Assembly (NCBI RefSeq): GCF_016595495.1
Contig: NZ_JAENIM010000022.1
Coordinates: 1-64,000, forward strand
Length of the DNA stretch: 64,000 bases
Direction: 5' to 3'
Source: Persicirhabdus sediminis
GTDB lineage: Bacteria; Verrucomicrobiota; Verrucomicrobiia; Verrucomicrobiales; Akkermansiaceae
A model generated the notes under the pieces. It searched no databases, had not been told where the DNA came from, and was given only the letters and a program-made list of their open reading frames with translations. The number at the start of each line of letters is the position of its first letter. The stretch's first letter is position 1. This document shows positions 1-64,000 of this stretch, piece after piece. The translations under genes were made by a program, and so were the position numbers.

Positions 1-322
1 AGTGAAAATGGTTATCCATCAAACAATAAGTCAGGATTTTTATGCCTGAGAAGCGCGCCATGCGCCACATGATGCGCAAAAATGCTTCTTTTTCCTGGTC
101 GCCAAACAGGTAATCTCCACCCGCCGTGCGACTCATCACGTGGTAACAATACGAGTGCCGATCATCGCCAACAATGCGCACATGCCCACCCGATGGCGGC
201 GCACAAATCATGCCCGCCGCGCCACCAGAAAAACCCGTTTTACAATCCGCCAACTGCAGCGGCGTAAGCGGCTTACTTGCCACTGGTTTTTGTTGATTCT
301 GCAATGGTTCTGGAGATTTCAT
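1..322 (-). CDS. REP-associated tyrosine transposase (Y1/IS200-like), 5' part, cut by window edge
   Basis: The reading frame opens at the ATG at 322 and runs leftward without a stop to base 1, giving about 107 residues. After a roughly 55-residue proline- and glycine-rich N-terminal stretch comes a typical Y1 transposase start, YHVMSRTAGGDYLFGDQEKE, then a helix-rich segment and the words LTYCLMDNHFH at the edge. NHFH is the HUH metal-binding motif; the catalytic tyrosine would lie outside the window. Proteins of this family are single-strand DNA transposases that are often immobile and associated with REP palindromes. Downstream genes on the same strand end before this one starts, with a terminator at 429-469 between them, so it is probably transcribed alone. 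The family call is firm; whether it is intact or mobile cannot be judged from a fragment. Confidence 0.85.
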   Translation of the reverse strand, partial: MKSPEPLQNQQKPVASKPLTPLQLADCKTGFSGGAAGMICAPPSGGHVRIVGDDRHSYCYHVMSRTAGGDYLFGDQEKEAFLRIMWRMARFSGIKILTYCLMDNHFH

Positions 323-414
323 AATCACCAATATCGCACAGAATCAGTGGCTTTCATTTAAAAAATGCCGTGCATCTTTTAAGTGCACCTTTTGAGTGGG
401 CAATAATCACCAAT
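321..414. repeat. 12-bp direct repeat upstream of the transposase
   Basis: ATAATCACCAAT occurs at 321-332, overlapping the transposase start codon, and again at 403-414. Between the copies lies a small hairpin, GTGCA...TGCAC, in AT-rich sequence. The repeat could be a regulatory or transposase-related site, or chance in a low-complexity spacer. Confidence 0.35.
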
Positions 415-428
415 CCTCCTTACCGCAC

Positions 429-469
429 AAAAAAATCACCCGCTGAGCGTTGTGCTCGGCGGGTGATTT
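429..469 (-). terminator. Intrinsic terminator of nuoB-nuoC
   Basis: An 11-bp perfect stem (AAATCACCCGC at 433-443 with its complement at 459-469) lies just downstream of the nuoC stop. Read on the minus strand it is followed by a T-tract (A-run at 429-435 on the plus strand). It shows that nuoC is the last gene of its transcript. Confidence 0.9.
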
Positions 470-494
470 CTAAAATTTCTTCTAGCCAGCTAAA

Positions 495-1076
495 TTAAGC
501 TTCTTCTGGCTTGGTGAATGCGCGTGATCTTGGCTCAGCAGCTTTTCTTGAGCCACCGCCACCTGAACAGGTAACAAATGGTCCGTCGGCCATAGGAGCT
601 GAGTCGGAGAATCCAACATCCGGCATTTCAGATGGCAGGCCTTCTAGCGGGAATTCCTTACGCATTGGGTGGAATGGATACCCTTCCCACATGAGGATGC
701 GCTTGAGATTTGGGTGACCGGCAAATTTGATGCCCATCATGTCGTAGACTTCACGCTCGTGCCAGTCAGCTGATCCCCAGATGTCGGTAACCGTTGGAAC
801 TTCTACTTCTTCAGCGATCTTCACTTTCACGCGAAGGTGAGCCGCGTCATCAACGGTAGCCAGCTCATAGAGGACTTCAAAACGTGGATCTTCACCGTAT
901 TGGTCAACGCTGGTGATATCGAGCAGCAGCTCGAAGTTGAGATCTTTGCGACAATACTCGATCACGGCACGGAATTCATCCAGTGCGACAATCGCTGTGT
1001 ATTCGCCACGAAATTCGACGATCTCGGCAGCGGAAAATTTTTCCTTCAGCTTGTTGGCAGCTTTTTCAGAGGTCAT
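495..1076 (-). CDS. nuoC: NADH-quinone oxidoreductase subunit C (30 kDa)
   Basis: This 193-residue protein is a peripheral-arm subunit of respiratory complex I, helping hold the hydrophilic arm on the membrane module during NADH-to-quinone electron transfer. The 30-kDa signature is clear: the word EREVYDMMGIKFAGHPNLKR followed by RILMWEGYPFHPMRKEFPL. It is a separate NuoC, not a NuoCD fusion. After the 30-kDa domain there is a roughly 30-residue tail rich in Gly, Ser and basic residues. It follows nuoB by 18 bp on the same strand and is followed by a terminator, so nuoD does not continue the operon. The start has no Shine-Dalgarno sequence, but the N-terminal length fits the family. Confidence 0.93.
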   Translation of the reverse strand: MTSEKAANKLKEKFSAAEIVEFRGEYTAIVALDEFRAVIEYCRKDLNFELLLDITSVDQYGEDPRFEVLYELATVDDAAHLRVKVKIAEEVEVPTVTDIWGSADWHEREVYDMMGIKFAGHPNLKRILMWEGYPFHPMRKEFPLEGLPSEMPDVGFSDSAPMADGPFVTCSGGGGSRKAAEPRSRAFTKPEEA

Positions 1077-1094
1077 GATAATATGATCGGCTAA

Positions 1095-1646
1095 TTATTT
1101 GATATCTACGGACATCTCGGCTTTACCTGGGCGAATCTGAGCGGCGGTAGATTTCTCTGCTTGGATTTTGTCCTGCAGCTTCATCATGCCTTCAATCAAT
1201 GCTTCTGGGCGCGGAGGGCAGCCAGAAACGTAGACGTCTACAGGAATGAGGCGATCGATGCCTTGGAGCACTGCGTATGAGCGGAACATGCCACCACTGG
1301 ATGCGCAGGCGCCCATGGCGATACAATATTTTGGCTCAGGCATTTGGTCCCAGATGCGTTTTACGGACAGTGCCATTTTGTAGGAAACCGTACCGGCTAC
1401 GATCATCACGTCAGATTGGCGTGGTGAAAATCGCATCACCTCGGCGCCGAAGCGAGAGAGGTCAAAACGAGAACAGGCGGATGCCATCATCTCGATCGCG
1501 CAGCAAGCAAGGCCCATAGGCATTGGCCACATGGAGTTTTTGCGCATCCAGTTAATAGCGGCGTCGACTTGGGTGAAAATGATATTTCCCTCAATTTTTG
1601 AGTCGTAAGATGCGTGCGAGATTGCGTTTTCGTCGGCAGAAACCAT
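1095..1646 (-). CDS. nuoB: NADH-quinone oxidoreductase subunit B
   Basis: NuoB (183 residues) holds iron-sulfur cluster N2, the last electron carrier before quinone in complex I. All four cluster ligands are visible: the Cys48-Cys49 pair in [10 protein letters not shown], Cys114 in MGACASSGG and Cys143 in [11 protein letters not shown]. Length and motif spacing match the family throughout. nuoC follows directly. No nuoA lies upstream: the next gene on that side is pdhB, separated by about 157 bp. The usual nuoABCD order is therefore broken here and the remaining subunits must be encoded elsewhere. Confidence 0.95.
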
Positions 1647-1749
1647 GGTGGTGATAAATTTGTACAGCGCGGAAATTAGCTAGCGTTGAGCGTTACACAA
1701 GGCAAATTCGCCCCAAATCTGCAAGTTGCAAGAAATGGGGCAAGAATCA

Positions 1750-1785
1750 CTCGATCGGACAATCCTTGTGAGCTTTCCGATCGAG
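1750..1785 (-). terminator. Hairpin downstream of pdhB, possible terminator
   Basis: A perfect 10-bp inverted repeat, CTCGATCGGA at 1750-1759 and TCCGATCGAG at 1776-1785, lies 19 bp beyond the pdhB stop. The T-richness following it on the minus strand is weak (GTGATTCTTG), so it may be a Rho-assisted or processing hairpin rather than a strong intrinsic terminator. Confidence 0.5.
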
Positions 1786-1803
1786 CTAAGTATCGCGTCG
1801 CGA

Positions 1804-2790
1804 CTAGTCGATGATAGTCGCTACGGTATCGAGGATACGAGCTACGTTTGGTAGCTGGTCGTGCTCGACATATTTAGAATAAGTAGCTGGTGCATCCAGA
1901 GTACAGACACGCTTGATTGGCGCGTCGAGGTAATCAAATGCGTGCTCTTGGATAATCGTAATGATTTGAGAAGAAACACCGCAGAATGGTTTGCTTTCGT
2001 CAACGATCACGCAGCGGTTGGTTTTCTTAATGCTCTTAAGGATGGCATCTTGATCCAGCGGACGAATGGAGCGCAAGTCGAGCACTTCAGCATTAATCCC
2101 CTTCTCAGCTTGCAATTTCTCAGCAGCTTCCAGCGCAAAATGCACACAACGACCGTGAGCGATGAGCGTGAGATCGGTTCCTTCACGTTTGATATCAGCT
2201 ACACCCAGAGGGATGACAAAATCACCATCTTCAGCTGGCGGCACTTCACCTTCGATGCCGTAGAGCAGTGTATTTTCCATGAAATAAACTGGATCGTTGT
2301 CGCGGATGGCGGCTTTGAGCAGGCCTTTGGCATCAGCTGGAGTGGATGGTGTAACCACCTTCAGACCTGGCATGCTGGCGAAAATATTCTCTGGGCAATG
2401 TGAGTGAGTAGCGCCCACACCAGTACCACCATTGGCTGGTCCGCGCAGGACGATTGGGCAATTAGCCAATCCACCAGACATGTAGCGCATGTTGGCGGCA
2501 TTGTTTACCAGCTGGTCAAAGGCCACGCTGTGGAATGACCAGAACATCAGCTCCATCACAGGGCGCACGCCGAGCATTGATGCGCCCACTCCCATGCCGA
2601 TGAATCCGGCTTCAGAAATTGGCGTATCAAAAATGCGCTTATCGCCCCATTTGTTCCACAGTCCTTCAGTGACTTTATAGGCTCCATTGTACTGAGCTAC
2701 CTCTTCACCGAAAATGACTACATTTTCATCGTGTTCGAGTTCCTCATCCATTGCTTCACGGATGGCGTGGCGGAAAAGCATCGTTCTCAT
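1804..2790 (-). CDS. pdhB: Pyruvate dehydrogenase E1 component, beta subunit
   Basis: This is the beta chain (328 residues) of the alpha2-beta2 type E1 that decarboxylates pyruvate with thiamine diphosphate and hands the acetyl group to lipoyl-E2. It starts RTMLFRHAIREAMDEELEHD and shows the beta-subunit blocks VVIFGEEVAQYNGAYKVTEG, DTPISEAGFIGMGVGASMLG, GPANGGTGVGATHSHCPE and VIVDESKPFCGVSSQI. Length is standard. It follows pdhA after a 42-bp gap on the same strand, so the two are probably one transcript. The E2 and E3 genes of the complex are not next to it. Confidence 0.93.
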   Translation of the reverse strand: MRTMLFRHAIREAMDEELEHDENVVIFGEEVAQYNGAYKVTEGLWNKWGDKRIFDTPISEAGFIGMGVGASMLGVRPVMELMFWSFHSVAFDQLVNNAANMRYMSGGLANCPIVLRGPANGGTGVGATHSHCPENIFASMPGLKVVTPSTPADAKGLLKAAIRDNDPVYFMENTLLYGIEGEVPPAEDGDFVIPLGVADIKREGTDLTLIAHGRCVHFALEAAEKLQAEKGINAEVLDLRSIRPLDQDAILKSIKKTNRCVIVDESKPFCGVSSQIITIIQEHAFDYLDAPIKRVCTLDAPATYSKYVEHDQLPNVARILDTVATIID

Positions 2791-2832
2791 AGAATCAAAA
2801 AATTAGTAAGTTATAGGGTAATCGGGCTCAAA

Positions 2833-3906
2833 TTAATCATTAAAGAAGTGGCGGCCAGTATTGCCAGCTGCAGTATCATTATCCACTTCCCAGTAAACAT
2901 CCTCAAAGAGAGATTCAACTGTTGGCACTGGTGACTCGACGGCAAACTTGCCAGCTGCATTAGCTTCCAGCTTGGCTTCTTTGTCGATGGCATCAGCTGT
3001 TTCGTCAGAAAGCACACCTTCGCTGATCAGCTGACGGCGCCACAGGCGGATAGGGTCGTGGTAAGTTTTGTACTTTTCGATTTCCTCCGGAGTACGGTAC
3101 TTCTTCGCATTGGCGTCAGCCACTGAGTGACCGTAGTAACGATAGGTCGCAATCTCCAGAAGAGTTGGTTTGTTCTCGTTGCGCGCGCGCTCCATCGCTT
3201 CGTAGGTTTTTGCGCGGACTTCGTAAACATCTTCACCGTTCACCGTATCCCATTCCATGCCGTAACCTTCAGCACGCTTAGCAAGCGGACCGTCGTGGGC
3301 ACTGGAACGAGCCTGGCTAGTTCCCATGGAGTAGCCGTTATTTTCAATGATATAAACAACAGGGATTTCCATCAGGGAAGCCATGTTGAGAGATTCGTGG
3401 AAAGCACCTTGGTTGATAGCTCCGTCACCGAGGTAGCAGAGACAGCATCCTTTAAGTCCTTGATATTTCACACCAAATGCCAGCCCGAGGCCAAGCGGTG
3501 TCTGACCACCAACAATACCGTGGCCGCCCCAGAAATTATGCTCAGGAGCAAATAAGTGCATTGAGCCGCCCTTACCTTTAGAGGCGCCAGTCGCCTTACC
3601 AAAGAGCTCAGCCATGCTAGGATTCATCTCCATGCCGCATGCGAGCGCGTGGCCGTGACAGCGATAAGCTGTGATCACGTGGTCGTTTTCACCGCAGAGG
3701 GAAATGGTGCCCGTAGCCACCGATTCTTGACCAATATAAAGGTGGAGGAATCCAGCCATTTCGCCTTTATTATAGTACTTCAGCGCGGTTTGCTCGAATC
3801 GACGGATGCGGCACATTTCGCGGTACATCTCGATTTTTTCTTCAGCACTAAGGGCCGCATTGATTGGCGCCGCTGCATAATCTGTAGGAGTGATAGAGGT
3901 GTCCAT
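2833..3906 (-). CDS. pdhA: Pyruvate dehydrogenase E1 component, alpha subunit
   Basis: This is the thiamine-diphosphate-binding alpha chain of the E1 heterotetramer. The cofactor motif is GDGAINQGAFHESLNMAS followed by IIENNGYSMGTS. The phosphorylation-loop region YRYYGHSVADANAKKYRTPE is also recognisable. The open frame extends to an ATG at 3990, but the first 28 residues of that version are unlike the family; the ATG at 3906 gives 357 residues, the normal size, so I place the start there. Neither start has a clear ribosome-binding site. pdhB follows by 42 bp. The gene is divergent from the ThuA-domain gene at 4073, sharing a roughly 165-bp promoter region. Confidence 0.92.
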   Translation of the reverse strand: MDTSITPTDYAAAPINAALSAEEKIEMYREMCRIRRFEQTALKYYNKGEMAGFLHLYIGQESVATGTISLCGENDHVITAYRCHGHALACGMEMNPSMAELFGKATGASKGKGGSMHLFAPEHNFWGGHGIVGGQTPLGLGLAFGVKYQGLKGCCLCYLGDGAINQGAFHESLNMASLMEIPVVYIIENNGYSMGTSQARSSAHDGPLAKRAEGYGMEWDTVNGEDVYEVRAKTYEAMERARNENKPTLLEIATYRYYGHSVADANAKKYRTPEEIEKYKTYHDPIRLWRRQLISEGVLSDETADAIDKEAKLEANAAGKFAVESPVPTVESLFEDVYWEVDNDTAAGNTGRHFFND

Positions 3907-4072
3907 AGTCAGTTGCTTTGTTGCTTGTGCAGTAAGCGCATATTGCCAATCGAGCAAGCGATAAAGCGCACAGCATGCATATACTGCCATAATTCTTCAT
4001 TTTTTTGCTCTAATTCCTCAATCTAGCTAAGCTATGAAATATCCCACTAGCAAAGCTCGCATATACATTCAT

Positions 4073-4972
4073 ATGACAACCCAACTCACCCTTACATTCT
4101 CAGCTCTAACTCTAGCTACAGCATTCGGCGCCCCACTCAAGGTGATGATCCTTGATGGCCAAAATAACCACAACTGGAGGGCCACTACGCCCGTTTTGGT
4201 AGAAGCATTAGAATCCACTGGTGAATTTGATGTCGACATCTGCACATCTCCAGCGCGCAAACCTCGCAATGCTGAGGTGGAGCCAAACCCACAAAAATGG
4301 GATGGCTGGAACCCGCAGTTTTCTAACTATGATGTTGTCGTCAGCAACTACAATGGCGAAAGCTGGCCAGAAGATGTGCAGAAAAACTTTGTCTCATTTG
4401 TAGAAAATGGTGGCGGATTTGTCTCCGTTCACGCGGCTGATAATTCATTCCCAGAATGGAAAGCCTACAACAAAATGATAGGCATTGGTGGCTGGAATGG
4501 TCGCAAGCTAGTGCGCGACGGCTACTGGGTACACGTAGAAGATGGCAAAGTGATCAAAGACAATACCACTGAGGGAAATAGTGGTGCCCATGCTAAGAAA
4601 AGTGAATTCCTCGTTGAGCACCTAACTACTGACCACCCAATTACCAAAGGGCTTCCCCATCGCTGGTTGCATACCATCGACGAACTCTACTGCAAAATGT
4701 GCGGCCCAGCTGAAAACCTCGAAGTGCTAGGTTATGCTAAATCTACTCTATCCAAGCGCAACGAGCCCATTCTCATGACCATCCAATTTGGCAAAGGTCG
4801 CATCTTCCACACCACTCTGGGCCATGACGAAACCGCCATGCGCTGCCGTGGATTCTACACACTACTCCAGCGCGGCACCGAATGGGCCGCCAGCGGTGAA
4901 GTCACCCGCAATGCTGCCGTACCAGCTGATTTCCCAACAGAAGATAAAACATCTCCAGTTGCCAAACCCTAA
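4073..4972 (+). CDS. Secreted ThuA-domain protein
   Basis: The product (about 299 residues from the ATG at 4073) has a short signal peptide ending near ATAFGAP and a single ThuA-like domain with a class-I glutamine-amidotransferase fold. Visible blocks are VMILDGQNNHNWRATTPVLV, ENGGGFVSVHAADNSFPEW and ILMTIQFGKGRIFHTTLGHD. ThuA-like proteins are common in Verrucomicrobiota and Planctomycetes, often near sugar catabolism genes or fused to c-type cytochromes, but their reaction is not established. An upstream in-frame ATG at 4034 adds 13 residues that would spoil the signal peptide, so I prefer 4073. It stands alone, divergent from pdhA and closed by a strong terminator. Confidence 0.88.
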   Translation: MTTQLTLTFSALTLATAFGAPLKVMILDGQNNHNWRATTPVLVEALESTGEFDVDICTSPARKPRNAEVEPNPQKWDGWNPQFSNYDVVVSNYNGESWPEDVQKNFVSFVENGGGFVSVHAADNSFPEWKAYNKMIGIGGWNGRKLVRDGYWVHVEDGKVIKDNTTEGNSGAHAKKSEFLVEHLTTDHPITKGLPHRWLHTIDELYCKMCGPAENLEVLGYAKSTLSKRNEPILMTIQFGKGRIFHTTLGHDETAMRCRGFYTLLQRGTEWAASGEVTRNAAVPADFPTEDKTSPVAKP

Positions 4973-5012
4973 CTAGCTAACTCTATAGCTAAAAAATAAT
5001 CTACCTCTCATC

Positions 5013-5045
5013 TGCCCAGCTGGATCTCCCAGCTGGGCATTTTTA
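5013..5045 (+). terminator. Intrinsic terminator of the ThuA-domain gene
   Basis: An 11-bp perfect stem, TGCCCAGCTGG at 5013-5023 with its complement at 5029-5039, has a 5-nt loop and is followed by five T. Both arms contain the palindrome CCAGCTGG, one of the terminators built from the AGCT-centred word found throughout the window. Confidence 0.92.
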
Positions 5046-5164
5046 TGCCGTAATCAATTTGGCAAAGCTAGCCAGCTGACCAGCCACCTTCACAAAACGA
5101 AAACATTCGTTTAAATTTCATCTCGACGGCAAATTCATCATCACCTATTTTGTTTCATGCCATT

Positions 5165-6196
5165 ATGATGAAGTCAGCCCTCACCCACCTCGCTGCTATC
5201 TTACTAGCAAGTCAATCGCTCTACGCGCTGGAATTTGAATTCACCGGTACAGACGGCATGGACGCCGACGCTCTAGCAGGCTTTAATGCCGCTGCAGATT
5301 TCTGGAGCAGCCAGTTCACTGATGACGTGACCATTAATATAGAAATTGGCTTTAGCACGCTGGGCGCAGGTATACTCGGCTCCACGAGTTCAACGACTCA
5401 ATACATCTCAATCAGCGATTTTTATACCTCTATTGCAGCCGATGCCACCAGCGCTGACGACCTAACATCATCAGCTAACCTCTCGCCACTAGCAGGCAAT
5501 GGAAAGCTGAGTTTTATCACCCAGACTGACTCCGAAAACGGCAGCATGCTCACGAGCCTAGATTCTGACAATTCAGGCAACAACCTTTCTATGGACATCA
5601 ATACGGCTAACGCTAAAGCCATTGGATTATTTGACGGCAGCTCTACCAGCGACGGATCTATCGTTTTCAGCGACACCTTCCCGTGGGACTTTGATGCCTC
5701 TGATGGAATTGACGGCGATAAATACGACTTTGTTGGTGTGGCCGTTCACGAGATTGGCCACGCCTTGGGATTTGTCAGCGGAGTAGATACGGTAGATTTT
5801 GCCGTTAGCAACGACATCGACTTAGAGAATTATCGCGTATTCACACCGCTAGACATGTTCCGCTATGCCGATGACAGCGGCACGCTCAATCTAGCTGCTG
5901 GAGCTGACGCCTATCTATCCATCGATGGAGGCCAAACCGCCATCGCGTCCATGTCCACAGGCAGCGCTAATGGTGACGGCCAGCAAGCGAGCCACTGGAA
6001 AGACAACCTCGACATCGGAGCTTTGGATCCCACGCTGGCCTTGGGTGAAATCGTCGATGTCACTAGCACCGACCTGCTAGCCTTCGACATCATCGGCTGG
6101 GATCTGGCCCCAGTACCGGAGCCAGCTAGCTTCCTATTCATTAGCCTTGCTGGAATTGGAGCCATGTCGGTTAGGCGCAGAAAAGTTGCTTGCTAG
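5165..6196 (+). CDS. PEP-CTERM-anchored zinc metalloprotease (NF038122-like)
   Basis: The protein (about 343 residues) has a signal peptide ending near SQSLYA, a secreted body rich in Asp, Ser and Thr, a zinc-protease motif VAVHEIGHALGF (HExxHxxGF, metzincin-like) and a C-terminal PEP-CTERM sorting signal: VPEPAS, a hydrophobic helix, then RRRK. This matches the NF038122 family of PEP-CTERM metalloproteases. The tail predicts export by Sec, then processing by an exosortase, none of which is in this window. The open frame begins at 5150; the ATGs at 5165 and 5168 give a better signal peptide. It converges with the next gene, the two stops being 6 bp apart. Confidence 0.88.
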   Translation: MMKSALTHLAAILLASQSLYALEFEFTGTDGMDADALAGFNAAADFWSSQFTDDVTINIEIGFSTLGAGILGSTSSTTQYISISDFYTSIAADATSADDLTSSANLSPLAGNGKLSFITQTDSENGSMLTSLDSDNSGNNLSMDINTANAKAIGLFDGSSTSDGSIVFSDTFPWDFDASDGIDGDKYDFVGVAVHEIGHALGFVSGVDTVDFAVSNDIDLENYRVFTPLDMFRYADDSGTLNLAAGADAYLSIDGGQTAIASMSTGSANGDGQQASHWKDNLDIGALDPTLALGEIVDVTSTDLLAFDIIGWDLAPVPEPASFLFISLAGIGAMSVRRRKVAC

Positions 6197-6202
6197 AAAC
6201 AG

Positions 6203-7060
6203 CTAACGAACCAGCGCAGACTTTGGCGCCACCCACCGCTGATGCACTAACGCGTCAATCATCAACTGGCTGGAAATCCCATCGCCATCACGCTGGTAGA
6301 GCAAACTCACAAATACTGGATGATCCGCGCCAGCTGGCAGCTGGCTCAAGGTATCAAACCCCACCGCGTCAGGTGCCATCAGCGCACGATGAACAAAACT
6401 TCCGTCGCGGCTTTCTATCATAAAACTCAAATACCCCAGCTCGTCATACGGTGGCAAAATCGGGCTATCATCGCGGCGTAGCAGACAGCGCATCTTCACG
6501 CGCTCGGCGGGTCTCGATTCAGCAAAATTTGGCCAGCTCATTTCGCCGTACGCCACCATCGCCGCCCATTGCAGCTGCAGCCCAGCTGGCTTTTCCACCA
6601 CCGATGCGTAGTGGCCTAACTTCTTCACATCGTAGTAGGCAATCAGCCACGTTTTTTCACCTTCGATGCGCACAGGAGCGACCGTCTTCACCTTCCACAT
6701 TGGCACATCAAATTGATGCCGTTTGCGGTAATAATCCACCATCATCTCGTGCTCATCGGCAGCCACCGATTTCATCTTCTCATATAGCTGATCGGTAGCT
6801 AAAAAGGCCTGCAAAAACTCCGTCACCTCAGCAGACGAATACTCCCTAACTGACACCTCTGACTCAGCTGTCGCAGCGACCACTTCTTCATCAGCTAGAT
6901 TGAAAAAGATCACACCCAGCGATCCCACTAACAAAACCACCACACCAACGATCACAGCCAGCCACCTCCCGCTGGACATCGAGCCAGCTGGCTGGGCGAG
7001 CCACTGTTCTTCAGGGTCGAGGATTTCCTCTGGGTTCTGGCTAGCTGGAGGGTCAGGCAT
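6203..7060 (-). CDS. Conserved single-pass membrane protein, function unknown
   Basis: I do not recognise a named family in this 285-residue protein. A cytoplasmic N-terminus of about 30 residues rich in Pro and Glu contains PEEILDPEEQWLAQP. One transmembrane helix follows at roughly residues 33-54 (LAVIVGVVVLLVGSLGVIFF). Then comes a roughly 230-residue extracytoplasmic domain with a repeated alternation of charged and aromatic residues, for example KTVAPVRIEGEKTWLIAYYD. The topology suggests a periplasmic sensor or stabilising domain. The next minus-strand gene upstream is 561 bp away beyond the DUF3817 gene start, and no operon is evident. Confidence 0.75.
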   Translation of the reverse strand: MPDPPASQNPEEILDPEEQWLAQPAGSMSSGRWLAVIVGVVVLLVGSLGVIFFNLADEEVVAATAESEVSVREYSSAEVTEFLQAFLATDQLYEKMKSVAADEHEMMVDYYRKRHQFDVPMWKVKTVAPVRIEGEKTWLIAYYDVKKLGHYASVVEKPAGLQLQWAAMVAYGEMSWPNFAESRPAERVKMRCLLRRDDSPILPPYDELGYLSFMIESRDGSFVHRALMAPDAVGFDTLSQLPAGADHPVFVSLLYQRDGDGISSQLMIDALVHQRWVAPKSALVR

Positions 7061-7120
7061 TTACCCAACGCTAACTTACTCCAGCTGAAGTGGAAGCCAT
7101 TTCTCCTAGTCGCCTTCTAA

Positions 7121-7444
7121 CTAAGCTGTTTCCAGCTGGTCAAATTTGGCCTCTTCCTTTTTCAGCCAGCGTTCCACGAGGATAGGCGCAAATGGAATCA
7201 AGGAAGCGATGAAAATCAGCGTAGGCACTTTGATTTTCCACTCAGCGGCAATCCACGCCTGCAGCAAAACGAGGCAGAAAATACAGAACAGCACACCATG
7301 AGCCATGCCGACGACACGCACCATTTCCGGCTGGCCCCAGATGTATTTCATGGGCATAGCGATGAAGAGCAGAGTCAAGTAAGACAGCGCTTCTACAAGG
7401 CTAAGAATACGTAGGCGTCCGAGTGGTGATTTGAGAATATTCAT
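7121..7444 (-). CDS. DUF3817 family integral membrane protein
   Basis: This 107-residue protein has three hydrophobic helices and the DUF3817 opening GRLRILSLVEALSYLTLLFI, followed by MPMKYIWGQPEMVRVVGMAH and a central GVLFCIFCLVLL helix. Members are small inner-membrane proteins found in many phyla with no established function; they are sometimes fused to or adjacent to transporters. Length is typical. It ends 61 bp before the start of the next minus-strand gene, so the two could be cotranscribed. Confidence 0.88.
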   Translation of the reverse strand: MNILKSPLGRLRILSLVEALSYLTLLFIAMPMKYIWGQPEMVRVVGMAHGVLFCIFCLVLLQAWIAAEWKIKVPTLIFIASLIPFAPILVERWLKKEEAKFDQLETA

Positions 7445-7559
7445 AGGGTCAATACGGGCTTTGTGCGCATTTGTTTGCCACTGAAGGCAGGGAAAATCAA
7501 CCCCAGAGAAATGACATTTTTCTAATCGCAGGCATCAATCCTCTAGCGCTGAATGCATA

Positions 7560-7590
7560 AGGGCCACCGCGGAATCTCCACGGCGGCCCT
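7560..7590 (-). terminator. Probable hairpin terminator of the 1366-residue gene
   Basis: A 14-bp stem (7560-7573 with 7577-7590) contains two positions that pair only as G-U when read on the minus strand, so it favours minus-strand RNA. It lies 25 bp after the stop at 7615. The following sequence is not a strong T-tract. Confidence 0.5.
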
Positions 7591-7614
7591 ATCACGCATA
7601 CACACTTCTATTTC

Positions 7615-10600
7615 CTAGAAGATCTTTTCTTTATGCCACGAGAAGTCATCTACAATGATCTCCTCAGTGGTGGTGGTATTAGAGCTCCCGCGCTTGAAGC
7701 GCACCTTCACCTTGAGGAAGTCGTACTCAGGGCGCTTGCGCATCGTTAGAGCGATCTCACCGTCATGACCTGGCAGACAATCGCCAACGTCGCTCTTGGT
7801 GATAACTAAGTCGCCAGCGCTATCGTAGCACTCAACGCGTACGTTGAAGTCCGAGTCGTCAGCCATATTCAGCGCACGTACATTCATGCGGAAAATGTAG
7901 CGTGTGCCATCAGCATCACTGCTGAGATCAAAGGTACGGTTAAGGCCAGCTTGAATACCAACATCAGATGGGCTCAGGCTAACAATCGCAGATTGGCTGC
8001 CGTTGATCACCTTAGCTGGATCCGTGGTGGTGGAAACATAAGCTCCTGAGAGCTTGCTCCAATTCGTCAGGCCACTTTCAAAGTCACCATTAGTTAGTGG
8101 TTTCTCAGCACCCAGACGAACCACTGATACGTTATCAACAATGTAGCGGTGATAGACTGGATTTTGCCCCTGCTCGACGACAAAGTGAACGTGCATGTGC
8201 GTTGCGTTAGCTGGGCGTTGTGCATTAACCACGAGTTCGTCGCGTAGATTGTTCAAATCTACCTGATTCACACTGCTCTGCGAGCTGATCACTGCGTCGT
8301 CAGCTGGATCTGCATCATCATCCCAATCGACAACCAAGTAGGCAATGCCTGTCGGGTTAGCAAAATGCGACTTGGCGTCAGCCCTGACAATATATTGTGT
8401 ATCAGCAAAATCATTAGACACGTCGATGGTATTGCTGATGCTAGCGGAATCACCTTGCGTCGAGGTATTGGTGCGGATTTCCAAGCTGCGACCATGGATG
8501 CTGACACCTGCTACTTTCGGCTGGTAGTAGAGGTAGCTGCCATGTTGGGTCCACGATGTGTATCCATCTTCACAGTCGCCATTGGCAACCTCTATCAGCT
8601 CACCTTCAGGATCTTCCACAGCATAGCTGCTGTGGCTCACGCCATCATCAAACACAAATGGTGTGTGCTGGAATCCATAGCTCGTCCATGTTTGTCCGCC
8701 GTCGTCACTACCAAGAATGCGTCGTGGTGTGATTTTTGAGAAATTGAGCACTGTGTTGCCATTGGCATTCACCTCAGATGTTGGTGTCTGCACAAAGAAC
8801 TCATTGCCCAATGTATCTGTCAGGCCAGGATGTAGAACTTCACCTAAGCCAATCAGGCCAAACCAGAAGTCTGCAATACCAACTGAGCCCATTACATAGC
8901 TATCATCTAGCATCGACTTGCGAGTGAGCAGGTGGAAGTTAGAATCACCTGAGGCCCCTTGCATTTCTTGGCGCAGACCATCGCGGTAGGCTAAATACCC
9001 GCCAACAACAGGAGAAATCCAGTGCTGCCCAAAACCAACCACCGCTGGGAAGTGAATGATATCACCAGGGTGATCGCTAGGGCCATCGTTGTAATAATTG
9101 CCCGTCATCCATGGATTATTTCCAGCTGAGAAGGCGGTGAAATAAGGCGCGCCCATGTCATCTCCTTCAGCCATGGAAGTGGAATAATAATTATCGTGTT
9201 CTACCAACCATGATGCTTCATCTTGGTGTTGGTTGAGAATCATCGCGCCGCCGAGAACAACAAAGGCTGCGTGGGATGCCTTCAATGTCGGCTCGTCAGC
9301 TAGATAATAATCGTATTCATCAATGTCTGAGCGCTTGTAGAGGTAGTTTTCGTAATCACTAGTCGCCAATGGATCTTGCGCAGCTGCTAGATCTACCATA
9401 ATCCAGCTCTCGTTAGTAGACAGGTTGTTATTGTTGAGCGGACCGTAGTCGTCGTTCTTCCAAGTGATCGCGTAGTTAGAGTTCACTGAATCACCAGCTC
9501 GCTTCATAATGCTGCGGAAGTACTCTTTATAATCAGCGATGTTTTGGTTCGCTGGGAAAAGCTCCGTCGCTTTGTAAGCAGCTGGTAGAATCTTCATTTG
9601 CGAATACAAAGTAGCAGCTGTAGCGGTAACATTTCCAGCTGAGTCATAGGTATCGTAGAGCACGCCATCAACTGTTTTCACACCACCTAATCCGTCGGGA
9701 TGAGCACCAGCATTACGCTGTAGCATTTTCTCGATGTAACCCTCAGCGTCGCTATCACCATTGACCAAGTGAGCAGCTAACATGGTGTACATCGCCCAGC
9801 CAGCAGTATCGATGTCGATAGATGAATCGAGGTTGTTTCCAGCCTGCACGATCTTGCGGGTATTAAACCCTTCAGGAACCAAATTATCACGCCACATCGT
9901 GGTCTTCACTGCTTGCACGTATTGGTCAAATTCATCCTGCACCCAGTCATCAAATGATAGACGTGTATCAGAATCATCCGCCATTAGAGACACGCCGTTA
10001 GAGGCGACCATCATGCGACCACATGCGGTTGCTGAGATGTCGGAAATCTCATCTGCATAACTGTAATGCTGAAGAGTGGCTCCACCGCCAGCGTGAAGAT
10101 CTGCCTTCTGCGCAATCTTCAGCTCGTCGTAGTTGCCGTGATCTATCAGCACCATCAATCCTTCTGTAGCTGGACCACCATAAGTACGCCCGTAGCTGAT
10201 ATCTTTGATGCCGGAAGCACTCGCTACTGAACTCAAGCTAAGAGCTCCAGCTGGATCTGCGCTGTAGATGCTTCCCGCTGTCGCCACATATAGAGTTTGG
10301 TCTATCATGTCCACCGCGATGCCTGTGATTTCAGAACTATCTCCAGGGACAACGGTTTCGTACGGCTCGGCTGATGCCGTATTTTTCTCAGCAATGTAGC
10401 GCTGCAGGCCACTATCGGTGCCGACAAATAACTCACCTTTGTAGTAAGCCATGCCGTAGGTTTTTGCTGAGCCCATGACATCTTCGATGCGCAAGCGGTC
10501 AAACAAGCGCAATTCCTTAGTATTGATGTTATATGCTAACACCGCATCTTTATCGGCAACGTTTCCAGCTGAGCTACACACACTGATAAATAGCTGGCGA

Positions 10601-11715
10601 CCTTGCGGGCTGAAGCACATGCCGCATGGGCCGTATTCTTCGCCAGCTAGATTTGCCCAATCCATGATCGCGGTGATATCAGCTGAGCTGATAGAGCCAA
10701 TCAGGTTCTCCCTGATGTCGCGGATCTCGATGCTATCGCTGAGTCTATCAGCCGCAGCATAGTGACCTGCTACCTGAGAGCTAGCTACCAAGCTAGATGA
10801 GCCAGAACCAAAGCTCAAACTGCTCTGGCTAACATTCCCATTACCAGCGCCGGCACTGGTAGTGATCTGCAATGTCGCTTGCGTGCTGAGGCCATCTTGA
10901 TCTGCAACCTGCACGGTAAAACTTCCCAGCCCAAGGTCAGAGCTATTAGGAGTTCCAGATAGAGAGCCATCGGCAGCTACAGCCAGCCAGCTAGGGCCGC
11001 TGATTTTGCTAAATGTCAGTGTATCTCCTGCATTGGGATCGCTAGCTGAGGCGGCTAGTGAACCCGAGTATTCGACGTATTCTTCAGCACCAGCTAGGGT
11101 GAGTGGATCTGAGCTGAATGTTGGCGCTTCATTGACTTCCGCTAGATCACCTTCGATGAGCACGTCATCAATGTAAACTAAGTCTGCATTTCCCGATGCC
11201 TGACAGATGAAGCGAATCTTCATATTAGACGGCAATGCGTAAGTGGCGCTGTCAATTTCAATGACCTGGTTTTGCAGAGCATTCTCAACCAGATTGGCTC
11301 CATCAGCCCAAGTTTGCACGGTGACCCACTGGCCACCATCCCAATATTGCAACCAGAACCCTTCGCCCGCTTCCATCTTGCGAGCGTAATAGCTGAAGCT
11401 CACACGCACCGATTGATAGACACTGGCGTCAAAACTATTAGTCAGGCTAACTGCTGATGCATCACCGCTATCATCTCTAATCAAAACAGCATTGCTACCA
11501 CTAGCTGCATAATTCGTTCCGGTATAGAGGCTGCAATCGCCGCCGCCGTCTGTGTACGTTCCGAAACCAGATTCAAAACCTTCTGGTCCCGTGATTGTTT
11601 GCCACGATTGTGCCGAGGCACTCGCGTATATTGCAAACAACATTATAGATGTCGATTTTGCAAATGATCTGCAAATCGAACCTTTCAAATGTAATTCCCC
11701 TGTTTGTTTTTTCAT
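7615..11715 (-). CDS. Very large secreted multidomain protein with Ig-like, propeller-like and carbohydrate-binding-like regions
   Basis: The 1366-residue product begins with a signal peptide ending near YASASAQ. The order of regions is: a jelly-roll-like domain at about 37-190 (FESGFGTYTDGGGDCSLYTG); one Ig/cadherin-like putative repeat at about 193-288 (GDTLTFSKISGPSWLAVAAD, then GSLSGTPNSSDLG); a beta-propeller-like region at about 300-600; a helix-rich block at about 600-990 resembling alpha/alpha-toroid glycan-active enzymes (STNESWIMVDLAAAQDP, HPGDIIHFPAVVGFGQHWIS); and two C-terminal CBM-like modules (NGDCEDGYTSWTQHG, TNGDFESGLTNWSKLSG). No certain catalytic residues can be named. The likely role is binding or degrading polysaccharide outside the cell. 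It has no PEP-CTERM or obvious type IX tail. It stands alone between two terminators. Confidence 0.82.
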   Translation of the reverse strand: MKKQTGELHLKGSICRSFAKSTSIMLFAIYASASAQSWQTITGPEGFESGFGTYTDGGGDCSLYTGTNYAASGSNAVLIRDDSGDASAVSLTNSFDASVYQSVRVSFSYYARKMEAGEGFWLQYWDGGQWVTVQTWADGANLVENALQNQVIEIDSATYALPSNMKIRFICQASGNADLVYIDDVLIEGDLAEVNEAPTFSSDPLTLAGAEEYVEYSGSLAASASDPNAGDTLTFSKISGPSWLAVAADGSLSGTPNSSDLGLGSFTVQVADQDGLSTQATLQITTSAGAGNGNVSQSSLSFGSGSSSLVASSQVAGHYAAADRLSDSIEIRDIRENLIGSISSADITAIMDWANLAGEEYGPCGMCFSPQGRQLFISVCSSAGNVADKDAVLAYNINTKELRLFDRLRIEDVMGSAKTYGMAYYKGELFVGTDSGLQRYIAEKNTASAEPYETVVPGDSSEITGIAVDMIDQTLYVATAGSIYSADPAGALSLSSVASASGIKDISYGRTYGGPATEGLMVLIDHGNYDELKIAQKADLHAGGGATLQHYSYADEISDISATACGRMMVASNGVSLMADDSDTRLSFDDWVQDEFDQYVQAVKTTMWRDNLVPEGFNTRKIVQAGNNLDSSIDIDTAGWAMYTMLAAHLVNGDSDAEGYIEKMLQRNAGAHPDGLGGVKTVDGVLYDTYDSAGNVTATAATLYSQMKILPAAYKATELFPANQNIADYKEYFRSIMKRAGDSVNSNYAITWKNDDYGPLNNNNLSTNESWIMVDLAAAQDPLATSDYENYLYKRSDIDEYDYYLADEPTLKASHAAFVVLGGAMILNQHQDEASWLVEHDNYYSTSMAEGDDMGAPYFTAFSAGNNPWMTGNYYNDGPSDHPGDIIHFPAVVGFGQHWISPVVGGYLAYRDGLRQEMQGASGDSNFHLLTRKSMLDDSYVMGSVGIADFWFGLIGLGEVLHPGLTDTLGNEFFVQTPTSEVNANGNTVLNFSKITPRRILGSDDGGQTWTSYGFQHTPFVFDDGVSHSSYAVEDPEGELIEVANGDCEDGYTSWTQHGSYLYYQPKVAGVSIHGRSLEIRTNTSTQGDSASISNTIDVSNDFADTQYIVRADAKSHFANPTGIAYLVVDWDDDADPADDAVISSQSSVNQVDLNNLRDELVVNAQRPANATHMHVHFVVEQGQNPVYHRYIVDNVSVVRLGAEKPLTNGDFESGLTNWSKLSGAYVSTTTDPAKVINGSQSAIVSLSPSDVGIQAGLNRTFDLSSDADGTRYIFRMNVRALNMADDSDFNVRVECYDSAGDLVITKSDVGDCLPGHDGEIALTMRKRPEYDFLKVKVRFKRGSSNTTTTEEIIVDDFSWHKEKIF

Positions 11716-11885
11716 GGCTTGTGTGTTGCAAGGCCCATGAACACATTTCGGTAGATACTGAAATGCAAGCCTTCAATACAAGATGTTCCAAAGTATTGCA
11801 AAAACCTCACACACAACTCTTTAACTTATCATACAAGGATCGATATAGCCTGCTAGAAAATCGGACGCATCCCTTGTCACACCAA

Positions 11886-11922
11886 GAAAAATGCCGAGTG
11901 AACCAACCAGTCCACTCGGCAT
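11886..11922 (-). terminator. Intrinsic terminator of purU
   Basis: A 10-bp perfect stem, ATGCCGAGTG at 11891-11900 and its complement at 11913-11922, is followed on the minus strand by TTTTC. It lies about 45 bp beyond the purU stop and separates it from the promoter of the next gene. An A-run on the other flank means it may also act weakly on the plus strand. Confidence 0.85.
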
Positions 11923-11965
11923 AAAAAAATTCAATTTTGCAGATTTTCAGCTCCGTTACTGGCTA

Positions 11966-12826
11966 CTAATCTGGAAATACGATGGCTCGATTGCGGTCAA
12001 TGATGGTTCGGTCACTGACGTGATACCGGATGCCTTTTGCCAATGCATCACGCTCACAATCGCGCCCCAAACGCATGAGATCCGCCGGTGTATGAAAATG
12101 TTGCACGCGGCGAACTTCTTGCTCAATGATGGGACCGGCATCGAGATCACTGGTGACATAGTGGCAAGTAGCGCCGATCAATTTCACCCCTCGCTCGTAT
12201 GCCTGACGGTATGGATTGGCACCAATAAATGCTGGCAGAAAGCTGTGGTGAATGTTGATGATCTGACCACTAAATTGCTGGCAAAACCAATCTGGTAGAA
12301 TCTGCATAAAGCGGGCTAACACACTAAGTTCTACTTTTTCTTCGATAATAATATCGCGGATTTTTTCAAATCCAGCTGCCTTCAGTTCACCATCCATTTC
12401 GATGTAGTGAAATGGGATCCCGTGCTTTTCAGCGATCTCGCGGCAGTCTTCGCGGTTGCCGATGATAGATGTGATTTCTAGTGGCATTTCACCCAGCTCG
12501 GTACGCCAGATGATCTCATTGAGACAGTGGTCGGTTTTTGTCACTAACACCGCAGCGCGCATCTTGTATGGGCGCTTTCGAAAATGCCAGTTGGCATGCA
12601 GCGCGCGGCCAAGTGTGCCAAAGCCATTGATGAAATCGTCGTCCTCCACGTCCATGCGTGAGGTGTCCAACTCTAGTCTAGCAAAGAACTTGTTTTCCTT
12701 GTGATCGGTAAACTGTGAAAACTCGGTCAAGTTCGCTGAATGCAGCGCACAGTATGAGGCGATTTTAGAAACGATGCCCGGCTGATCTGGGCTATCTAAC
12801 TTCAGGATAATTCCGTTTGGTTTCAT
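11966..12826 (-). CDS. purU: Formyltetrahydrofolate deformylase
   Basis: PurU (286 residues) hydrolyses 10-formyl-tetrahydrofolate to formate and tetrahydrofolate, balancing one-carbon pools and feeding formate to PurT. The N-terminal ACT domain (residues 5-80) starts IILKLDSPDQPGIVSKIA. The formyltransferase domain carries LARFMQILPDWF, the active-site strand NIHHSFLPAFIGANPY and GATCHYVTSDLDAGPIIEQ with the catalytic Asp. Length and domain order are exactly those of the family. It starts 9 bp after the ruvA stop, so the two are cotranscribed, an unusual but harmless pairing. Confidence 0.95.
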   Translation of the reverse strand: MKPNGIILKLDSPDQPGIVSKIASYCALHSANLTEFSQFTDHKENKFFARLELDTSRMDVEDDDFINGFGTLGRALHANWHFRKRPYKMRAAVLVTKTDHCLNEIIWRTELGEMPLEITSIIGNREDCREIAEKHGIPFHYIEMDGELKAAGFEKIRDIIIEEKVELSVLARFMQILPDWFCQQFSGQIINIHHSFLPAFIGANPYRQAYERGVKLIGATCHYVTSDLDAGPIIEQEVRRVQHFHTPADLMRLGRDCERDALAKGIRYHVSDRTIIDRNRAIVFPD

Positions 12827-12835
12827 GGCAAATGA

Positions 12836-13429
12836 TTAGTTAAGAACACGCAGTGCTTGGCGAAGCAGCTCGCCAGACTCAGCTGATGGGCTGGCAGCTT
12901 GAGCGGCTTTCACCGCCTTGCGCGCTTCTGATTGTTTGTATCCCAGCGCGATCAAACCGTATTCGGCATCGACGATGGCTGATGGGGTAAGTTCGCTAGC
13001 TGCAGCTTCCCAGCTTTCGGTGACGCCCACCTTATCTTTGAGTTCTAAAATGATGCGCTCGGCAGTTTTTTTACCTAAGCCTTTGATGCTGGTTAGAGAG
13101 TTAGCATCACCATTGACAACGGCCTGCTTGAAATGCTCGACAGACATGCCGCTGAGCACTGACATGGCGATAGACGGGCCGATGCCGCTGACGCGATCGA
13201 TTAACAACAGAAATACATCACGCTCTTCCTGGGTGGCAAAACCAAACAATGAGTGAGCTTGCTCGCGGATGTGCGTATGAATGTGCAGGGAGACTTCAGC
13301 GCCTTCTAAGGGGTTTAGTTTGTCAAAAGTCGACAGTGGAACGTTGACCAAATAACCAACTCCATTGACATCAATCACCAAGCGATTTGGCAATGCTTCC
13401 CAGACCTTTCCTCTTAGACGCGCAATCAT
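12836..13429 (-). CDS. ruvA: Holliday junction branch migration protein RuvA
   Basis: RuvA (197 residues) binds four-way junctions as a tetramer and loads the RuvB motor. The N-terminal OB domain begins MIARLRGKVWEALPNRLVID with GVGYLVNVP. The tandem helix-hairpin-helix region follows (LLIDRVSGIGPSIAMSVLSG, then SIKGLGKKTAERIILELKDK). The C-terminal three-helix domain contains ALIALGYKQSEARKAV. Size is standard. ruvB and ruvC are not adjacent. purU follows 9 bp downstream. Confidence 0.96.
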   Translation of the reverse strand: MIARLRGKVWEALPNRLVIDVNGVGYLVNVPLSTFDKLNPLEGAEVSLHIHTHIREQAHSLFGFATQEERDVFLLLIDRVSGIGPSIAMSVLSGMSVEHFKQAVVNGDANSLTSIKGLGKKTAERIILELKDKVGVTESWEAAASELTPSAIVDAEYGLIALGYKQSEARKAVKAAQAASPSAESGELLRQALRVLN

Positions 13430-13459
13430 AACTTAATTTTCCCGAAGCTGTATGGCCAG

Positions 13460-14197
13460 CTAGCCTTCGTCAATCTTCAACTGAGCTAGCGCGCACTCAA
13501 CCGCAGCGACATGAGCCCTAATACGCAGATCGAGCTCTAATGAGCTTGGCGTTTCCAAGGTGTATGAAACACAGGCGCCACGCTCCGCCATATAAATGGC
13601 CTCTGGCCAGTTCTCAGGCTCGTCAGCTGCTGCCTCGTGGAATATCCACCCTGGTTCTTTGACTTGGTGATCATCAATCAATGGCTCTGGCTCAATGGCC
13701 ATCACCTCGCTCACACAAGCTAGCAGCTGGCGGGAAAATGACGGTTTACAGGCCACATTGATTTCATAAAGGTAAAATCCGCTGCTCTCCCAGTCTTCGT
13801 GCAGTGATAGAAATAGCTCAGGCACAGGCTGCTTATCTAACCAGCTGGTGTGCGCTTTGGCCTCTTCGCTGCGGCGCGCTAGGTAGTCGCGGTTCAGATC
13901 AATTCCAGCTGGAGTCTCGCGTGTACCAGCTAACAATCCAGCTGGATTTAGCAATGGGCACATCAGCCAGCTATAATCAGACTGGAAAAATCCCTTTTTG
14001 AGCAAGGATAAGATAGCCAGTGGCCCAGCTGGCTCATCACCATGCACGCCACTGGATAGATAAATACAGCGTTTGCTCGTGCCGTCACGACGGTACGCAT
14101 AGACCGGCAAGCCCGCTGGCTCACACAACTTTTCCGCGCTAAACCCCGCTGCTAGCGCGAACTCATGAATTTCATCAATAAGCTGTCGGATTTCCAC
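13460..14197 (-). CDS. M14-family zinc carboxypeptidase / succinylglutamate desuccinylase-like protein
   Basis: The 245-residue protein carries the M14 zinc site: His52 and Glu55 in GVHGDEPAGP and the third ligand His133 in LFLSLHEDWE. The substrate-binding ETPAGIDLNRDYLAR block and a catalytic Glu in VSYTLETPS are also present. The closest types are M14 metallocarboxypeptidases and AstE/aspartoacylase-like amidohydrolases. There is no signal peptide, so it is cytosolic, perhaps acting on peptidoglycan tripeptides or N-acyl amino acids. It lies 30 bp upstream of ruvA on the same strand, probably the first gene of that operon. The gene is very rich in AGCT words (about ten CCAGCT/AGCTGG in 860 bp). 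Confidence 0.85.
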   Translation of the reverse strand: MEIRQLIDEIHEFALAAGFSAEKLCEPAGLPVYAYRRDGTSKRCIYLSSGVHGDEPAGPLAILSLLKKGFFQSDYSWLMCPLLNPAGLLAGTRETPAGIDLNRDYLARRSEEAKAHTSWLDKQPVPELFLSLHEDWESSGFYLYEINVACKPSFSRQLLACVSEVMAIEPEPLIDDHQVKEPGWIFHEAAADEPENWPEAIYMAERGACVSYTLETPSSLELDLRIRAHVAAVECALAQLKIDEG

Positions 14198-14298
14198 ATC
14201 GCCTGCGTAGCGCGAATCCAGCTGACCTGCAACTCACAATGCGAAAATCCCAGCTTATCTATGGCATGAGCAGCCAGCTAGATCTGCTGGCTACAGGT

Positions 14299-14835
14299 TT
14301 ACTCACTGCAGTTGCATTTGATGTCGATCTTGTTCCAAGGAGCCTTGGCGAGCAACAATGCCATGCCGCAGAATCCTGTCACTGAAGCAAATAATAGCCC
14401 AGCGCTAACAAACCAGGTGAGGAAAATCAGACCTGGCACCCAGCTAGAACCAATCAAACCAGTCAGCAACAAAAGTGAGGCGACAAAAAATACCTGACGC
14501 TCAAGTGGCCACGGAGCCTTTTTATCTTTATCCACAGCTAACCCTGCACGCTGCCAGCTAGTGATGCCACCATCCAGCTCAGAAACATTTTCAAATCCGT
14601 TCTCACGCATCAGCTTGGCGGCGCGTGATCCACGAGGGCCAGCCTTGCACATAACAACGTATTCTTTCTCTTTATCCCATGAGCCGATCTCGCCAGCTAG
14701 AGAATCTAGCGGGTAGAGCTTGGCTCCAGAGATTCTTGCGCCCGCCCATTCTAGCGGCTCACGCACGTCGATCAGTTCACAATTTCCAGCCTGTAGCTTG
14801 GCTTCCAGTTCTTTAGCGCTCAGTTGAGTATTCAT
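14299..14835 (-). CDS. YgaP-like rhodanese with C-terminal membrane domain (DUF2892)
   Basis: Residues 1-105 are a rhodanese domain with the active-site loop VVMCKAGPRGSRA, where Cys63 accepts sulfane sulfur. Residues from about 113 form two membrane helices (FFVASLLLLTGLIGSSW, then SAGLLFASVTGFCGMALLLA) ending in NKIDIKCNCSE with a CNC pair. This order equals E. coli YgaP, an inner-membrane rhodanese linked to persulfide detoxification. The gene is divergent from an ArsR-type regulator 73 bp away, the same partnership as ygaV-ygaP. The terminal CNC is a possible additional thiol site. I infer a sulfide or polysulfide response role. Confidence 0.9.
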   Translation of the reverse strand: MNTQLSAKELEAKLQAGNCELIDVREPLEWAGARISGAKLYPLDSLAGEIGSWDKEKEYVVMCKAGPRGSRAAKLMRENGFENVSELDGGITSWQRAGLAVDKDKKAPWPLERQVFFVASLLLLTGLIGSSWVPGLIFLTWFVSAGLLFASVTGFCGMALLLAKAPWNKIDIKCNCSE

Positions 14836-14859
14836 ATCGTGTCGAATTGATATATGTGA

Positions 14860-14871
14860 ATATAATTATAT
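14860..14871. promoter_or_regulatory. AT-rich perfect palindrome, likely ArsR-family operator
   Basis: ATATAATTATAT is a perfect 12-bp palindrome in the 73-bp divergent spacer between the rhodanese and the ArsR gene. Related sulfide-responsive ArsR repressors bind short AT-rich dyads that overlap the promoters of both genes, so this is the obvious candidate operator. Confidence 0.6.
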
Positions 14872-14908
14872 AATTGCATTAGGCAAGTAATAAATTTACC
14901 ATGAGCGC

Positions 14909-15196
14909 ATGAAACCACTAAGTGATACGCAGATCGAAGAAATCGCCGAGCGATTTAAGGCGCTGTCAGACCCCACACGGCTGAGTATTTTGCACCATCT
15001 AATGAAGGGAGAAGCTGCGGTAGGTGAAATAGCTGAAGGAGTTGCGCAAAGTCAGCCGAATGTATCCCGCCATCTAGCAGGCTTAAAACAGGCGCGATTT
15101 GTCAAAGGCACACGCCAGGGTCAATCGATTCGCTATTCGATTGCAGACGACTCAGTGTATCAACTTTGTGCCATCATGTGCGGCCAAAATACGTAA
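14909..15196 (+). CDS. ArsR/SmtB-family transcriptional regulator (YgaV/BigR-like)
   Basis: The 95-residue winged-helix protein has the ArsR core: FKALSDPTRLSILHHLMKGE, GEIAEGVAQSQPNVSRHLAG as the recognition helix, and KGTRQGQSIRYSIAD as the wing. There is no metal-site ELCVC motif. The only cysteines are Cys87 and Cys91 in the last helix (LCAIMC). SqrR/BigR-type persulfide sensors use one Cys in helix 2 and one near the C-terminus. Here the helix-2 position is His (LSILHH), so sensing, if thiol-based, must use the C-terminal CxxxC pair. It is divergent from its likely target, the rhodanese-membrane gene. galE begins 44 bp downstream. Confidence 0.9.
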   Translation: MKPLSDTQIEEIAERFKALSDPTRLSILHHLMKGEAAVGEIAEGVAQSQPNVSRHLAGLKQARFVKGTRQGQSIRYSIADDSVYQLCAIMCGQNT

Positions 15197-15240
15197 ATTT
15201 TTCATTGGCTAGCAGACGGAAGAAGATAGTTTCACAGGCG

Positions 15241-16233
15241 ATGAAAGTATTGGTAGTTGGAGGCGCTGGGTACATAGGAAGTCACTGTGTTCGTCAGCTT
15301 ATAGAGGCAGGTCACCAGCCGGTGGTCTTGGATAATTTGGTTTACGGTCATCGCGCAGCGGTTGATGAATCCATCGTGTTCTATCAGGAAGATTTGGGCA
15401 ATCGCGCAGCTGTTGCAGAGATTCTGAAAAATGAACAAATTGAGTTGGTGATGCATTTTGCCGCCTTCATCAATGTGGGTGAATCCGTGCACGAGCCGCT
15501 GAAATATTACGAAAATAACGTCGGCAATACCATCCAGCTACTGCAGGCCATGGTTGATGCTGGGGTGAAGAAATTTGTTTTCTCATCCACTTGCGCGACT
15601 TACGGCGAGCCAGACAAACTACCATTGGTAGAAGACCTTCCTCAGGCCCCTATCAACCCGTACGGCATGACCAAACTGCAGGTGGAGCAATTGCTCAAGG
15701 ACCTAGCTCATTGTGGCAAAATATCCTCTGCGGTATTCCGCTACTTCAATGCTTCTGGTGCAGCTATCGACGGTACCATTGGTGAAGATCACAGCCCTGA
15801 GTCACACCTCATTCCTCTGGCGATTTTTGCCGCCACTGGCCAGCGCCCAGCGCTCAAAGTATTTGGCACTGACTACCCAACACCGGACGGCACCTGCCTG
15901 CGCGACTACATCCACGTAGACGATCTATCACGCGCACACATTGCCGCCTTTGATAAGCTGGAAGCCGACAATACCTTTGTTCACTACAACCTCGGCACAG
16001 GCACACCGATTTCCGTAAAACAGATCATCGATAGCGTGGAAAAAGTCACTGGGCTCACAGTGCCTCACGAATTTGCGCCACGCCGCGCGGGTGACCCGCC
16101 AGCTCTGTATGCAGACAATAGCAAGGCTCGCGAGGAACTCGGCTGGCAGCCAAAATACAATTCCGTTGACGACTTGATAGAAACTGCTTGGAAGTGGCAC
16201 AAGAGCCACCCGAATGGTTACGCTAGCAAGTAA
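15241..16233 (+). CDS. galE: UDP-glucose 4-epimerase
   Basis: GalE (330 residues) interconverts UDP-glucose and UDP-galactose with bound NAD, supplying galactose for envelope glycans. The Rossmann motif GGAGYIG is at residues 7-13 and the catalytic pair Tyr141/Lys145 is in NPYGMTK. The Ser/Thr partner is Thr117 in FSSTCATYG. The substrate-loop words SGAAIDGTIGEDHSPESHLI and PDGTCLRDYIHVDDL are diagnostic. The open frame runs back to 15166, overlapping the ArsR gene, but the family N-terminus MKVLVVGG begins at 15241. A strong terminator follows. Confidence 0.95.
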   Translation: MKVLVVGGAGYIGSHCVRQLIEAGHQPVVLDNLVYGHRAAVDESIVFYQEDLGNRAAVAEILKNEQIELVMHFAAFINVGESVHEPLKYYENNVGNTIQLLQAMVDAGVKKFVFSSTCATYGEPDKLPLVEDLPQAPINPYGMTKLQVEQLLKDLAHCGKISSAVFRYFNASGAAIDGTIGEDHSPESHLIPLAIFAATGQRPALKVFGTDYPTPDGTCLRDYIHVDDLSRAHIAAFDKLEADNTFVHYNLGTGTPISVKQIIDSVEKVTGLTVPHEFAPRRAGDPPALYADNSKAREELGWQPKYNSVDDLIETAWKWHKSHPNGYASK

Positions 16234-16249
16234 CTGATAGCAAATTTCC

Positions 16250-16286
16250 AGCTAGCTGCGCATCACTGCCAGCTAGCTTTTTTTTG
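16250..16286 (+). terminator. Intrinsic terminator of galE
   Basis: AGCTAGCTG at 16250-16258 pairs with CAGCTAGCT at 16270-16278 and is followed by eight T. The stem is made of the recurrent GCTAGCT word. Confidence 0.9.
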
Positions 16287-16292
16287 CTCACG

Positions 16293-16898
16293 CTAAAACT
16301 TCCGTCGGCCTTGCAGGGCGCGCGTTAGAGTGAGTTCGTCAGCGTGTTCTAACCCGCCACCAGCGGGTAGACCTTGAGCAATGCGTGAGACCGAACAATC
16401 TAGCGACTCAAGCATTTCAGCTAGATAATTAGAAGTGGCTTCCCCTTCCACATCAGCCCCCAGAGCTAATACCACCTCAACACCCGACATGCCCTTCACC
16501 CGGCGCAGTAATGCACGGATATTCAGGTCTTCTGGCATCACGCCATCTAGCGGAGATAACTTTCCTCCCAGGCAATGGTAGTAGCCATCAAAGGCACCAG
16601 AGCGCTCCATCGGCAATACGTCAGTAGCATTTTCCACCACGCATAAAAGCTGGCGGCTGCGGTTGTGGTCGCTACAAACTGGGCAGCCAGCTGAGGTCGT
16701 GAAAAATCCACAATCGCCACACAATGAGACTTCTTGTTTGGCGGCGACTAATGACTCAGCCAGCACCATTGGCTGCGCCTTTGGACTCTGCATTAGCCAC
16801 AGGGCAACACGCTCGGCGCTACGCGGACCAATGCCGGGCAGGCGCTTGAGCTCTTGAATCAAATCGATAACAGGTTGTGGATAGTTGATAGATGCCAT
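16293..16898 (-). CDS. recR: Recombination protein RecR
   Basis: RecR (201 residues) works with RecO/RecF to load RecA at gaps. The order is a helix-hairpin-helix (ELKRLPGIGPRSAERVALWL), a four-Cys zinc finger (LCGDCGFFTTSAGCPVCSD), and a Toprim domain (LPMERSGAFDGYYHCLGG, then VVLALGADVEGEATSNYLAE). The C-terminus ends in the conserved GGGLEHADELTLTRALQGRR. Length is standard. It is the last gene of a minus-strand run, 6 bp after the membrane-protein gene upstream. The usual partners dnaX and ybaB are absent. Confidence 0.95.
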   Translation of the reverse strand: MASINYPQPVIDLIQELKRLPGIGPRSAERVALWLMQSPKAQPMVLAESLVAAKQEVSLCGDCGFFTTSAGCPVCSDHNRSRQLLCVVENATDVLPMERSGAFDGYYHCLGGKLSPLDGVMPEDLNIRALLRRVKGMSGVEVVLALGADVEGEATSNYLAEMLESLDCSVSRIAQGLPAGGGLEHADELTLTRALQGRRKF

Positions 16899-16904
16899 AG
16901 TCAG

Positions 16905-17738
16905 CTAGAGCTTTGGTTTGTATTTATCTTCTGATTCATCAGCTGAAAGGTCGGATTCTAGCGAAGGATTAATTTCCGGCTGGCTCGGCTTGTTAGCTGG
17001 CGCAACTGGCTCATCTACCACTGCTGCTAGCTCGGCTGGCTCGCGCGCTTCCTCGGCTGATTGATCAGCCAATTCGATCTGGCTATGAACCTCCAAATCA
17101 TCTGTGTGGTTGATCACCTCAAGGCGACCGTCACCACTAACAACAATATCATCTTCAGCGGCCACCTCGTCTGATTTAGCTGGCGCCTCTTTAGCTTGAT
17201 AGATTTGCTCCACTGCTGCAGCTGGCTTCTTTTTCTCTACACTCTGCATCAGCTCAACGATTTTTTCTTCGTCGGCATCGCGCGGTTGGTGAGTTTTCAG
17301 ATAACGAATCTCACACGGCATGATGTGGTACATGGTGTACATTTTAGAACAAAACCATGACCAAAGAACTGCGGTTAGCGTGAGAAATGGCGAATACAAA
17401 ATCCCCCACAATGCAAAAACTGGCACCATCGTGCCAATGAGAATGATCAATGTAATGCCCAACAAAACGCGACGCCACGCTCTAGCGGAGTCGAGCACGG
17501 CATAGGACAAGCCCATGGCGAGCACACTAGCCACCATCATTTCCACACTAACTGGCAGACGTTGGAGATCGATCTGGCCTAATGGCCCAGTCGCAAAAAC
17601 CTCATCCAGCTGGCTATTTAGACGGCCAAATAATCCGAGCAAGTGTAAGCCACTTGCTAGAAGCATGCCGACCAATCCGAATAAAAACCCAGGACCGGCA
17701 ATCTTTCCTGGAGGGTCTTGGCTATGGTGATGACTCAT
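16905..17738 (-). CDS. Three-helix membrane protein with long acidic C-terminal tail, unknown
   Basis: From the ATG at 17738 the product is 277 residues. The frame extends to 17804, but those residues look like untranslated sequence. There are three or four hydrophobic helices within the first 150 residues (GFLFGLVGMLLASGLHLLGL, VEMMVASVLAMGLSYAV, LLGITLIILIGTMVPVFAL, SPFLTLTAVLWSWF). A roughly 130-residue cytosolic tail rich in Glu, Asp and Ala (EEAREPAELAAVVDEPVAP) follows and is likely disordered. I recognise no family. It sits between the ClpX-like gene (78 bp upstream) and recR (6 bp downstream) and is probably cotranscribed with both. Confidence 0.72.
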   Translation of the reverse strand: MSHHHSQDPPGKIAGPGFLFGLVGMLLASGLHLLGLFGRLNSQLDEVFATGPLGQIDLQRLPVSVEMMVASVLAMGLSYAVLDSARAWRRVLLGITLIILIGTMVPVFALWGILYSPFLTLTAVLWSWFCSKMYTMYHIMPCEIRYLKTHQPRDADEEKIVELMQSVEKKKPAAAVEQIYQAKEAPAKSDEVAAEDDIVVSGDGRLEVINHTDDLEVHSQIELADQSAEEAREPAELAAVVDEPVAPANKPSQPEINPSLESDLSADESEDKYKPKL

Positions 17739-17816
17739 AATTTGATCTGCTGTAAGAGACGAGCGAGGCGAACTATAGAAATTCGCCAGCCCGACACAAG
17801 CCACGTTTTTGCATTT

Positions 17817-19436
17817 CTATTCAGCCTCACTAGCTGGTTCGCTAGTTTGCGTGCGACCGTATGACTCAACCACTAATTTACTCAGATAGCCATCGGCATC
17901 TCTGATGGCCTGAGCGCCGATCTCGAAGTGTTTTTGCGTGGTATTTTTCTGAATCAACTTCAGCCCGTATTGGTAGTCTTTGAATAAATCCTCACAGATC
18001 TGTAGCGGGCTGCGCGCTTGCTCGTTAGACAATACAGCCAGCTCAGTGAGAGAGGCTTCTGTGAAGTCTAATGTCACACCATATTTCTGGGAAAATTCAC
18101 GCGCGTAGATTTCCACCTCATCGCGGATTTTCTCTACATCAACACACTTACCTAACTCACGATATCTTTCTAGCACCTCAGCTGGAGAATCAATCAACTC
18201 GCGGTCGATCACCAGCTCGCTAACAGCGGTGCCGGGTAACTCGAATTTAAATGGACGGAGAATTCTCTCGCCCACCGTCATCAGCGCACGCGCGCCAGTA
18301 TTTTCGCCTTCAGCCAGCTCAGCCATTTTTGCAATCGCCGAGTCGGCAAAGTTGGCGCGGATTCCGTAGGCTTCAAACTCACGCTCGTACTGACGCAGCA
18401 AGCTACCTTCGGAGTTTTTCATGATGTTAACAAAATCTTTAGCCTCAAGGTTTTCACAGAGAACGCGCACTGGAAGTCTGCCAATAAACTCAGCTTCAAA
18501 GCCATAATCGATGAAATCTTGGGTGCTGACATGATTGAAAACTTCTTCATCTATCAGCTGTTGTTGGTGATTAGCACCAAAACCAATTTGTCCGCTGCGC
18601 AGCCGTTGCTGCACGACTTTTTCCAAACCAGAAAATGCCCCGCTAACAATAAAGAGAATGTGGCGAGTATTGATGTTGTCTTTCTGTTTGGCCTTGCCGC
18701 TCTGCATATCCATCATCGCCATCATCTGACCTTTCATGTCGTTAGGCGCGCGGGCTGGCACTTCAGTTTCCTCCATCAGCTTGAGTAATGTGGTCTGCAC
18801 ACCACGACCGCTAACATCTCGGCCCATGGATGATTTGCCAGCTAGTTTGTCGATTTCATCGATGTAAATGATGCCGTACTCAGCCAGCTCCACATTGCCA
18901 TCAGCGCGCTGAACGAGCTCCCTAACGAGGTCATCAACATCACCACCAACATAACCAGTTTCAGAAAATTTGGTGGCATCGGCTTTCACAAATGGTACGC
19001 CAATCAACTCGGCGATATGTTTGATCAGGTACGTTTTGCCGACACCTGTTGGGCCAACTACGATGACGTTTTGTTTCTGATATTCGTAGTTCTGCGTATC
19101 TTCACCTTGCTGCGAGAGCACGCGAAGTCGTTTGGCGTGGTTATAGTGATCGCAAACGGCTATCGATAATGCCTTTTTTGCTTCGTCTTGGCGGATCACA
19201 TAACGATCGAGATGAGCTTTGATGTCGCGAGGTTTGTAGCTGAAATCGAAGATGGAGTCAGCGGAATCAAACTCCATGGTCTCTGGCTCGTCATCGCTGG
19301 CCTGAACTTTCGATTCCCCTCCCATAGGAAAACTGGCAAAGGGAATAGGACCGGCTTCACCTAACTGACCAAATAAATCTTTAAGCGTTTTTTGTAGCTC
19401 TTCTTGTTCGCGCTTTTCCTTATCGTCATCGCTCAT
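17817..19436 (-). CDS. ClpX-like AAA+ unfoldase without zinc-binding domain
   Basis: The 539-residue protein aligns by motif with the ClpX ATPase core: Walker A GPTGVGKT (128-135), pore loop SETGYVGGDVDD (pore GYVG 161-164), Walker B IIYIDEID (189-196), the ClpP-contact loop QIGFGAN (IGF at 284-286), FIGRLPV and sensor-2 NTGARAL. It differs from ClpX in three ways. The N-terminal four-Cys zinc domain is replaced by an acidic segment. The region of the RKH substrate loop is a Met-rich stretch (MKGQMMAMMDMQ, 234-245). There is an extra C-terminal helical extension of about 100 residues. It presumably unfolds proteins, possibly for ClpP, with altered substrate choice. It lies 38 bp after gtrA. 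Confidence 0.87.
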   Translation of the reverse strand: MSDDDKEKREQEELQKTLKDLFGQLGEAGPIPFASFPMGGESKVQASDDEPETMEFDSADSIFDFSYKPRDIKAHLDRYVIRQDEAKKALSIAVCDHYNHAKRLRVLSQQGEDTQNYEYQKQNVIVVGPTGVGKTYLIKHIAELIGVPFVKADATKFSETGYVGGDVDDLVRELVQRADGNVELAEYGIIYIDEIDKLAGKSSMGRDVSGRGVQTTLLKLMEETEVPARAPNDMKGQMMAMMDMQSGKAKQKDNINTRHILFIVSGAFSGLEKVVQQRLRSGQIGFGANHQQQLIDEEVFNHVSTQDFIDYGFEAEFIGRLPVRVLCENLEAKDFVNIMKNSEGSLLRQYEREFEAYGIRANFADSAIAKMAELAEGENTGARALMTVGERILRPFKFELPGTAVSELVIDRELIDSPAEVLERYRELGKCVDVEKIRDEVEIYAREFSQKYGVTLDFTEASLTELAVLSNEQARSPLQICEDLFKDYQYGLKLIQKNTTQKHFEIGAQAIRDADGYLSKLVVESYGRTQTSEPASEAE

Positions 19437-19474
19437 ACGCGGCCACTATCGATCGTGGTCTAGCATTCTGCAAC

Positions 19475-19858
19475 TCAGATTTTTTTATGTTTAAACGCCC
19501 ACAATTTACTAAACACAAAGGTGAAGACCGCAACAAAGCCGAGCACTAAAACTAAGGCGACGCGGTAGTCTAGCGGGGTGAATTTTAGTAGCAGATAGAA
19601 ACTCAGCTGGTTGAGCGCCAGCCCGCTGAGCGAGACTGAGATAAACTTGGCCATCGACTTGCGTTTGCCGCCACCGTGGCCGCTGAAACTCCAACTATGG
19701 TGCCCCCAAAAACTCACCTGCACGGCAATGATGTAAGCTATGACGTTAGCCACGAGCTCTTTGATTGCCCATTGGTCAACGAGATACCAAACAACAGCTA
19801 GGTGGACCAAGGAGGCAGCTACACCAATGATGACAAAACGAATCAGCTGACGAGTCAT
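19475..19858 (-). CDS. gtrA: GtrA-family membrane protein
   Basis: This 127-residue protein has four hydrophobic helices and the GtrA/DPMS signature: IRFVIIGVAASLVHLAVVWY at the N-terminus and NVIAYIIAVQVSFWGHHSWS in the middle, closing with FVAVFTFVFSKLWAFKHKK. GtrA proteins are thought to move undecaprenyl-phosphate-linked sugars across the membrane. It lies 18 bp downstream of a GT39-type glycosyltransferase that would use such lipid-linked sugars, so the pair probably forms a glycan-decorating unit. Confidence 0.9.
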   Translation of the reverse strand: MTRQLIRFVIIGVAASLVHLAVVWYLVDQWAIKELVANVIAYIIAVQVSFWGHHSWSFSGHGGGKRKSMAKFISVSLSGLALNQLSFYLLLKFTPLDYRVALVLVLGFVAVFTFVFSKLWAFKHKKI

Positions 19859-19876
19859 AAGGTGGGAAGCCGAAGC

Positions 19877-21415
19877 TTATTTGATTTCGCGGAACAAGAG
19901 ATACTTTTTGTATTCTTTGACCTGCTCGAAGTGGCTCCAAAAATCTTCTGAGAAGAGGACGACTTCACTCTTTCTGATCGCAAACAGATCTTGTTGATCA
20001 TTTTCCAAAAGCTGCCCGATATCAGACTTGAGCATGAATTTTGGTTTTTTCACGGCATTTTCTAGCTGGAGGTGCTCGGCGTATGGGTCCTTATCCGTGA
20101 TACGCACAACCTCACCATCGCTGTAAAACTCCGCCGAATATTGACGTTTGCCATAATAATAAAGCGGCAGGCCCATTTCCTGAGCATCGAGAACTAGTTG
20201 TTTTTGAGAATTTTTACTGATCACCTGTGGGTAGAACGCAAAGATGATACAAGCGACCACCCAAATACCGGCGAAGCTAAGGACGATAGCGCTCATGACT
20301 TTTTGCATTGGCAAGGTCATGCGCGAGTCGCGACCGTAGCCAGCTAACCAAACTTCCAGTATCCACACCGCTGCAGCTGGCACCCCAGGCAGGACATATG
20401 AAGGAATCACATTGCGAGAAACGGTGAAGAAAAGCACTGGAGCGAGCGCCCACCAGGTGACGTAGCTCATCCAGCCACTTTTGGCATTATTCACACGGCG
20501 CAGGTGATCTTTGGTGCTATTGCGGCGGAAAATAATCGCCATCAGCGGCAGAAAACTCCAAGGCAGAAGCATCGCCAGCCAGAGCAGCCAGATCGTACCG
20601 ATTGGCTTTGAGTGAGCATTTCCATACATATCGCCCTCCCAGCCAGACACGGTGTAGCGCATGTAGTGCTCACCCACAAAAAAGTACTCTAAATACCCAG
20701 GCGTGGCCTTCTCAGCTAGATAATACCAAGGTGCTGCGATCAATAACATCAACAGCGTTCCTGAAATCCACGGGATGTTTTTCCATGTACGAATCCATTC
20801 ATTGCGAAACAACACCCAACCACCGATAGGGATGGCGGAAAGTACTATCGCTACAGGACCTTTTGCTAACAAACCTATCGCAAGACCAACAAAAAATAGA
20901 TAACCCCAAACTAACTGGCGGCGGTCGTTGTGCATGGCATTCCAGAATGCCACCATAGCCGCAGAGGTGCCTAACACCATCAATAGATCCGTCTGCACAA
21001 AGGCAGCAGAAGTGAAAAAGATCACGGTGGTAAATAGAATCGTCACTGCAACGGCGGCAAATTCACGACCTCGCGCTTGTTTGCACCAGCGGTAAATCAG
21101 CCACAGCAAAACCAGCGATACTAGCAATATGCCAATACGCGCAGAGAAATCACTCACACCAAAAACCTGCATGCCTGCCGCAGACGTCCACATCGACAAT
21201 GGAGGTTTAGCCCAGAATGGCACCGCGTAATCGTGCTGCGGCGTGAGCCAGTTGCCAGTTTCCACGATTTTGCGGGAAATTTCTGCGTAGCGAGACTCGG
21301 TACTATCAATCTGCGGCACCACAAACATCAAAACGATGCGCAGAACTAGCAAGCCAGTAAGCATTGCCCACAAACGTGATCTAAACCAGGGGCTAATAAA
21401 AAACTGCCTATCCAT
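19877..21415 (-). CDS. GT39/ArnT-like polyprenyl-phosphate-sugar glycosyltransferase
   Basis: The 512-residue integral membrane protein has about 11-12 hydrophobic helices and the PMT/ArnT signature: the acidic motif IDSTESRYAEISRKIV in the first periplasmic loop and DYAVPFWAKPPLSMW soon after. A soluble C-terminal domain of about 110 residues follows the last helix. Such enzymes transfer a sugar from a polyprenyl phosphate to lipid A, protein or another glycan on the periplasmic face; the acceptor here is unknown. A perfect Shine-Dalgarno sequence precedes the ATG, fixing the start. It is the first gene of the minus-strand run with gtrA 18 bp downstream. Confidence 0.88.
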   Translation of the reverse strand: MDRQFFISPWFRSRLWAMLTGLLVLRIVLMFVVPQIDSTESRYAEISRKIVETGNWLTPQHDYAVPFWAKPPLSMWTSAAGMQVFGVSDFSARIGILLVSLVLLWLIYRWCKQARGREFAAVAVTILFTTVIFFTSAAFVQTDLLMVLGTSAAMVAFWNAMHNDRRQLVWGYLFFVGLAIGLLAKGPVAIVLSAIPIGGWVLFRNEWIRTWKNIPWISGTLLMLLIAAPWYYLAEKATPGYLEYFFVGEHYMRYTVSGWEGDMYGNAHSKPIGTIWLLWLAMLLPWSFLPLMAIIFRRNSTKDHLRRVNNAKSGWMSYVTWWALAPVLFFTVSRNVIPSYVLPGVPAAAVWILEVWLAGYGRDSRMTLPMQKVMSAIVLSFAGIWVVACIIFAFYPQVISKNSQKQLVLDAQEMGLPLYYYGKRQYSAEFYSDGEVVRITDKDPYAEHLQLENAVKKPKFMLKSDIGQLLENDQQDLFAIRKSEVVLFSEDFWSHFEQVKEYKKYLLFREIK

Positions 21416-21420
21416 ATATC

Positions 21421-21426
21421 TCCTCC
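21421..21426 (-). promoter_or_regulatory. Strong Shine-Dalgarno sequence of the GT39 gene
   Basis: GGAGGA (plus-strand TCCTCC) lies five bases upstream of the ATG at 21415. It is one of very few clear ribosome-binding sites in the window and settles the start. Confidence 0.85.
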
Positions 21427-21688
21427 ATTAATCAACCAAGCACGCTAAAACATTCACGCGACAAGGCACCCAACTGATGAAGTCGTATCCAGCACAACGA
21501 ACGATGACAAGAATGAATTCAAAAAGTCCACATCATCATTTTAAACTGTTTAGTCGAGCATGCCGCGAGTTCATGAACTTTTTACTTCCCATATCAAGAT
21601 TTCGAGACATTTAATAGCTTCAGATTTATGAAGAGGATGCCACTAGCAGCCACTTCTTCATCACACATTCTAGTGAGGGAATACATAT

Positions 21689-23932
21689 ATGAGCGAGGAA
21701 CGTTACGAAATTCGTGAGAAAATCGGCCAAGGGGGCGTAGGGGCCGTGTACCATGCCTACGATACTCAACTTAACCGTGAGGTCGCTATCAAGCGAGTCC
21801 TTGCAGAAGGTGGTTTTGAGGATCAAGAGGGAGCTACAAGACAGTTAATTAAAGAAGCTGCAGCTCTTTCAGCAGTACAACACCCACACATCGTAACCGT
21901 TTACGATACTGGTATTGATGATGATGGCCCATACGTAGTTATGGAGCTCATCAACGGCCTGACTCTCGATGAGATGGTAGAACGTGGCACCCTCACATGG
22001 GCTGACTTCAAGGAAATTGCTCTGCAATCCCAAGAAGCACTCATCGCCGCACAAGACCTCAACCTTCTCCACCGTGACCTCAAACCTACAAACATCATGG
22101 TTTGTTGGTTGGCTTCAGGTAAGTTCCAAGTCAAACTCGTTGACTTTGGTCTCGCCAAATTCTCCGCACAACCATCACTGCAAACCATCGACCATGGTGA
22201 CGCCGTTTTTGGATCTATCTTTTTCATGGCACCTGAGCAGTTCGAGCGCACACCGCTCGACAAGTACACCGACATGTACGCCATGGGTTGCCTCTACTAC
22301 TACTCACTCACCGGCGTTTACCCATTCAGTGGTGAAACCGCCCCTGAAGTGATGGCTAGCCACTTGCAAAACCGTGTGCAGCCACTGCAAGAACTTCGCC
22401 CAGATATTCCTGCTTGGGCATGTGAATGGGTCATGTGGCACCTCGCACGTGACATTCACGCGCGTCCACAATCAGCTCGTGAAGCTCTGGAGAAATTTCT
22501 TGTTGAAGACAAAAACAATTCTCTCACTCAGTCAGTCGACACCCAAACAGCTGGCATTAACCCAGCTACTGGATTGATCACTCCAGCAGGTTCACAAACT
22601 GGCGCCGTTAAGCTCAATACCAATACAGCTTCCGTAACCGCTCAATCATCGCTAACGCCTCCTGGCGCCTCAGCAGCTACATCCCCTCACAGCAAAGCAG
22701 CGACTCAGCCAATGCAGCCAGCCATTCCAGCTGGACCAAAATTCACTCCAGCGAGCGCGCCAGAAGCGATTGCAGATACCGGTGACGACGATGAAGTAGA
22801 AATCGCCTTCCCTGTTCAGCAGAAGAAACCAATTTCAGCCGCAGCCAAATGGGCACTGATTGGCACCTTGAGTCTGCTCGCCGTGATCCTCAGCATCCTG
22901 CTCGTACATTTCAAAAAGCAGTCTAATGAGAATAAGCAATTCAACAAAATCATGCAGGCCGTATCCTCGCCTGCGGTGACCGAAATCGAACTCGAAGAGA
23001 GCGACGTTAACATCCTGCTCAAGACAATTGCCTCACAAGATGCTAACTCTGACCGCAACGCTATCCTCAAGTCGCTTTACCTAGCTAAGCCAGCTAACAA
23101 TAGCTTCAATGTGGATATAATGATTTCTAACTTCGCTACATCAGCCATCATGCCAGATGGAACACGTACTGAGCTCTTCCGCGCAGTACTTGGTGGACGC
23201 GCTAATGAAGACATCATTGGGCCAATGCTCCAGTACGCTAAGGACGCAGATCCAGATAGAGAGCCTGCTGCCGCTGCCGTTGGTGCAGCTCAGCGCGCTG
23301 CTGTGCAAAACGAGGCTACTGTGTACTTCTCAGATTTCCTCAACCTCATCAACAATAGCGAGAGCTCAGCGATTCGCAGCACTGCTGAGAGCGCTTGTGC
23401 GGCACTACTTAAGCTCAGCAACAATCGCGAGCTGAGCACCTACCGCAACCAAATCAAAGCGTCCTATCAAAACGCTCTATCACAAGACGTGAAACTAACT
23501 GCACTGCGCCTACTCGGCACAGCTGGCGGCAAGGCTTCAGCTGACCTGCTCAGCGACCTGATTGCAGATGGTACAGATACTGACAAGATGGCGGCTATTG
23601 TGGCCCTCGAGCAGTGGAACGACGACAGCCAGTTCATGACGCTCATCGACACCGTCGAAAACAGCTCTAACCCACGCCTACGCAAACAGGCATTTGACTC
23701 CTCACTCAAATTCCTCAGATCTACTTTTGAGCGACGCAAGGATTTTGAAAACCAGGACATGTGGCAAAACCTAGCTGACACAGCACAAACTCCTGAAGAA
23801 AAGATGGCTATCATCCGTGCGTTAGCATCACAGAGACCAAAATGGGGACTGCCAATCATTCGTCCATTTACCACAGACAGAAACGATAAAGTCTCTGATT
23901 ACGCCGAGCGTGCAGTTGAAAGATTCAACTAG
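21689..23932 (+). CDS. Membrane-anchored Hanks-type Ser/Thr protein kinase with helical-repeat sensor domain
   Basis: Residues 7-270 form a complete PknB-like kinase: glycine loop GQGGVGAVY, ATP lysine Lys35 (VAIKRV), alpha-C Glu56, catalytic Asp130 in HRDLKPTN, Mg-binding Asp152 in DFGLAK, and MAPEQFER for the APE motif. All catalytic residues are present, so it should be active. A Pro/Ala/Thr-rich linker (280-385) leads to one membrane helix at 387-408. The periplasmic part (about 430-747) is alpha-helical with HEAT-like repeats (ALRLLGTAGGKASADLLSDL, MAAIVALEQWNDDSQ). GAGGG lies near the start as a ribosome-binding site. The TIGR04073-like gene follows 78 bp later, and the pair may be functionally linked. 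Confidence 0.92.
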   Translation: MSEERYEIREKIGQGGVGAVYHAYDTQLNREVAIKRVLAEGGFEDQEGATRQLIKEAAALSAVQHPHIVTVYDTGIDDDGPYVVMELINGLTLDEMVERGTLTWADFKEIALQSQEALIAAQDLNLLHRDLKPTNIMVCWLASGKFQVKLVDFGLAKFSAQPSLQTIDHGDAVFGSIFFMAPEQFERTPLDKYTDMYAMGCLYYYSLTGVYPFSGETAPEVMASHLQNRVQPLQELRPDIPAWACEWVMWHLARDIHARPQSAREALEKFLVEDKNNSLTQSVDTQTAGINPATGLITPAGSQTGAVKLNTNTASVTAQSSLTPPGASAATSPHSKAATQPMQPAIPAGPKFTPASAPEAIADTGDDDEVEIAFPVQQKKPISAAAKWALIGTLSLLAVILSILLVHFKKQSNENKQFNKIMQAVSSPAVTEIELEESDVNILLKTIASQDANSDRNAILKSLYLAKPANNSFNVDIMISNFATSAIMPDGTRTELFRAVLGGRANEDIIGPMLQYAKDADPDREPAAAAVGAAQRAAVQNEATVYFSDFLNLINNSESSAIRSTAESACAALLKLSNNRELSTYRNQIKASYQNALSQDVKLTALRLLGTAGGKASADLLSDLIADGTDTDKMAAIVALEQWNDDSQFMTLIDTVENSSNPRLRKQAFDSSLKFLRSTFERRKDFENQDMWQNLADTAQTPEEKMAIIRALASQRPKWGLPIIRPFTTDRNDKVSDYAERAVERFN

Positions 23933-24010
23933 GTAAACACATCATTGATAAAAAATAATTCACTTTTACCATTGCCATACTACCAGCTTAACATTCAATA
24001 TCTAAACACG

Positions 24011-24439
24011 ATGAAAAAAGCACTAACTATTGCAGCGGCTCTCCTCGTAACCGTAACTGGAGTCATGGGTGACATCCAGGCGCCTCCAGGATCTACATAC
24101 ACACCAACTCGCAAACTTGGTCGTGCATTCGGTAATATCTTCTTTGGTATTGCTGAAATCCCAGAGCAGGTTGTCCGCAAGACTGACAGCTACGGTCGTA
24201 AAGCAGGTTATTCATACGGACTAGCAGACGGCACAGGCCGCATGTTTAAGCGTATGGGCTACGGCTTCTACGAACTCTTCACATTCTACTGCCCAACATA
24301 CCATGGCACATTCAAGCCACCGTATCAGCGCTGTGGAGAAGACGGACGTATCGAGATGAACCCACATGATGGACTCTCTGAGTTCCCACCAACTTTGGGT
24401 GCAGAACAATATTATCACGTTCGTACCACAAGCTACTAA
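24011..24439 (+). CDS. Exosortase-system-associated TIGR04073-like secreted protein
   Basis: From the ATG at 24011 the protein is 142 residues with a signal peptide ending near TGVMG. The frame extends to 23945, but that version buries the signal. The body has the TIGR04073 pattern: TRKLGRAFGNIFFGIAEIPE, then AGYSYGLADGTGRMFKRMGY and GFYELFTFYCPTYHGTFKPP. This family is restricted to genomes carrying exosortase/PEP-CTERM systems and its role is unknown. That agrees with the PEP-CTERM protease at 5165. It follows the kinase gene by 78 bp and is closed by a strong terminator. Confidence 0.82.
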   Translation: MKKALTIAAALLVTVTGVMGDIQAPPGSTYTPTRKLGRAFGNIFFGIAEIPEQVVRKTDSYGRKAGYSYGLADGTGRMFKRMGYGFYELFTFYCPTYHGTFKPPYQRCGEDGRIEMNPHDGLSEFPPTLGAEQYYHVRTTSY

Positions 24440-24461
24440 GCTTGAATACGCAACGATTTTT

Positions 24462-24494
24462 AAAACCCGATGTCGCTTAGACATCGGGTTTTTT
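24462..24494 (+). terminator. Intrinsic terminator of the kinase / TIGR04073 unit
   Basis: A 13-bp perfect stem, AAAACCCGATGTC at 24462-24474 with its complement at 24480-24492, has a 5-nt loop and ends in six T. Confidence 0.95.
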
Positions 24495-24569
24495 CGTATT
24501 GCATCATAAGCGTTTCATAGCAACTGTACTGGCGTTACTCTCTCACTAACTATACCTTGACCACGGAAT

Positions 24570-25151
24570 ATGAAGCGCAAGTACCTACGGCTCGTTAGAA
24601 GAGCTTACCGACACCTGCGACACCCTCACATTCGCAGGAGACCGTGGCTCAACGCACTTATCAGTCCGGTGTTCGATCGACAACTCTGGACACCCTGCCG
24701 CAACACCGTAGCTAGTGGTCTTTCTATCGGCCTGTTCTGCGCGATGATGCCGCTGCCCTTTCAAATGATCATTGCGGCTCTCGCTTGTCTGCGAGCCAAA
24801 GCTAACATCCCTATCGCTCTAGCAGCATGTTGGGTTAGCAATCCATTTACCCAAATCCCCATCTGGGTTAGCCAGGCAAAACTCGGTCAGTGGCTTCTAG
24901 AAAATACATCTATCAAGCTCCCCTTCGAAGAGTTTGTCATGCACGAAGTTTATTGGATGGGCATGCACATTCACCCCGGCAGTTTTATCCTAGGCTTCTT
25001 CATGATGGGCATATTTGCGAGTCTGCTAGCCTACCCTATCGTCTACGGCATCTACGCGCTGTTACCTCACCTGCACCACAGCAAACCAATCAAACAAAAC
25101 CGTGGCTACTGTGCGCGCAGAGATAAAAAAGATTCCAGCAAGAAGGACTGA
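24570..25151 (+). CDS. DUF2062 membrane protein
   Basis: The 193-residue protein has a very basic N-terminus (KRKYLRLVRRAYRHLRHPHI) and then the DUF2062 core: SGLSIGLFCAMMPLPFQMII and CWVSNPFTQIPIWVSQAKLG, with three or four membrane helices and a basic tail. DUF2062 proteins are inner-membrane proteins of unknown function, sometimes fused to glycosyltransferases. Length is typical. It converges on lspA with a 10-bp gap and no terminator between. Confidence 0.88.
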   Translation: MKRKYLRLVRRAYRHLRHPHIRRRPWLNALISPVFDRQLWTPCRNTVASGLSIGLFCAMMPLPFQMIIAALACLRAKANIPIALAACWVSNPFTQIPIWVSQAKLGQWLLENTSIKLPFEEFVMHEVYWMGMHIHPGSFILGFFMMGIFASLLAYPIVYGIYALLPHLHHSKPIKQNRGYCARRDKKDSSKKD

Positions 25152-25161
25152 ATGCCAGCGG

Positions 25162-25749
25162 CTATTCAGCCTCGGCTTGCTTTTTAGCCATCAGCTCATC
25201 TTTTCCTTCCAGCAGAGCTGAAATGAACAACAAGCTAGCGGCGATGCAAATACAGCTATCGGCCACATTAAAGGCTGGCCAGCGGTAGTTGATGAAAGGA
25301 ATCGTCACGTCAATAAAGTCGACAACGTAACCGTGAAGCAGACGGGTAAAAAATGGCTCGTCTGTGTTTGATGAGAGGAAGAAACCCTGCAGCAAGCGGT
25401 CAGTGAGATTGCCAAAAACACCAGCTAACAACAATGGTGGAGCCCACTTGGACGGACCTGTAAAAGCACCCTTTTTCCAGAAATAGCTGACCAAGAAAAT
25501 GGCGATGATAGGCACAAACAAGAAAACGATAGGTGCCCATGTTGAGCCGTTGCCCATGCCAAAAGCCACACCTTGGTTATGCCGGCGCACAATATTAAAA
25601 TACCCCTCAATGATCACCTTAGTCGGCTCAAAGCCAGGAAATGGCTCCGCATAATTCATCACAATCCACCACTTGGATATTTGATCGATAATGAACAAGG
25701 GAATGGTCACCCACAGGACCATCTGGATCATTGATTTCTTGTTAACCAT
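25162..25749 (-). CDS. lspA: Lipoprotein signal peptidase (signal peptidase II)
   Basis: LspA (195 residues from the ATG at 25749) cleaves the signal peptide of diacylated prolipoproteins in the inner membrane. The aspartyl dyad is Asp117 in GVFGNLTDRLL and Asp164 in FNVADSCI; NIVRRHNQGVAFGM is the other family block. Four membrane helices are present. The frame extends to 25779, but the added residues are charged and unlike the family. The window encodes several lipobox-bearing substrates (30690, 57334, 61562). ileS, its common neighbour, is absent. Confidence 0.94.
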   Translation of the reverse strand: MVNKKSMIQMVLWVTIPLFIIDQISKWWIVMNYAEPFPGFEPTKVIIEGYFNIVRRHNQGVAFGMGNGSTWAPIVFLFVPIIAIFLVSYFWKKGAFTGPSKWAPPLLLAGVFGNLTDRLLQGFFLSSNTDEPFFTRLLHGYVVDFIDVTIPFINYRWPAFNVADSCICIAASLLFISALLEGKDELMAKKQAEAE

Positions 25750-25834
25750 AATGCAAGGCCTCGTGCGAGGCGCCCACATGAGTAGGCGTAAACTCGGCGA
25801 TTGTCACACTGAAATATGACTTTCTGCTAGCGAC

Positions 25835-26194
25835 TTAAACAATAGCTTGCTGAATGATCAAGTACACCCAGTAGCCCATCGCCACAGAAGCCGAAATCAA
25901 CAGGAATATCAAGAAGCCGCTAAGCTGCTGTTTGCGCCTTTCGTTCTTGATTTCCCCACGACCGTAACGCTCGTAGAAGCTTCTCTCACGCCGACGATCG
26001 TCGAGATCGTCCATTGGCGGTAGAATGCGCGCCGCTTCATCCTCAGCCTGACGCAGACGGTCTGGCTCGTTTTCCACAAAATCGCGCAGGCGCTGAATTT
26101 CATCCAGCAGCTTTTGCTCCTGGCTGGCCAATTCGTCGCTAGCTCGCTCGCTGCGCCCAGTTGGTGATCTATCTTTTTTGGCTAATAAAGGCAT
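25835..26194 (-). CDS. Small tail-anchored coiled-coil protein, unknown
   Basis: The 119-residue protein has a charged N-terminal two-thirds with heptad-like character (LASQEQKLLDEIQRLRDFVE, DRLRQAEDEAARI), an RRERSFYERYGRGEIKNE segment and one C-terminal helix (FLIFLLISASVAMGYWVYLI). It is predicted to sit in the inner membrane with the coiled coil in the cytosol. I recognise no family. It follows the next gene by 18 bp, a protein of the same architecture, so they are probably partners. Confidence 0.7.
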   Translation of the reverse strand: MPLLAKKDRSPTGRSERASDELASQEQKLLDEIQRLRDFVENEPDRLRQAEDEAARILPPMDDLDDRRRERSFYERYGRGEIKNERRKQQLSGFLIFLLISASVAMGYWVYLIIQQAIV

Positions 26195-26212
26195 CTATTT
26201 TCCTCTACGCAA

Positions 26213-26860
26213 TTATGGCATCATGAAATAAACTAAAGCGGCAATGATAGCCAAAACAACCATCGGCAGGTTGAAGGCTAAGCCGTTCATAAACTGCTGG
26301 ACAAACTCGCTGCGCACAACTGGCTTGATCACGCGCCCGCTGGACTTGCCAGCTGCCAATCCAAAGATGCTTGCGCTGCGGCCATCACAAAAATGCTCCA
26401 CCGCTTGCTCGTATTCATCTTCAGCTAGATCGATGGCTGAGATCGACTTCGCCAGCTCGTGACGTAGATTATCATTCGCCCAAGACTCTGGATCCAAACT
26501 TTCGATTTTCTCCAAATGCCCTGCAAAACAAACCCTTGCTTGCTCCAATTCCTCGAGCTCCTGGCGCATGACAAAAACCTCACGATCAATGGAAGTCACC
26601 GCCGTGCGCAGACGTTCAGTGATCTCCACCTGTCCTTGAAGAAATTCTTCCTTATCGCGGTTAAGTTCCATCAACTCAACACGCTTGCGCTCTACTTCTT
26701 CCTGCTGCTGTTGCAGCTGAACTAAGCGATCTTGGGCTTCTTGCAATTGAGCCTCAAAATCTTCTGACAAGGCCGAGCGACCTACCACGCTATCAGTGCG
26801 CATCTCCATCTGGGTTTCGCGGACATTGAGGTGGTGAGTATGTTCTGAGATTCGGGACAT
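26213..26860 (-). CDS. Tail-anchored coiled-coil protein, unknown
   Basis: The 215-residue protein is dominated by a long coiled coil at about residues 30-115 (EDFEAQLQEAQDRLVQLQQQ, ERKRVELMELNRDKEEFLQG, DREVFVMRQELEELEQARVC). A helical region follows, then a C-terminal membrane segment (MVVLAIIAALVYFMMP). It has no recognised family. With the 119-residue protein downstream it forms a two-gene unit of C-tail-anchored coiled-coil proteins, perhaps a membrane scaffold. It is divergent from the ECF sigma gene. Confidence 0.72.
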   Translation of the reverse strand: MSRISEHTHHLNVRETQMEMRTDSVVGRSALSEDFEAQLQEAQDRLVQLQQQQEEVERKRVELMELNRDKEEFLQGQVEITERLRTAVTSIDREVFVMRQELEELEQARVCFAGHLEKIESLDPESWANDNLRHELAKSISAIDLAEDEYEQAVEHFCDGRSASIFGLAAGKSSGRVIKPVVRSEFVQQFMNGLAFNLPMVVLAIIAALVYFMMP

Positions 26861-27090
26861 TAAGACAAGTTTGGTTAATCTTCACTCAATTTATTGAAAA
26901 TCCTCTGATATAGCCAGCAAATTATCAATTTATATTGACAAACAACCCCCCTTAAATGCTGCGCTACCGTCGAAACACCGTCAATAAACAGTATTTTTAA
27001 ACAAAATCAGCAAATCGAGCTTACCGCCGCCGCTAAATCTAATCGTTTTTTAATGGAATAAAGTAGCAGCTAGTCCATCTTATCCAGCAG

Positions 27091-27630
27091 ATGGACGAAT
27101 TTCAGCAACTTGTAGAAGCTCACTATCAGGCGCTATACCGCTTTGCCTATTCTCTGGCAAAAAACGCGGATGGCGCGTCTGATTTGGTGCAGCAGACCTA
27201 TTGCCGGTGGGCAGAAAAAGGTCACCAACTCAAAGACCGCAGCAAAGCGAAAACGTGGTTATTCACCACACTCTATCGTGAATTTCTAGCAACCAAGCGC
27301 AAACAAGAACGCTACAGCTCGGAGGACATTGACGAGATAGAATACAAACTACCCAGCCACAGTGACGCCAGCGATAGGCAAATTGATGCCAAAAGAGCCG
27401 TGCGCAAGCTCATGGAGTTAGACGAGCTGTTCCGCGCGCCGCTGAGCTTATTTTACCTACAACAACATAGCTACAAGGAAATCGCCAAAATATTAGACAT
27501 CCCCATCGGCACCGTCATGTCGCGCATCTCGCGTGGCAAAACTCAGCTGAAAAAAAATATGAGCGAAACAAGCTGCTCAGACAAAATCATTTCAATCAAA
27601 CCGGAGGCCCGCCAAAAGAACCATGGATAA
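27091..27630 (+). CDS. ECF-type RNA polymerase sigma factor
   Basis: The 179-residue protein has sigma region 2 (YRFAYSLAKNADGASDLVQQ, TYCRWAEKGHQL, KAKTWLFTTLYREFL) and region 4 (LMELDELFRAPLSLFYLQQH, then SYKEIAKILDIPIGTVMSRI and SRGKTQLKK). There is no region 1 or 3, as in ECF sigmas. A roughly 25-residue tail follows. The stop overlaps the next gene, which looks like its anti-sigma factor, so translation is coupled. The family matches the small ECF groups common in Planctomycetes and Verrucomicrobiota. Its signal and regulon are not visible here. Confidence 0.92.
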   Translation: MDEFQQLVEAHYQALYRFAYSLAKNADGASDLVQQTYCRWAEKGHQLKDRSKAKTWLFTTLYREFLATKRKQERYSSEDIDEIEYKLPSHSDASDRQIDAKRAVRKLMELDELFRAPLSLFYLQQHSYKEIAKILDIPIGTVMSRISRGKTQLKKNMSETSCSDKIISIKPEARQKNHG

Positions 27631-28549
27631 AGGAAACGCAAAAACAATTCTGCAAAGCTTCCGCTCAAATAGCCAGGATGCAGCCGATCCTCATTTCGCT
27701 GAAGCCCTCCAGCTGGCAGCCGAAGATACCGAACTAGCCAATTGGCTTTCCGATGAGCTCGCCGACGACGCAGCTTTCATCGCCGCAGTCAATACCATCG
27801 ATATCCCTGAGCACCTGCGCGAAGAAATTCTCTACGCCGTCCAGCCAGCGGATATTGTTGATGACTTCGACGACTTCGACCTAGCCTTTGCCGATGGCCT
27901 GCAATCCATCGCCGTGCCAGCTGGACTCAAGTCACAAATCATCGCCACTGCGGAACAAGAAGATGACGACTTATTCAAACCAGATAATGTCACCAGCATC
28001 AAAAAACCAACTGGCTGGAAACATCACTGGAGATCATTTGCTGGCATCGCCGCTGCTATCAGCCTCGGCGCCTACCTAGCTACCCAGATTGAGACACCTG
28101 AAAAATTCGCCCCGCTAGATACCCACGCAGTACAAGTTCAAGCAGGTGAATTTCTCAATGCCTCATTTGAGTTCTCATTGAACAACAAACAAAACCCAGA
28201 CAATACCCAAGTAGAAAACTGGCTCAGCGAGCACGAAATGCCCACCCCTGACACCATTCCTCAGGGCATCCGCAACCTGCCAGCTCTCGGCTGCAGCAAT
28301 ATCAAACTCTCAGACGGTGGCCAAGCTAGCCTGATCTGCTTCCCCATCGAAGGTGAAGGACCTGTACACCTCGTCATCACCAAGCGCACCCAAACGCGTG
28401 ATAAATTGCCAGCTCTCAGCCAAGTCTCCATAAAAGACTGCTACAACTGCTCATCCACTGAGTACAACGTCATCAGCTGGCAAGATGACCACAATACCTA
28501 CATCATGCTCAGCAAAATCTCACCGGAGAAATTAGCCAGTATCTTCTAA
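27623..28549 (+). CDS. Membrane-anchored anti-sigma factor-like protein
   Basis: The 308-residue protein starts 8 bp inside the ECF sigma gene. The N-terminal 135 residues are acidic and helical and would bind the sigma factor in the cytosol. One membrane helix follows at about 138-156 (FAGIAAAISLGAYLATQI). The periplasmic domain contains LPALGCSNIKLSDGGQASLI, CFPIEGEGPVHLVITKR and KDCYNCSSTEYN, with four cysteines that could sense redox state or bind metal. The GC...ICF...HL pattern recurs in anti-sigma-like proteins of Verrucomicrobiota and Planctomycetes. There is no classical zinc anti-sigma HxxxCxxC at the N-terminus. The functional assignment rests mainly on gene position and topology. 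Confidence 0.78.
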   Translation: MDKGNAKTILQSFRSNSQDAADPHFAEALQLAAEDTELANWLSDELADDAAFIAAVNTIDIPEHLREEILYAVQPADIVDDFDDFDLAFADGLQSIAVPAGLKSQIIATAEQEDDDLFKPDNVTSIKKPTGWKHHWRSFAGIAAAISLGAYLATQIETPEKFAPLDTHAVQVQAGEFLNASFEFSLNNKQNPDNTQVENWLSEHEMPTPDTIPQGIRNLPALGCSNIKLSDGGQASLICFPIEGEGPVHLVITKRTQTRDKLPALSQVSIKDCYNCSSTEYNVISWQDDHNTYIMLSKISPEKLASIF

Positions 28550-28570
28550 GATTCTGTAAAGCGACTCAAC

Positions 28571-28608
28571 AAGCGATGATCACACCAGCTGTGGTCATCG
28601 CTTTTTTT
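28571..28608 (+). terminator. Intrinsic terminator of the sigma/anti-sigma operon
   Basis: AAGCGATGATCAC (28571-28583) pairs with GTGGTCATCGCTT (from 28591) with one G-U pair, then seven T. The loop includes CCAGCT. Confidence 0.92.
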
Positions 28609-28742
28609 ATCCTGTTGACCGGCTGATTCTAAACAGCTTGATGAGTCCAGATGAAATTTTGTCACAGAAATAGATTGCATTATTCTCCAAATAATGCTTT
28701 TTTGCCGCCGCGTCAGCCGCTCAAGCGGTCACCGCAACAAGT

Positions 28743-28818
28743 GCAGGGATAGCTCAGTTGGTAGAGCAACTGGTTTACACCCAGTTGGTCGGGGGTTCGA
28801 GTCCCTCTCCCTGCACCA
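28743..28818 (+). tRNA. tRNA-Val (anticodon TAC), CCA encoded
   Basis: A 76-nt cloverleaf with acceptor stem GCAGGGA/TCCCTGC, D-arm with GCTCAGTTGGTAGAGC, anticodon loop TTTACAC (anticodon TAC), T-loop GGTTCGAGTCC and a genomic 3' ACCA. It is the first of two nearly identical copies. Confidence 0.97.
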
Positions 28819-28864
28819 TCTTTTCTCCTCTCGTAGTAGATTAGGTAGCAGATTTGATTTACGT

Positions 28865-28940
28865 GCTGGGATAGCTCAGTTGGTAGAGCAACTGGTTTAC
28901 ACCCAGTTGGTCGGGGGTTCGAGTCCCTCTCCCAGCACCA
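28865..28940 (+). tRNA. tRNA-Val (anticodon TAC), second copy, CCA encoded
   Basis: This copy is identical to the tRNA 46 bp upstream except for acceptor positions 3 and 70, where the A-T pair has become T-A (GCTGGGA/TCCCAGC). Pairing is kept, so both should be functional. A shared transcript ends at the terminator at 28965. Confidence 0.97.
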
Positions 28941-28964
28941 TCAAATTCTTCTTTTACTTGCCCG

Positions 28965-28992
28965 TCACACTCATTGCAGTGTGATTTTTTTT
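28965..28992 (+). terminator. Intrinsic terminator of the tRNA-Val pair
   Basis: TCACACT (28965-28971) pairs with AGTGTGA (28978-28984) and is followed by eight T, 25 bp after the second tRNA. Confidence 0.92.
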
Positions 28993-29131
28993 GCCCTAAA
29001 TTTCCAGCGCCCACGCGCCATGCCAGCTCACCGCTAGCCAGCCGCGCATCTTCAAGTTGACGCCAACTACATATTTACCTATGTTTGAATCGTTAGTGTA
29101 AATTCTAATTAACTGAACCCAGACTAAAACT

Positions 29132-29371
29132 ATGTTAGGCGAAATCCATTCATTGGTAAACGAATTCCCAAATCACTCCGAGACCATCAACAAACTCATC
29201 GAAAACGATGCCTCATTTGCAGCCGAAAATAAAAAGTACAACGCGCTGGATAAAGAAATCCGCACGCTAGAACTACGCGGCGGCCCAATCGACGACCCAG
29301 CCATGCACCAGCTCAAGCACGATAGATCTGAGCTCAAAGACTCACTCTATCAGATCATTACAGCTAGCTGA
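29132..29371 (+). CDS. DUF465/YdcH-family small protein
   Basis: The 79-residue helical-hairpin protein has the YdcH features: HSLVNEFPNHSETINKLIEN at the start, a polar helix FAAENKKYNALDKEIRTLEL, then LKHDRSELKDSLYQII. The family is widespread in proteobacteria and neighbours, and the function is unknown. It is monocistronic and closed by a terminator. Confidence 0.87.
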   Translation: MLGEIHSLVNEFPNHSETINKLIENDASFAAENKKYNALDKEIRTLELRGGPIDDPAMHQLKHDRSELKDSLYQIITAS

Positions 29372-29406
29372 TTAGAAATAATACTACAGCAGAAAGAGCG
29401 TTAGTA

Positions 29407-29434
29407 AAACCCAGCACTCACCTGCTGGGTTTTT
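29407..29434 (+). terminator. Intrinsic terminator of the DUF465 gene
   Basis: AAACCCAGCA (29407-29416) pairs perfectly with TGCTGGGTTT (29423-29432) and continues in T. Confidence 0.93.
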
Positions 29435-29542
29435 GATTTCCCGTATTTTTCCAAATAACACCCTAAACTAACAACAATCATTCTCCCCTTGCTCAGTTGG
29501 CTATCAATCGCTATGTCTCAATAGTCACCCACACAACGCGAT

Positions 29543-30601
29543 ATGAATCTTCCACGGCTAAAGAAATTGAGCAAAAAAGCCATCATCATAGCCATCCCCG
29601 TTTGGCTTGTTATTTGGCTCACCGCTAGCTGGCTCGCGCCAAAAGTCTGCAACAAAATCCTCCCCAAGGTGCAGGCAAAAACCCAAAGCATGGGGGTGAA
29701 AATCGACCATATCGAATTTGCCAATATCAAAGTAGCTCCTTGGCTGACTCAAGTGACGATAGAATCTATCAAGATGAACTTCGACACCATCCCCGGTGAC
29801 AAACATCATCTCAAATCCACCTTCAAATGCGACAGCGTCGTCGTTAGCCTGCACAATCCATTCACCCTGCGAGGCAGCGTCAAAGCATCTGACTTCGATA
29901 TCCAATTCCACCAATCAGATTTACCCAAAGACATCCCCTTCGACCGCTTTACCAAAGGCCAAGTCTATCTAGCAAATGTGCCCATCGTGCAGCCAAAAGA
30001 GGCCGCCAAAGAAATCCTAACGGGCGTAACCGAACTCTTCAATACCAACAGCGGCACTGGCGACTTCAGATTCAGCGGTGAGGTAGTCATGCGCGCTGGA
30101 GACAACGAAATTCCAGCCAAGCTATACACCGAACACGACGGCGACCAATATCGCCTGCGCTTCAGCGAAGATGATGTCAGGGCCATCGCCAAAGCTCTCA
30201 AAGTCGATCTCGCAGCCGAACAAATCAAACTCGTCTCCGTCTACCCACTGCGCATGCCCGTCATCATGCTCATCACCGACAAAGCCGAAAAACTCAGCAA
30301 ACGCTACCAGCCGCGCGACAAATGGAAACAAGACGCGCTGCGCCATACCAGCTGGAGTTTTATGCTCACTGAGACATTCGGCCCCGATTTCGCCAAATAC
30401 GTCACCGACGCACAGGAAACCAAACCTAACAATGAGAAGTTTGAGCGTCTCATGGACTACAATAACAATGCGGTGGGCCGCAAGTTATTTGCTGAAAATA
30501 CCAAACTCCAGCAAATCCCCAATCTGCTAGCTACCGACCAACGCATCGTGCTCAGCCCAGATGACGCCAAATCTCGCCCAGCGGATTCGCTGCTTCGTTA
30601 G
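29543..30601 (+). CDS. Membrane-anchored protein with AsmA-like N-terminus and DUF6973-like C-terminus
   Basis: The 352-residue protein has an N-terminal signal anchor (KAIIIAIPVWLVIWLTASWL). An extracytoplasmic beta-rich stretch follows (VQAKTQSMGVKIDHIEFANI, TQVTIESIKMNF) that resembles the start of AsmA/DUF748-type envelope proteins. At about 263-320 it carries DALRHTSWSFMLTETFGPDF, then FERLMDYNNNAVGRKLF. The spacing of DALRHxxW and D-NN-VGR fits the DUF6973 family of putative phospholipase- or peptidase-like domains. I have not seen this combination named. Function is unknown; lipid or peptidoglycan processing at the envelope is a guess. Confidence 0.7.
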   Translation: MNLPRLKKLSKKAIIIAIPVWLVIWLTASWLAPKVCNKILPKVQAKTQSMGVKIDHIEFANIKVAPWLTQVTIESIKMNFDTIPGDKHHLKSTFKCDSVVVSLHNPFTLRGSVKASDFDIQFHQSDLPKDIPFDRFTKGQVYLANVPIVQPKEAAKEILTGVTELFNTNSGTGDFRFSGEVVMRAGDNEIPAKLYTEHDGDQYRLRFSEDDVRAIAKALKVDLAAEQIKLVSVYPLRMPVIMLITDKAEKLSKRYQPRDKWKQDALRHTSWSFMLTETFGPDFAKYVTDAQETKPNNEKFERLMDYNNNAVGRKLFAENTKLQQIPNLLATDQRIVLSPDDAKSRPADSLLR

Positions 30602-30689
30602 CTAACGAACAAGCGCTTCAGCGCTACGAAATTTGACTGTTTTTACAATCGACGTTTCTTAGCCAAGTCCAGCAGAATACTGGGCATAC

Positions 30690-32288
30690 ATGAACAAGCT
30701 AACTAAGATCACTCCAGTTATCCTAACGGGCCTACTCGCGCTCAATTCCTGCGAGGAAAAGCCCGCCGCCGAAATCAACGATAGCGAGCAGCGCATCAAA
30801 GAGAACACGCCAGCTCAGCAAGTTGATTTTTCGCCACAGCTAGCGCCAGTCATTTCCCAGCTAGATACTCAGGGCGAGTATTTCTCTATCACCAATACTG
30901 ATGGAGACCTCGAGAAATTTTGCAAATTCCTCGATGACTTTGTGCAAACATTACGTCAGGAAGAAGAATTCTCCGACATCTCCAGCCAAGTCATCTTGGT
31001 AGAAGTTATGAAAGAGCTCGGCCTAGATAACATCACCGCCAAAGGGCAAAGCTCATTGAACAAAGGTGACTACTATCACAACCGTACATTCTATCAAACT
31101 AATGGAAAGCGCACTGGCCTGCTCTCGCTCATGGGCGGCGGCGCCACTCCATACATTGGCCCAAGCTTCGCGCCAGCTGGAACGGATTTGTTAGTTGAGT
31201 TTGAAATCAACTTCAAACAAACCAAAGACCTCTACCAAAAACTCGCCAAACGCATGGGCATGGCTGAGGAAGCACAGATGACTCTCAACCAATCGCTCAC
31301 TCAAGGGGCGATGAACTTGGGCGACATTCTGGGCAAATTTAATATCCGCGTAGCCATGATGCTAGACCTGCAAGCAGATAGCAGCTGGACCGGTCCAGAC
31401 GGCACCGAATACCCTGGCGTAGAGATGGCAATGCGCATCGATAATGCCGCTTGGCTCTGGCAAGAATACGGCACGGATTACGAAGCCATGATGATGGCAG
31501 AAGAAAAAGACGGTCTAAAAATCATCAACATGGGTGAATCGACAGACACACCAATGGGCGAAATCACCCCTTCTCTAATCGTCGATATAAAAAATGATAG
31601 ACTCTGGCTAGTCTCTGATATCGCTCAGCTAGAAAAATACCGTGATGACAGCCCAAAGCTAGCTAGCTCAGAAAATTACCTAGCTGCCATGGATGGCATT
31701 CCAGCCAAAGGCAACGCACTGGTCTACATTTCTCACGACTTTTGCCAGCAACTAACCATGCCTCTCGTCAGCGCCATCGAGTCTAGTTTATCAACTAACG
31801 ACTATGTGGGAACCTACGCATCAACCACTGAGAGTTTGCTCGCGCCACTCGTCCAATGGTTCAACAAATCACCGCACGGCTACACATGGGCGCTAGCCAA
31901 TAACAGCGATGGAGTTCTCATTGCAGCCAACTCTCCTATGGCTAGCAAAGGAGTTTCTGTAACCAATGGCATCATGGCTAGCACGCTAACCACTTCCGTT
32001 TTGTTCACTGGCGCATCCACTTATAAAGACGAAGCAAATAAGGCGACCTGTGAGCTCAACCAAGAGCAGATGCAAAAGGCGATTCGATCATGGCAAAATA
32101 TCTACGATAAGCCAATTGGTGCACCTGTCGATAGGGACGAAATCTTTGGCCTTAACGCCATCATGGATCTACCAACTTGCCCGGTAGATAATACCGCTTA
32201 TATCTTGCTAGATACCATCCCAGAAGTTGGCACCTGCTATGCCACTTGCCCACACGGCCACGCGCCAGAAAACACCGAAGGCTGGTAA
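30690..32288 (+). CDS. Predicted lipoprotein, unknown
   Basis: This 532-residue secreted protein has a lipoprotein-type signal (TGLLALNSC, lipid acceptor Cys21; Asn at -2 is unusual). The body is mixed alpha/beta with repeated words of the type FxSITNTDGDLEKFCKFLDD and DIKNDRLWLVSDIAQLEKY, then GNALVYISHDFCQQLTMPLV. This reads like the large unnamed Verrucomicrobiota lipoproteins whose two halves resemble each other. I know no function. It follows the AsmA/DUF6973-like gene by 88 bp and has its own terminator. Confidence 0.72.
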   Translation: MNKLTKITPVILTGLLALNSCEEKPAAEINDSEQRIKENTPAQQVDFSPQLAPVISQLDTQGEYFSITNTDGDLEKFCKFLDDFVQTLRQEEEFSDISSQVILVEVMKELGLDNITAKGQSSLNKGDYYHNRTFYQTNGKRTGLLSLMGGGATPYIGPSFAPAGTDLLVEFEINFKQTKDLYQKLAKRMGMAEEAQMTLNQSLTQGAMNLGDILGKFNIRVAMMLDLQADSSWTGPDGTEYPGVEMAMRIDNAAWLWQEYGTDYEAMMMAEEKDGLKIINMGESTDTPMGEITPSLIVDIKNDRLWLVSDIAQLEKYRDDSPKLASSENYLAAMDGIPAKGNALVYISHDFCQQLTMPLVSAIESSLSTNDYVGTYASTTESLLAPLVQWFNKSPHGYTWALANNSDGVLIAANSPMASKGVSVTNGIMASTLTTSVLFTGASTYKDEANKATCELNQEQMQKAIRSWQNIYDKPIGAPVDRDEIFGLNAIMDLPTCPVDNTAYILLDTIPEVGTCYATCPHGHAPENTEGW

Positions 32289-32332
32289 ACTCAGCCAGCT
32301 GGCTGGCTAAATTACTAACTAAGCGTCATTTC

Positions 32333-32357
32333 AAAGCTCACCACCCGGTGAGCTTTT
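32333..32357 (+). terminator. Intrinsic terminator of the lipoprotein gene
   Basis: AAAGCTCACC (32333-32342) pairs perfectly with GGTGAGCTTT (32347-32356), with a 4-nt loop and a T-run. Confidence 0.92.
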
Positions 32358-32486
32358 TTACGTTTCAGGCAAACAGCAATATGTATCACAAACTTAAAAA
32401 CGTGCGTTTGTTAACATTTAAATCCAAAACCACCTAATAAGACATCATACTTAACCGTTAAAGCAGATGATTAACCGCATTATCCT

Positions 32487-33662
32487 ATGAGTCTACACGC
32501 CGAACTATCTCCAGAAGCTAAAAAACAACTTCAGCAGCAGCAAACGGTCGCCGCCATCAGTAGTGGGCTGATCGCCGTGCTTGTGGTTGTTCTCTGTTGT
32601 GTTGCTCTCGCGATCATGATGATCGTCATTGAGGTTAAGGAAGAAACTAAAATTGTTAGCTACACGGCTCCTACTCACGAAGTGACCGAAATTCAAGAAA
32701 CTCGCCAGATCAACAGGCTCACACAACCGACTCCTCCATCTCCAACAATGAGCCAGACTAAGGTTATAGCTGCGCAGACCACCTCATCTGTTGCCATTTC
32801 TATCCCGCATGTCGACTCCGTTGAAATTGAAGCCGACTTCGGAAGCGGCATGGACTTCGGCAGTGACATGAGCTTTGCTGCTGATTTCTCATCTAGCAAT
32901 GAAGCGGTCACTGGCTGGGGCAGCTCATCAGATGCCGCTGGCGGGTTAGAAGGAACCTTCTACGACTTCAAACAAAACCGTGCGATGGAGCCACGACCAT
33001 TTGATCCTAAGAAGATGGAGCACTACACCAAACCTGTGTTAGAAATCTACAAAGAAAAATTTGCGCCATCCGCATTCAAAAACCACTTCGCTGCTAACAA
33101 AAAATTATACCTGAACTACCTAGCGATCCCCGGATCTCCAGCTAAATTGGGGCCTGAGTACTTTGGGGTGGAAAAAGAAGTGGAGCCAACTGGCTGGATG
33201 GTCCACTACAAAGGCACCATCCAAGCTCGAGAAGCTGGCCGCTACCGTTTCATCGGCATGGGTGATGACCAACTCTCAGTCTTCATCGATGGGCGCATGC
33301 GCTTAGAAGGAAGCTGGCCAGGCCTGCACCGCCATATCGCTGGCCGCTGGTCACCGTCACGCGGTGAGGAATTCAAAAGCCACGTCGGCCCGCCACTAAG
33401 ATACGGCGACTGGATCACACTCAAAGAAGGCCAGAACATGCAGATCGACATCGCCATTGGTGAGCGACCAGGTGGCGCAACTGGCTTCATCTTGATGATA
33501 GAGAAGCAAGGCGAAGAGTACCGGAAAACCAAAGACGGACGCCCAATCTGGCCACCATTCTGCATCGGTAAGCTAGGAGATGAAGACAAGAAGTTCCTCA
33601 AGAAGTTCCCTAACTGGGAATGGGAAACTGAGAAAGTACCACTCTTCATTTCCTACCTGTAA
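32487..33662 (+). CDS. Membrane protein with PA14-like domain
   Basis: The 391-residue protein has a short cytosolic start, one membrane helix at about 24-48 (GLIAVLVVVLCCVALAIMMI), a low-complexity periplasmic linker with Pro, Thr and Ser (70-155) and a C-terminal beta-sandwich. The word GTIQAREAGRYRFIGMGDDQ followed by LSVFIDGRMRLEGSWPG is the PA14 signature for carbohydrate-binding modules. Related TM-linker-PA14 proteins are numerous in Verrucomicrobiota and usually have no assigned role. It is monocistronic with two consecutive terminators. Confidence 0.82.
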   Translation: MSLHAELSPEAKKQLQQQQTVAAISSGLIAVLVVVLCCVALAIMMIVIEVKEETKIVSYTAPTHEVTEIQETRQINRLTQPTPPSPTMSQTKVIAAQTTSSVAISIPHVDSVEIEADFGSGMDFGSDMSFAADFSSSNEAVTGWGSSSDAAGGLEGTFYDFKQNRAMEPRPFDPKKMEHYTKPVLEIYKEKFAPSAFKNHFAANKKLYLNYLAIPGSPAKLGPEYFGVEKEVEPTGWMVHYKGTIQAREAGRYRFIGMGDDQLSVFIDGRMRLEGSWPGLHRHIAGRWSPSRGEEFKSHVGPPLRYGDWITLKEGQNMQIDIAIGERPGGATGFILMIEKQGEEYRKTKDGRPIWPPFCIGKLGDEDKKFLKKFPNWEWETEKVPLFISYL

Positions 33663-33704
33663 AGATCTAGCTAGCCATTACTAGCCATCGTAAAATAAAT
33701 AGCC

Positions 33705-33746
33705 AACCCGCTAGGACCCCATTTCCTAGCGGGTTGGTCTTTTTTT
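33705..33746 (+). terminator. First terminator of the PA14-like gene
   Basis: A 12-bp perfect stem, AACCCGCTAGGA (33705-33716) with its complement (33724-33735), is followed by a T-run from 33738. Confidence 0.94.
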
Positions 33747-33749
33747 ATT

Positions 33750-33796
33750 TTGGGCTGGCGGGAAAAACATAATAAAACCTGCCAGCCCAATTTTTT
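33750..33796 (+). terminator. Second, backup terminator of the PA14-like gene
   Basis: TTGGGCTGGCGGG (33750-33762) pairs with CCTGCCAGCCCAA (33778-33790) with a single G-U and is followed by six T. Two terminators in series shield the convergent creD gene. Confidence 0.88.
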
Positions 33797-33802
33797 CACC
33801 AT

Positions 33803-33852
33803 CACTACTTCACTACTTCACTACTTCACTACTTCACTACTTCACTACTTCA
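33803..33852. repeat. Octamer tandem repeat (CACTACTT x6)
   Basis: CACTACTT is repeated six times without a mismatch from 33803 to 33850, plus two bases of a seventh. It lies between the second terminator and the creD stop, in non-coding DNA. Exact copies suggest recent slippage expansion. Confidence 0.95.
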
Positions 33853-33862
33853 GGAGAAATCA

Positions 33863-35374
33863 TTACATGCTTTGCGGTTCCAGATCCGCAGTTCTGTGAA
33901 TGCCACGAGTAAGGCGCATGACGATGCCGACAATGGCGAGCAATCCTAAGCTACCCATCGTTAGGGCGTAATCTTCACACTGCAGGATAATATAAAAGTA
34001 GCTGTATAATGCAGCTAACATGCCAGCTAAAGCTATCGTCATAGAGCGATTGCGCACGATGCTAGACACATAACTAACCACCATCGATGAGATTAAAATT
34101 GCGGCGATAAAGTAGGCGCCACCAAAGGCGATTTGTTCAGCTAGAGAAATGAGCAGCAGATAAAAGATCACCATCGATACCCCTACCATCAAGTATTGCA
34201 GCGGGTGGATAGAAACTTTGCTGATCAGCTCAGCGCAGAACATAGCGGCAAAGGTGAAGACGATGAATAAAAAGGCATAGCTAACTAAGCGCATGGATTT
34301 CTGATAGGTAGCGGTAGGCATCATCAACCTGACCCCAAAAGCATCCTGTGAGATATTTCTGGTGCTGTCGGTCCAAATTTGCGGAAACCCACGGTTCAGG
34401 CTGGAGACATTCCACTGAGCGGAAAATCCCTGATCACTAAGCTCACGCTGGCTAGGTAAAAAGTTGCCAGTAAAGCTTGGCGAATCCCAGCTGGAGCTCA
34501 GTTTGATTTGGTTATTTTTTCCAACAGGCACCACATTGAGCCCGTCGCTGCCGCGTAGCTGGAGCTGTAGAGCAAAGGCGTAATCCTTTTTCTCGGCGTC
34601 TAATTTCACTGGGCTAGCGAGCTGACATTTACCGGCAAATCTAGCATGGCTGTAGCTATCTAATAAACTCTCCGCACCATCAAAAACCACAGCCTCGGCA
34701 GCTTGTACGCCCTTCAGGTCGCTCAGCTCTAGCACTAACTCAGCTTGCTCCCACAGCAGGAAAGATTCATCAATGCCGCTGTCTGCTAGCTTGGATAAAT
34801 CAAAATCGCCGCGCATCGTTAGCCCCGCCGAATACAATACGGCTTCAAAGATTCCTCGATAGCGAACTTCGTGATCTAGCTGCCCCGCTATATCTAGCTG
34901 GTTAGGGAAAACATAGATGGCTCCTTCTTGCTTATTAGACTGTCCCCGATGATCCATTTTCTGCTTCAGATAGGGAATGCGCAGGTATGGTCCTGCGATA
35001 GTTTGCTCTTCGCCCCATTTATCATTAATTTCCCTAACGACATGATCGCGACGCGTTTCACGTTCCTCCATGAGCCCCTTGACCATGCTAGCTGGCAGAA
35101 GAAGAACCAAGGCCATCACACCCATCAAGAAGATCTTCGAGCCCATCGTCGCCCCGCGATACATCTTGTTGACGATACTGCCGCCAGTCTTCAAGCTTTC
35201 CCCAATACTCGGCTCAGCTGATTTCTCTATGCGCGGCAGAACTTTAGCTGAATCCCCAACAGCTGGAGTTGTTCCAGCTACAGGTGTAGCCTTAGCTGGC
35301 ACTTCTGGTTTAGCTGGCTCGGCGTCTTGCGGTCCAGATCCATTGTCTTCGGGCTTAGCTGTTGGATCTTCCAC
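33863..35374 (-). CDS. creD: Inner-membrane protein CreD
   Basis: CreD (503 residues) is a polytopic membrane protein linked to envelope integrity and, in some species, to CreBC-controlled beta-lactam tolerance. The family blocks are a first helix followed by GLMEERETRRDHVVREINDK, then WGEEQTIAGPYLRIPY, a periplasmic beta-rich domain, and six or so C-terminal helices with MRLVSYAFLFIVFTFAAMFC and KVSIHPLQYLMVG. The frame has an ATG at 35419, but a perfect AAAGGAG lies just upstream of the in-frame GTG at 35374, so I use the GTG. The first 70 residues are a Pro/Ala-rich cytosolic extension. creBC is not adjacent. Confidence 0.9.
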   Translation of the reverse strand: MEDPTAKPEDNGSGPQDAEPAKPEVPAKATPVAGTTPAVGDSAKVLPRIEKSAEPSIGESLKTGGSIVNKMYRGATMGSKIFLMGVMALVLLLPASMVKGLMEERETRRDHVVREINDKWGEEQTIAGPYLRIPYLKQKMDHRGQSNKQEGAIYVFPNQLDIAGQLDHEVRYRGIFEAVLYSAGLTMRGDFDLSKLADSGIDESFLLWEQAELVLELSDLKGVQAAEAVVFDGAESLLDSYSHARFAGKCQLASPVKLDAEKKDYAFALQLQLRGSDGLNVVPVGKNNQIKLSSSWDSPSFTGNFLPSQRELSDQGFSAQWNVSSLNRGFPQIWTDSTRNISQDAFGVRLMMPTATYQKSMRLVSYAFLFIVFTFAAMFCAELISKVSIHPLQYLMVGVSMVIFYLLLISLAEQIAFGGAYFIAAILISSMVVSYVSSIVRNRSMTIALAGMLAALYSYFYIILQCEDYALTMGSLGLLAIVGIVMRLTRGIHRTADLEPQSM

Positions 35375-35380
35375 GCGCGT

Positions 35381-35387
35381 CTCCTTT
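35381..35387 (-). promoter_or_regulatory. Shine-Dalgarno sequence deciding the creD start
   Basis: AAAGGAG (plus-strand CTCCTTT) lies six bases from a GTG at 35374, whereas the upstream ATG at 35419 has no such site. Confidence 0.75.
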
Positions 35388-35604
35388 CTGGTAATTTTCA
35401 CTCGCAGCGGCCGCATCATTTTGCTGGCCTAAGCGGATGGCTGAAACTTCAAATGCTTGTGAACAAATCACAAAAGCAATCAAGCCGGCGGCTGATTTGA
35501 ATCCTGTTATCTTCATGACCCCTGCAGCCTGATACGGCTGTGTGAATCCATGATGAAGGGTTTGTGAAATCAGCGTGAAGATTTGGCTAAAAGAGACTGA
35601 GCAC

Positions 35605-35632
35605 AAAAAAACCGCACATTAAATGTGCGGTT
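35605..35632 (-). terminator. Intrinsic terminator of the small secreted-protein gene
   Basis: AACCGCACATT (35610-35620) pairs with its complement (35622-35632). On the minus strand it runs into seven T. It lies 71 bp beyond the stop of the gene at 35703. Confidence 0.9.
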
Positions 35633-35702
35633 AGAATGATTGTGGCGCTTGATATTTTCCAGCTGGCATAGATCTACCAGCTGGCTGATTTTCTAGCTGA
35701 AC

Positions 35703-36095
35703 TTATGGGATTTCAAAATACCCACGGCGCTCGCTGCAGATGCGCATGCCATCGACGCCACGGATAGTCGCTGGCTCGGCGATGAACCAACCGAGGTCGG
35801 CATTCCAGAAAAAGACGATTTTCACCACGCTGCTTTTGTAAGCACCACGGCGTAGCTGCGGCACCACTGCGACTACCTGATGAGCGTATTCAGCGCGAAA
35901 CCCTTCAGATACGTAGGTGCCATCGAGCGTATAGGCGATGGTGATTTTGTTTTTACTCTCACCTAGCCAGTCTGACAGCAGGTCTAGGGACACCGCCTCA
36001 GTGAGCACTGGGCGACTAGGCTCAGCTGCTCTAGCTTGCGTAAGGGAGAAAAATGCCAATCCGGCACAGACGAGTGAAAATAATAAGAAGCGCAT
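35703..36095 (-). CDS. Small secreted protein, unknown
   Basis: The 130-residue protein has a clear signal peptide (RFLLFSLVCAGLAFFSL, cleavage near ARAAEP). The mature domain is of about 105 residues with alternating beta-type segments (KITIAYTLDGTYVSEGFRAE, SSVVKIVFFWNADLGWFIAE). There is one Cys near the end. It is probably periplasmic. I recognise no family. It is monocistronic with its own terminator. Confidence 0.72.
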   Translation of the reverse strand: MRFLLFSLVCAGLAFFSLTQARAAEPSRPVLTEAVSLDLLSDWLGESKNKITIAYTLDGTYVSEGFRAEYAHQVVAVVPQLRRGAYKSSVVKIVFFWNADLGWFIAEPATIRGVDGMRICSERRGYFEIP

Positions 36096-36305
36096 GATCT
36101 ACATTAGACGTCTACGATGCCATTCTATTCTAACTTTTCAAAGAAATTTACAAACTTCTTCTATTTGAGTGATTCACAAACTCACCCGTCATACAGGTGG
36201 CGAATCTAATCTAGCTGGCACCATAAATACACTGCGGTGAGCGGGGCATCTATCAGCTACAATCAAAGCGCCAATTCTGGAATATTATCACACCGCTAGC
36301 TGGAA

Positions 36306-36333
36306 ATAAAAAAGCGGCGAAATGTCGCCGCTT
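36306..36333 (-). terminator. Intrinsic terminator of the ABC ATPase gene
   Basis: AAGCGGCGA (36312-36320) pairs with TCGCCGCTT (36325-36333). The minus strand continues in T (A-run 36306-36312). Confidence 0.9.
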
Positions 36334-36368
36334 GAAAAACTTTAATTAGAGCCAGCTAGCTGGAATGT

Positions 36369-37301
36369 TTAATCTTTGCGGGTCATTTCCACGAAGATGT
36401 CTTCGAGAGTGGCCTGATGGCGATAGAGTGTGCGCATTGGCCAGCCTTTCGCCATGGTGAGTTTGGCGATGCGGCTGCGCGCGTCGGTGCCAGATTCTAC
36501 CAAAACGGAGAATTTGTTCCAATCGCAGTCCGGTTCTTCGACAATGACTTTTTTGACTTTATCTAATCCTTCGATGGCTTCTTTCACCTCATCCACCTCG
36601 GCTTTGAGCTCGACGGTCACTTTGCCGGCGGCACGCATGGTTGCTACTAGCTCGTCGGGTTTGCCGGATGCTTTGACGATGCCTTCATCGACGATGATGA
36701 CGTGGTCGCAGATCATTTCCACTTCGCTGAGGATGTGGGTCGAAATGAGGATGGTATGCTTTTCTCCGAGGCGCTTGATGAGTGAACGGATTTGGCGAAT
36801 TTGGTTTGGATCCAGCCCGTTGGTTGGCTCATCGAGAATGAGCAAATCTGGCTTAGCCACCAGTGCATCCGCTAGCCCCACGCGCTGGCGATAACCTTTA
36901 GATAGCGTTTTGATCATCTTGCGGCGCACGTGCTGTAACGCGCACAGGTCCATCGCTTCATTAACGTAGGTGCGCAGCATGCTTCCTTTGAGCCCTTTGA
37001 GAGCAGCACGGTAGCGCAAGTACTCGCGCACGCGCATATCATCGTAAAGCGGCACATTTTCTGGCATGTAGCCGATGTGCTTACGCGCGTCTACGGATTG
37101 GCTAAATATGTCATAACCGGCGATAGAAATCGTCCCTGAGCTAGGCGGCAGATATCCGGTGAGCATTCGCAGAGTTGTTGTCTTTCCAGCACCATTTGGC
37201 CCCAAAAACCCCACAACTTCCCCTTTTCCAACGCTGAAGGAAATATCTTTGACGGCGGTGTGGCGGCCATATCGCTTTTGCGCATTGCGGACTTCAATCA
37301 T
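36369..37301 (-). CDS. ABC transporter ATP-binding protein (GldA/CcmA-like)
   Basis: From the ATG at 37301 the protein is 310 residues. The frame extends to 37427, but the family N-terminus MIEVRNAQKRYG begins here. Walker A is GFLGPNGAGKTTTLRMLTGY, the signature is TLSKGYRQRVGLADAL, and Walker B is LLILDEPTNGLDPNQI with the switch His in LISTHILSEVE. A C-terminal regulatory extension of about 80 residues matches the GldA/NatA-type subfamily that drives gliding, bacitracin-type or Na export permeases. No permease gene is adjacent, so its membrane partner must be elsewhere. A terminator follows directly. Confidence 0.9.
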   Translation of the reverse strand: MIEVRNAQKRYGRHTAVKDISFSVGKGEVVGFLGPNGAGKTTTLRMLTGYLPPSSGTISIAGYDIFSQSVDARKHIGYMPENVPLYDDMRVREYLRYRAALKGLKGSMLRTYVNEAMDLCALQHVRRKMIKTLSKGYRQRVGLADALVAKPDLLILDEPTNGLDPNQIRQIRSLIKRLGEKHTILISTHILSEVEMICDHVIIVDEGIVKASGKPDELVATMRAAGKVTVELKAEVDEVKEAIEGLDKVKKVIVEEPDCDWNKFSVLVESGTDARSRIAKLTMAKGWPMRTLYRHQATLEDIFVEMTRKD

Positions 37302-37449
37302 ATCTTGCGATTCTCTATGTAAAAATATGCACACTTTCAGAGCTTGTGCGTTGACTCTTGCTAGCGTCTCCACTATTAGACTCAAGTCTCGCGCGCACCA
37401 AGCACTAAAAACGTGAGACTCGGGCAATTTTTAATCCAGTCATCAAACA

Positions 37450-40293
<2,844 letters not shown>

Positions 40294-40332
40294 CCTGCAC
40301 CACTACTCAACCATAAGTTTCTGACCACAACC

Positions 40333-41787
40333 ATGTCTACAGAAGTCACAATACCCGCTGTTGGAGAATCCATCACATCAGCAAACATTGCCAAGTGGCA
40401 CAAAGCCACTGGCGACTACGTAAAAAAGGGTGAAACCATCCTCACGATCGAAACCGACAAAATTTCTACCGAGATTGAAGCCACCACATCTGGCATCATT
40501 ACTATCAACGTAGATGCTGATACAGAAGTGGGCATTGGCACCGTAGTGGCCGTCATCGAAAAAGCCGACGCTTCAGCCGCTCCTCAACAAGCAGCTCCAG
40601 CTGAAAGCGACGCACCTAGTGAAAACCACGGCAAGTCAGTCGACGTTGTGGTTCCTGCAGCAGGTGAATCCATCACTTCAGCCAACATCGCTCAGTGGCA
40701 CGCAAGCACTGGTCAAGTTGTTGAAAAGGGTAGCGTCATCGCCACACTCGATACCGATAAAGTTTCTACCGAAATCGAAGCCGACGAAACTGGCGTCATC
40801 AACATCATCGCGCCTGAAGGTGAAGAAGTACCTATCGGTACCGTCATCGCCTCCATCCTCGTTGGTGGCAGCGCTGAAAAACGCTCATCTACATCCACTC
40901 CTGAGAAAAAAGAAGCGGTTGCTGAAACTCCAGCTCCAGTAGCTGCTCCAGCTAAACCTGCTCCGGCACCTGCACCAGCTAAACCAGCTCCAGCACCAGT
41001 TGCTACTCCAGCACCTGCGCCTAAGCCAAAAGCTGAGCTCGCAGCCAGCACTGGCGAAAAAGCCGGCTCACCACGCCCAGACAGCGACGGACGTTACACA
41101 CGTACCAAGATGAGCATGCTGCGCCGCAAGATCGCCAGCCACCTCGTCAACGCCCAGCAAACAGCAGCCATCCTGACCACTTTCAACGAGTGCAACATGA
41201 GCTCTGTCATGCAGCTGCGCAAGAGCGTGCAAGACGACTTTGTCAGCAAACACGGCGTTAAGCTCGGCTTCATGTCATTCTTCGTCAAAGCCACTGTGCA
41301 AGCGCTCAAAGACGTGCCACAGATCAATGCGAGCATTGAAGGCACCGACATCGTGCAAAACAACTTCTACGACATCGGCGTTGCCATCGGCACCGAAAAA
41401 GGCCTCGTCGTTCCCGTGCTGCGCGACTGTGATAAAAAGTCATTTGCTGAAATCGAAAACGAGATCATTGCCTACGCCATCAAAGCTAAGGAAGGAAAAA
41501 TCACCATGGAAGACCTCCAAGGTGGTGTATTCACCATCTCCAACGGCGGCGTCTACGGCTCACTGCTCAGCACACCAATCCTCAGCCCGCCACAAAGCGG
41601 CATCCTCGGCATGCACACCATCCAGCAGCGTCCAATCGCTGAAAATGGCCAAGTCGTGATCGCGCCAATGATGAACCTCGCTCTCAGCTACGACCACAGA
41701 CTCGTCGATGGCAAAGAAGCCGTGACCTTCCTCATCCGCATCAAAGACTGCATCGAGAACCCATCTCGTCTCATGCTCGAGATGTAA
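40333..41787 (+). CDS. sucB: Dihydrolipoamide succinyltransferase (E2) with two lipoyl domains
   Basis: The 484-residue E2 carries two tandem lipoyl domains with Lys43 in ETDKISTE and Lys143 in DTDKVSTE. A roughly 70-residue Pro/Ala/Lys linker follows, then the catalytic acyltransferase domain from about 255 ([20 protein letters not shown], active site [12 protein letters not shown]). Between linker and catalytic domain I cannot find the small peripheral-subunit-binding domain that normally docks E1 and E3. Two lipoyl domains are also uncommon in a succinyltransferase; E. coli SucB has one. Gene order after sucA supports the 2-oxoglutarate rather than pyruvate complex. The E3 gene is not next to it. 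Confidence 0.93.
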
Positions 41788-41815
41788 TTCTCAGCTGAGA
41801 ATATCACCATTTCCA

Positions 41816-41852
41816 AACGACCTCGTCAGCCAGCTGACGGGGTCGTTTTTTG
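41816..41852 (+). terminator. Intrinsic terminator of sucAB
   Basis: AACGACCTCGTCAG (41816-41829) pairs with CTGACGGGGTCGTT (41834-41847) with one G-U and is followed by a T-run. The loop is CCAG of a CCAGCT word. Confidence 0.92.
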
Positions 41853-41935
41853 TCTACCCCTCACTACTAGCCACTAGCCAGCTGGCAAGCTAGGCTCTCC
41901 ATAAGATAGCGAACCACTAGCGGCCAGCTAGGGGC

Positions 41936-41974
41936 AAAAATATAGCCCTCCTCTCGAAAAAGGCGGGCCAATAT
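41936..41974 (-). terminator. Probable terminator of the DUF1800/DUF1501 block
   Basis: On the minus strand ATATTGGCCCGCC can pair with GGAGGGCTATAT with one mismatch and is followed by five T. It lies 26 bp beyond the stop of the pseudopilin-like gene. Confidence 0.55.
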
Positions 41975-41999
41975 CAATTCGCTAGATATTTGCTAAAAA

Positions 42000-42527
42000 C
42001 TAATACCTGACGACAATGTCATCTTCGGTATGCATTTGCCCATCCGGGCCAGCTGAACGAATTTCCGTAGAACTCTCACTGATGTTATGAAAAAAGTAAG
42101 CATGCCCCCATCTATCAAGCAGCTCACCAGAGCTAGAAATGCTAGGATGTGAAGCATCTATCACCGCCACCCCTTTATCGTTATCACCTGTGAGAGCTGC
42201 TGTGATTTCGTCATTCTCACCAATAGGATGGCTACCTAACGCCGAACGATAGACACTAAATAGCTGTTGGATAATTTGCATATCCTCCTCCGCATCTCCA
42301 TCCTTCTGGTTCAGCTGATCGGTAGTTTCCGACACAGCCATTAGAGTGACCTTCTTGCGCTTCTGCAGAGCCTCCCACTCGTCATTTAATGCCTCAGGCC
42401 CCAACTCAGCAGACTGTTTGCTTCTCTCTCCAAGCTCATCCATCGGACCAAATTCTTGGTCGAAGATAAATAGCAATAGAATGGTCTGAATTAGGACCAA
42501 AACGATTAAGGTTGAGACTTTTGACAT
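42000..42527 (-). CDS. Membrane-anchored protein with type II secretion pseudopilin-like C-terminus
   Basis: The 175-residue protein begins with a hydrophobic helix (STLIVLVLIQTILLLFIFDQ) and a coiled-coil-like stretch (LNDEWEALQKRKKVTLMAV). It ends with DRWGHAYFFHNISESSTEIR and SAGPDGQMHTEDDIVVRY. The C-terminus matches the GspG-type pattern (D-WG-xY, then SxGPDG and T-DDI), where a Ca site stabilises major pseudopilins. There is no prepilin peptidase motif (G[FYW]TLIE) at the start, so it is not processed like a pseudopilin. It lies 13 bp after the DUF1501 gene and is probably the last gene of that operon. Confidence 0.72.
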   Translation of the reverse strand: MSKVSTLIVLVLIQTILLLFIFDQEFGPMDELGERSKQSAELGPEALNDEWEALQKRKKVTLMAVSETTDQLNQKDGDAEEDMQIIQQLFSVYRSALGSHPIGENDEITAALTGDNDKGVAVIDASHPSISSSGELLDRWGHAYFFHNISESSTEIRSAGPDGQMHTEDDIVVRY

Positions 42528-42540
42528 CAGCTGATCTGGA

Positions 42541-44148
42541 TTAAAGAAAATCGAGGTTAGTTGAAGCTACTGAAAATGGGTCATCAAAGCGAGCAAAGTT
42601 TGGAAAAATTAGTTCTCTGGCGTTGGAATCCACTCCAAACCAATTAGCTAACACGGATGAATATTGGTCGACAGATATATCAGGAATCAATCTACCTCGA
42701 CTTTTGTGAGAATCTATCGAGCCAATTTGGTCGCCAACCTTGAGTGATGGAAAACTGCCATACAACTGGCCGCCTTTCACTGCGCCACCCATAACAATCG
42801 TATGTCCACCCCAAGCGTGATCTGAGCCAGCTGAGGCACTTGTGCCGTTAGGCGTCAGCGTACGGTTGAAATCAGACGCAGTAAATGTGGTCACCTGATC
42901 AAAGATATCTATCGCCGGGTCTTTCAGCGTATCGCGAAATGCCTTCAGCGCGTTAGATAGCTCCTCCATCAACTCAGCATGGCTAGCTTGCAAACTCGAG
43001 TGCGTATCATAACCACTAATCTCACAGAAATATATCTGCCGGCTATTTCCCAAAGCTGATCGGCCAGCGATCAGCTTAGCAATCGTCTTTAACTGATCTC
43101 CCAAGCTACTCTTCGCATTGGCGAATTTCAGATCGAAGTCTACCCCAGTCTGCGATGCAGCTGTGAGCGCAGCGCCTACCACCCCCTCAGTCGCGCGCGC
43201 TGAGCGTACGATTTGCTGATAATTCTCCTCCAACAAATTCTCATGAGTTAAGTCCAAAATATCATTAAAGGCCTGCAACTGCCGGCCTTGATTAGTGGCC
43301 TTATAACCATCTGTTACGTCCACAGTATTTTGGTAGGCATACTTGTAAGGTTTCGTATTAGTCCCATATCCATCTAATGATACAGCGCCAGATGAATTCA
43401 CAATATACTGGCTAACACCTCCACCAATTCCCGTCTGAAACGAATTCACCCCCTTGAGAGAAATCGACATCGAGACTTTGCCTGAGTCGTTATATGAGGC
43501 ATTCAATAGGTCAGCTACTCGCCCGCCCCATCCAGATGTGAATGTTTGATCAGCTATCGATGACTGCCACTGAGTCTGCTGGTTAGAATGAGAAAATAGC
43601 TGGGTAGGTAAATTAACCAAACGGTTCACGTACGCATCTCTGTTGGGTATCGGTTCAGCTAGAGTTCCCACGTTACACACAAAGGCTAGATCGCCATCAT
43701 TAAACATCTCAGCCATTGGCGCCGCTGATGGGTGCACAGCTATTGGGTGTATTTCGCCTCCATGATGTTTATCAAAGGCGCGACATTTATCTAACTCCCC
43801 AGAACCGTCTGGCAGATTGAGCGCTGTATCCGTTAGCTCTGAGCCATCACTCTGCGTGCGCGGCAGAGCTAACACACCTCGGGCTTGCTCGTAGTCGGCA
43901 CGCAACTCGTCATCCTCAGCGATCCCAATCGGGAAAATCATGTTATTCGAATCATTGCCGCCATTCATGAAGAGGCACACCATCGCCTTGTACTCAGTAT
44001 TGACTAGTCCTTCCTGGCCCATTGCCGCTGTCATCAGGCGCATCTGCGCCAGAGTATTAACAATGGCACTAACGCCTAAGGATGCACACGCTGACTGACG
44101 TAGGAAATCACGACGCGTCTGCCTCTCTTCTTTTTGATAGTTCTTCAT
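42541..44148 (-). CDS. DUF1501 protein, Tat-exported, copy B
   Basis: The 535-residue protein begins with a twin-arginine motif (RRDFLRQSACASLGVSAI). The body has the DUF1501 signs: KAMVCLFMNGGNDSNNMIFP, EMFNDGDLAFVCNVGTLAEP, FSHSNQQTQWQSS, TFTASDFNRTLTPNG and GSDHAWGGHTIVMGGAVKGG. Alkaline-phosphatase/sulfatase-fold relatives are known, but DUF1501 has no proven reaction. It starts 4 bp after the DUF1800 copy B stop. By eye it is more than half identical to copy A at 47708. Confidence 0.92.
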   Translation of the reverse strand: MKNYQKEERQTRRDFLRQSACASLGVSAIVNTLAQMRLMTAAMGQEGLVNTEYKAMVCLFMNGGNDSNNMIFPIGIAEDDELRADYEQARGVLALPRTQSDGSELTDTALNLPDGSGELDKCRAFDKHHGGEIHPIAVHPSAAPMAEMFNDGDLAFVCNVGTLAEPIPNRDAYVNRLVNLPTQLFSHSNQQTQWQSSIADQTFTSGWGGRVADLLNASYNDSGKVSMSISLKGVNSFQTGIGGGVSQYIVNSSGAVSLDGYGTNTKPYKYAYQNTVDVTDGYKATNQGRQLQAFNDILDLTHENLLEENYQQIVRSARATEGVVGAALTAASQTGVDFDLKFANAKSSLGDQLKTIAKLIAGRSALGNSRQIYFCEISGYDTHSSLQASHAELMEELSNALKAFRDTLKDPAIDIFDQVTTFTASDFNRTLTPNGTSASAGSDHAWGGHTIVMGGAVKGGQLYGSFPSLKVGDQIGSIDSHKSRGRLIPDISVDQYSSVLANWFGVDSNARELIFPNFARFDDPFSVASTNLDFL

Positions 44149-44152
44149 TTTC

Positions 44153-47100
44153 TTATTTTTGAATCATTGAATAGGGACAGCTAGAAATCAGGTAAGCAGC
44201 AACTTCTAGCCGGTCATTAAATATCAGCGCCTGACGCGCATCGGCTTCCTCTTCAGTAAGACTATCTGAAGCCTCATCATCATCGTAATAGTAATAGGTC
44301 ATCGCTACAGCGTGAATGATGACGTCGCGTGGGTTATCTAAGCGTACATTGGTCCGTAAATCATCCGTGCCTAACTCCCGAACGTAACCTTCAGCATGAC
44401 GACGCTTGAGCTCACCCGCACACAATAACAAGTCTAGGTAATCCACTAACTCTTCACAAGCCTGTACGATTTTCTCTCTATTGTTGAATGTATTATCAAG
44501 AGGACTAACTTTGCCGTCATTGTTTTTATCCATCACATTCATGTACACTTTCCCCATACCTGAAGTAGCGGATCGGTCCACTACTAGATGGTCAGCGTAC
44601 TTGCTTAGCAAATAGGGTTCATCTTCTAAATAAGGCAATGAAACCAAACCTACGCCATTATCATTTCTAAGCAGGTCCTCTAAGAAGTTGATGTGATTGA
44701 TGACTGATACCTCATTCGCTATTTGGAACTCAGGCGCTACGGCTCCACTTGAAGCCAGTATGCCAACTGGTGAATAGCTAGGTAGGAACCAGTTAAATAC
44801 CGATGGCGCTGCTAACGGACGCTGGCCTAGTGGAGTATTAGATGACAAAAAGCGCACTATCGTAGCGTCGCTATCATATCTCTTGAGCGCATAGTTACCC
44901 CATGCATATTCTCCCATTCTTTCTTCATCACCTAAGATATCTAGCGGAATTTCAGATTTCCCATCTAACGCGCGTATCACCGCAGATACATGTATAAGTG
45001 GCTCTTTCTTCTTACCATAGCCAACATTGTCAACTAATGAAACCGAACGAGCTTCATAATCTAGCAAGATGGCCTTCACCACTTCACCTAAATTGCCGTC
45101 GGTCTCTTGCCATTTGCTAGCGACTCGATAGATATAGCCAGCTGATGGGTTAGAAGTCACGAAACGCTGAATCAGTCGACGCGCCATAAATGGCGCAACA
45201 TTGTCGTGACTAGCTAGATAATTCATCACCGCTTCAAGATCACTTTCACCATCGCCGCCAGCTGGAATCTCAAGCTGAGCAATGCCTTCGCGCACAAACA
45301 AAGCCTTGGCTCCATCATCGTGATATTCCGCAAAATTCTTCATCCTATGCATCCACTGGGACTCATAGTATTGTTTCCCGCTTGAATAGCTGAAGTTATC
45401 ATTCTCTACTTCAGTTAGTGAAGATTTTGGCTCATTGATGATAGAATACGACCAGCCCGTAAATACTCTAGCTAGCTCAACAATATCTTCTTGCTCGTAG
45501 GTCGCAATGGGCAAGCCATCGCCACCAAGTTTTATAGATCCATCTAGATGCAATTCTATCAGACCGATAGAAAACAGCTGCATAAGCTCGCGAGCATAGT
45601 TCTCATCGGGAGAAATAATCACTTCTCCTAGCTCATTCGTCACCGCTTTCTGATTACCCAAAGAAGATAAATATTGCCCCATGATGGGATGCGTAGACAC
45701 ATCCTCTAGCAAGGTTCGAAAATCTCCAAAGGCATTTGACATGAGCATATCATAATAATTGGTATGCCCATACGCTCTGTCTTGAATCACTGGATCAACT
45801 CGACTTGTAACGTAAACTTCACTGAGCGCAAAAGTCATGCGCTGTCGCAGCTGATCTTTGGCATGTAGAGCTAACAACCACCACGCGGTTTCACGGTTGG
45901 TCACGCCTGGATTGTATCCTTCATTAAAATAGCCCTTGTCGCTATCATTCCTGAAGTGAGAGATTTGATGCTGATCCATCGCCCGCATGAATTTCTCCAT
46001 CGACGGCATCGCCATACCTAACTGATCATCAATCCACGCCTCGTAACCCGCCATCCGGTCGCCACCGTGTTCATTATTGATGCGCTTACGCAGGCTTTTA
46101 ATCGTATCTGGCGTCGCACCGAAACTAGCCTGAGTTAAAAACCTAACGATGTCGCGGTTCAGTTCATCTCCCTCCAGCACGGTGATTTCTGGTGGTGAGT
46201 CAGGAATAATCAACTCAGTCCCCGCGTCCTGTTGGGAAAAATCACCTCTAATCTCACCAGCTGGATACATCGCTGAGTGCACATTGATATATATCTGCCC
46301 CTGATAGAGAGCATCTAGCATGCCTTGGTCAGTAGTGATAAATTGCGCCGCCTCAACAGCCCAACTGTGACCACTCACCTGGCCTAGCGGTAAACTCTCA
46401 ATATGCGGTCCGCTGACAGGATTGCGCAGATGCATATGCGCCGCGGTCTGCAAGGAAGTCAGCCCGTGGAAGCTCAGCTGAACTGAGCCAACAGAATTAT
46501 CTCCCTCTAGCAAAATCGTAGCCAAACCAGAAGCAGTTGTGACCGCATTATCTTCAGGCCTGAGATAGGCAATGAAGAGTTTCTGGTTCTCAAAGGTATT
46601 GGTAGCATCGCAGATCTCTAACTCAGCTAATTGTCCAGCCGCCTGAATGGTTAGCTTTTCTGGCACCTCAGCTTGCTGATCTAAATTTGCGTGCACCTCG
46701 ATCAAAACAGAATCACTACCAGCTGGAATCACAACGTAGTTAATGAGCTCTTGACCCTGCGAAACTAACTTATAATCATCAGCCTGAGCTGCGCCTTTTT
46801 CACTATCATCGCTAGGCTTGACTCGCAAATAAACGCGCTGCGCATAGTTAGTATCACCTGAACGAACCAGCCTAATTTCAGCCGGCTGCTGCTCTTTTTC
46901 ATAAGCTCTAGCAGAATCTACAAATACCTCGATATTGTTTGCAGCCAATGCTGACCACACTTCCATATCACTAGCTAATGAGTCCGCTGAGAAACTATCA
47001 GCAGCTCCTCTATCAAAGCCTTCCAAGTGGAGCTCGTCCCAATCACTCAAGCCATCATTATCTCCGTCGTGATCTAGTACTTCAAAACGATAGAAAAATT

Positions 47101-47581
47101 GCTGCTCCAACTGACCAGTGAGTTCAGCTAGTAAAGCGGAAGAATCTGCTAACACAGCACTTCCAGCTGGCTGCCAACTATCTTCTGAGAGATCTATAGA
47201 ACGATACAGTTGGTATTTTTTTCCGCGCTGAGCATCACCACTAAGACTCACTTTACCTCCTTGTTTGACCAAGTTATTTAATCGTGGCTTAGATAGAGGA
47301 TCACGCGGATCCGTCCCAGCTATCCCCTCTTCATAGTTAGAAAAACCATCGCCATCCTCATCAGCATTCCGGCTAAGTTCGTCAGCTACTAAATCAACAG
47401 CATCATAACGCATTTCCCAAACGTCAGAAACACCATTATCGTTGCCATCTATTTGGCCCTTCGCTGCCGGCACTGAAGCTACGACGAGGCTATAGAAAAT
47501 GCCCAGTCGCAAAACATTCATCCTGCTAGAAATGACGCCACGTGTCTGACCATCTCCCGATTTTTTCGTACCAAAGTTCAT
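44153..47581 (-). CDS. DUF1800 secreted protein with calcium-binding repeats and CHRD domain, copy B
   Basis: The 1142-residue protein has a signal peptide (near SVPAAKG, perhaps from the internal ATG at 47521), then a thrombospondin-type-3-like DGNDNGVSDVWE and DEDGDGFSNYEEGIAGTDP. A CHRD-type domain lies at about 350-445 (TAAHMHLRNPVSGPHIESLP, then INVHSAMYPAGEIRGDF). The DUF1800 region from about 470 has LTQASFGATPDTIKSL, NYARELMQLFSIGLIELH, ARVFTGWSYS, APFMARRLIQRFVTSNPSAG and APSVFNWFLPSYSPVG. An EF-hand DKNNDGKVSPLDN sits inside the C-terminal part. DUF1800 and DUF1501 are usually neighbours and presumed partners, but no activity is known. Confidence 0.9.
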   Translation of the reverse strand: MNFGTKKSGDGQTRGVISSRMNVLRLGIFYSLVVASVPAAKGQIDGNDNGVSDVWEMRYDAVDLVADELSRNADEDGDGFSNYEEGIAGTDPRDPLSKPRLNNLVKQGGKVSLSGDAQRGKKYQLYRSIDLSEDSWQPAGSAVLADSSALLAELTGQLEQQFFYRFEVLDHDGDNDGLSDWDELHLEGFDRGAADSFSADSLASDMEVWSALAANNIEVFVDSARAYEKEQQPAEIRLVRSGDTNYAQRVYLRVKPSDDSEKGAAQADDYKLVSQGQELINYVVIPAGSDSVLIEVHANLDQQAEVPEKLTIQAAGQLAELEICDATNTFENQKLFIAYLRPEDNAVTTASGLATILLEGDNSVGSVQLSFHGLTSLQTAAHMHLRNPVSGPHIESLPLGQVSGHSWAVEAAQFITTDQGMLDALYQGQIYINVHSAMYPAGEIRGDFSQQDAGTELIIPDSPPEITVLEGDELNRDIVRFLTQASFGATPDTIKSLRKRINNEHGGDRMAGYEAWIDDQLGMAMPSMEKFMRAMDQHQISHFRNDSDKGYFNEGYNPGVTNRETAWWLLALHAKDQLRQRMTFALSEVYVTSRVDPVIQDRAYGHTNYYDMLMSNAFGDFRTLLEDVSTHPIMGQYLSSLGNQKAVTNELGEVIISPDENYARELMQLFSIGLIELHLDGSIKLGGDGLPIATYEQEDIVELARVFTGWSYSIINEPKSSLTEVENDNFSYSSGKQYYESQWMHRMKNFAEYHDDGAKALFVREGIAQLEIPAGGDGESDLEAVMNYLASHDNVAPFMARRLIQRFVTSNPSAGYIYRVASKWQETDGNLGEVVKAILLDYEARSVSLVDNVGYGKKKEPLIHVSAVIRALDGKSEIPLDILGDEERMGEYAWGNYALKRYDSDATIVRFLSSNTPLGQRPLAAPSVFNWFLPSYSPVGILASSGAVAPEFQIANEVSVINHINFLEDLLRNDNGVGLVSLPYLEDEPYLLSKYADHLVVDRSATSGMGKVYMNVMDKNNDGKVSPLDNTFNNREKIVQACEELVDYLDLLLCAGELKRRHAEGYVRELGTDDLRTNVRLDNPRDVIIHAVAMTYYYYDDDEASDSLTEEEADARQALIFNDRLEVAAYLISSCPYSMIQK

Positions 47582-47707
47582 TGTATGATTGATTCATTCT
47601 GGGAGATTTTCCTAAACGTATCAAACAATCGGCCGTACCACAACGGCTTAAAATCACTTTAGATGAACATCATTTCACACACTTGTCACATAAATCGATG
47701 AGGTGGA

Positions 47708-49300
47708 TTAGAGGAATTTCAGATTCATTTCATTCACCGTAAATGGGTCGTCAAATCTATACAGATAAGGAAAGGCTGTTTCCATTTCGGTCGATTCTAC
47801 ACCAAACCATGACGCAATTACTGCCGAATATTGGTCTACTGAGACGTCAGGAATGAGTAATCCTCGTGAGGAATGGCTATCTATCGACCCCTCTTGATCT
47901 CCTAATTTCAGCGATGGAAAATGGCCATAGAGGTCACCGCCATTCACCGCCCCGCCCATCACGATGCAGTGACCAGCCCAGGCATGATCAGTCCCAGATG
48001 AGGCATTAGGGTTCAAGGTGCGGCTGAAATCAGAGGACGTGAATGTAGTCACACTATCAAAACAATCTACAGCAGGGTCCTTCAAAGTATCGCGCAGTGC
48101 CGCTATCGAGCTAGAGAGTTCAGCCATCACATTGCCATGGTTCTCTAGCAATCCACTATGGTTATCGTAACCTCCAACACGGCAAAAGAATATCTGCCTC
48201 GCATTACCAATCTGCTGGCGACCGGCAATTAACTTCGCCACCATCTTTAATTGTCTACCCAATGAAGAATTGGCATTGGCAAACTTTTCATCAAAATCAA
48301 CGCCTGTGGCAGAAGCGGCTATTAAAGCTGCTTCTACAGAAGCTTGGTAATTTCTGCTAGAACGTACGCGTTTATAATACTCTTCATCCATGAGGTTTGC
48401 TTGCACGTTATTCATTACCCCTTCAAAAGCAGCTAGACGCCGACCCGTATCTGTCTGTAGATAACCCGACGATGCATCCACACCATTCGCATACGCATTA
48501 CTATATGGACTGGCTGATGATCCATAACCTGAATACGGCTCCGCCCCGTTAGTAGACATGACATACTGGCTCAAGTTAGAATTACCGCCAGCAATCTCAA
48601 ACGAGTTGATCCCAGCCATAGAAACTAACATCGACACCTTATCGCTACTGCCAGACGAATGAAGCAAGTCAGCGATTCGTCCCCCCCAGCCAGTTTGCAT
48701 AGCCTCATCGGCGATAGATGTCTGCCATTGTTTCTGCTGGTTAGAGTGAGAAAATAGCTGCTTAGGACGAGCTACTTCTTTTTGAATGTAGGCGTCACGA
48801 CTAATAATTGGCTCAACGAGTGATCCGACATTACAAACAAAGGCTAGATCTCCATCGTTGAACATTTCAGCAAGTTCAGGGGCTCTAGGATTCACCCCCA
48901 TTGCTGGAACTTGCCCAGCATAGTGTTTATCAAATGCTTTAGTTTGCTGACTTCCTCCCTCACCATTCGGTAAACTAAGAATCGTGCCTTCTAGCGGAAA
49001 ACCTTCATCTCCTAACTTTGGCTGCGCCACATCTCGCCGGGCAGCCTCATAGTCAGCTCTAACTTCATCAGTAGCTGGGTCGCCAATAGGGAAAATCATA
49101 TTAGCGGAGTCGTTACCTCCAGCTAGAAATATGCAGATCAAAGCTTTATAATCAGAAGTAGATACATCTGTACTAGCTACAGCTGAGCCCAGTAATTTAA
49201 GCTGGGTGATTGAATTTACTAAGGCACTAATACCTAAGCTGGCACACGCGCTCTGGCGAATAAACGCACGGCGAGATAGCCCACGATTGGGGGTATTCAT
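47708..49300 (-). CDS. DUF1501 protein, Tat-exported, copy A
   Basis: The 530-residue protein has a Tat motif (SRRAFIRQSACASLGISALV) and the same blocks as copy B: KALICIFLAGGNDSANMIFP, EMFNDGDLAFVCNVGSLVEP, FSHSNQQKQWQTSIADEAMQ and GTDHAWAGHCIVMGGAVNGG. It follows DUF1800 copy A by 30 bp. The 126-bp spacer to copy B downstream may contain a second promoter. Confidence 0.92.
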   Translation of the reverse strand: MNTPNRGLSRRAFIRQSACASLGISALVNSITQLKLLGSAVASTDVSTSDYKALICIFLAGGNDSANMIFPIGDPATDEVRADYEAARRDVAQPKLGDEGFPLEGTILSLPNGEGGSQQTKAFDKHYAGQVPAMGVNPRAPELAEMFNDGDLAFVCNVGSLVEPIISRDAYIQKEVARPKQLFSHSNQQKQWQTSIADEAMQTGWGGRIADLLHSSGSSDKVSMLVSMAGINSFEIAGGNSNLSQYVMSTNGAEPYSGYGSSASPYSNAYANGVDASSGYLQTDTGRRLAAFEGVMNNVQANLMDEEYYKRVRSSRNYQASVEAALIAASATGVDFDEKFANANSSLGRQLKMVAKLIAGRQQIGNARQIFFCRVGGYDNHSGLLENHGNVMAELSSSIAALRDTLKDPAVDCFDSVTTFTSSDFSRTLNPNASSGTDHAWAGHCIVMGGAVNGGDLYGHFPSLKLGDQEGSIDSHSSRGLLIPDVSVDQYSAVIASWFGVESTEMETAFPYLYRFDDPFTVNEMNLKFL

Positions 49301-49330
49301 TAATTTCAGGGGGTTGTTTATTGAATCGTG

Positions 49331-52300
49331 TTAGTGCTGATTCATGCTGTATGAGCTGGTGGAGATCAGATAGACAGCGGTGATAATTCGCTGTTTGATG
49401 ATCTCATGTTGAATCGCTGCAGCGGTTTCGTCTGTCACCGATCCTGTTGCCATGGTTCCATCTTCATGATGTTTGACCATAGCTACGGTATGAATAAATA
49501 AATCTCGGGCATTGTCCTGCCTTAAAACTGGAAATTCTGGCCCCACTGACAGCTCAGCTTGATAACCGACACCAAACCGACGCTTCATCCAGCCTGCACA
49601 TAAATACAAATCGATTTCATCTACTAAGGCTTCACTGGCAGCAACTATCGCAGCCCTGTTATTGAAAGTTGTATCCAATGGGCTAACCATATTATCACCG
49701 TTAGTATCCATCATTGAGAGGTAAACTTGCGCTAAATGGGCTTCCACCGAGAAGTCGACACGCAAATGATCGGCATGCACGCTATACGAATATGGAGGGT
49801 ATTCAAAGTAGCTGAGCCGGTGGCCACTAATCCCCAGATAATAATTAAGTAATGTGTTAATATAATTTACATTTTTAACCACCTGCGTCTCATCTATCAG
49901 CTGAAATTCAGGAGCCACCGCTCCAGCTAGACTCAACTCACCAACAGGCGAATGGTCAGGGGAAAACCAGTTAAACACCGATGGGGCTGCTAGAGGATTC
50001 TGTAGGAGGTGAGCACCTGTATACCATAGCCGTGGAGCTGTCGCCGCAGCATCATAGCTAGCTAGCTGCTCCGCGCTGAGAGCTTTCTCACCCAAGCGAT
50101 CTTGATCTGCGTAGACTGACATCGGGATTTCGCCTTTGGCTTCAAGCATGCGTGCCAAACCAGCAAAGTGAATCATGGGTTCCTTTTTTTTGCCCTGTAT
50201 CGCTACGCTATCGAAGTCCAGCGTTCTCGCCTCATAATCTAGCAAAATGGCCTTTAGAACTTCTCCTAGGTCGCCATTATGAGCTAACCAAACCGAAGCG
50301 ACACGATGCACATAGGCTTCAGATGGGTTAGAAGTGACCAATCGTTGAATTAAGCGGCGAGTAATGAATGGCGCTGTATTCTGATGATTTGATAGATAAG
50401 CAATTACTTGGTCTAGCTCTTCTTCACCCGTCAAACCTGCTGGTAATTGCAGATCGTAAATTTTCTCTCCGCTGAACGCATCAACGCCAATCTCAAACAA
50501 TTTTTTTGCTCCATCATCGTGGTAACTCTCGAACTGTTTCATTGGATGCACCCACTGCGCTTCGTAGTATTGATAACCATTCCATAGCCAAAAATTCTCA
50601 TTCGAGGCCACTTCTGGAGCCCCAGAGCTATTGTAAGCCGAAAACGACCAGCCAGTAAAAACCCTCGCCAATTCTCTAATGTCACTCTGTTCATAGCTTG
50701 GACTTGGCAAACCGTCATCCGCTAGAACAACCATCCCGTTTGGATGTAATTGATAGAGGCCAATGCTAAATAACTGCAGAATTTCACGTGCATAGTTCTC
50801 GTCAGGAGATCGTAATACCTCCCCATTTTCAGCTAACTCAGCCTTTCGATTTTTTAATGACGATAGATAGATGCCCATCATCGGGTGGATAGAGATTTTC
50901 TTCAATAAGTCATCATATGAGGAGAAAGCATTTTCAGCTAACATATCGTAATAATGACAATGACCATAGGCTCTAGAATTTACATAAACATTACCGCTCC
51001 GGCTAACTACAATAATCTCCTCTAAGGCGGCAGCCATGCGTTGTCGTAGTTGATCACGAGCCGACAGCGCTTGGATCCACCAGCCAATTTCACGATTATA
51101 AATATTGGGTTGATAAGTTGCATTATAATACGGCTGGTCGACATCATTGCGATAATGTGAAATCTGATGTTCATTTGCGGCCGTTAGGAATGCTAGTAAT
51201 GACGATTGAGGCAATGCCATCTGTTCATCAATCCAATCAGAGTAGGCGGCAATACGATCACCATTATATTCAGCGGATAGAACCTTCTCTCTCAGCTCCG
51301 CCAGCGACTGCGGTGTCGGTCCAAATGTCGCCTGTGTGAGAAACCTAGCGATTTCAAAATCTAGCATCTCTCCGCTAAGCTCAGCGACTACTGGTTCCGG
51401 CGGTGGCGGAGGCATTTCTAGCGCGCCACTAGCTAGCTGGAAATCACCACGTATTTCTCCAGCTGGAAAATCCACAGAGTGCACGTTGATGTAGATTCGT
51501 CCTTCACGCAGAGCATCCAAAACCATCTGGTCATTGATAAGAAAATGCGCTGCTCTAATTGGCCACGGGTGCGCCTGCAATTTCCCCAAGGGAAGCTGTA
51601 GAACTGGCGGACCACTCACAGGATTAGCCACATGCAAATGCGCGGTAGTCTGAGCCGAACCCAGCCCGCTGAAATTTAAATAAACTTTAGCTGAATCATT
51701 GTCGCCCTGAACTAATATGGAAGCCACGCCACTAGCTCCGCTGAGCGCTCCATTTTCAGGCCTCAAGCGAGCCAGATACAAACTAGAGTTATCGGTATCA
51801 ATCGTAGCGTCACAGATGCGTAGCTGGCATGATGAATCCAGCACCTCCAGCTGGAGAAATTCTGGTACCTCCACTAGCTGGTCAGGTAGCGCCTCCAGCT
51901 GAAGTCTAATTTCACTTTCTCCAGCGGCAAAAACCAATACCTCACCAAGCTCTTGCCCGCCTCTGAGTAGGCGATAATCCAGCTCGCTCACCGCACTCTT
52001 TGTGACATCTGCTAGGCCTCCACGTTTGAGATAATATTTCTGAGCGTAATTAATCGCCCCCGACCTTCTGAAAATAAGCTCCCCATCAATTTGCTCTTTT
52101 TCTACTGCTAACTGCTGCTCCACATGCCAAGAGATTTCATTAGCCGCCAGCATAGTCGCAAGCTGATAGTCGTTCTCTACTAGGTCAAATTCCTCACTGT
52201 AGGTATCTCGCTTCAGGTAGTTTACATTCTCCATTTCTATCTCTTCCCAGTCGCTCAGACCATCAGTATCTGAATCCAGATCCGTCACCACGATTTGATA

Positions 52301-52783
52301 GAATTGTTTCTCATCATCGCTAAGCAGCGCTAATTCTAGCAGTCCGTCATAGCCAGAAATCGGCGCTGACAGAGTGTGCATCATCCCTCCTAATGAATCA
52401 TTATACACCAGCTGATAGGCCTTACCTTCTTGCGTCTCACATCGCAGCCAAATCATCAAATGATCATCACTCCAGCGCTCCGAGCTGAGCTTAAGTTTAT
52501 GCCCAGAATCACTATCAAATGGATTGGTACCAGCTATCGATTCTTCATAATTACTCAGCCCGTCACCATCAGCATCCCTCGCTTTTGCCTCACTATCAGC
52601 TACTAACTCCGTTGCATGATATTTGTGCTCCCATACGTCGCTGACGCCATTGCCATTGAGGTCTAAGATGGCTTCTAGCCTTCCAGCTGAAACTACCAAA
52701 CCGACAACCACAATCCACCATTTTCCCATCGAGACAGAAAAGTGGGGGACATGATCTACATTCTTGTAAATCCATGACTTCAT
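49331..52783 (-). CDS. DUF1800 secreted protein with calcium-binding repeats and CHRD domain, copy A
   Basis: The 1150-residue protein has the same domain order as copy B: a signal segment (perhaps from the ATG at 52729), LDLNGNGVSDVWEHKYH, DADGDGLSNYEESIAGTNP, a CHRD-type region (TTAHLHVANPVSGPPVLQLP, then INVHSVDFPAGEIRGDF), and DUF1800 (LTQATFGPTPQSLAEL, NYAREILQLFSIGLYQLHPN, APFITRRLIQRLVTSNPSEA, APSVFNWFSPDHSPVG) with EF-hand MDTNGDNMVSPLD. It is the first gene of the block, divergent from sppA across about 180 bp. Copies A and B are paralogues by tandem duplication with considerable divergence. Confidence 0.9.
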   Translation of the reverse strand: MKSWIYKNVDHVPHFSVSMGKWWIVVVGLVVSAGRLEAILDLNGNGVSDVWEHKYHATELVADSEAKARDADGDGLSNYEESIAGTNPFDSDSGHKLKLSSERWSDDHLMIWLRCETQEGKAYQLVYNDSLGGMMHTLSAPISGYDGLLELALLSDDEKQFYQIVVTDLDSDTDGLSDWEEIEMENVNYLKRDTYSEEFDLVENDYQLATMLAANEISWHVEQQLAVEKEQIDGELIFRRSGAINYAQKYYLKRGGLADVTKSAVSELDYRLLRGGQELGEVLVFAAGESEIRLQLEALPDQLVEVPEFLQLEVLDSSCQLRICDATIDTDNSSLYLARLRPENGALSGASGVASILVQGDNDSAKVYLNFSGLGSAQTTAHLHVANPVSGPPVLQLPLGKLQAHPWPIRAAHFLINDQMVLDALREGRIYINVHSVDFPAGEIRGDFQLASGALEMPPPPPEPVVAELSGEMLDFEIARFLTQATFGPTPQSLAELREKVLSAEYNGDRIAAYSDWIDEQMALPQSSLLAFLTAANEHQISHYRNDVDQPYYNATYQPNIYNREIGWWIQALSARDQLRQRMAAALEEIIVVSRSGNVYVNSRAYGHCHYYDMLAENAFSSYDDLLKKISIHPMMGIYLSSLKNRKAELAENGEVLRSPDENYAREILQLFSIGLYQLHPNGMVVLADDGLPSPSYEQSDIRELARVFTGWSFSAYNSSGAPEVASNENFWLWNGYQYYEAQWVHPMKQFESYHDDGAKKLFEIGVDAFSGEKIYDLQLPAGLTGEEELDQVIAYLSNHQNTAPFITRRLIQRLVTSNPSEAYVHRVASVWLAHNGDLGEVLKAILLDYEARTLDFDSVAIQGKKKEPMIHFAGLARMLEAKGEIPMSVYADQDRLGEKALSAEQLASYDAAATAPRLWYTGAHLLQNPLAAPSVFNWFSPDHSPVGELSLAGAVAPEFQLIDETQVVKNVNYINTLLNYYLGISGHRLSYFEYPPYSYSVHADHLRVDFSVEAHLAQVYLSMMDTNGDNMVSPLDTTFNNRAAIVAASEALVDEIDLYLCAGWMKRRFGVGYQAELSVGPEFPVLRQDNARDLFIHTVAMVKHHEDGTMATGSVTDETAAAIQHEIIKQRIITAVYLISTSSYSMNQH

Positions 52784-52964
52784 CCTACCGCGAAAAACAA
52801 GCTAACTTACTCACAATAATAAAGTTATCAACTTTCAGACCCAAGATTTATGAAAAAACAAATTCTCATTCACGCACATTCTAACCCAACAAACTATTCA
52901 GCCAGATTGATAGTTTATCTCGTTCTCTAGCTGTGGTATGTATTCCTCATACCCAGCGCGCCAT

Positions 52965-54752
52965 ATGAAATCGATAAAGCTGTTATCCATCTTACTCCTC
53001 TGCCTTTCCCTGAGCTCCGGCCTATTTGCCGCTAAGAGCAAAAAATCTGATACCAATATCGTCGCCGTCTACGATATTGAGGGACTTATCAGCGAAAGTG
53101 GGCTGAACCAGGGTGGCCTCTTTGGCCCCCCCGAGCGCCCTCTTACTCATTACGATATCGCCCAGAGCTTGACCAAAGCAGCTGATGACGAAAAAGTCGT
53201 AGCTGTGGTGATCGACTTTGGCGGAGCTGGTCTCAAACTTGCGCAAATTCAGGAAATCGCCCGCTGTTTGCAAAACCTACGCGCTGCAGAAAAAGACGTC
53301 TGGGTCTATACCGAGCAGCTAAGCAATGGCATGGCGCTGCTTGGCGCGCCAGCTAACCATTTCACCCTCATGCCTGAGGCAAATGTCACCTTCACCGGCC
53401 TTCATTCAGAGTCCCTCTACTTCAAGGGCATGTTGGATAAAATGGGCATGCAAGTCGACGTCATCCACATTGGTGATTTCAAAAGCGCAGGTGAATCACT
53501 CTATCGTACCGAGCCTAGCGAGTATTCCTTACAGCAAAATACCGCCATGCTCGACTCGCTCTACCAGCAGCTCATTCAGCAAGTCGCCGGTCACCGCCAG
53601 CTCACCACTGAGCAGGTGGAAAATTTCATCAACCACAACAATCCAAGTGCCCAGCTGGCTAAAGAGCTCGGCCTAGTCGACCAGCTGATGTACCGCACGA
53701 GCTTCAACAAAGCGGTCAAAGAAACCTACGGAGAAGACGCTGACTACAACCAAACCTACCAGCTACCAGACATCTACGGACCTGAAATCAAAAGCTTCAT
53801 GGATGTGGTCAAGCTGATGTTCCAGTCAGACAAAAACAAAAAATCCAAAGACGGCTACATTGGCGTCGTCGCCCTAGAAGGAGCCATTAGCGACAAATCC
53901 ATCGCTCCTGTACGCCGCGAAATCATCAAACTCAGCCAAGACGAAAACTGCAAAGCACTCGTCCTGCGAGTCGACTCACCTGGCGGCTCAGCCCTCTCTA
54001 GCGATGTTCTCTGGGAAGCCACCACCGCATTTAAGGCCACCGAGCGTCCATTTGTCGTCTCCATGGGATCCGTCGCCGCCAGCGGTGGATATTACGTCAG
54101 CGCCGCTGCAGATCGCATCTTCGCTGAGCCAGGTACCATCACCGGCTCCATCGGCGTGGTCGGCATGAAATTAGTCCTGCAAGGAAGCATGGACAAACTT
54201 GGCATCACCAGCCACAGCCAGCAGCGCGGAAAAAATGCCGGCATCATGACCAGCTCCAAGCCATTCTCACCAGCTGAAGCCGAGCTCATCCGCCAGTCCA
54301 TGCAGCAGGTCTACTCCACTTTCAAAAAACGCATCACCGACGGTCGCGGCGACCGCCTCCAAGGTGAGCTCGAAAAACTAGCTGGCGGACGAGTCTACAC
54401 TGGCCAGCAAGCACTCGATATTGGCCTCGTCGACCAACTCGGTGGTCTCAACCAAGCCATTGCCTACGCCGCTGAGCAAGCAGGCATTAGCGCCGACTCA
54501 AGCATCCTCACGCCAGCACCTAAGAGCCCGCTGGAAGGCATGTTCAGCTCACAGCGACCAGATAAAGGCGACGAACTCATTGGCATGTCACTAGCGCGTC
54601 AAAATTTCACCGAGTTCGCCCAAGCACACCCAGCACTGCGCATCCTCTCAGCCCCCCATCTCCAACAAGTGGATCAAGCTATCAAACAGCTGGAATCCAT
54701 TAACTCCCACCACATCCAACTCCTATCCCCGACTCTCCATATTCAACCATAA
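52965..54752 (+). CDS. sppA: Signal peptide peptidase SppA (67K type)
   Basis: SppA (595 residues from the ATG at 52965, which gives a normal signal anchor; the frame opens at 52938) degrades cleaved signal peptides and other membrane peptides. The two tandem S49 domains carry the split dyad: the general-base Lys is in HIGDFKSAGE of the N-terminal half and the nucleophile Ser is in SMGSVAASGGYYVSAAADRI of the C-terminal half. GTITGSIGVVG follows. Gene is intact and of full length. A small membrane-protein gene follows by 20 bp. Confidence 0.94.
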   Translation: MKSIKLLSILLLCLSLSSGLFAAKSKKSDTNIVAVYDIEGLISESGLNQGGLFGPPERPLTHYDIAQSLTKAADDEKVVAVVIDFGGAGLKLAQIQEIARCLQNLRAAEKDVWVYTEQLSNGMALLGAPANHFTLMPEANVTFTGLHSESLYFKGMLDKMGMQVDVIHIGDFKSAGESLYRTEPSEYSLQQNTAMLDSLYQQLIQQVAGHRQLTTEQVENFINHNNPSAQLAKELGLVDQLMYRTSFNKAVKETYGEDADYNQTYQLPDIYGPEIKSFMDVVKLMFQSDKNKKSKDGYIGVVALEGAISDKSIAPVRREIIKLSQDENCKALVLRVDSPGGSALSSDVLWEATTAFKATERPFVVSMGSVAASGGYYVSAAADRIFAEPGTITGSIGVVGMKLVLQGSMDKLGITSHSQQRGKNAGIMTSSKPFSPAEAELIRQSMQQVYSTFKKRITDGRGDRLQGELEKLAGGRVYTGQQALDIGLVDQLGGLNQAIAYAAEQAGISADSSILTPAPKSPLEGMFSSQRPDKGDELIGMSLARQNFTEFAQAHPALRILSAPHLQQVDQAIKQLESINSHHIQLLSPTLHIQP

Positions 54753-54772
54753 TAATAACTTAACTACACCCA

Positions 54773-55381
54773 ATGTCAGACCGCCCATCTCGCTCAGGCT
54801 GCCTTCCTCTCATCTTTTCCATCGTCTTAGTTATCGGCTCAGTGGCGGCGTTTTTCTACGCCATCGCCACCATGCTCAACCACGCCACTGAAGGAGGCAA
54901 AAACTACACCAGCATGGCCGCTCCTGGTGAGCAACACATCCAAATCCATGACACCACCCTGATCTGCGTCTGGCACGACTACCAAACCAATTTCAACGGC
55001 AGGAACATCGATACCCAGCCAGAAATCGAAGGCAAATTCGACTTCACGCTGCGCCGCATCGATGACCTTAGCTACGTTGAATTCATGCCGCTAGGTGGGC
55101 AAGTTGTGCACAAAAATGGCGTCAGCCGCTACTCACTCGGGCTGTTCTCGGTCTCCGAGCCAGGTGAATACCTCTTCGAAGCCGACGCCATGAACCGTGA
55201 ACAACGCATCATTTCCACCAGCACCATAGACCTACTCCAGCTACTTAGTTCAGCGGCATTCGGTTTCACCGCCAGCATCGCCTGCTTTATCTTCGCTTGC
55301 ATCAGCTTCTTGTGGGGCATCTTCAAGCTGCTCACCCGCCCTAGCCCGTACCAGCAAAACCAATCGCAGCACCCCAGCTAA
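54773..55381 (+). CDS. Two-helix membrane protein, unknown
   Basis: The 202-residue protein has an N-terminal helix (PLIFSIVLVIGSVAAFFYAI), an extracytoplasmic beta-type domain of about 120 residues (FDFTLRRIDDLSYVEFMPLG, then SEPGEYLFEADAMNREQ) and a C-terminal helix (TASIACFIFACISFLWGIFK). I know no family. It starts 20 bp after sppA and is almost certainly cotranscribed with it, so it may assist SppA or the membrane. Confidence 0.72.
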   Translation: MSDRPSRSGCLPLIFSIVLVIGSVAAFFYAIATMLNHATEGGKNYTSMAAPGEQHIQIHDTTLICVWHDYQTNFNGRNIDTQPEIEGKFDFTLRRIDDLSYVEFMPLGGQVVHKNGVSRYSLGLFSVSEPGEYLFEADAMNREQRIISTSTIDLLQLLSSAAFGFTASIACFIFACISFLWGIFKLLTRPSPYQQNQSQHPS

Positions 55382-55532
55382 ATCACTGCTGAATACAGCT
55401 AACCAATAACACGCATCCAGAGCTAGCTAGGGACTCCACAATTTCTCCCATCACGGCTAGCTCTCCAGCTAGCTAGTCTGCACCTCCATTTCTCCCAAGT
55501 AATAGCAGGGAGAAAATTTCAAGCTAAACACG
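55382..55532. repeat. Spacer with clustered GCTAGCTAG words
   Basis: In 151 bp of non-coding DNA between two convergent genes there are several AGCT-centred words: AGAGCTAGCTAGGG near 55420, GGCTAGCTCTCCAGCTAGCT near 55457 and CTAGTC beyond. No T-run follows any of them, so these are not ordinary terminators. Confidence 0.55.
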
Positions 55533-57158
55533 CTAGGGGCTGCCACCTACAGCAGGGTCAAATTGATCCTGATATTCGGGCTCATAATAATCGCCTTCAT
55601 ACATCGCCAGCCAGTCGAATATAGACTCCAAGAAACCTTCACTTCCTAGCGAGAAAAAGATCATACCCAGCACCGCGAGAATCAACAGATTGCAGAGCAC
55701 ATAAAACGTCGTTAATACTTTGCCCGCTGTATCCAGCTGACGGCTATCTTCGTAGCCCGCTGGGCAGCAATAACATCGGTAATACATCCAAATATTTACA
55801 ATAGGCAGTAACAGGCACCACCACCAGCCAGAAGCCATGCCTAGGTTCCTCACTCGCGATCCCGAAACGACGACAAACAATAGAATAGCGGCCCACCGAG
55901 TTATCGAAGACAAGCCATCGTAGTAGCTTTCCGTCATGAAAAATGTCGGCACCACCTCTATTATCGGAATCAATACAATAACCCACAAATAAAACCACCG
56001 GCGCGATAAGCCTCCGTAGGTATTAAATTCGATCATGCCCATGGCGTAATCAGCCTCACTCGCTGCCCGCAAGCTCGCCGCAGAGGGCTCAAAAATAGCC
56101 GTCTCATTTTCCTCCTCAGCAGCTGCCCGCGCCATAGCATCGGGCTGAAACTCTTCCACCTCGCCAGCTAATAGCCATTCAGGCATTTTAGGATGCCACA
56201 CCCTATCGTGATCTAAATTCAGCTGGTTGCGCTTAAACATATTCCGCAGCGCTTTCAGAGTAACCGGCCCATTTTGCTGATCACCTCGAGCATAATACCA
56301 TTCAGCTTCACCGCCATGAGGCTGAGCTAATGGCGGCGGAGTGGAAGCTCCTCCATCTGCTGACAATTGCCCCATTCCACCCGCAGCTGGCCCAAGGCCA
56401 ATCTGTTCAGCCATAATTGGCTCAGACACCCTCACAGCCGTCTGTTTTTGCTCCAGCTGCTTCTGCTCCTCTTTTGTAAATTGATAATTATTTTGGCGAA
56501 ATAGCTGCGCGCTAGCATTCAACCCCTCCTCCTCAAAGGCAATTACCTCCTCGACCGATCCAAAGACTTGCACTTTAGCCCCCCGATGGCGGCGCAAATA
56601 TTCATTCACTCGGTAACGATGAAACCCCAGCAGCTGTTCGAGGCTCGTTTTTTTATCCACATATTCCACCTCAATATACTCCGTGCCAACCCGCTTAGGC
56701 GTGCGCATTGCATTTTTGGTCAGAATCTTCGTACCATCATCCAGTTGGCTGCAGCACTCTACGCCCACGAGACCTCTCTTTCCTCGCATCATCCTCCCAA
56801 GAATCTTGAAAATCTTGGGCAGAGCCACATCCACCGCTGAGACAATGATTTTCCCATCATCAGCGAGCCCAAACCTAATTGGCGATGCATTCTTAGCATC
56901 ATTCTCCAGCTCAGCAGCTACCGCAAAATCCCCCAACTGCACAACCTGATGGCGGTGAAAATCTTCCTCCACCTCATTGTAAAAACTCTCATCCACATTC
57001 ACCCCACTACCAATGACTATGGGCAAAAGCTTCAACTCCTTTTCATAAGTCTGTTTAATCGTCCGTTGTGAAAGGATAGCTAGCCCCCACTTTAGCAACA
57101 TCAGAAAGCTGACCACGGCAACAGTGATCATCCACGGACGAATATCGGAAAAACTCAT
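55533..57158 (-). CDS. Membrane protein with GYF_2 (DUF4339) domain
   Basis: From the ATG at 57158 the product is 541 residues; the frame extends to 57203 with an unlikely N-terminus. One helix (ITVAVVSFLMLLKWGLAILS) is followed by a soluble alpha/beta domain to about 240. A Gln/Gly/Pro linker leads to GYF_2 (EWYYARGDQQNGPVTLKALR then NQLNLDHDRVWHPKMPEWLL) at about 288-335. At the end are four membrane helices resembling DUF805 (SRRWFYLWVIVLIPIIEVVP, GSRVRNLGMASGWWWCLLLP). GYF_2 domains bind Pro-rich ligands; a Pro-rich lipoprotein gene lies divergent from this gene at 57334. That pairing is inference. Confidence 0.82.
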   Translation of the reverse strand: MSFSDIRPWMITVAVVSFLMLLKWGLAILSQRTIKQTYEKELKLLPIVIGSGVNVDESFYNEVEEDFHRHQVVQLGDFAVAAELENDAKNASPIRFGLADDGKIIVSAVDVALPKIFKILGRMMRGKRGLVGVECCSQLDDGTKILTKNAMRTPKRVGTEYIEVEYVDKKTSLEQLLGFHRYRVNEYLRRHRGAKVQVFGSVEEVIAFEEEGLNASAQLFRQNNYQFTKEEQKQLEQKQTAVRVSEPIMAEQIGLGPAAGGMGQLSADGGASTPPPLAQPHGGEAEWYYARGDQQNGPVTLKALRNMFKRNQLNLDHDRVWHPKMPEWLLAGEVEEFQPDAMARAAAEEENETAIFEPSAASLRAASEADYAMGMIEFNTYGGLSRRWFYLWVIVLIPIIEVVPTFFMTESYYDGLSSITRWAAILLFVVVSGSRVRNLGMASGWWWCLLLPIVNIWMYYRCYCCPAGYEDSRQLDTAGKVLTTFYVLCNLLILAVLGMIFFSLGSEGFLESIFDWLAMYEGDYYEPEYQDQFDPAVGGSP

Positions 57159-57333
57159 ACACCAGCAATAAAACAAACGTGTAAAGCGGCAAGCCAAATC
57201 CATTTGCAGAGGGAATTTTTTATCACTCAGAAAAGGCTACCCCAGCTAAAAAGCTCGTTTACATCACTGTGGCTAATCGCTTGAATAAAAACTCATAGTT
57301 GCGCGTCCAAGCGGATAACCTTAATTTGAAGTT

Positions 57334-57882
57334 ATGTACTGGAAAACTGTCAGTCTCACGGGAGCTCTTGCTCTTAGCCTCCTCACCACCTCCTGCTACT
57401 ACGATCCATACGGCTACGGCACCACCGTCAATGCCGTGCCAGCTGGCTCAGTTGCAGTTACCATTGGTGGACTCAGCTACTGGCATTACCATGGCCATTA
57501 TTATCGCTACTACGGAGGCCGCTACGTTTACTGTCGCCCACCGCATGGCCACAGACCTCCACCTACGAGACCACCTCACCACAGGCCAAAACCTGAGCAG
57601 CCGATTTACCGACCAGACAGACCGGGGTCAAATCGACCAACCCAGCTGCCAGCCAATCAAAGACCGACAACTAGGCCATCCACTCGCCCGAGTACACCAA
57701 CAACGACTCGCCCGAGCACACGCCCAAGTACGCCAACCACCAGGCCGAGCACTCCGACTACGCGACCAAGTACTCCAATGACTCGCCCAAGTACCCCAAG
57801 CTCTAGACCAGCCAGCCGCCCAAGCACGCCAGCACCGCGCCCAATGCCCAGCAGCTCAGGGGGCAGAACTCGTTCGCGCTAA
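57334..57882 (+). CDS. Lipoprotein with (T)RPSTP repeats
   Basis: The 182-residue protein has a lipoprotein signal (TGALALSLLTTSC, acceptor Cys21), a His/Tyr-rich section (YYDPYGYG, WHYHGHYYRYYGGRYVY) and a low-complexity second half made of Arg-Pro-Ser-Thr-Pro units (for example TTRPSTPTTRPSTPMTRPST). The repeats look wall- or polysaccharide-binding, positively charged and disordered. The nucleotide repeats code an exact hexamer-like periodicity, so copy number is likely variable between strains. It is divergent from the GYF_2 gene. Confidence 0.85.
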   Translation: MYWKTVSLTGALALSLLTTSCYYDPYGYGTTVNAVPAGSVAVTIGGLSYWHYHGHYYRYYGGRYVYCRPPHGHRPPPTRPPHHRPKPEQPIYRPDRPGSNRPTQLPANQRPTTRPSTRPSTPTTTRPSTRPSTPTTRPSTPTTRPSTPMTRPSTPSSRPASRPSTPAPRPMPSSSGGRTRSR

Positions 57883-57896
57883 TTTCACTCACCAGT

Positions 57897-57945
57897 GCAC
57901 GATGAACGGATCATCAATCCGTCCATCGTGCGCCCTTTATTTTAC
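57897..57945 (+). terminator. Intrinsic terminator of the repeat lipoprotein
   Basis: GCACGATG-A-ACGGAT (57897-57911) pairs with ATCCGT-C-CATCGTGC (57917-57931) with one internal mismatch, then a T-rich tract (TTTATTTT). Confidence 0.85.
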
Positions 57946-58001
57946 CACTCAAGCGCGCATAAAGAGTTGGCAATCGCCAGCCTCTCATCATACTAGCTGG
58001 C

Positions 58002-58673
58002 ATGCGCATCGACGTGCTTACTTTATTTCCTGAGATTGTCCTAGCTCCGCTGAGCGAGAGCATCATCAAGCGTGCCCAAGCTCAGGGCATCGCCGAGATC
58101 AACGCCCACAACATTCGTGATTGGGCCGAAGGAAAACATCGTAAAACCGACGACTACCTCTGCGGTGGAGGCCAAGGCATGCTGCTCAAACCCGAGCCCA
58201 TCTTCGCTGCCATCGAAGAGCTGCGTAGTGAAAATTCTCACGTCGTCCTCATGACCCCACAAGGGCGCCAGCTGAAACAACAAAAAGTGGCCCAGCTCAG
58301 CCAGCTAGACCACCTCATCATCCTCTGCGGTCACTACGAAGGGGTCGACCAGCGCGTCATCGATACCCTAGTCGATGAAGAAATCTCTCTCGGCGACTAC
58401 GTGCTCACCAACGGCGCCATCGCCGCCGCCGTACTCACCGATGCCATCGTGCGCCTGCTTCCAGGCGCCCTCGGCGATGCTCGCTCACCGGAAGACGAAT
58501 CATTCAGCGACCCTAACCTGCTAGAAGCTCCAGCTTACACCAAGCCTATCGACTTCCGCGGCATGAAAGTCCCTGACGTCCTCACCAGCGGCCACCACGC
58601 AAAAATCGCCAGCTGGAAAAAAGAAAAAGCACTAGCGCGAACCAAACAAAATCGCCCAGATCTGCTGCGCTAA
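58002..58673 (+). CDS. trmD: tRNA (guanine-N1)-methyltransferase
   Basis: TrmD (223 residues) methylates G37 of tRNAs reading CNN and similar codons, preventing +1 frameshifts. The family N-terminus is MRIDVLTLFPEIV. The trefoil-knot SAM site shows MTPQGRQLKQQKV, LCGHYEGVDQRV and SLGDYVLTNGAIAA. The C-terminal domain includes YTKPIDFRGMKVPDVLTSGH. Length is near standard (about 240). It is not in the usual rpsP-rimM-trmD-rplS operon, as none of those genes flank it. Confidence 0.96.
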   Translation: MRIDVLTLFPEIVLAPLSESIIKRAQAQGIAEINAHNIRDWAEGKHRKTDDYLCGGGQGMLLKPEPIFAAIEELRSENSHVVLMTPQGRQLKQQKVAQLSQLDHLIILCGHYEGVDQRVIDTLVDEEISLGDYVLTNGAIAAAVLTDAIVRLLPGALGDARSPEDESFSDPNLLEAPAYTKPIDFRGMKVPDVLTSGHHAKIASWKKEKALARTKQNRPDLLR

Positions 58674-58943
58674 CTCCTTCGGTTCACTCCCAGTTGTGTT
58701 CTTTAGCTCTCCCGAGCTACAGCATAGAGGCATTTGCACGTTGCTAGATATTTACATCTATCACCCCCTAATAAGGACTACCGATGATTCCATTGGTAAA
58801 TTCCATAGGACACCTTAGCTAAAAAAACTCAGGTGACATGACAACATCGTAGTACTTTTTGCCTGTCCATATATCTAATAGCGCACAAATTCATAGTTTC
58901 CATAAATTCATGTCATAACAGCAGAGCTGGCTTGCTGAGCTAA

Positions 58944-58959
58944 TGGCACGAGATATGCT
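58944..58959 (+). promoter_or_regulatory. Sigma-54 (RpoN) promoter of the amt operon
   Basis: TGGCACGAGATATGCT matches the sigma-54 consensus TGGCACG-N4-TTGCW with GG and GC at the required 10-bp spacing. Only one position (T to A at -14) differs. Transcription would start near 58970, about 45 bp before the first gene. Sigma-54 with NtrC control is the usual regulation of amt operons, so position and product agree. Confidence 0.8.
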
Positions 58960-58967
58960 CCCGCGTT

Positions 58968-58983
58968 CTTCGCACCCGCGAAG
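58968..58983 (+). promoter_or_regulatory. Hairpin at the expected 5' end of the amt transcript
   Basis: CTTCGC-ACCC-GCGAAG forms a perfect 6-bp stem with a 4-nt loop at or just after the predicted start of the sigma-54 transcript. It could stabilise the messenger 5' end. Confidence 0.4.
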
Positions 58984-59012
58984 CAAACGTACTAACACAT
59001 ATCTCAACACAT

Positions 59013-59309
59013 ATGACCGGAACTGACTATTTCATAAAAAAAGGTGAGTCTATCATCTCCACCAATGGTGGCGGCGACAGCCAACTCTTTGAAGATGAGA
59101 GTAAATTCACATTTTACTACGCCAACGAGTTGGCTCATTTGCTAGACGCTGGCCAGCCCGAGTCAGCAATCATCAAAGAAGACGAACGGCTCATTGCCAT
59201 CCACTATGCAGACAAGTGGGACCCCGAAACCAAAAACCTGCGCGGACTTATCAGCAATAGCAATACCAGCCTGAGCAAAGCAATGAGTGAACTTAGCATG
59301 GAATCCTAA
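59013..59309 (+). CDS. Unknown small protein of the amt operon
   Basis: The 98-residue cytosolic protein has no recognised family. It is acidic (FEDESKFTFYYANELAHLLD, IIKEDERLIAIHYADKWDPE) with no signal or membrane helix. It is the first gene after the sigma-54 promoter and ends 2 bp before the next gene, which links it to nitrogen response. Confidence 0.72.
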   Translation: MTGTDYFIKKGESIISTNGGGDSQLFEDESKFTFYYANELAHLLDAGQPESAIIKEDERLIAIHYADKWDPETKNLRGLISNSNTSLSKAMSELSMES

Positions 59310-59311
59310 CA

Positions 59312-60058
59312 ATGAACGTCCCAAACACAAAAGACCTTCCCTATAATACCTCTATTGCCCTCATGGAGTTGTGCAAAAAAGTTGGCGCACAATACAGCTG
59401 GAACCAACAAGGTGGCGTACTGATAGAGACCAACTACCACAAATCCGAAGAGCTAATCGAAAGAGTCATCACCATGACTAACAACATGGTGACATCCTAT
59501 AAACAAGTAACCCGCGCCCCAAGAGAATTGGTCTTCGGTTTCAGCAAGCTCAACCTGCTTATTGTTATCGAAGAAGAAATGCAGGTGACCTTGATCTTCA
59601 ATACCGACATCGAACAAATCGACAAAGTAGTCAGGCTTGTCAGAGAGTTTATCGCTAATGATCTCAAACAATCCGCTGAAAAATCACCTGAGAAACCAGC
59701 GTGGCAAGAGGACATTCAGCCAATCGACCTACCTGAGCTAGCTGAGCCAACTAATCTAGCTGAAGCATCAACAGAACTACAAGACACACAGTCTAAGGAA
59801 GACTCAGAAGAGCCAGCCATCAGTTGGAGCACCCTAGAGCCTGAAATTCAATTACTGCTCAGCAGGGTCATGAATTCCGCTCAAGCTGATAAACTGATCA
59901 CGCGGCAAATTCAGAAGAATACTAACGAACAAGGCGAACTCACCGTAGACGCCGACGCCCTAGCCTACCAAATCATTGACTGCGTCCCTCATAAAGGACG
60001 CCGCAAGGCTCTAAACTCTGAGTTTTCAGACATTCTATCTACCTTCACCCAACACTAA
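59312..60058 (+). CDS. Unknown protein of the amt operon, N-terminus Roadblock/LC7-like
   Basis: In the 248-residue protein the first 120 residues have the alternation and glycine placement of a Roadblock/LC7 fold (QQGGVLIETNYHKSEELIER, then LVFGFSKLNLLIVIEEEMQV). An acidic linker (130-170) and a helical C-terminal domain (LLSRVMNSAQADKLITRQIQ) follow. Roadblock proteins in bacteria serve as regulators of small GTPases, but no GTPase is adjacent. This fold call is only suggestive. The gene lies 2 bp after the 98-residue gene and 9 bp before amt. Confidence 0.65.
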   Translation: MNVPNTKDLPYNTSIALMELCKKVGAQYSWNQQGGVLIETNYHKSEELIERVITMTNNMVTSYKQVTRAPRELVFGFSKLNLLIVIEEEMQVTLIFNTDIEQIDKVVRLVREFIANDLKQSAEKSPEKPAWQEDIQPIDLPELAEPTNLAEASTELQDTQSKEDSEEPAISWSTLEPEIQLLLSRVMNSAQADKLITRQIQKNTNEQGELTVDADALAYQIIDCVPHKGRRKALNSEFSDILSTFTQH

Positions 60059-60067
60059 CAAATACAC

Positions 60068-61417
60068 ATGAAACAACATCTCACCCTATTAGGAGCGCTG
60101 GTATGCTTCTTTTTACTTAGCATTTCATCCAACGCCGCGGCAGGCGATATCCAATCAGCCCAATCCGCTGTCGGTCCATCGACTGAGCAGCTAGAGTCAG
60201 ACCTCAATACCACCTTTGTTCTGATCTCAGCGGCTCTTGTATTTTTTATGCAAGCAGGTTTCTGTTTGTTGGAGCTCGGCTGTGTTAGGGCAAAAAACTG
60301 CCTCAATGTAGTGATGAAAAATGCAGTTGATTTCTGCATCGCCATGATCTGCTTCCTGTTTGTTGGATTTGGCCTCATGTTTGGCGCCACAGCTATGGGC
60401 CTGCTAGGTACTGAAATCACCTGGCTATCCACATTTAATGGCGATTCTCAGCTCTGGGTATTCTGGATCTTCCAAGCAGTTTTTGTAGCGACAGCCGCGA
60501 CTATTACCTCTGGAGCCATGGCTGAAAGAACAACCTTTATCGGCTACTGCGCCTACACCGTGCTTATTTCTGGCATCATCTATCCAATTCTCGGTCACTG
60601 GAGTTGGGGCAGCTTTGCTGGCGACTACGCACCTGGATTTGGCGGCACTTCAGGGTGGTTAGAATCTCTCGGATTCAGCGACTTTGCAGGCTCCACAGTG
60701 GTTCACTCTATCGGCGGAGCCTGTGCTCTAGCAGGCGTACTCGTGATTGGCCCACGTAAGGGACGCTTTGCGAAAAATGGCGATCCATTGCTCATCTCAG
60801 GTCACAACATTCCTCTTGTCGCCCTCGGAACTTTCATCCTTTGTTTTGGTTGGTTCGGGTTCAACTGTGGATCTAACCTAGCAGCTGGAAATGAAATTGG
60901 CCGCATCGCCGTAAATACAATGGTTGCAGCTGCCTCGGGTGGTTTGCTAGGACTAGCAGCTTTCTGGATTCGCGACGGACGCCCAGAACCATTAAGCACC
61001 ATGAATGGTATCCTCGGTGGCCTAGTAGCGATAACCGCTTGTTGTAATGTGGTCACTCCAGCCAGCGCTGTAATCATCGGCGCCATTGCCGGAGTCGTTA
61101 GTACATTAGGTTCTGAGCTCTTGCTCAAATTCAAGATTGATGACGTCGTTGGCGCCATTCCTGTACACCTCTTCAACGGCATCTGGGGCACCCTCAGTGT
61201 AGCCTTGTTCAACGAGGCTGGTTTTGCGGGCAAGCAGTTAGGCGTTCAAGCTCTTGGAGCTTTCAGCACCAGCATCGCCGCCTTTGTCGCCGCGTTCATT
61301 GGCTTCAAAATCATCCATGCAACCATCGGTCTGCGAGCTAGTGAAGAAGAAGAGGAAGACGGCCTCGATTTCTCCGAGCATGCATCCAACGCCTATCCTG
61401 ACTTCCGCTCAGAATAG
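60068..61417 (+). CDS. amt: Ammonium transporter Amt
   Basis: Amt (449 residues) is a trimeric channel for ammonium. It has a signal peptide (near SSNAAAG) and eleven membrane helices. The family blocks are AALVFFMQAGFCLLELGCVR, GAMAERTTFIGYCAYTVLI, GSTVVHSIGGACALAG with the first pore His, GWFGFNCGSNLA and PVHLFNGIWGTLSVALFNEA with the second pore His. A C-terminal acidic tail ends it. glnK, normally next to amt, is absent; two unknown genes lie upstream instead. A strong terminator follows. Confidence 0.95.
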   Translation: MKQHLTLLGALVCFFLLSISSNAAAGDIQSAQSAVGPSTEQLESDLNTTFVLISAALVFFMQAGFCLLELGCVRAKNCLNVVMKNAVDFCIAMICFLFVGFGLMFGATAMGLLGTEITWLSTFNGDSQLWVFWIFQAVFVATAATITSGAMAERTTFIGYCAYTVLISGIIYPILGHWSWGSFAGDYAPGFGGTSGWLESLGFSDFAGSTVVHSIGGACALAGVLVIGPRKGRFAKNGDPLLISGHNIPLVALGTFILCFGWFGFNCGSNLAAGNEIGRIAVNTMVAAASGGLLGLAAFWIRDGRPEPLSTMNGILGGLVAITACCNVVTPASAVIIGAIAGVVSTLGSELLLKFKIDDVVGAIPVHLFNGIWGTLSVALFNEAGFAGKQLGVQALGAFSTSIAAFVAAFIGFKIIHATIGLRASEEEEEDGLDFSEHASNAYPDFRSE

Positions 61418-61441
61418 ACAACTAACATTCATATACTTAAC

Positions 61442-61474
61442 AAGCTTTAACGCCCAGTGCGTTAAAGCTTTTTT
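61442..61474 (+). terminator. Intrinsic terminator of the amt operon
   Basis: AAGCTTTAACGC (61442-61453) pairs perfectly with GCGTTAAAGCTT (61459-61470), with a 5-nt loop and a T-run. Confidence 0.95.
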
Positions 61475-61561
61475 GTTTCTAGCTAGCCAACTGAGGGGAA
61501 TTATCATCGAAGCAAAATCCTCACTTGAAAGATCGCCATAGAAAGGCAAAACTGCGCAACG

Positions 61562-63484
61562 ATGATCCGCCTCCTTACCAGCCTATCTGCCCTCGCGCTC
61601 GCATTGCTGAGTTTCTCGTGCTCAGAGGAAACTCCTATCGTCAAGGCGACCGAGGAAAAAATCATGATCATTGGCAATAGCAACGAGCCCGCGGCGCTAG
61701 ACCCACAGGTAGTCACTGGGGTGCTAGAAAATAACATCATTCGTGCATTGTTTGAGGGACACTGCGTTGAGGATCCTAAGTCTGATAGTGATTCGCAGCC
61801 AGGAGTGGCCGAGAGCTGGGAAGCTAACGAAGACTACACCCGCTGGACATTTCACCTGCGTAAAGACGCCAAATGGTCAGACGGCAAAGCTCTCACCAGC
61901 GAGGATTTTCGTTTTGCCCATGAACGTATCCTCAGACCTAACTTCGGAGCTAAATATGCCACCATGCTCTACTTCCTAAAAAATGCCAAAGAGTACAACG
62001 AAAACCAGTTAGGGTATATCTTATGCGGACTGGATGAAAATTTTCCAACCAGCTGGAATGAGCTCAAACAAATCAATTTCCGTGGCGATAAAAATATCTC
62101 TGTCGACTCATCAGCTAACACAGGCTTCGCATCACTCAGCCAGGCCGATCAACAAAATTGGATCGCCCATCACGGCCTAGACAATCTGAAGGTCGAGGCC
62201 TTGCAAGCGATTCAGAAATCTCCCGAGCTCGTTAGCTGGCCAGAAGCCATTCCAGCTGAAACTCGCCTTCTAGTCATTCAGAGATTGCTAGACCACCACA
62301 CAGCTGGCTCACCCGATTTGTGGAATCGCGCGCAAGTTGGCGTGCAAACTCCTGACGAACACACCGTCGTCTATCAGCTCGCTTCAACTACGCCATTCCT
62401 GCCTCACCTCACCAAACACTACACCTGGTTCCCTGTACCCAAACATACCATTCTGGCTCATGGAGAAATTGACCAACAGCACACGCGTTGGACATCACCA
62501 AGCAGTATCGTTAGCAACGGTCCGTTCAAGCTAACGGAATGGGAGTTTAATCACTACATCAAAACCGAAAAGAACCCACATTATTGGGATTTCGACGCCG
62601 TCAAACTCAACGGCATCGAATTTCACCCAATCACCAACCCCTATACCGAGGCTCGCATGTTCTATAACGACCAGTTGCACATGACTTATACCTTGCCGCC
62701 TGAAATGATAGAATACTCGCGGGAAAAATACCCAGATTCACTGCGCCAGGAGCCCTACCTCGGCGTCAACTTCATGCGCTGCAATGTCACCCGCAATGCG
62801 CTTAAGGACAAGCGCGTGCGCCAAGCTCTCGCTATGAGCATCGACCAACAAGCGATCATCGAGCACTTGCTAAAAGGTGGGCAACTTCCAGCTACAGGCC
62901 TAACGCCACCTCTCTCTGGTTACCCAACGCTGGATGTGGTGAAATTCAACCCCGATAAAGCACGTAAATTGATGACCGCAGCTGGATTTGAAAACCCACG
63001 TGATTTTCCAACAATCAACATACTAACAACCGACCGAGACACATCCAAACGCCTCAGCGAAGCCTTCCAGGACATGTGGAAAAAACACCTCGGCATTGAT
63101 GTTACCATCGCCCAGCGTGAATGGAAAACCTACCTCGATCGTGTTAACCGGCTCGACTATGACCTCGTTGTTGGAGGCTGGATTGGCGACTACCCCGACC
63201 CAACAACTTTCCTCGACCTGTGGAAAAAGAGCAACGGCAATAACAATACCGGCTGGTCTAGCAAAGAATACGAAGAGCTACTCAAGCAAGCATCTATCAG
63301 CGAAACTCCTGAAAAAAGGTTCCAACTTCTAGCTGAAGCAGAAGCCGTCTTACTTGAAGAAATGCCTGTCTTACCGACCTATTGGTACACCACGAACTAC
63401 CTACTTCACCCATCAGTCAAAGGCTGGCACCCGCTGCTACAAAACAGCCATCCGTACAAATTTGTCGACCTCGAAACTAACTAA
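61562..63484 (+). CDS. oppA: Oligopeptide ABC transporter substrate-binding lipoprotein
   Basis: The 640-residue SBP_bac_5 protein has a lipobox (LLSFSC, Cys20) and the family blocks GNSNEPAALDPQVVTGVLEN, ALFEGHCVEDP, GVAESWEANEDYTRWTFHLR, WSDGKALTSEDFRFAHERIL, SNGPFKLTEWEFNHYIKTEK, KDKRVRQALAMSIDQQAI and YDLVVGGWIGDYPDPTTFLD. It is about 100 residues longer than OppA of E. coli because of an insertion at about 135-245 (between LKNAKEYNENQLGY and DEHTVVYQLASTTPFL). The opp permease starts 15 bp downstream. Confidence 0.93.
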   Translation: MIRLLTSLSALALALLSFSCSEETPIVKATEEKIMIIGNSNEPAALDPQVVTGVLENNIIRALFEGHCVEDPKSDSDSQPGVAESWEANEDYTRWTFHLRKDAKWSDGKALTSEDFRFAHERILRPNFGAKYATMLYFLKNAKEYNENQLGYILCGLDENFPTSWNELKQINFRGDKNISVDSSANTGFASLSQADQQNWIAHHGLDNLKVEALQAIQKSPELVSWPEAIPAETRLLVIQRLLDHHTAGSPDLWNRAQVGVQTPDEHTVVYQLASTTPFLPHLTKHYTWFPVPKHTILAHGEIDQQHTRWTSPSSIVSNGPFKLTEWEFNHYIKTEKNPHYWDFDAVKLNGIEFHPITNPYTEARMFYNDQLHMTYTLPPEMIEYSREKYPDSLRQEPYLGVNFMRCNVTRNALKDKRVRQALAMSIDQQAIIEHLLKGGQLPATGLTPPLSGYPTLDVVKFNPDKARKLMTAAGFENPRDFPTINILTTDRDTSKRLSEAFQDMWKKHLGIDVTIAQREWKTYLDRVNRLDYDLVVGGWIGDYPDPTTFLDLWKKSNGNNNTGWSSKEYEELLKQASISETPEKRFQLLAEAEAVLLEEMPVLPTYWYTTNYLLHPSVKGWHPLLQNSHPYKFVDLETN

Positions 63485-63499
63485 GTACCTCACACGTCC

Positions 63500-64000
63500 A
63501 TGTTTAAGACTATTCTCAGCAGACTCGGCCAAGGGATCTTAGTTGTCTTTTGCCTGATCTCTATCACATTCTTTCTAGTGCGGATGATGCCAGGTGACCC
63601 GCTCACCGACGAAAAAGCACTCCCTCCTCACATCATCGAGAAAAACAAAGCCTACTATCACCTCGATAAGCCGCTCCCTGTTCAATACCTCTACTACTTT
63701 AAAAACCTCGCTCAGGGTGACCTCGGCGACTCGATGTCAAAAGATCGCCCAGTCGTAGAAATTATTGGCTCCTCATTTCCCGTCTCTCTCATTCTTGGTA
63801 TTAGCTCAATGCTGATCGCTCTAGCTGTGGGCATTCCAGCTGGTGTGATTGCTGCTCTGAGAAAGAACTCATTCATCGATTATGCATCAATGAGTATTGC
63901 CATGTTAGGAATCTGTATTCCCGCCTTTGTTGTTGGCCCGCTGCTTGCCATGTATATCGCCAGCAATGTTAGTTTTCTAAAAGTAGCTGGCTGGGGCGGT
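63500..64000 (+). CDS. oppB: Oligopeptide ABC transporter permease OppB, 5' part
   Basis: An ATG at 63500 opens a frame that is still open at base 64000 (167 codons): MFKTILSRLGQGILVV, then FFLVRMMPGDPLTDEKALPP, LAQGDLGDSMSKDRPVVEII and IALAVGIPAGVIAALRKN. This is the BPD_transp_1 OppB/DppB type, with the RxxPGDP motif after the first helix. It is 15 bp after oppA; the remaining opp genes lie beyond the window. Confidence 0.94.
   Translation, partial: MFKTILSRLGQGILVVFCLISITFFLVRMMPGDPLTDEKALPPHIIEKNKAYYHLDKPLPVQYLYYFKNLAQGDLGDSMSKDRPVVEIIGSSFPVSLILGISSMLIALAVGIPAGVIAALRKNSFIDYASMSIAMLGICIPAFVVGPLLAMYIASNVSFLKVAGWGG

Follow-up and report, generated by a model that had tools for sequence, protein, structure and literature searches.

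To our knowledge, the regulation of bacterial ammonium channels (Amt) is understood almost wholly via PII proteins (GlnK), and the exceptions are one archaeal adaptor and the fused kinases. The operon that we describe here was found in a window of 64,000 nucleotides (the whole stretch of DNA that was analysed), and resembles the glnK-amtB operon in that small cytoplasmic proteins are encoded directly upstream of amt, apparently under sigma-54 nitrogen control. As in GlnK-AmtB, the likely target of its two upstream products, named A and B in this work, is the cytoplasmic face of the channel together with its tail. However, A and B are not PII proteins; they are two in number, one of them has a Roadblock domain, and the PII gene lies elsewhere in the genome. 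In Methanosarcina mazei, the 61-residue protein sP36 brings GlnK to AmtB1 (PMC10714827). A-B, as proposed here, would be alike in that a non-PII small protein acts on an ammonium transporter, but sP36 showed no sequence relation to either protein, and a Roadblock domain is present in B. The gene of the Amt-histidine kinase fusion Ks-Amt5 also has no adjoining glnK (PMC5764959). Such fusions are a possible, weakly supported sister clade of the operon's Amt, with which they have the residues beside the second pore histidine in common. Unlike them, the Amt of the operon carries no fused kinase and has the separate genes A and B upstream.

The Roadblock fold is found in nutrient- and polarity-signalling complexes. 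MglB and Ragulator (MP1-p14, LAMTOR) share this Roadblock/LC7 fold with B, and Ragulator, too, is the neighbour of a transceptor for nutrients, SLC38A9 (entry 6wj2, found among the same structure matches). The differences from these systems are a sequence identity of only ~8–10%, an operon that holds no GTPase gene, the extra four-helix domain, and the link to an ammonium channel in the case of B.

The operon was not found in the open-licence papers searched on Roadblock together with ammonium transporter, nor in those on Verrucomicrobia together with sigma-54/RpoN. The observation that, in one bacterial order, a whole branch of Amt stands almost always right behind A-B points to an undescribed control or read-out of ammonium uptake, and the new element is best read as an operon-encoded cytoplasmic Amt partner made of a Roadblock pair, as we propose below. 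An Amt clade with such a pair would add a separate control principle as well as a bacterial Roadblock partner for a transporter. Whether A-B binds the altered Amt tail, and whether it gates or signals, is directly testable in the culturable and harmless genera Prosthecobacter and Brevifollis.

Operon layout, sigma-54 promoter and PII gene

The operon reads, from 5' to 3', sigma-54 site, gene A, gene B, amt and terminator (Table 1). An earlier note on this DNA had described a run of three genes spaced by 2 and 9 bp, and our coordinates agree with it (2 bp between A and B, 9 bp between B and amt); likewise, its acidic 98-residue protein is our A, with a computed pI of 4.6. The end of trmD lies 270 bp 5' of the sigma-54 element. 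For the terminator, the chance level in the region is 3.0 ± 2.1, and the one listed is the longest stem there, right behind the stop codon. Between the neighbours of the operon, we have also observed a 182-aa ORF (57334–57882 of the window) with a repetitive Thr/Arg/Pro/Ser-rich tail (RPSTPTTRPSTP...).

Table 1 Features of the A-B-amt operon, in positions of the window.
Feature	Position	Strand	Description
Sigma-54 (RpoN) -24/-12 element	58944..58959	+	TGGCACG-N4-ATGCT, TGGCACGAGATATGCT; top matrix site of the window; equivalents before orthologous operons of Verrucomicrobiaceae
Gene A	59013..59309	+	98 aa; family of >70 members; model b-b-a-b-b-b-a, Roadblock-like order without the first helix, low confidence
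Gene B	59312..60058	+	248 aa; Roadblock/LC7 domain, linker and four-helix domain
B residues 1–123	59312..59680	+	Roadblock/LC7 domain (a-b-b-a-b-b-b-a); Foldseek probability 1.00; Z 12.6 to MglB 6hjm
B residues 124–165	59681..59806	+	Acidic linker, pI 4.05; low confidence in the model
B residues 166–248	59807..60055	+	Four-helix domain; pLDDT mostly 89–96; no Pfam family
amt	60068..61417	+	449 aa ammonium transporter, B-linked clade
Amt residues 432–446	61361..61405	+	Clade-specific cytoplasmic tail GLDFSEHASNAYPDF, compared with other Amts
Intrinsic terminator	61442..61470	+	3' of amt; 12-bp stem, T run

The sigma-54 element has GG at -24, GC at -12 and the right spacing. It differs in one base from TGGCACG-N4-TTGCW, and its weight-matrix score of 17.8 is the highest in the window. 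The sequence motif alone is not beyond chance: allowing for a single mismatch, the window has 2 matches, where 3.5 would be expected. As one-mismatch sites are as many by chance, we rejected motif rarity as promoter evidence and used conservation instead. Of 47 amt-linked loci, among which some genomes are represented twice, 33 have TGGCAYR-N4-NTGCT ahead of gene A (score of at least 13, each p ≤ 0.01 against shuffles), and the same scan gave a site before gene A' in 0 of 24 single-domain paralogous pairs. Judged from these sequence comparisons, the position and the conservation of the element are beyond chance, which bears out the one-mismatch, correctly spaced sigma-54 promoter of the earlier note. 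In relatives, the first T of TTGC is often another base, so the mismatch at this place is the local norm. The sigma-54-like sites that rank second and third in the window are located at 11715–11730 (+) and 34025–34010 (-); the latter lies inside an ORF (33863–35419) and is probably due to chance.

In the same genome, strong sigma-54 sites occur just upstream of other nitrogen genes, namely the amt on contig C21 (19.3), the amt on contig C37 (17.2) and the sole PII gene (19.8), where the scanned stretches were picked for the nitrogen genes in them. The genome has one RpoN gene and four full sigma-54 activators, one of them in an NtrBC-like kinase-regulator pair. Taken with RpoN and the NtrBC-like activators, the sites before the other amt and PII genes favour a nitrogen-regulated operon. 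Outside Verrucomicrobiaceae, many B-linked operons have no sigma-54 site, the closest relative (L162) included, and this patchiness counts against a nitrogen-regulated A-B-amt operon, which we still take as the best explanation. Among the amt genes of the order without B linkage, 42 of 65 have a sigma-54 site (score of at least 15), so the promoter of the operon is not special. It appears to be a genuine promoter, of the kind usual for amt genes in this order.

The genome contains three amt genes (on C21, C22 and C37) and a single PII gene on C39, with the T-loop IYRGSEYTVDF. Missing glnK in the amt operon, as pointed out earlier, is correct in that no PII gene lies next to amt. The further wording that two genes stand in place of glnK has to be given up, since the PII gene is found elsewhere with its own sigma-54 site and unlinked PII is the rule in the order: when positions were compared by eye in 57 genomes, PII was present in 54 and beside an amt in one only (G087). 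As this rule holds whether A-B is present or not, little can be read from the lack of glnK in the operon, and we reject the idea that glnK was lost and replaced. The PII protein of this genome could gate the Amt of the operon, which speaks against A-B as its dedicated partner.

Fold and distribution of A and B

In the AlphaFold2 model of B, residues 6–123 show the order a-b-b-a-b-b-b-a, followed by a disordered acidic linker and then by a four-helix domain. The Roadblock part aligns in VIA-align with MglB (6hjm_A) at Z 12.6 over 119 residues with an rmsd of 3.4, with archaeal Roadblocks at Z ~12, and with MP1/p14 at Z ~11. The Roadblock-like N-terminus proposed earlier for the 248-residue protein is thus confirmed by the model, Foldseek and VIA-align. 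B belongs to the Roadblock members by fold only, since its sequence score is under the cut-off of Pfam PF03259 (1 of 19 members at E 0.047), and the PF03259 search of the whole genome gave 0 matches. No family was found for A, B or the C-terminal domain of B in the Pfam, NCBIfam and PDB sequence searches. The four-helix domain is kept in amt-linked B and missing from short paralogues, B'. For A, the model has a pLDDT of 67 with the order b-b-a-b-b-b-a and no clear structural match, and the profile comparison of A with B is not significant; on these grounds, A is not accepted as a proven Roadblock protein. A small Ras-like GTPase partner of the MglB type was sought alongside, and no GTPase gene was found in the A-B-amt operons.

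Among 387 genomes sampled within the order, 108 encode relatives of B. A sample of 387 genomes from across the phylum, in a search of limited sensitivity, gave 6, all of them members of this order. The relatives are of two kinds, i.e., the full-length two-domain B and the short B', which lacks the four-helix domain. Of 69 loci with full-length B, 62 have amt as the next gene in the same direction; leaving out one locus cut by a contig end, this makes 62 of the 68 informative ones, and these loci come from three families of the order. Where the A profile is silent, an ORF of 96–134 aa with the same pattern still lies directly upstream of B. The short B' loci again have A' directly upstream, with no constant third gene. 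That A' and B' stay paired in this way suggests that A and B work together.

The earlier note had proposed to check whether the pair always accompanies amt, and had named its occurrence elsewhere without amt as a refutation. The accompaniment stands for the 62 of 68 informative loci, and it fails for the short A'-B' pairs, once in the source genome itself, and for six full-length B genes without neighbouring amt in four genomes (G017, G561, G679 and G706). We have therefore rejected the strict form of the claim, and the six genes count against reading A-B as a dedicated Amt partner.

Several further arrangements have been observed. The short pair recurs across the order, with A' and B' always together. 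In the source genome (G000), it is located on contig C39 at ~469.2–470.2 kb (L044:5240–6223), near der and pgsA, with no amt and no sigma-54 site. We considered der and pgsA as functional partners and rejected them, as they adjoin the pair in some genomes only and in the opposite direction. At L142 (G706) and L146 (G679), full-length B occurs in tandem A-B-A-B arrays that have no neighbouring amt and adjoin a LysR-type gene on the other strand; both genomes also have a separate B-amt locus. At the contig end of a MAG that has the intact locus L095, an ORF combines the 5' part of A with the 3' part of B (L105:3704–4237), which is either a deletion or an assembly chimera. At L050:4779–6629, a short-type B' lies inside a much longer frame of 616 aa and is possibly fused to another domain.

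The B-linked Amt clade

The amt product scores 386 bits with PF00909 and is above the cut-off of TIGR00836, and it keeps the twin His 213/367, Asp205, Trp180, Ser269 and Phe139/265. In a 108-row tree, which covers almost every Amt of the 57 genomes and some further ones, the 42 B-linked Amts make up exactly one clade (SH-aLRT 99), and all 66 others fall outside. A careful 50-row tree gives this clade a support of 100/99. As the 42 B-linked Amts are one clade with 0 of the 66 others inside, the partner and the channel have been inherited together. Throughout the clade, Asp205, His213, His367, Trp180 and Ser269 are kept, and the Phe gate nearly always.

Compared with other Amts, the clade has 17 diagnostic positions. 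For about half of them (T155, F234, R241, Q429, F435, P444 and F446), the inferred topology gives a place in the tail or in a cytoplasmic loop, and the loop positions follow TM3 and TM5, on the cytoplasmic side by known Amt topology. P365 and L368, which flank the second pore histidine, are also diagnostic. The tail of the clade reads GLDF-x-EH-[AS]-x-N-[AS]-Y-[PA]-DF, while that of other Amts reads GLDxxEHG; its conservation is 0.84 against 0.69 in the rest, and GLDF, H438, Y443, D445 and F446 are invariant in the 42 sequences. Clade-specific residues occur in any clade, and such residues need not imply a docking site.

Two Amt-PAS-HisKA-HATPase fusions are encoded in genome G104 (L223:1532–4201 and L225:1640–4401), and it is possible that they are ammonium sensor kinases. 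These fusions are the nearest tree rows to the B-linked clade, with a sister support of 91/57, and against nearly all other Amts they have 6 of the 17 diagnostic residues in common with it (Q62, I79, D88, Y160, P365 and L368). The Amt of the operon has no fused histidine kinase and ends at the tail after 449 aa; the fusions are found in the two G104 loci only.

Proposed role of A-B and alternatives

A different regulatory device for the channel had been suggested earlier. A device specific to the channel is plausible, since the pair accompanies amt in 62 of 68 loci and the linked Amts are one clade. A shared transcript alone would not account for so exclusive an association, and on this comparative evidence it is highly probable that A-B and the Amt clade are functionally linked. 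In our explanation, a nitrogen-regulated (sigma-54) operon would encode both an ammonium channel and a cytoplasmic partner of that channel, made up of two proteins. These proteins, A and B, would form a complex in which the Roadblock domain of B serves as assembly platform, and the four-helix domain of B, on its flexible acidic linker, would dock on the cytoplasmic face of the Amt clade, where the altered C-terminal tail, along with the loops that follow TM3 and TM5, would offer the docking surface. Depending on nitrogen status, the binding would then set the channel activity, or link the state of the channel to a protein further downstream. We infer the mutual binding of A and B, the binding of A-B to Amt and the gating by this binding; based on the fold, the linkage and the clade-specific residues, the mechanism as a whole, with A-B docked on the cytoplasmic face, where it either gates the channel or transmits the channel state, seems to us evenly balanced between right and wrong. 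More tentatively, and with somewhat less confidence, we suggest a control independent of PII, in which a Roadblock-based A-B complex, bound to the cytoplasmic tail in one Amt clade, would either gate the channel or signal its occupancy, as a bacterial counterpart of transceptor plus Ragulator.

The Amt could also be mainly a receptor (transceptor), with A-B as the output to a GTPase or another cytosolic protein, like the fused histidine kinase. Kinship with the Amt sensor kinases makes such a role possible, as the nearest tree rows are the G104 fusions with their six residues in common, and Roadblock domains elsewhere serve GTPase signalling (MglB, Ragulator). In addition, Ks-Amt5 is a proven Amt sensor kinase with no glnK near its gene (PMC5764959). 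However, the sister relation to the fusions is the weakly supported one given above, and the operon has no GTPase or kinase gene. The kept pore residues speak against a mere receptor as well, but they are no proof of transport, since Ks-Amt5 has retained the same residues despite its loss of transport (PMC5764959). Overall, we regard a receptor of this kind as rather unlikely.

It is still less probable that A-B is a general Roadblock module whose job is unrelated to the channel and which merely travels on the same nitrogen-regulated transcript. The short A'-B' pairs without amt, seen in many genomes and once in the source genome, would fit such a module, as would the six full-length B genes without neighbouring amt, but the B linkage matches one Amt clade (42/42 against 0/66) across three families, and the extra four-helix domain is confined to amt-linked B. 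Finally, A-B might recruit or block PII at the Amt, as sP36 does for GlnK1/AmtB1 in Methanosarcina mazei. The genome does have a PII, with the T-loop given above and a 19.8-bit sigma-54 site before its gene, an adaptor of the sP36 type is known (PMC10714827), and the clade has an altered Amt tail, the part that becomes ordered upon GlnK binding to AmtB in E. coli (PMC10433425). Against this, no relation of A or B to sP36 in sequence or fold was seen in a comparison of limited depth, and nothing ties PII to the Amt of the operon in particular, so that we consider an adaptor for PII quite improbable. The preferred reading remains that of A-B as the channel's own cytoplasmic partner.

Apart from the operon, other sigma-54 units have been observed in the source genome. 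On contig C39 at ~473.4 kb (L044:9432 onwards), a sigma-54 site scoring 18.6 is followed by a stretch without a long ORF, which holds a 31-codon ORF (MNNNKLSALAAIDYDV...) and then a T-rich stretch; this unit is possibly a nitrogen-regulated small RNA or small protein. On contig C37, a porin-like gene (L064:3701–4501) with its own sigma-54 site (18.4) is divergent from the third amt, and it possibly provides an outer-membrane entry route for ammonium within the same regulon.
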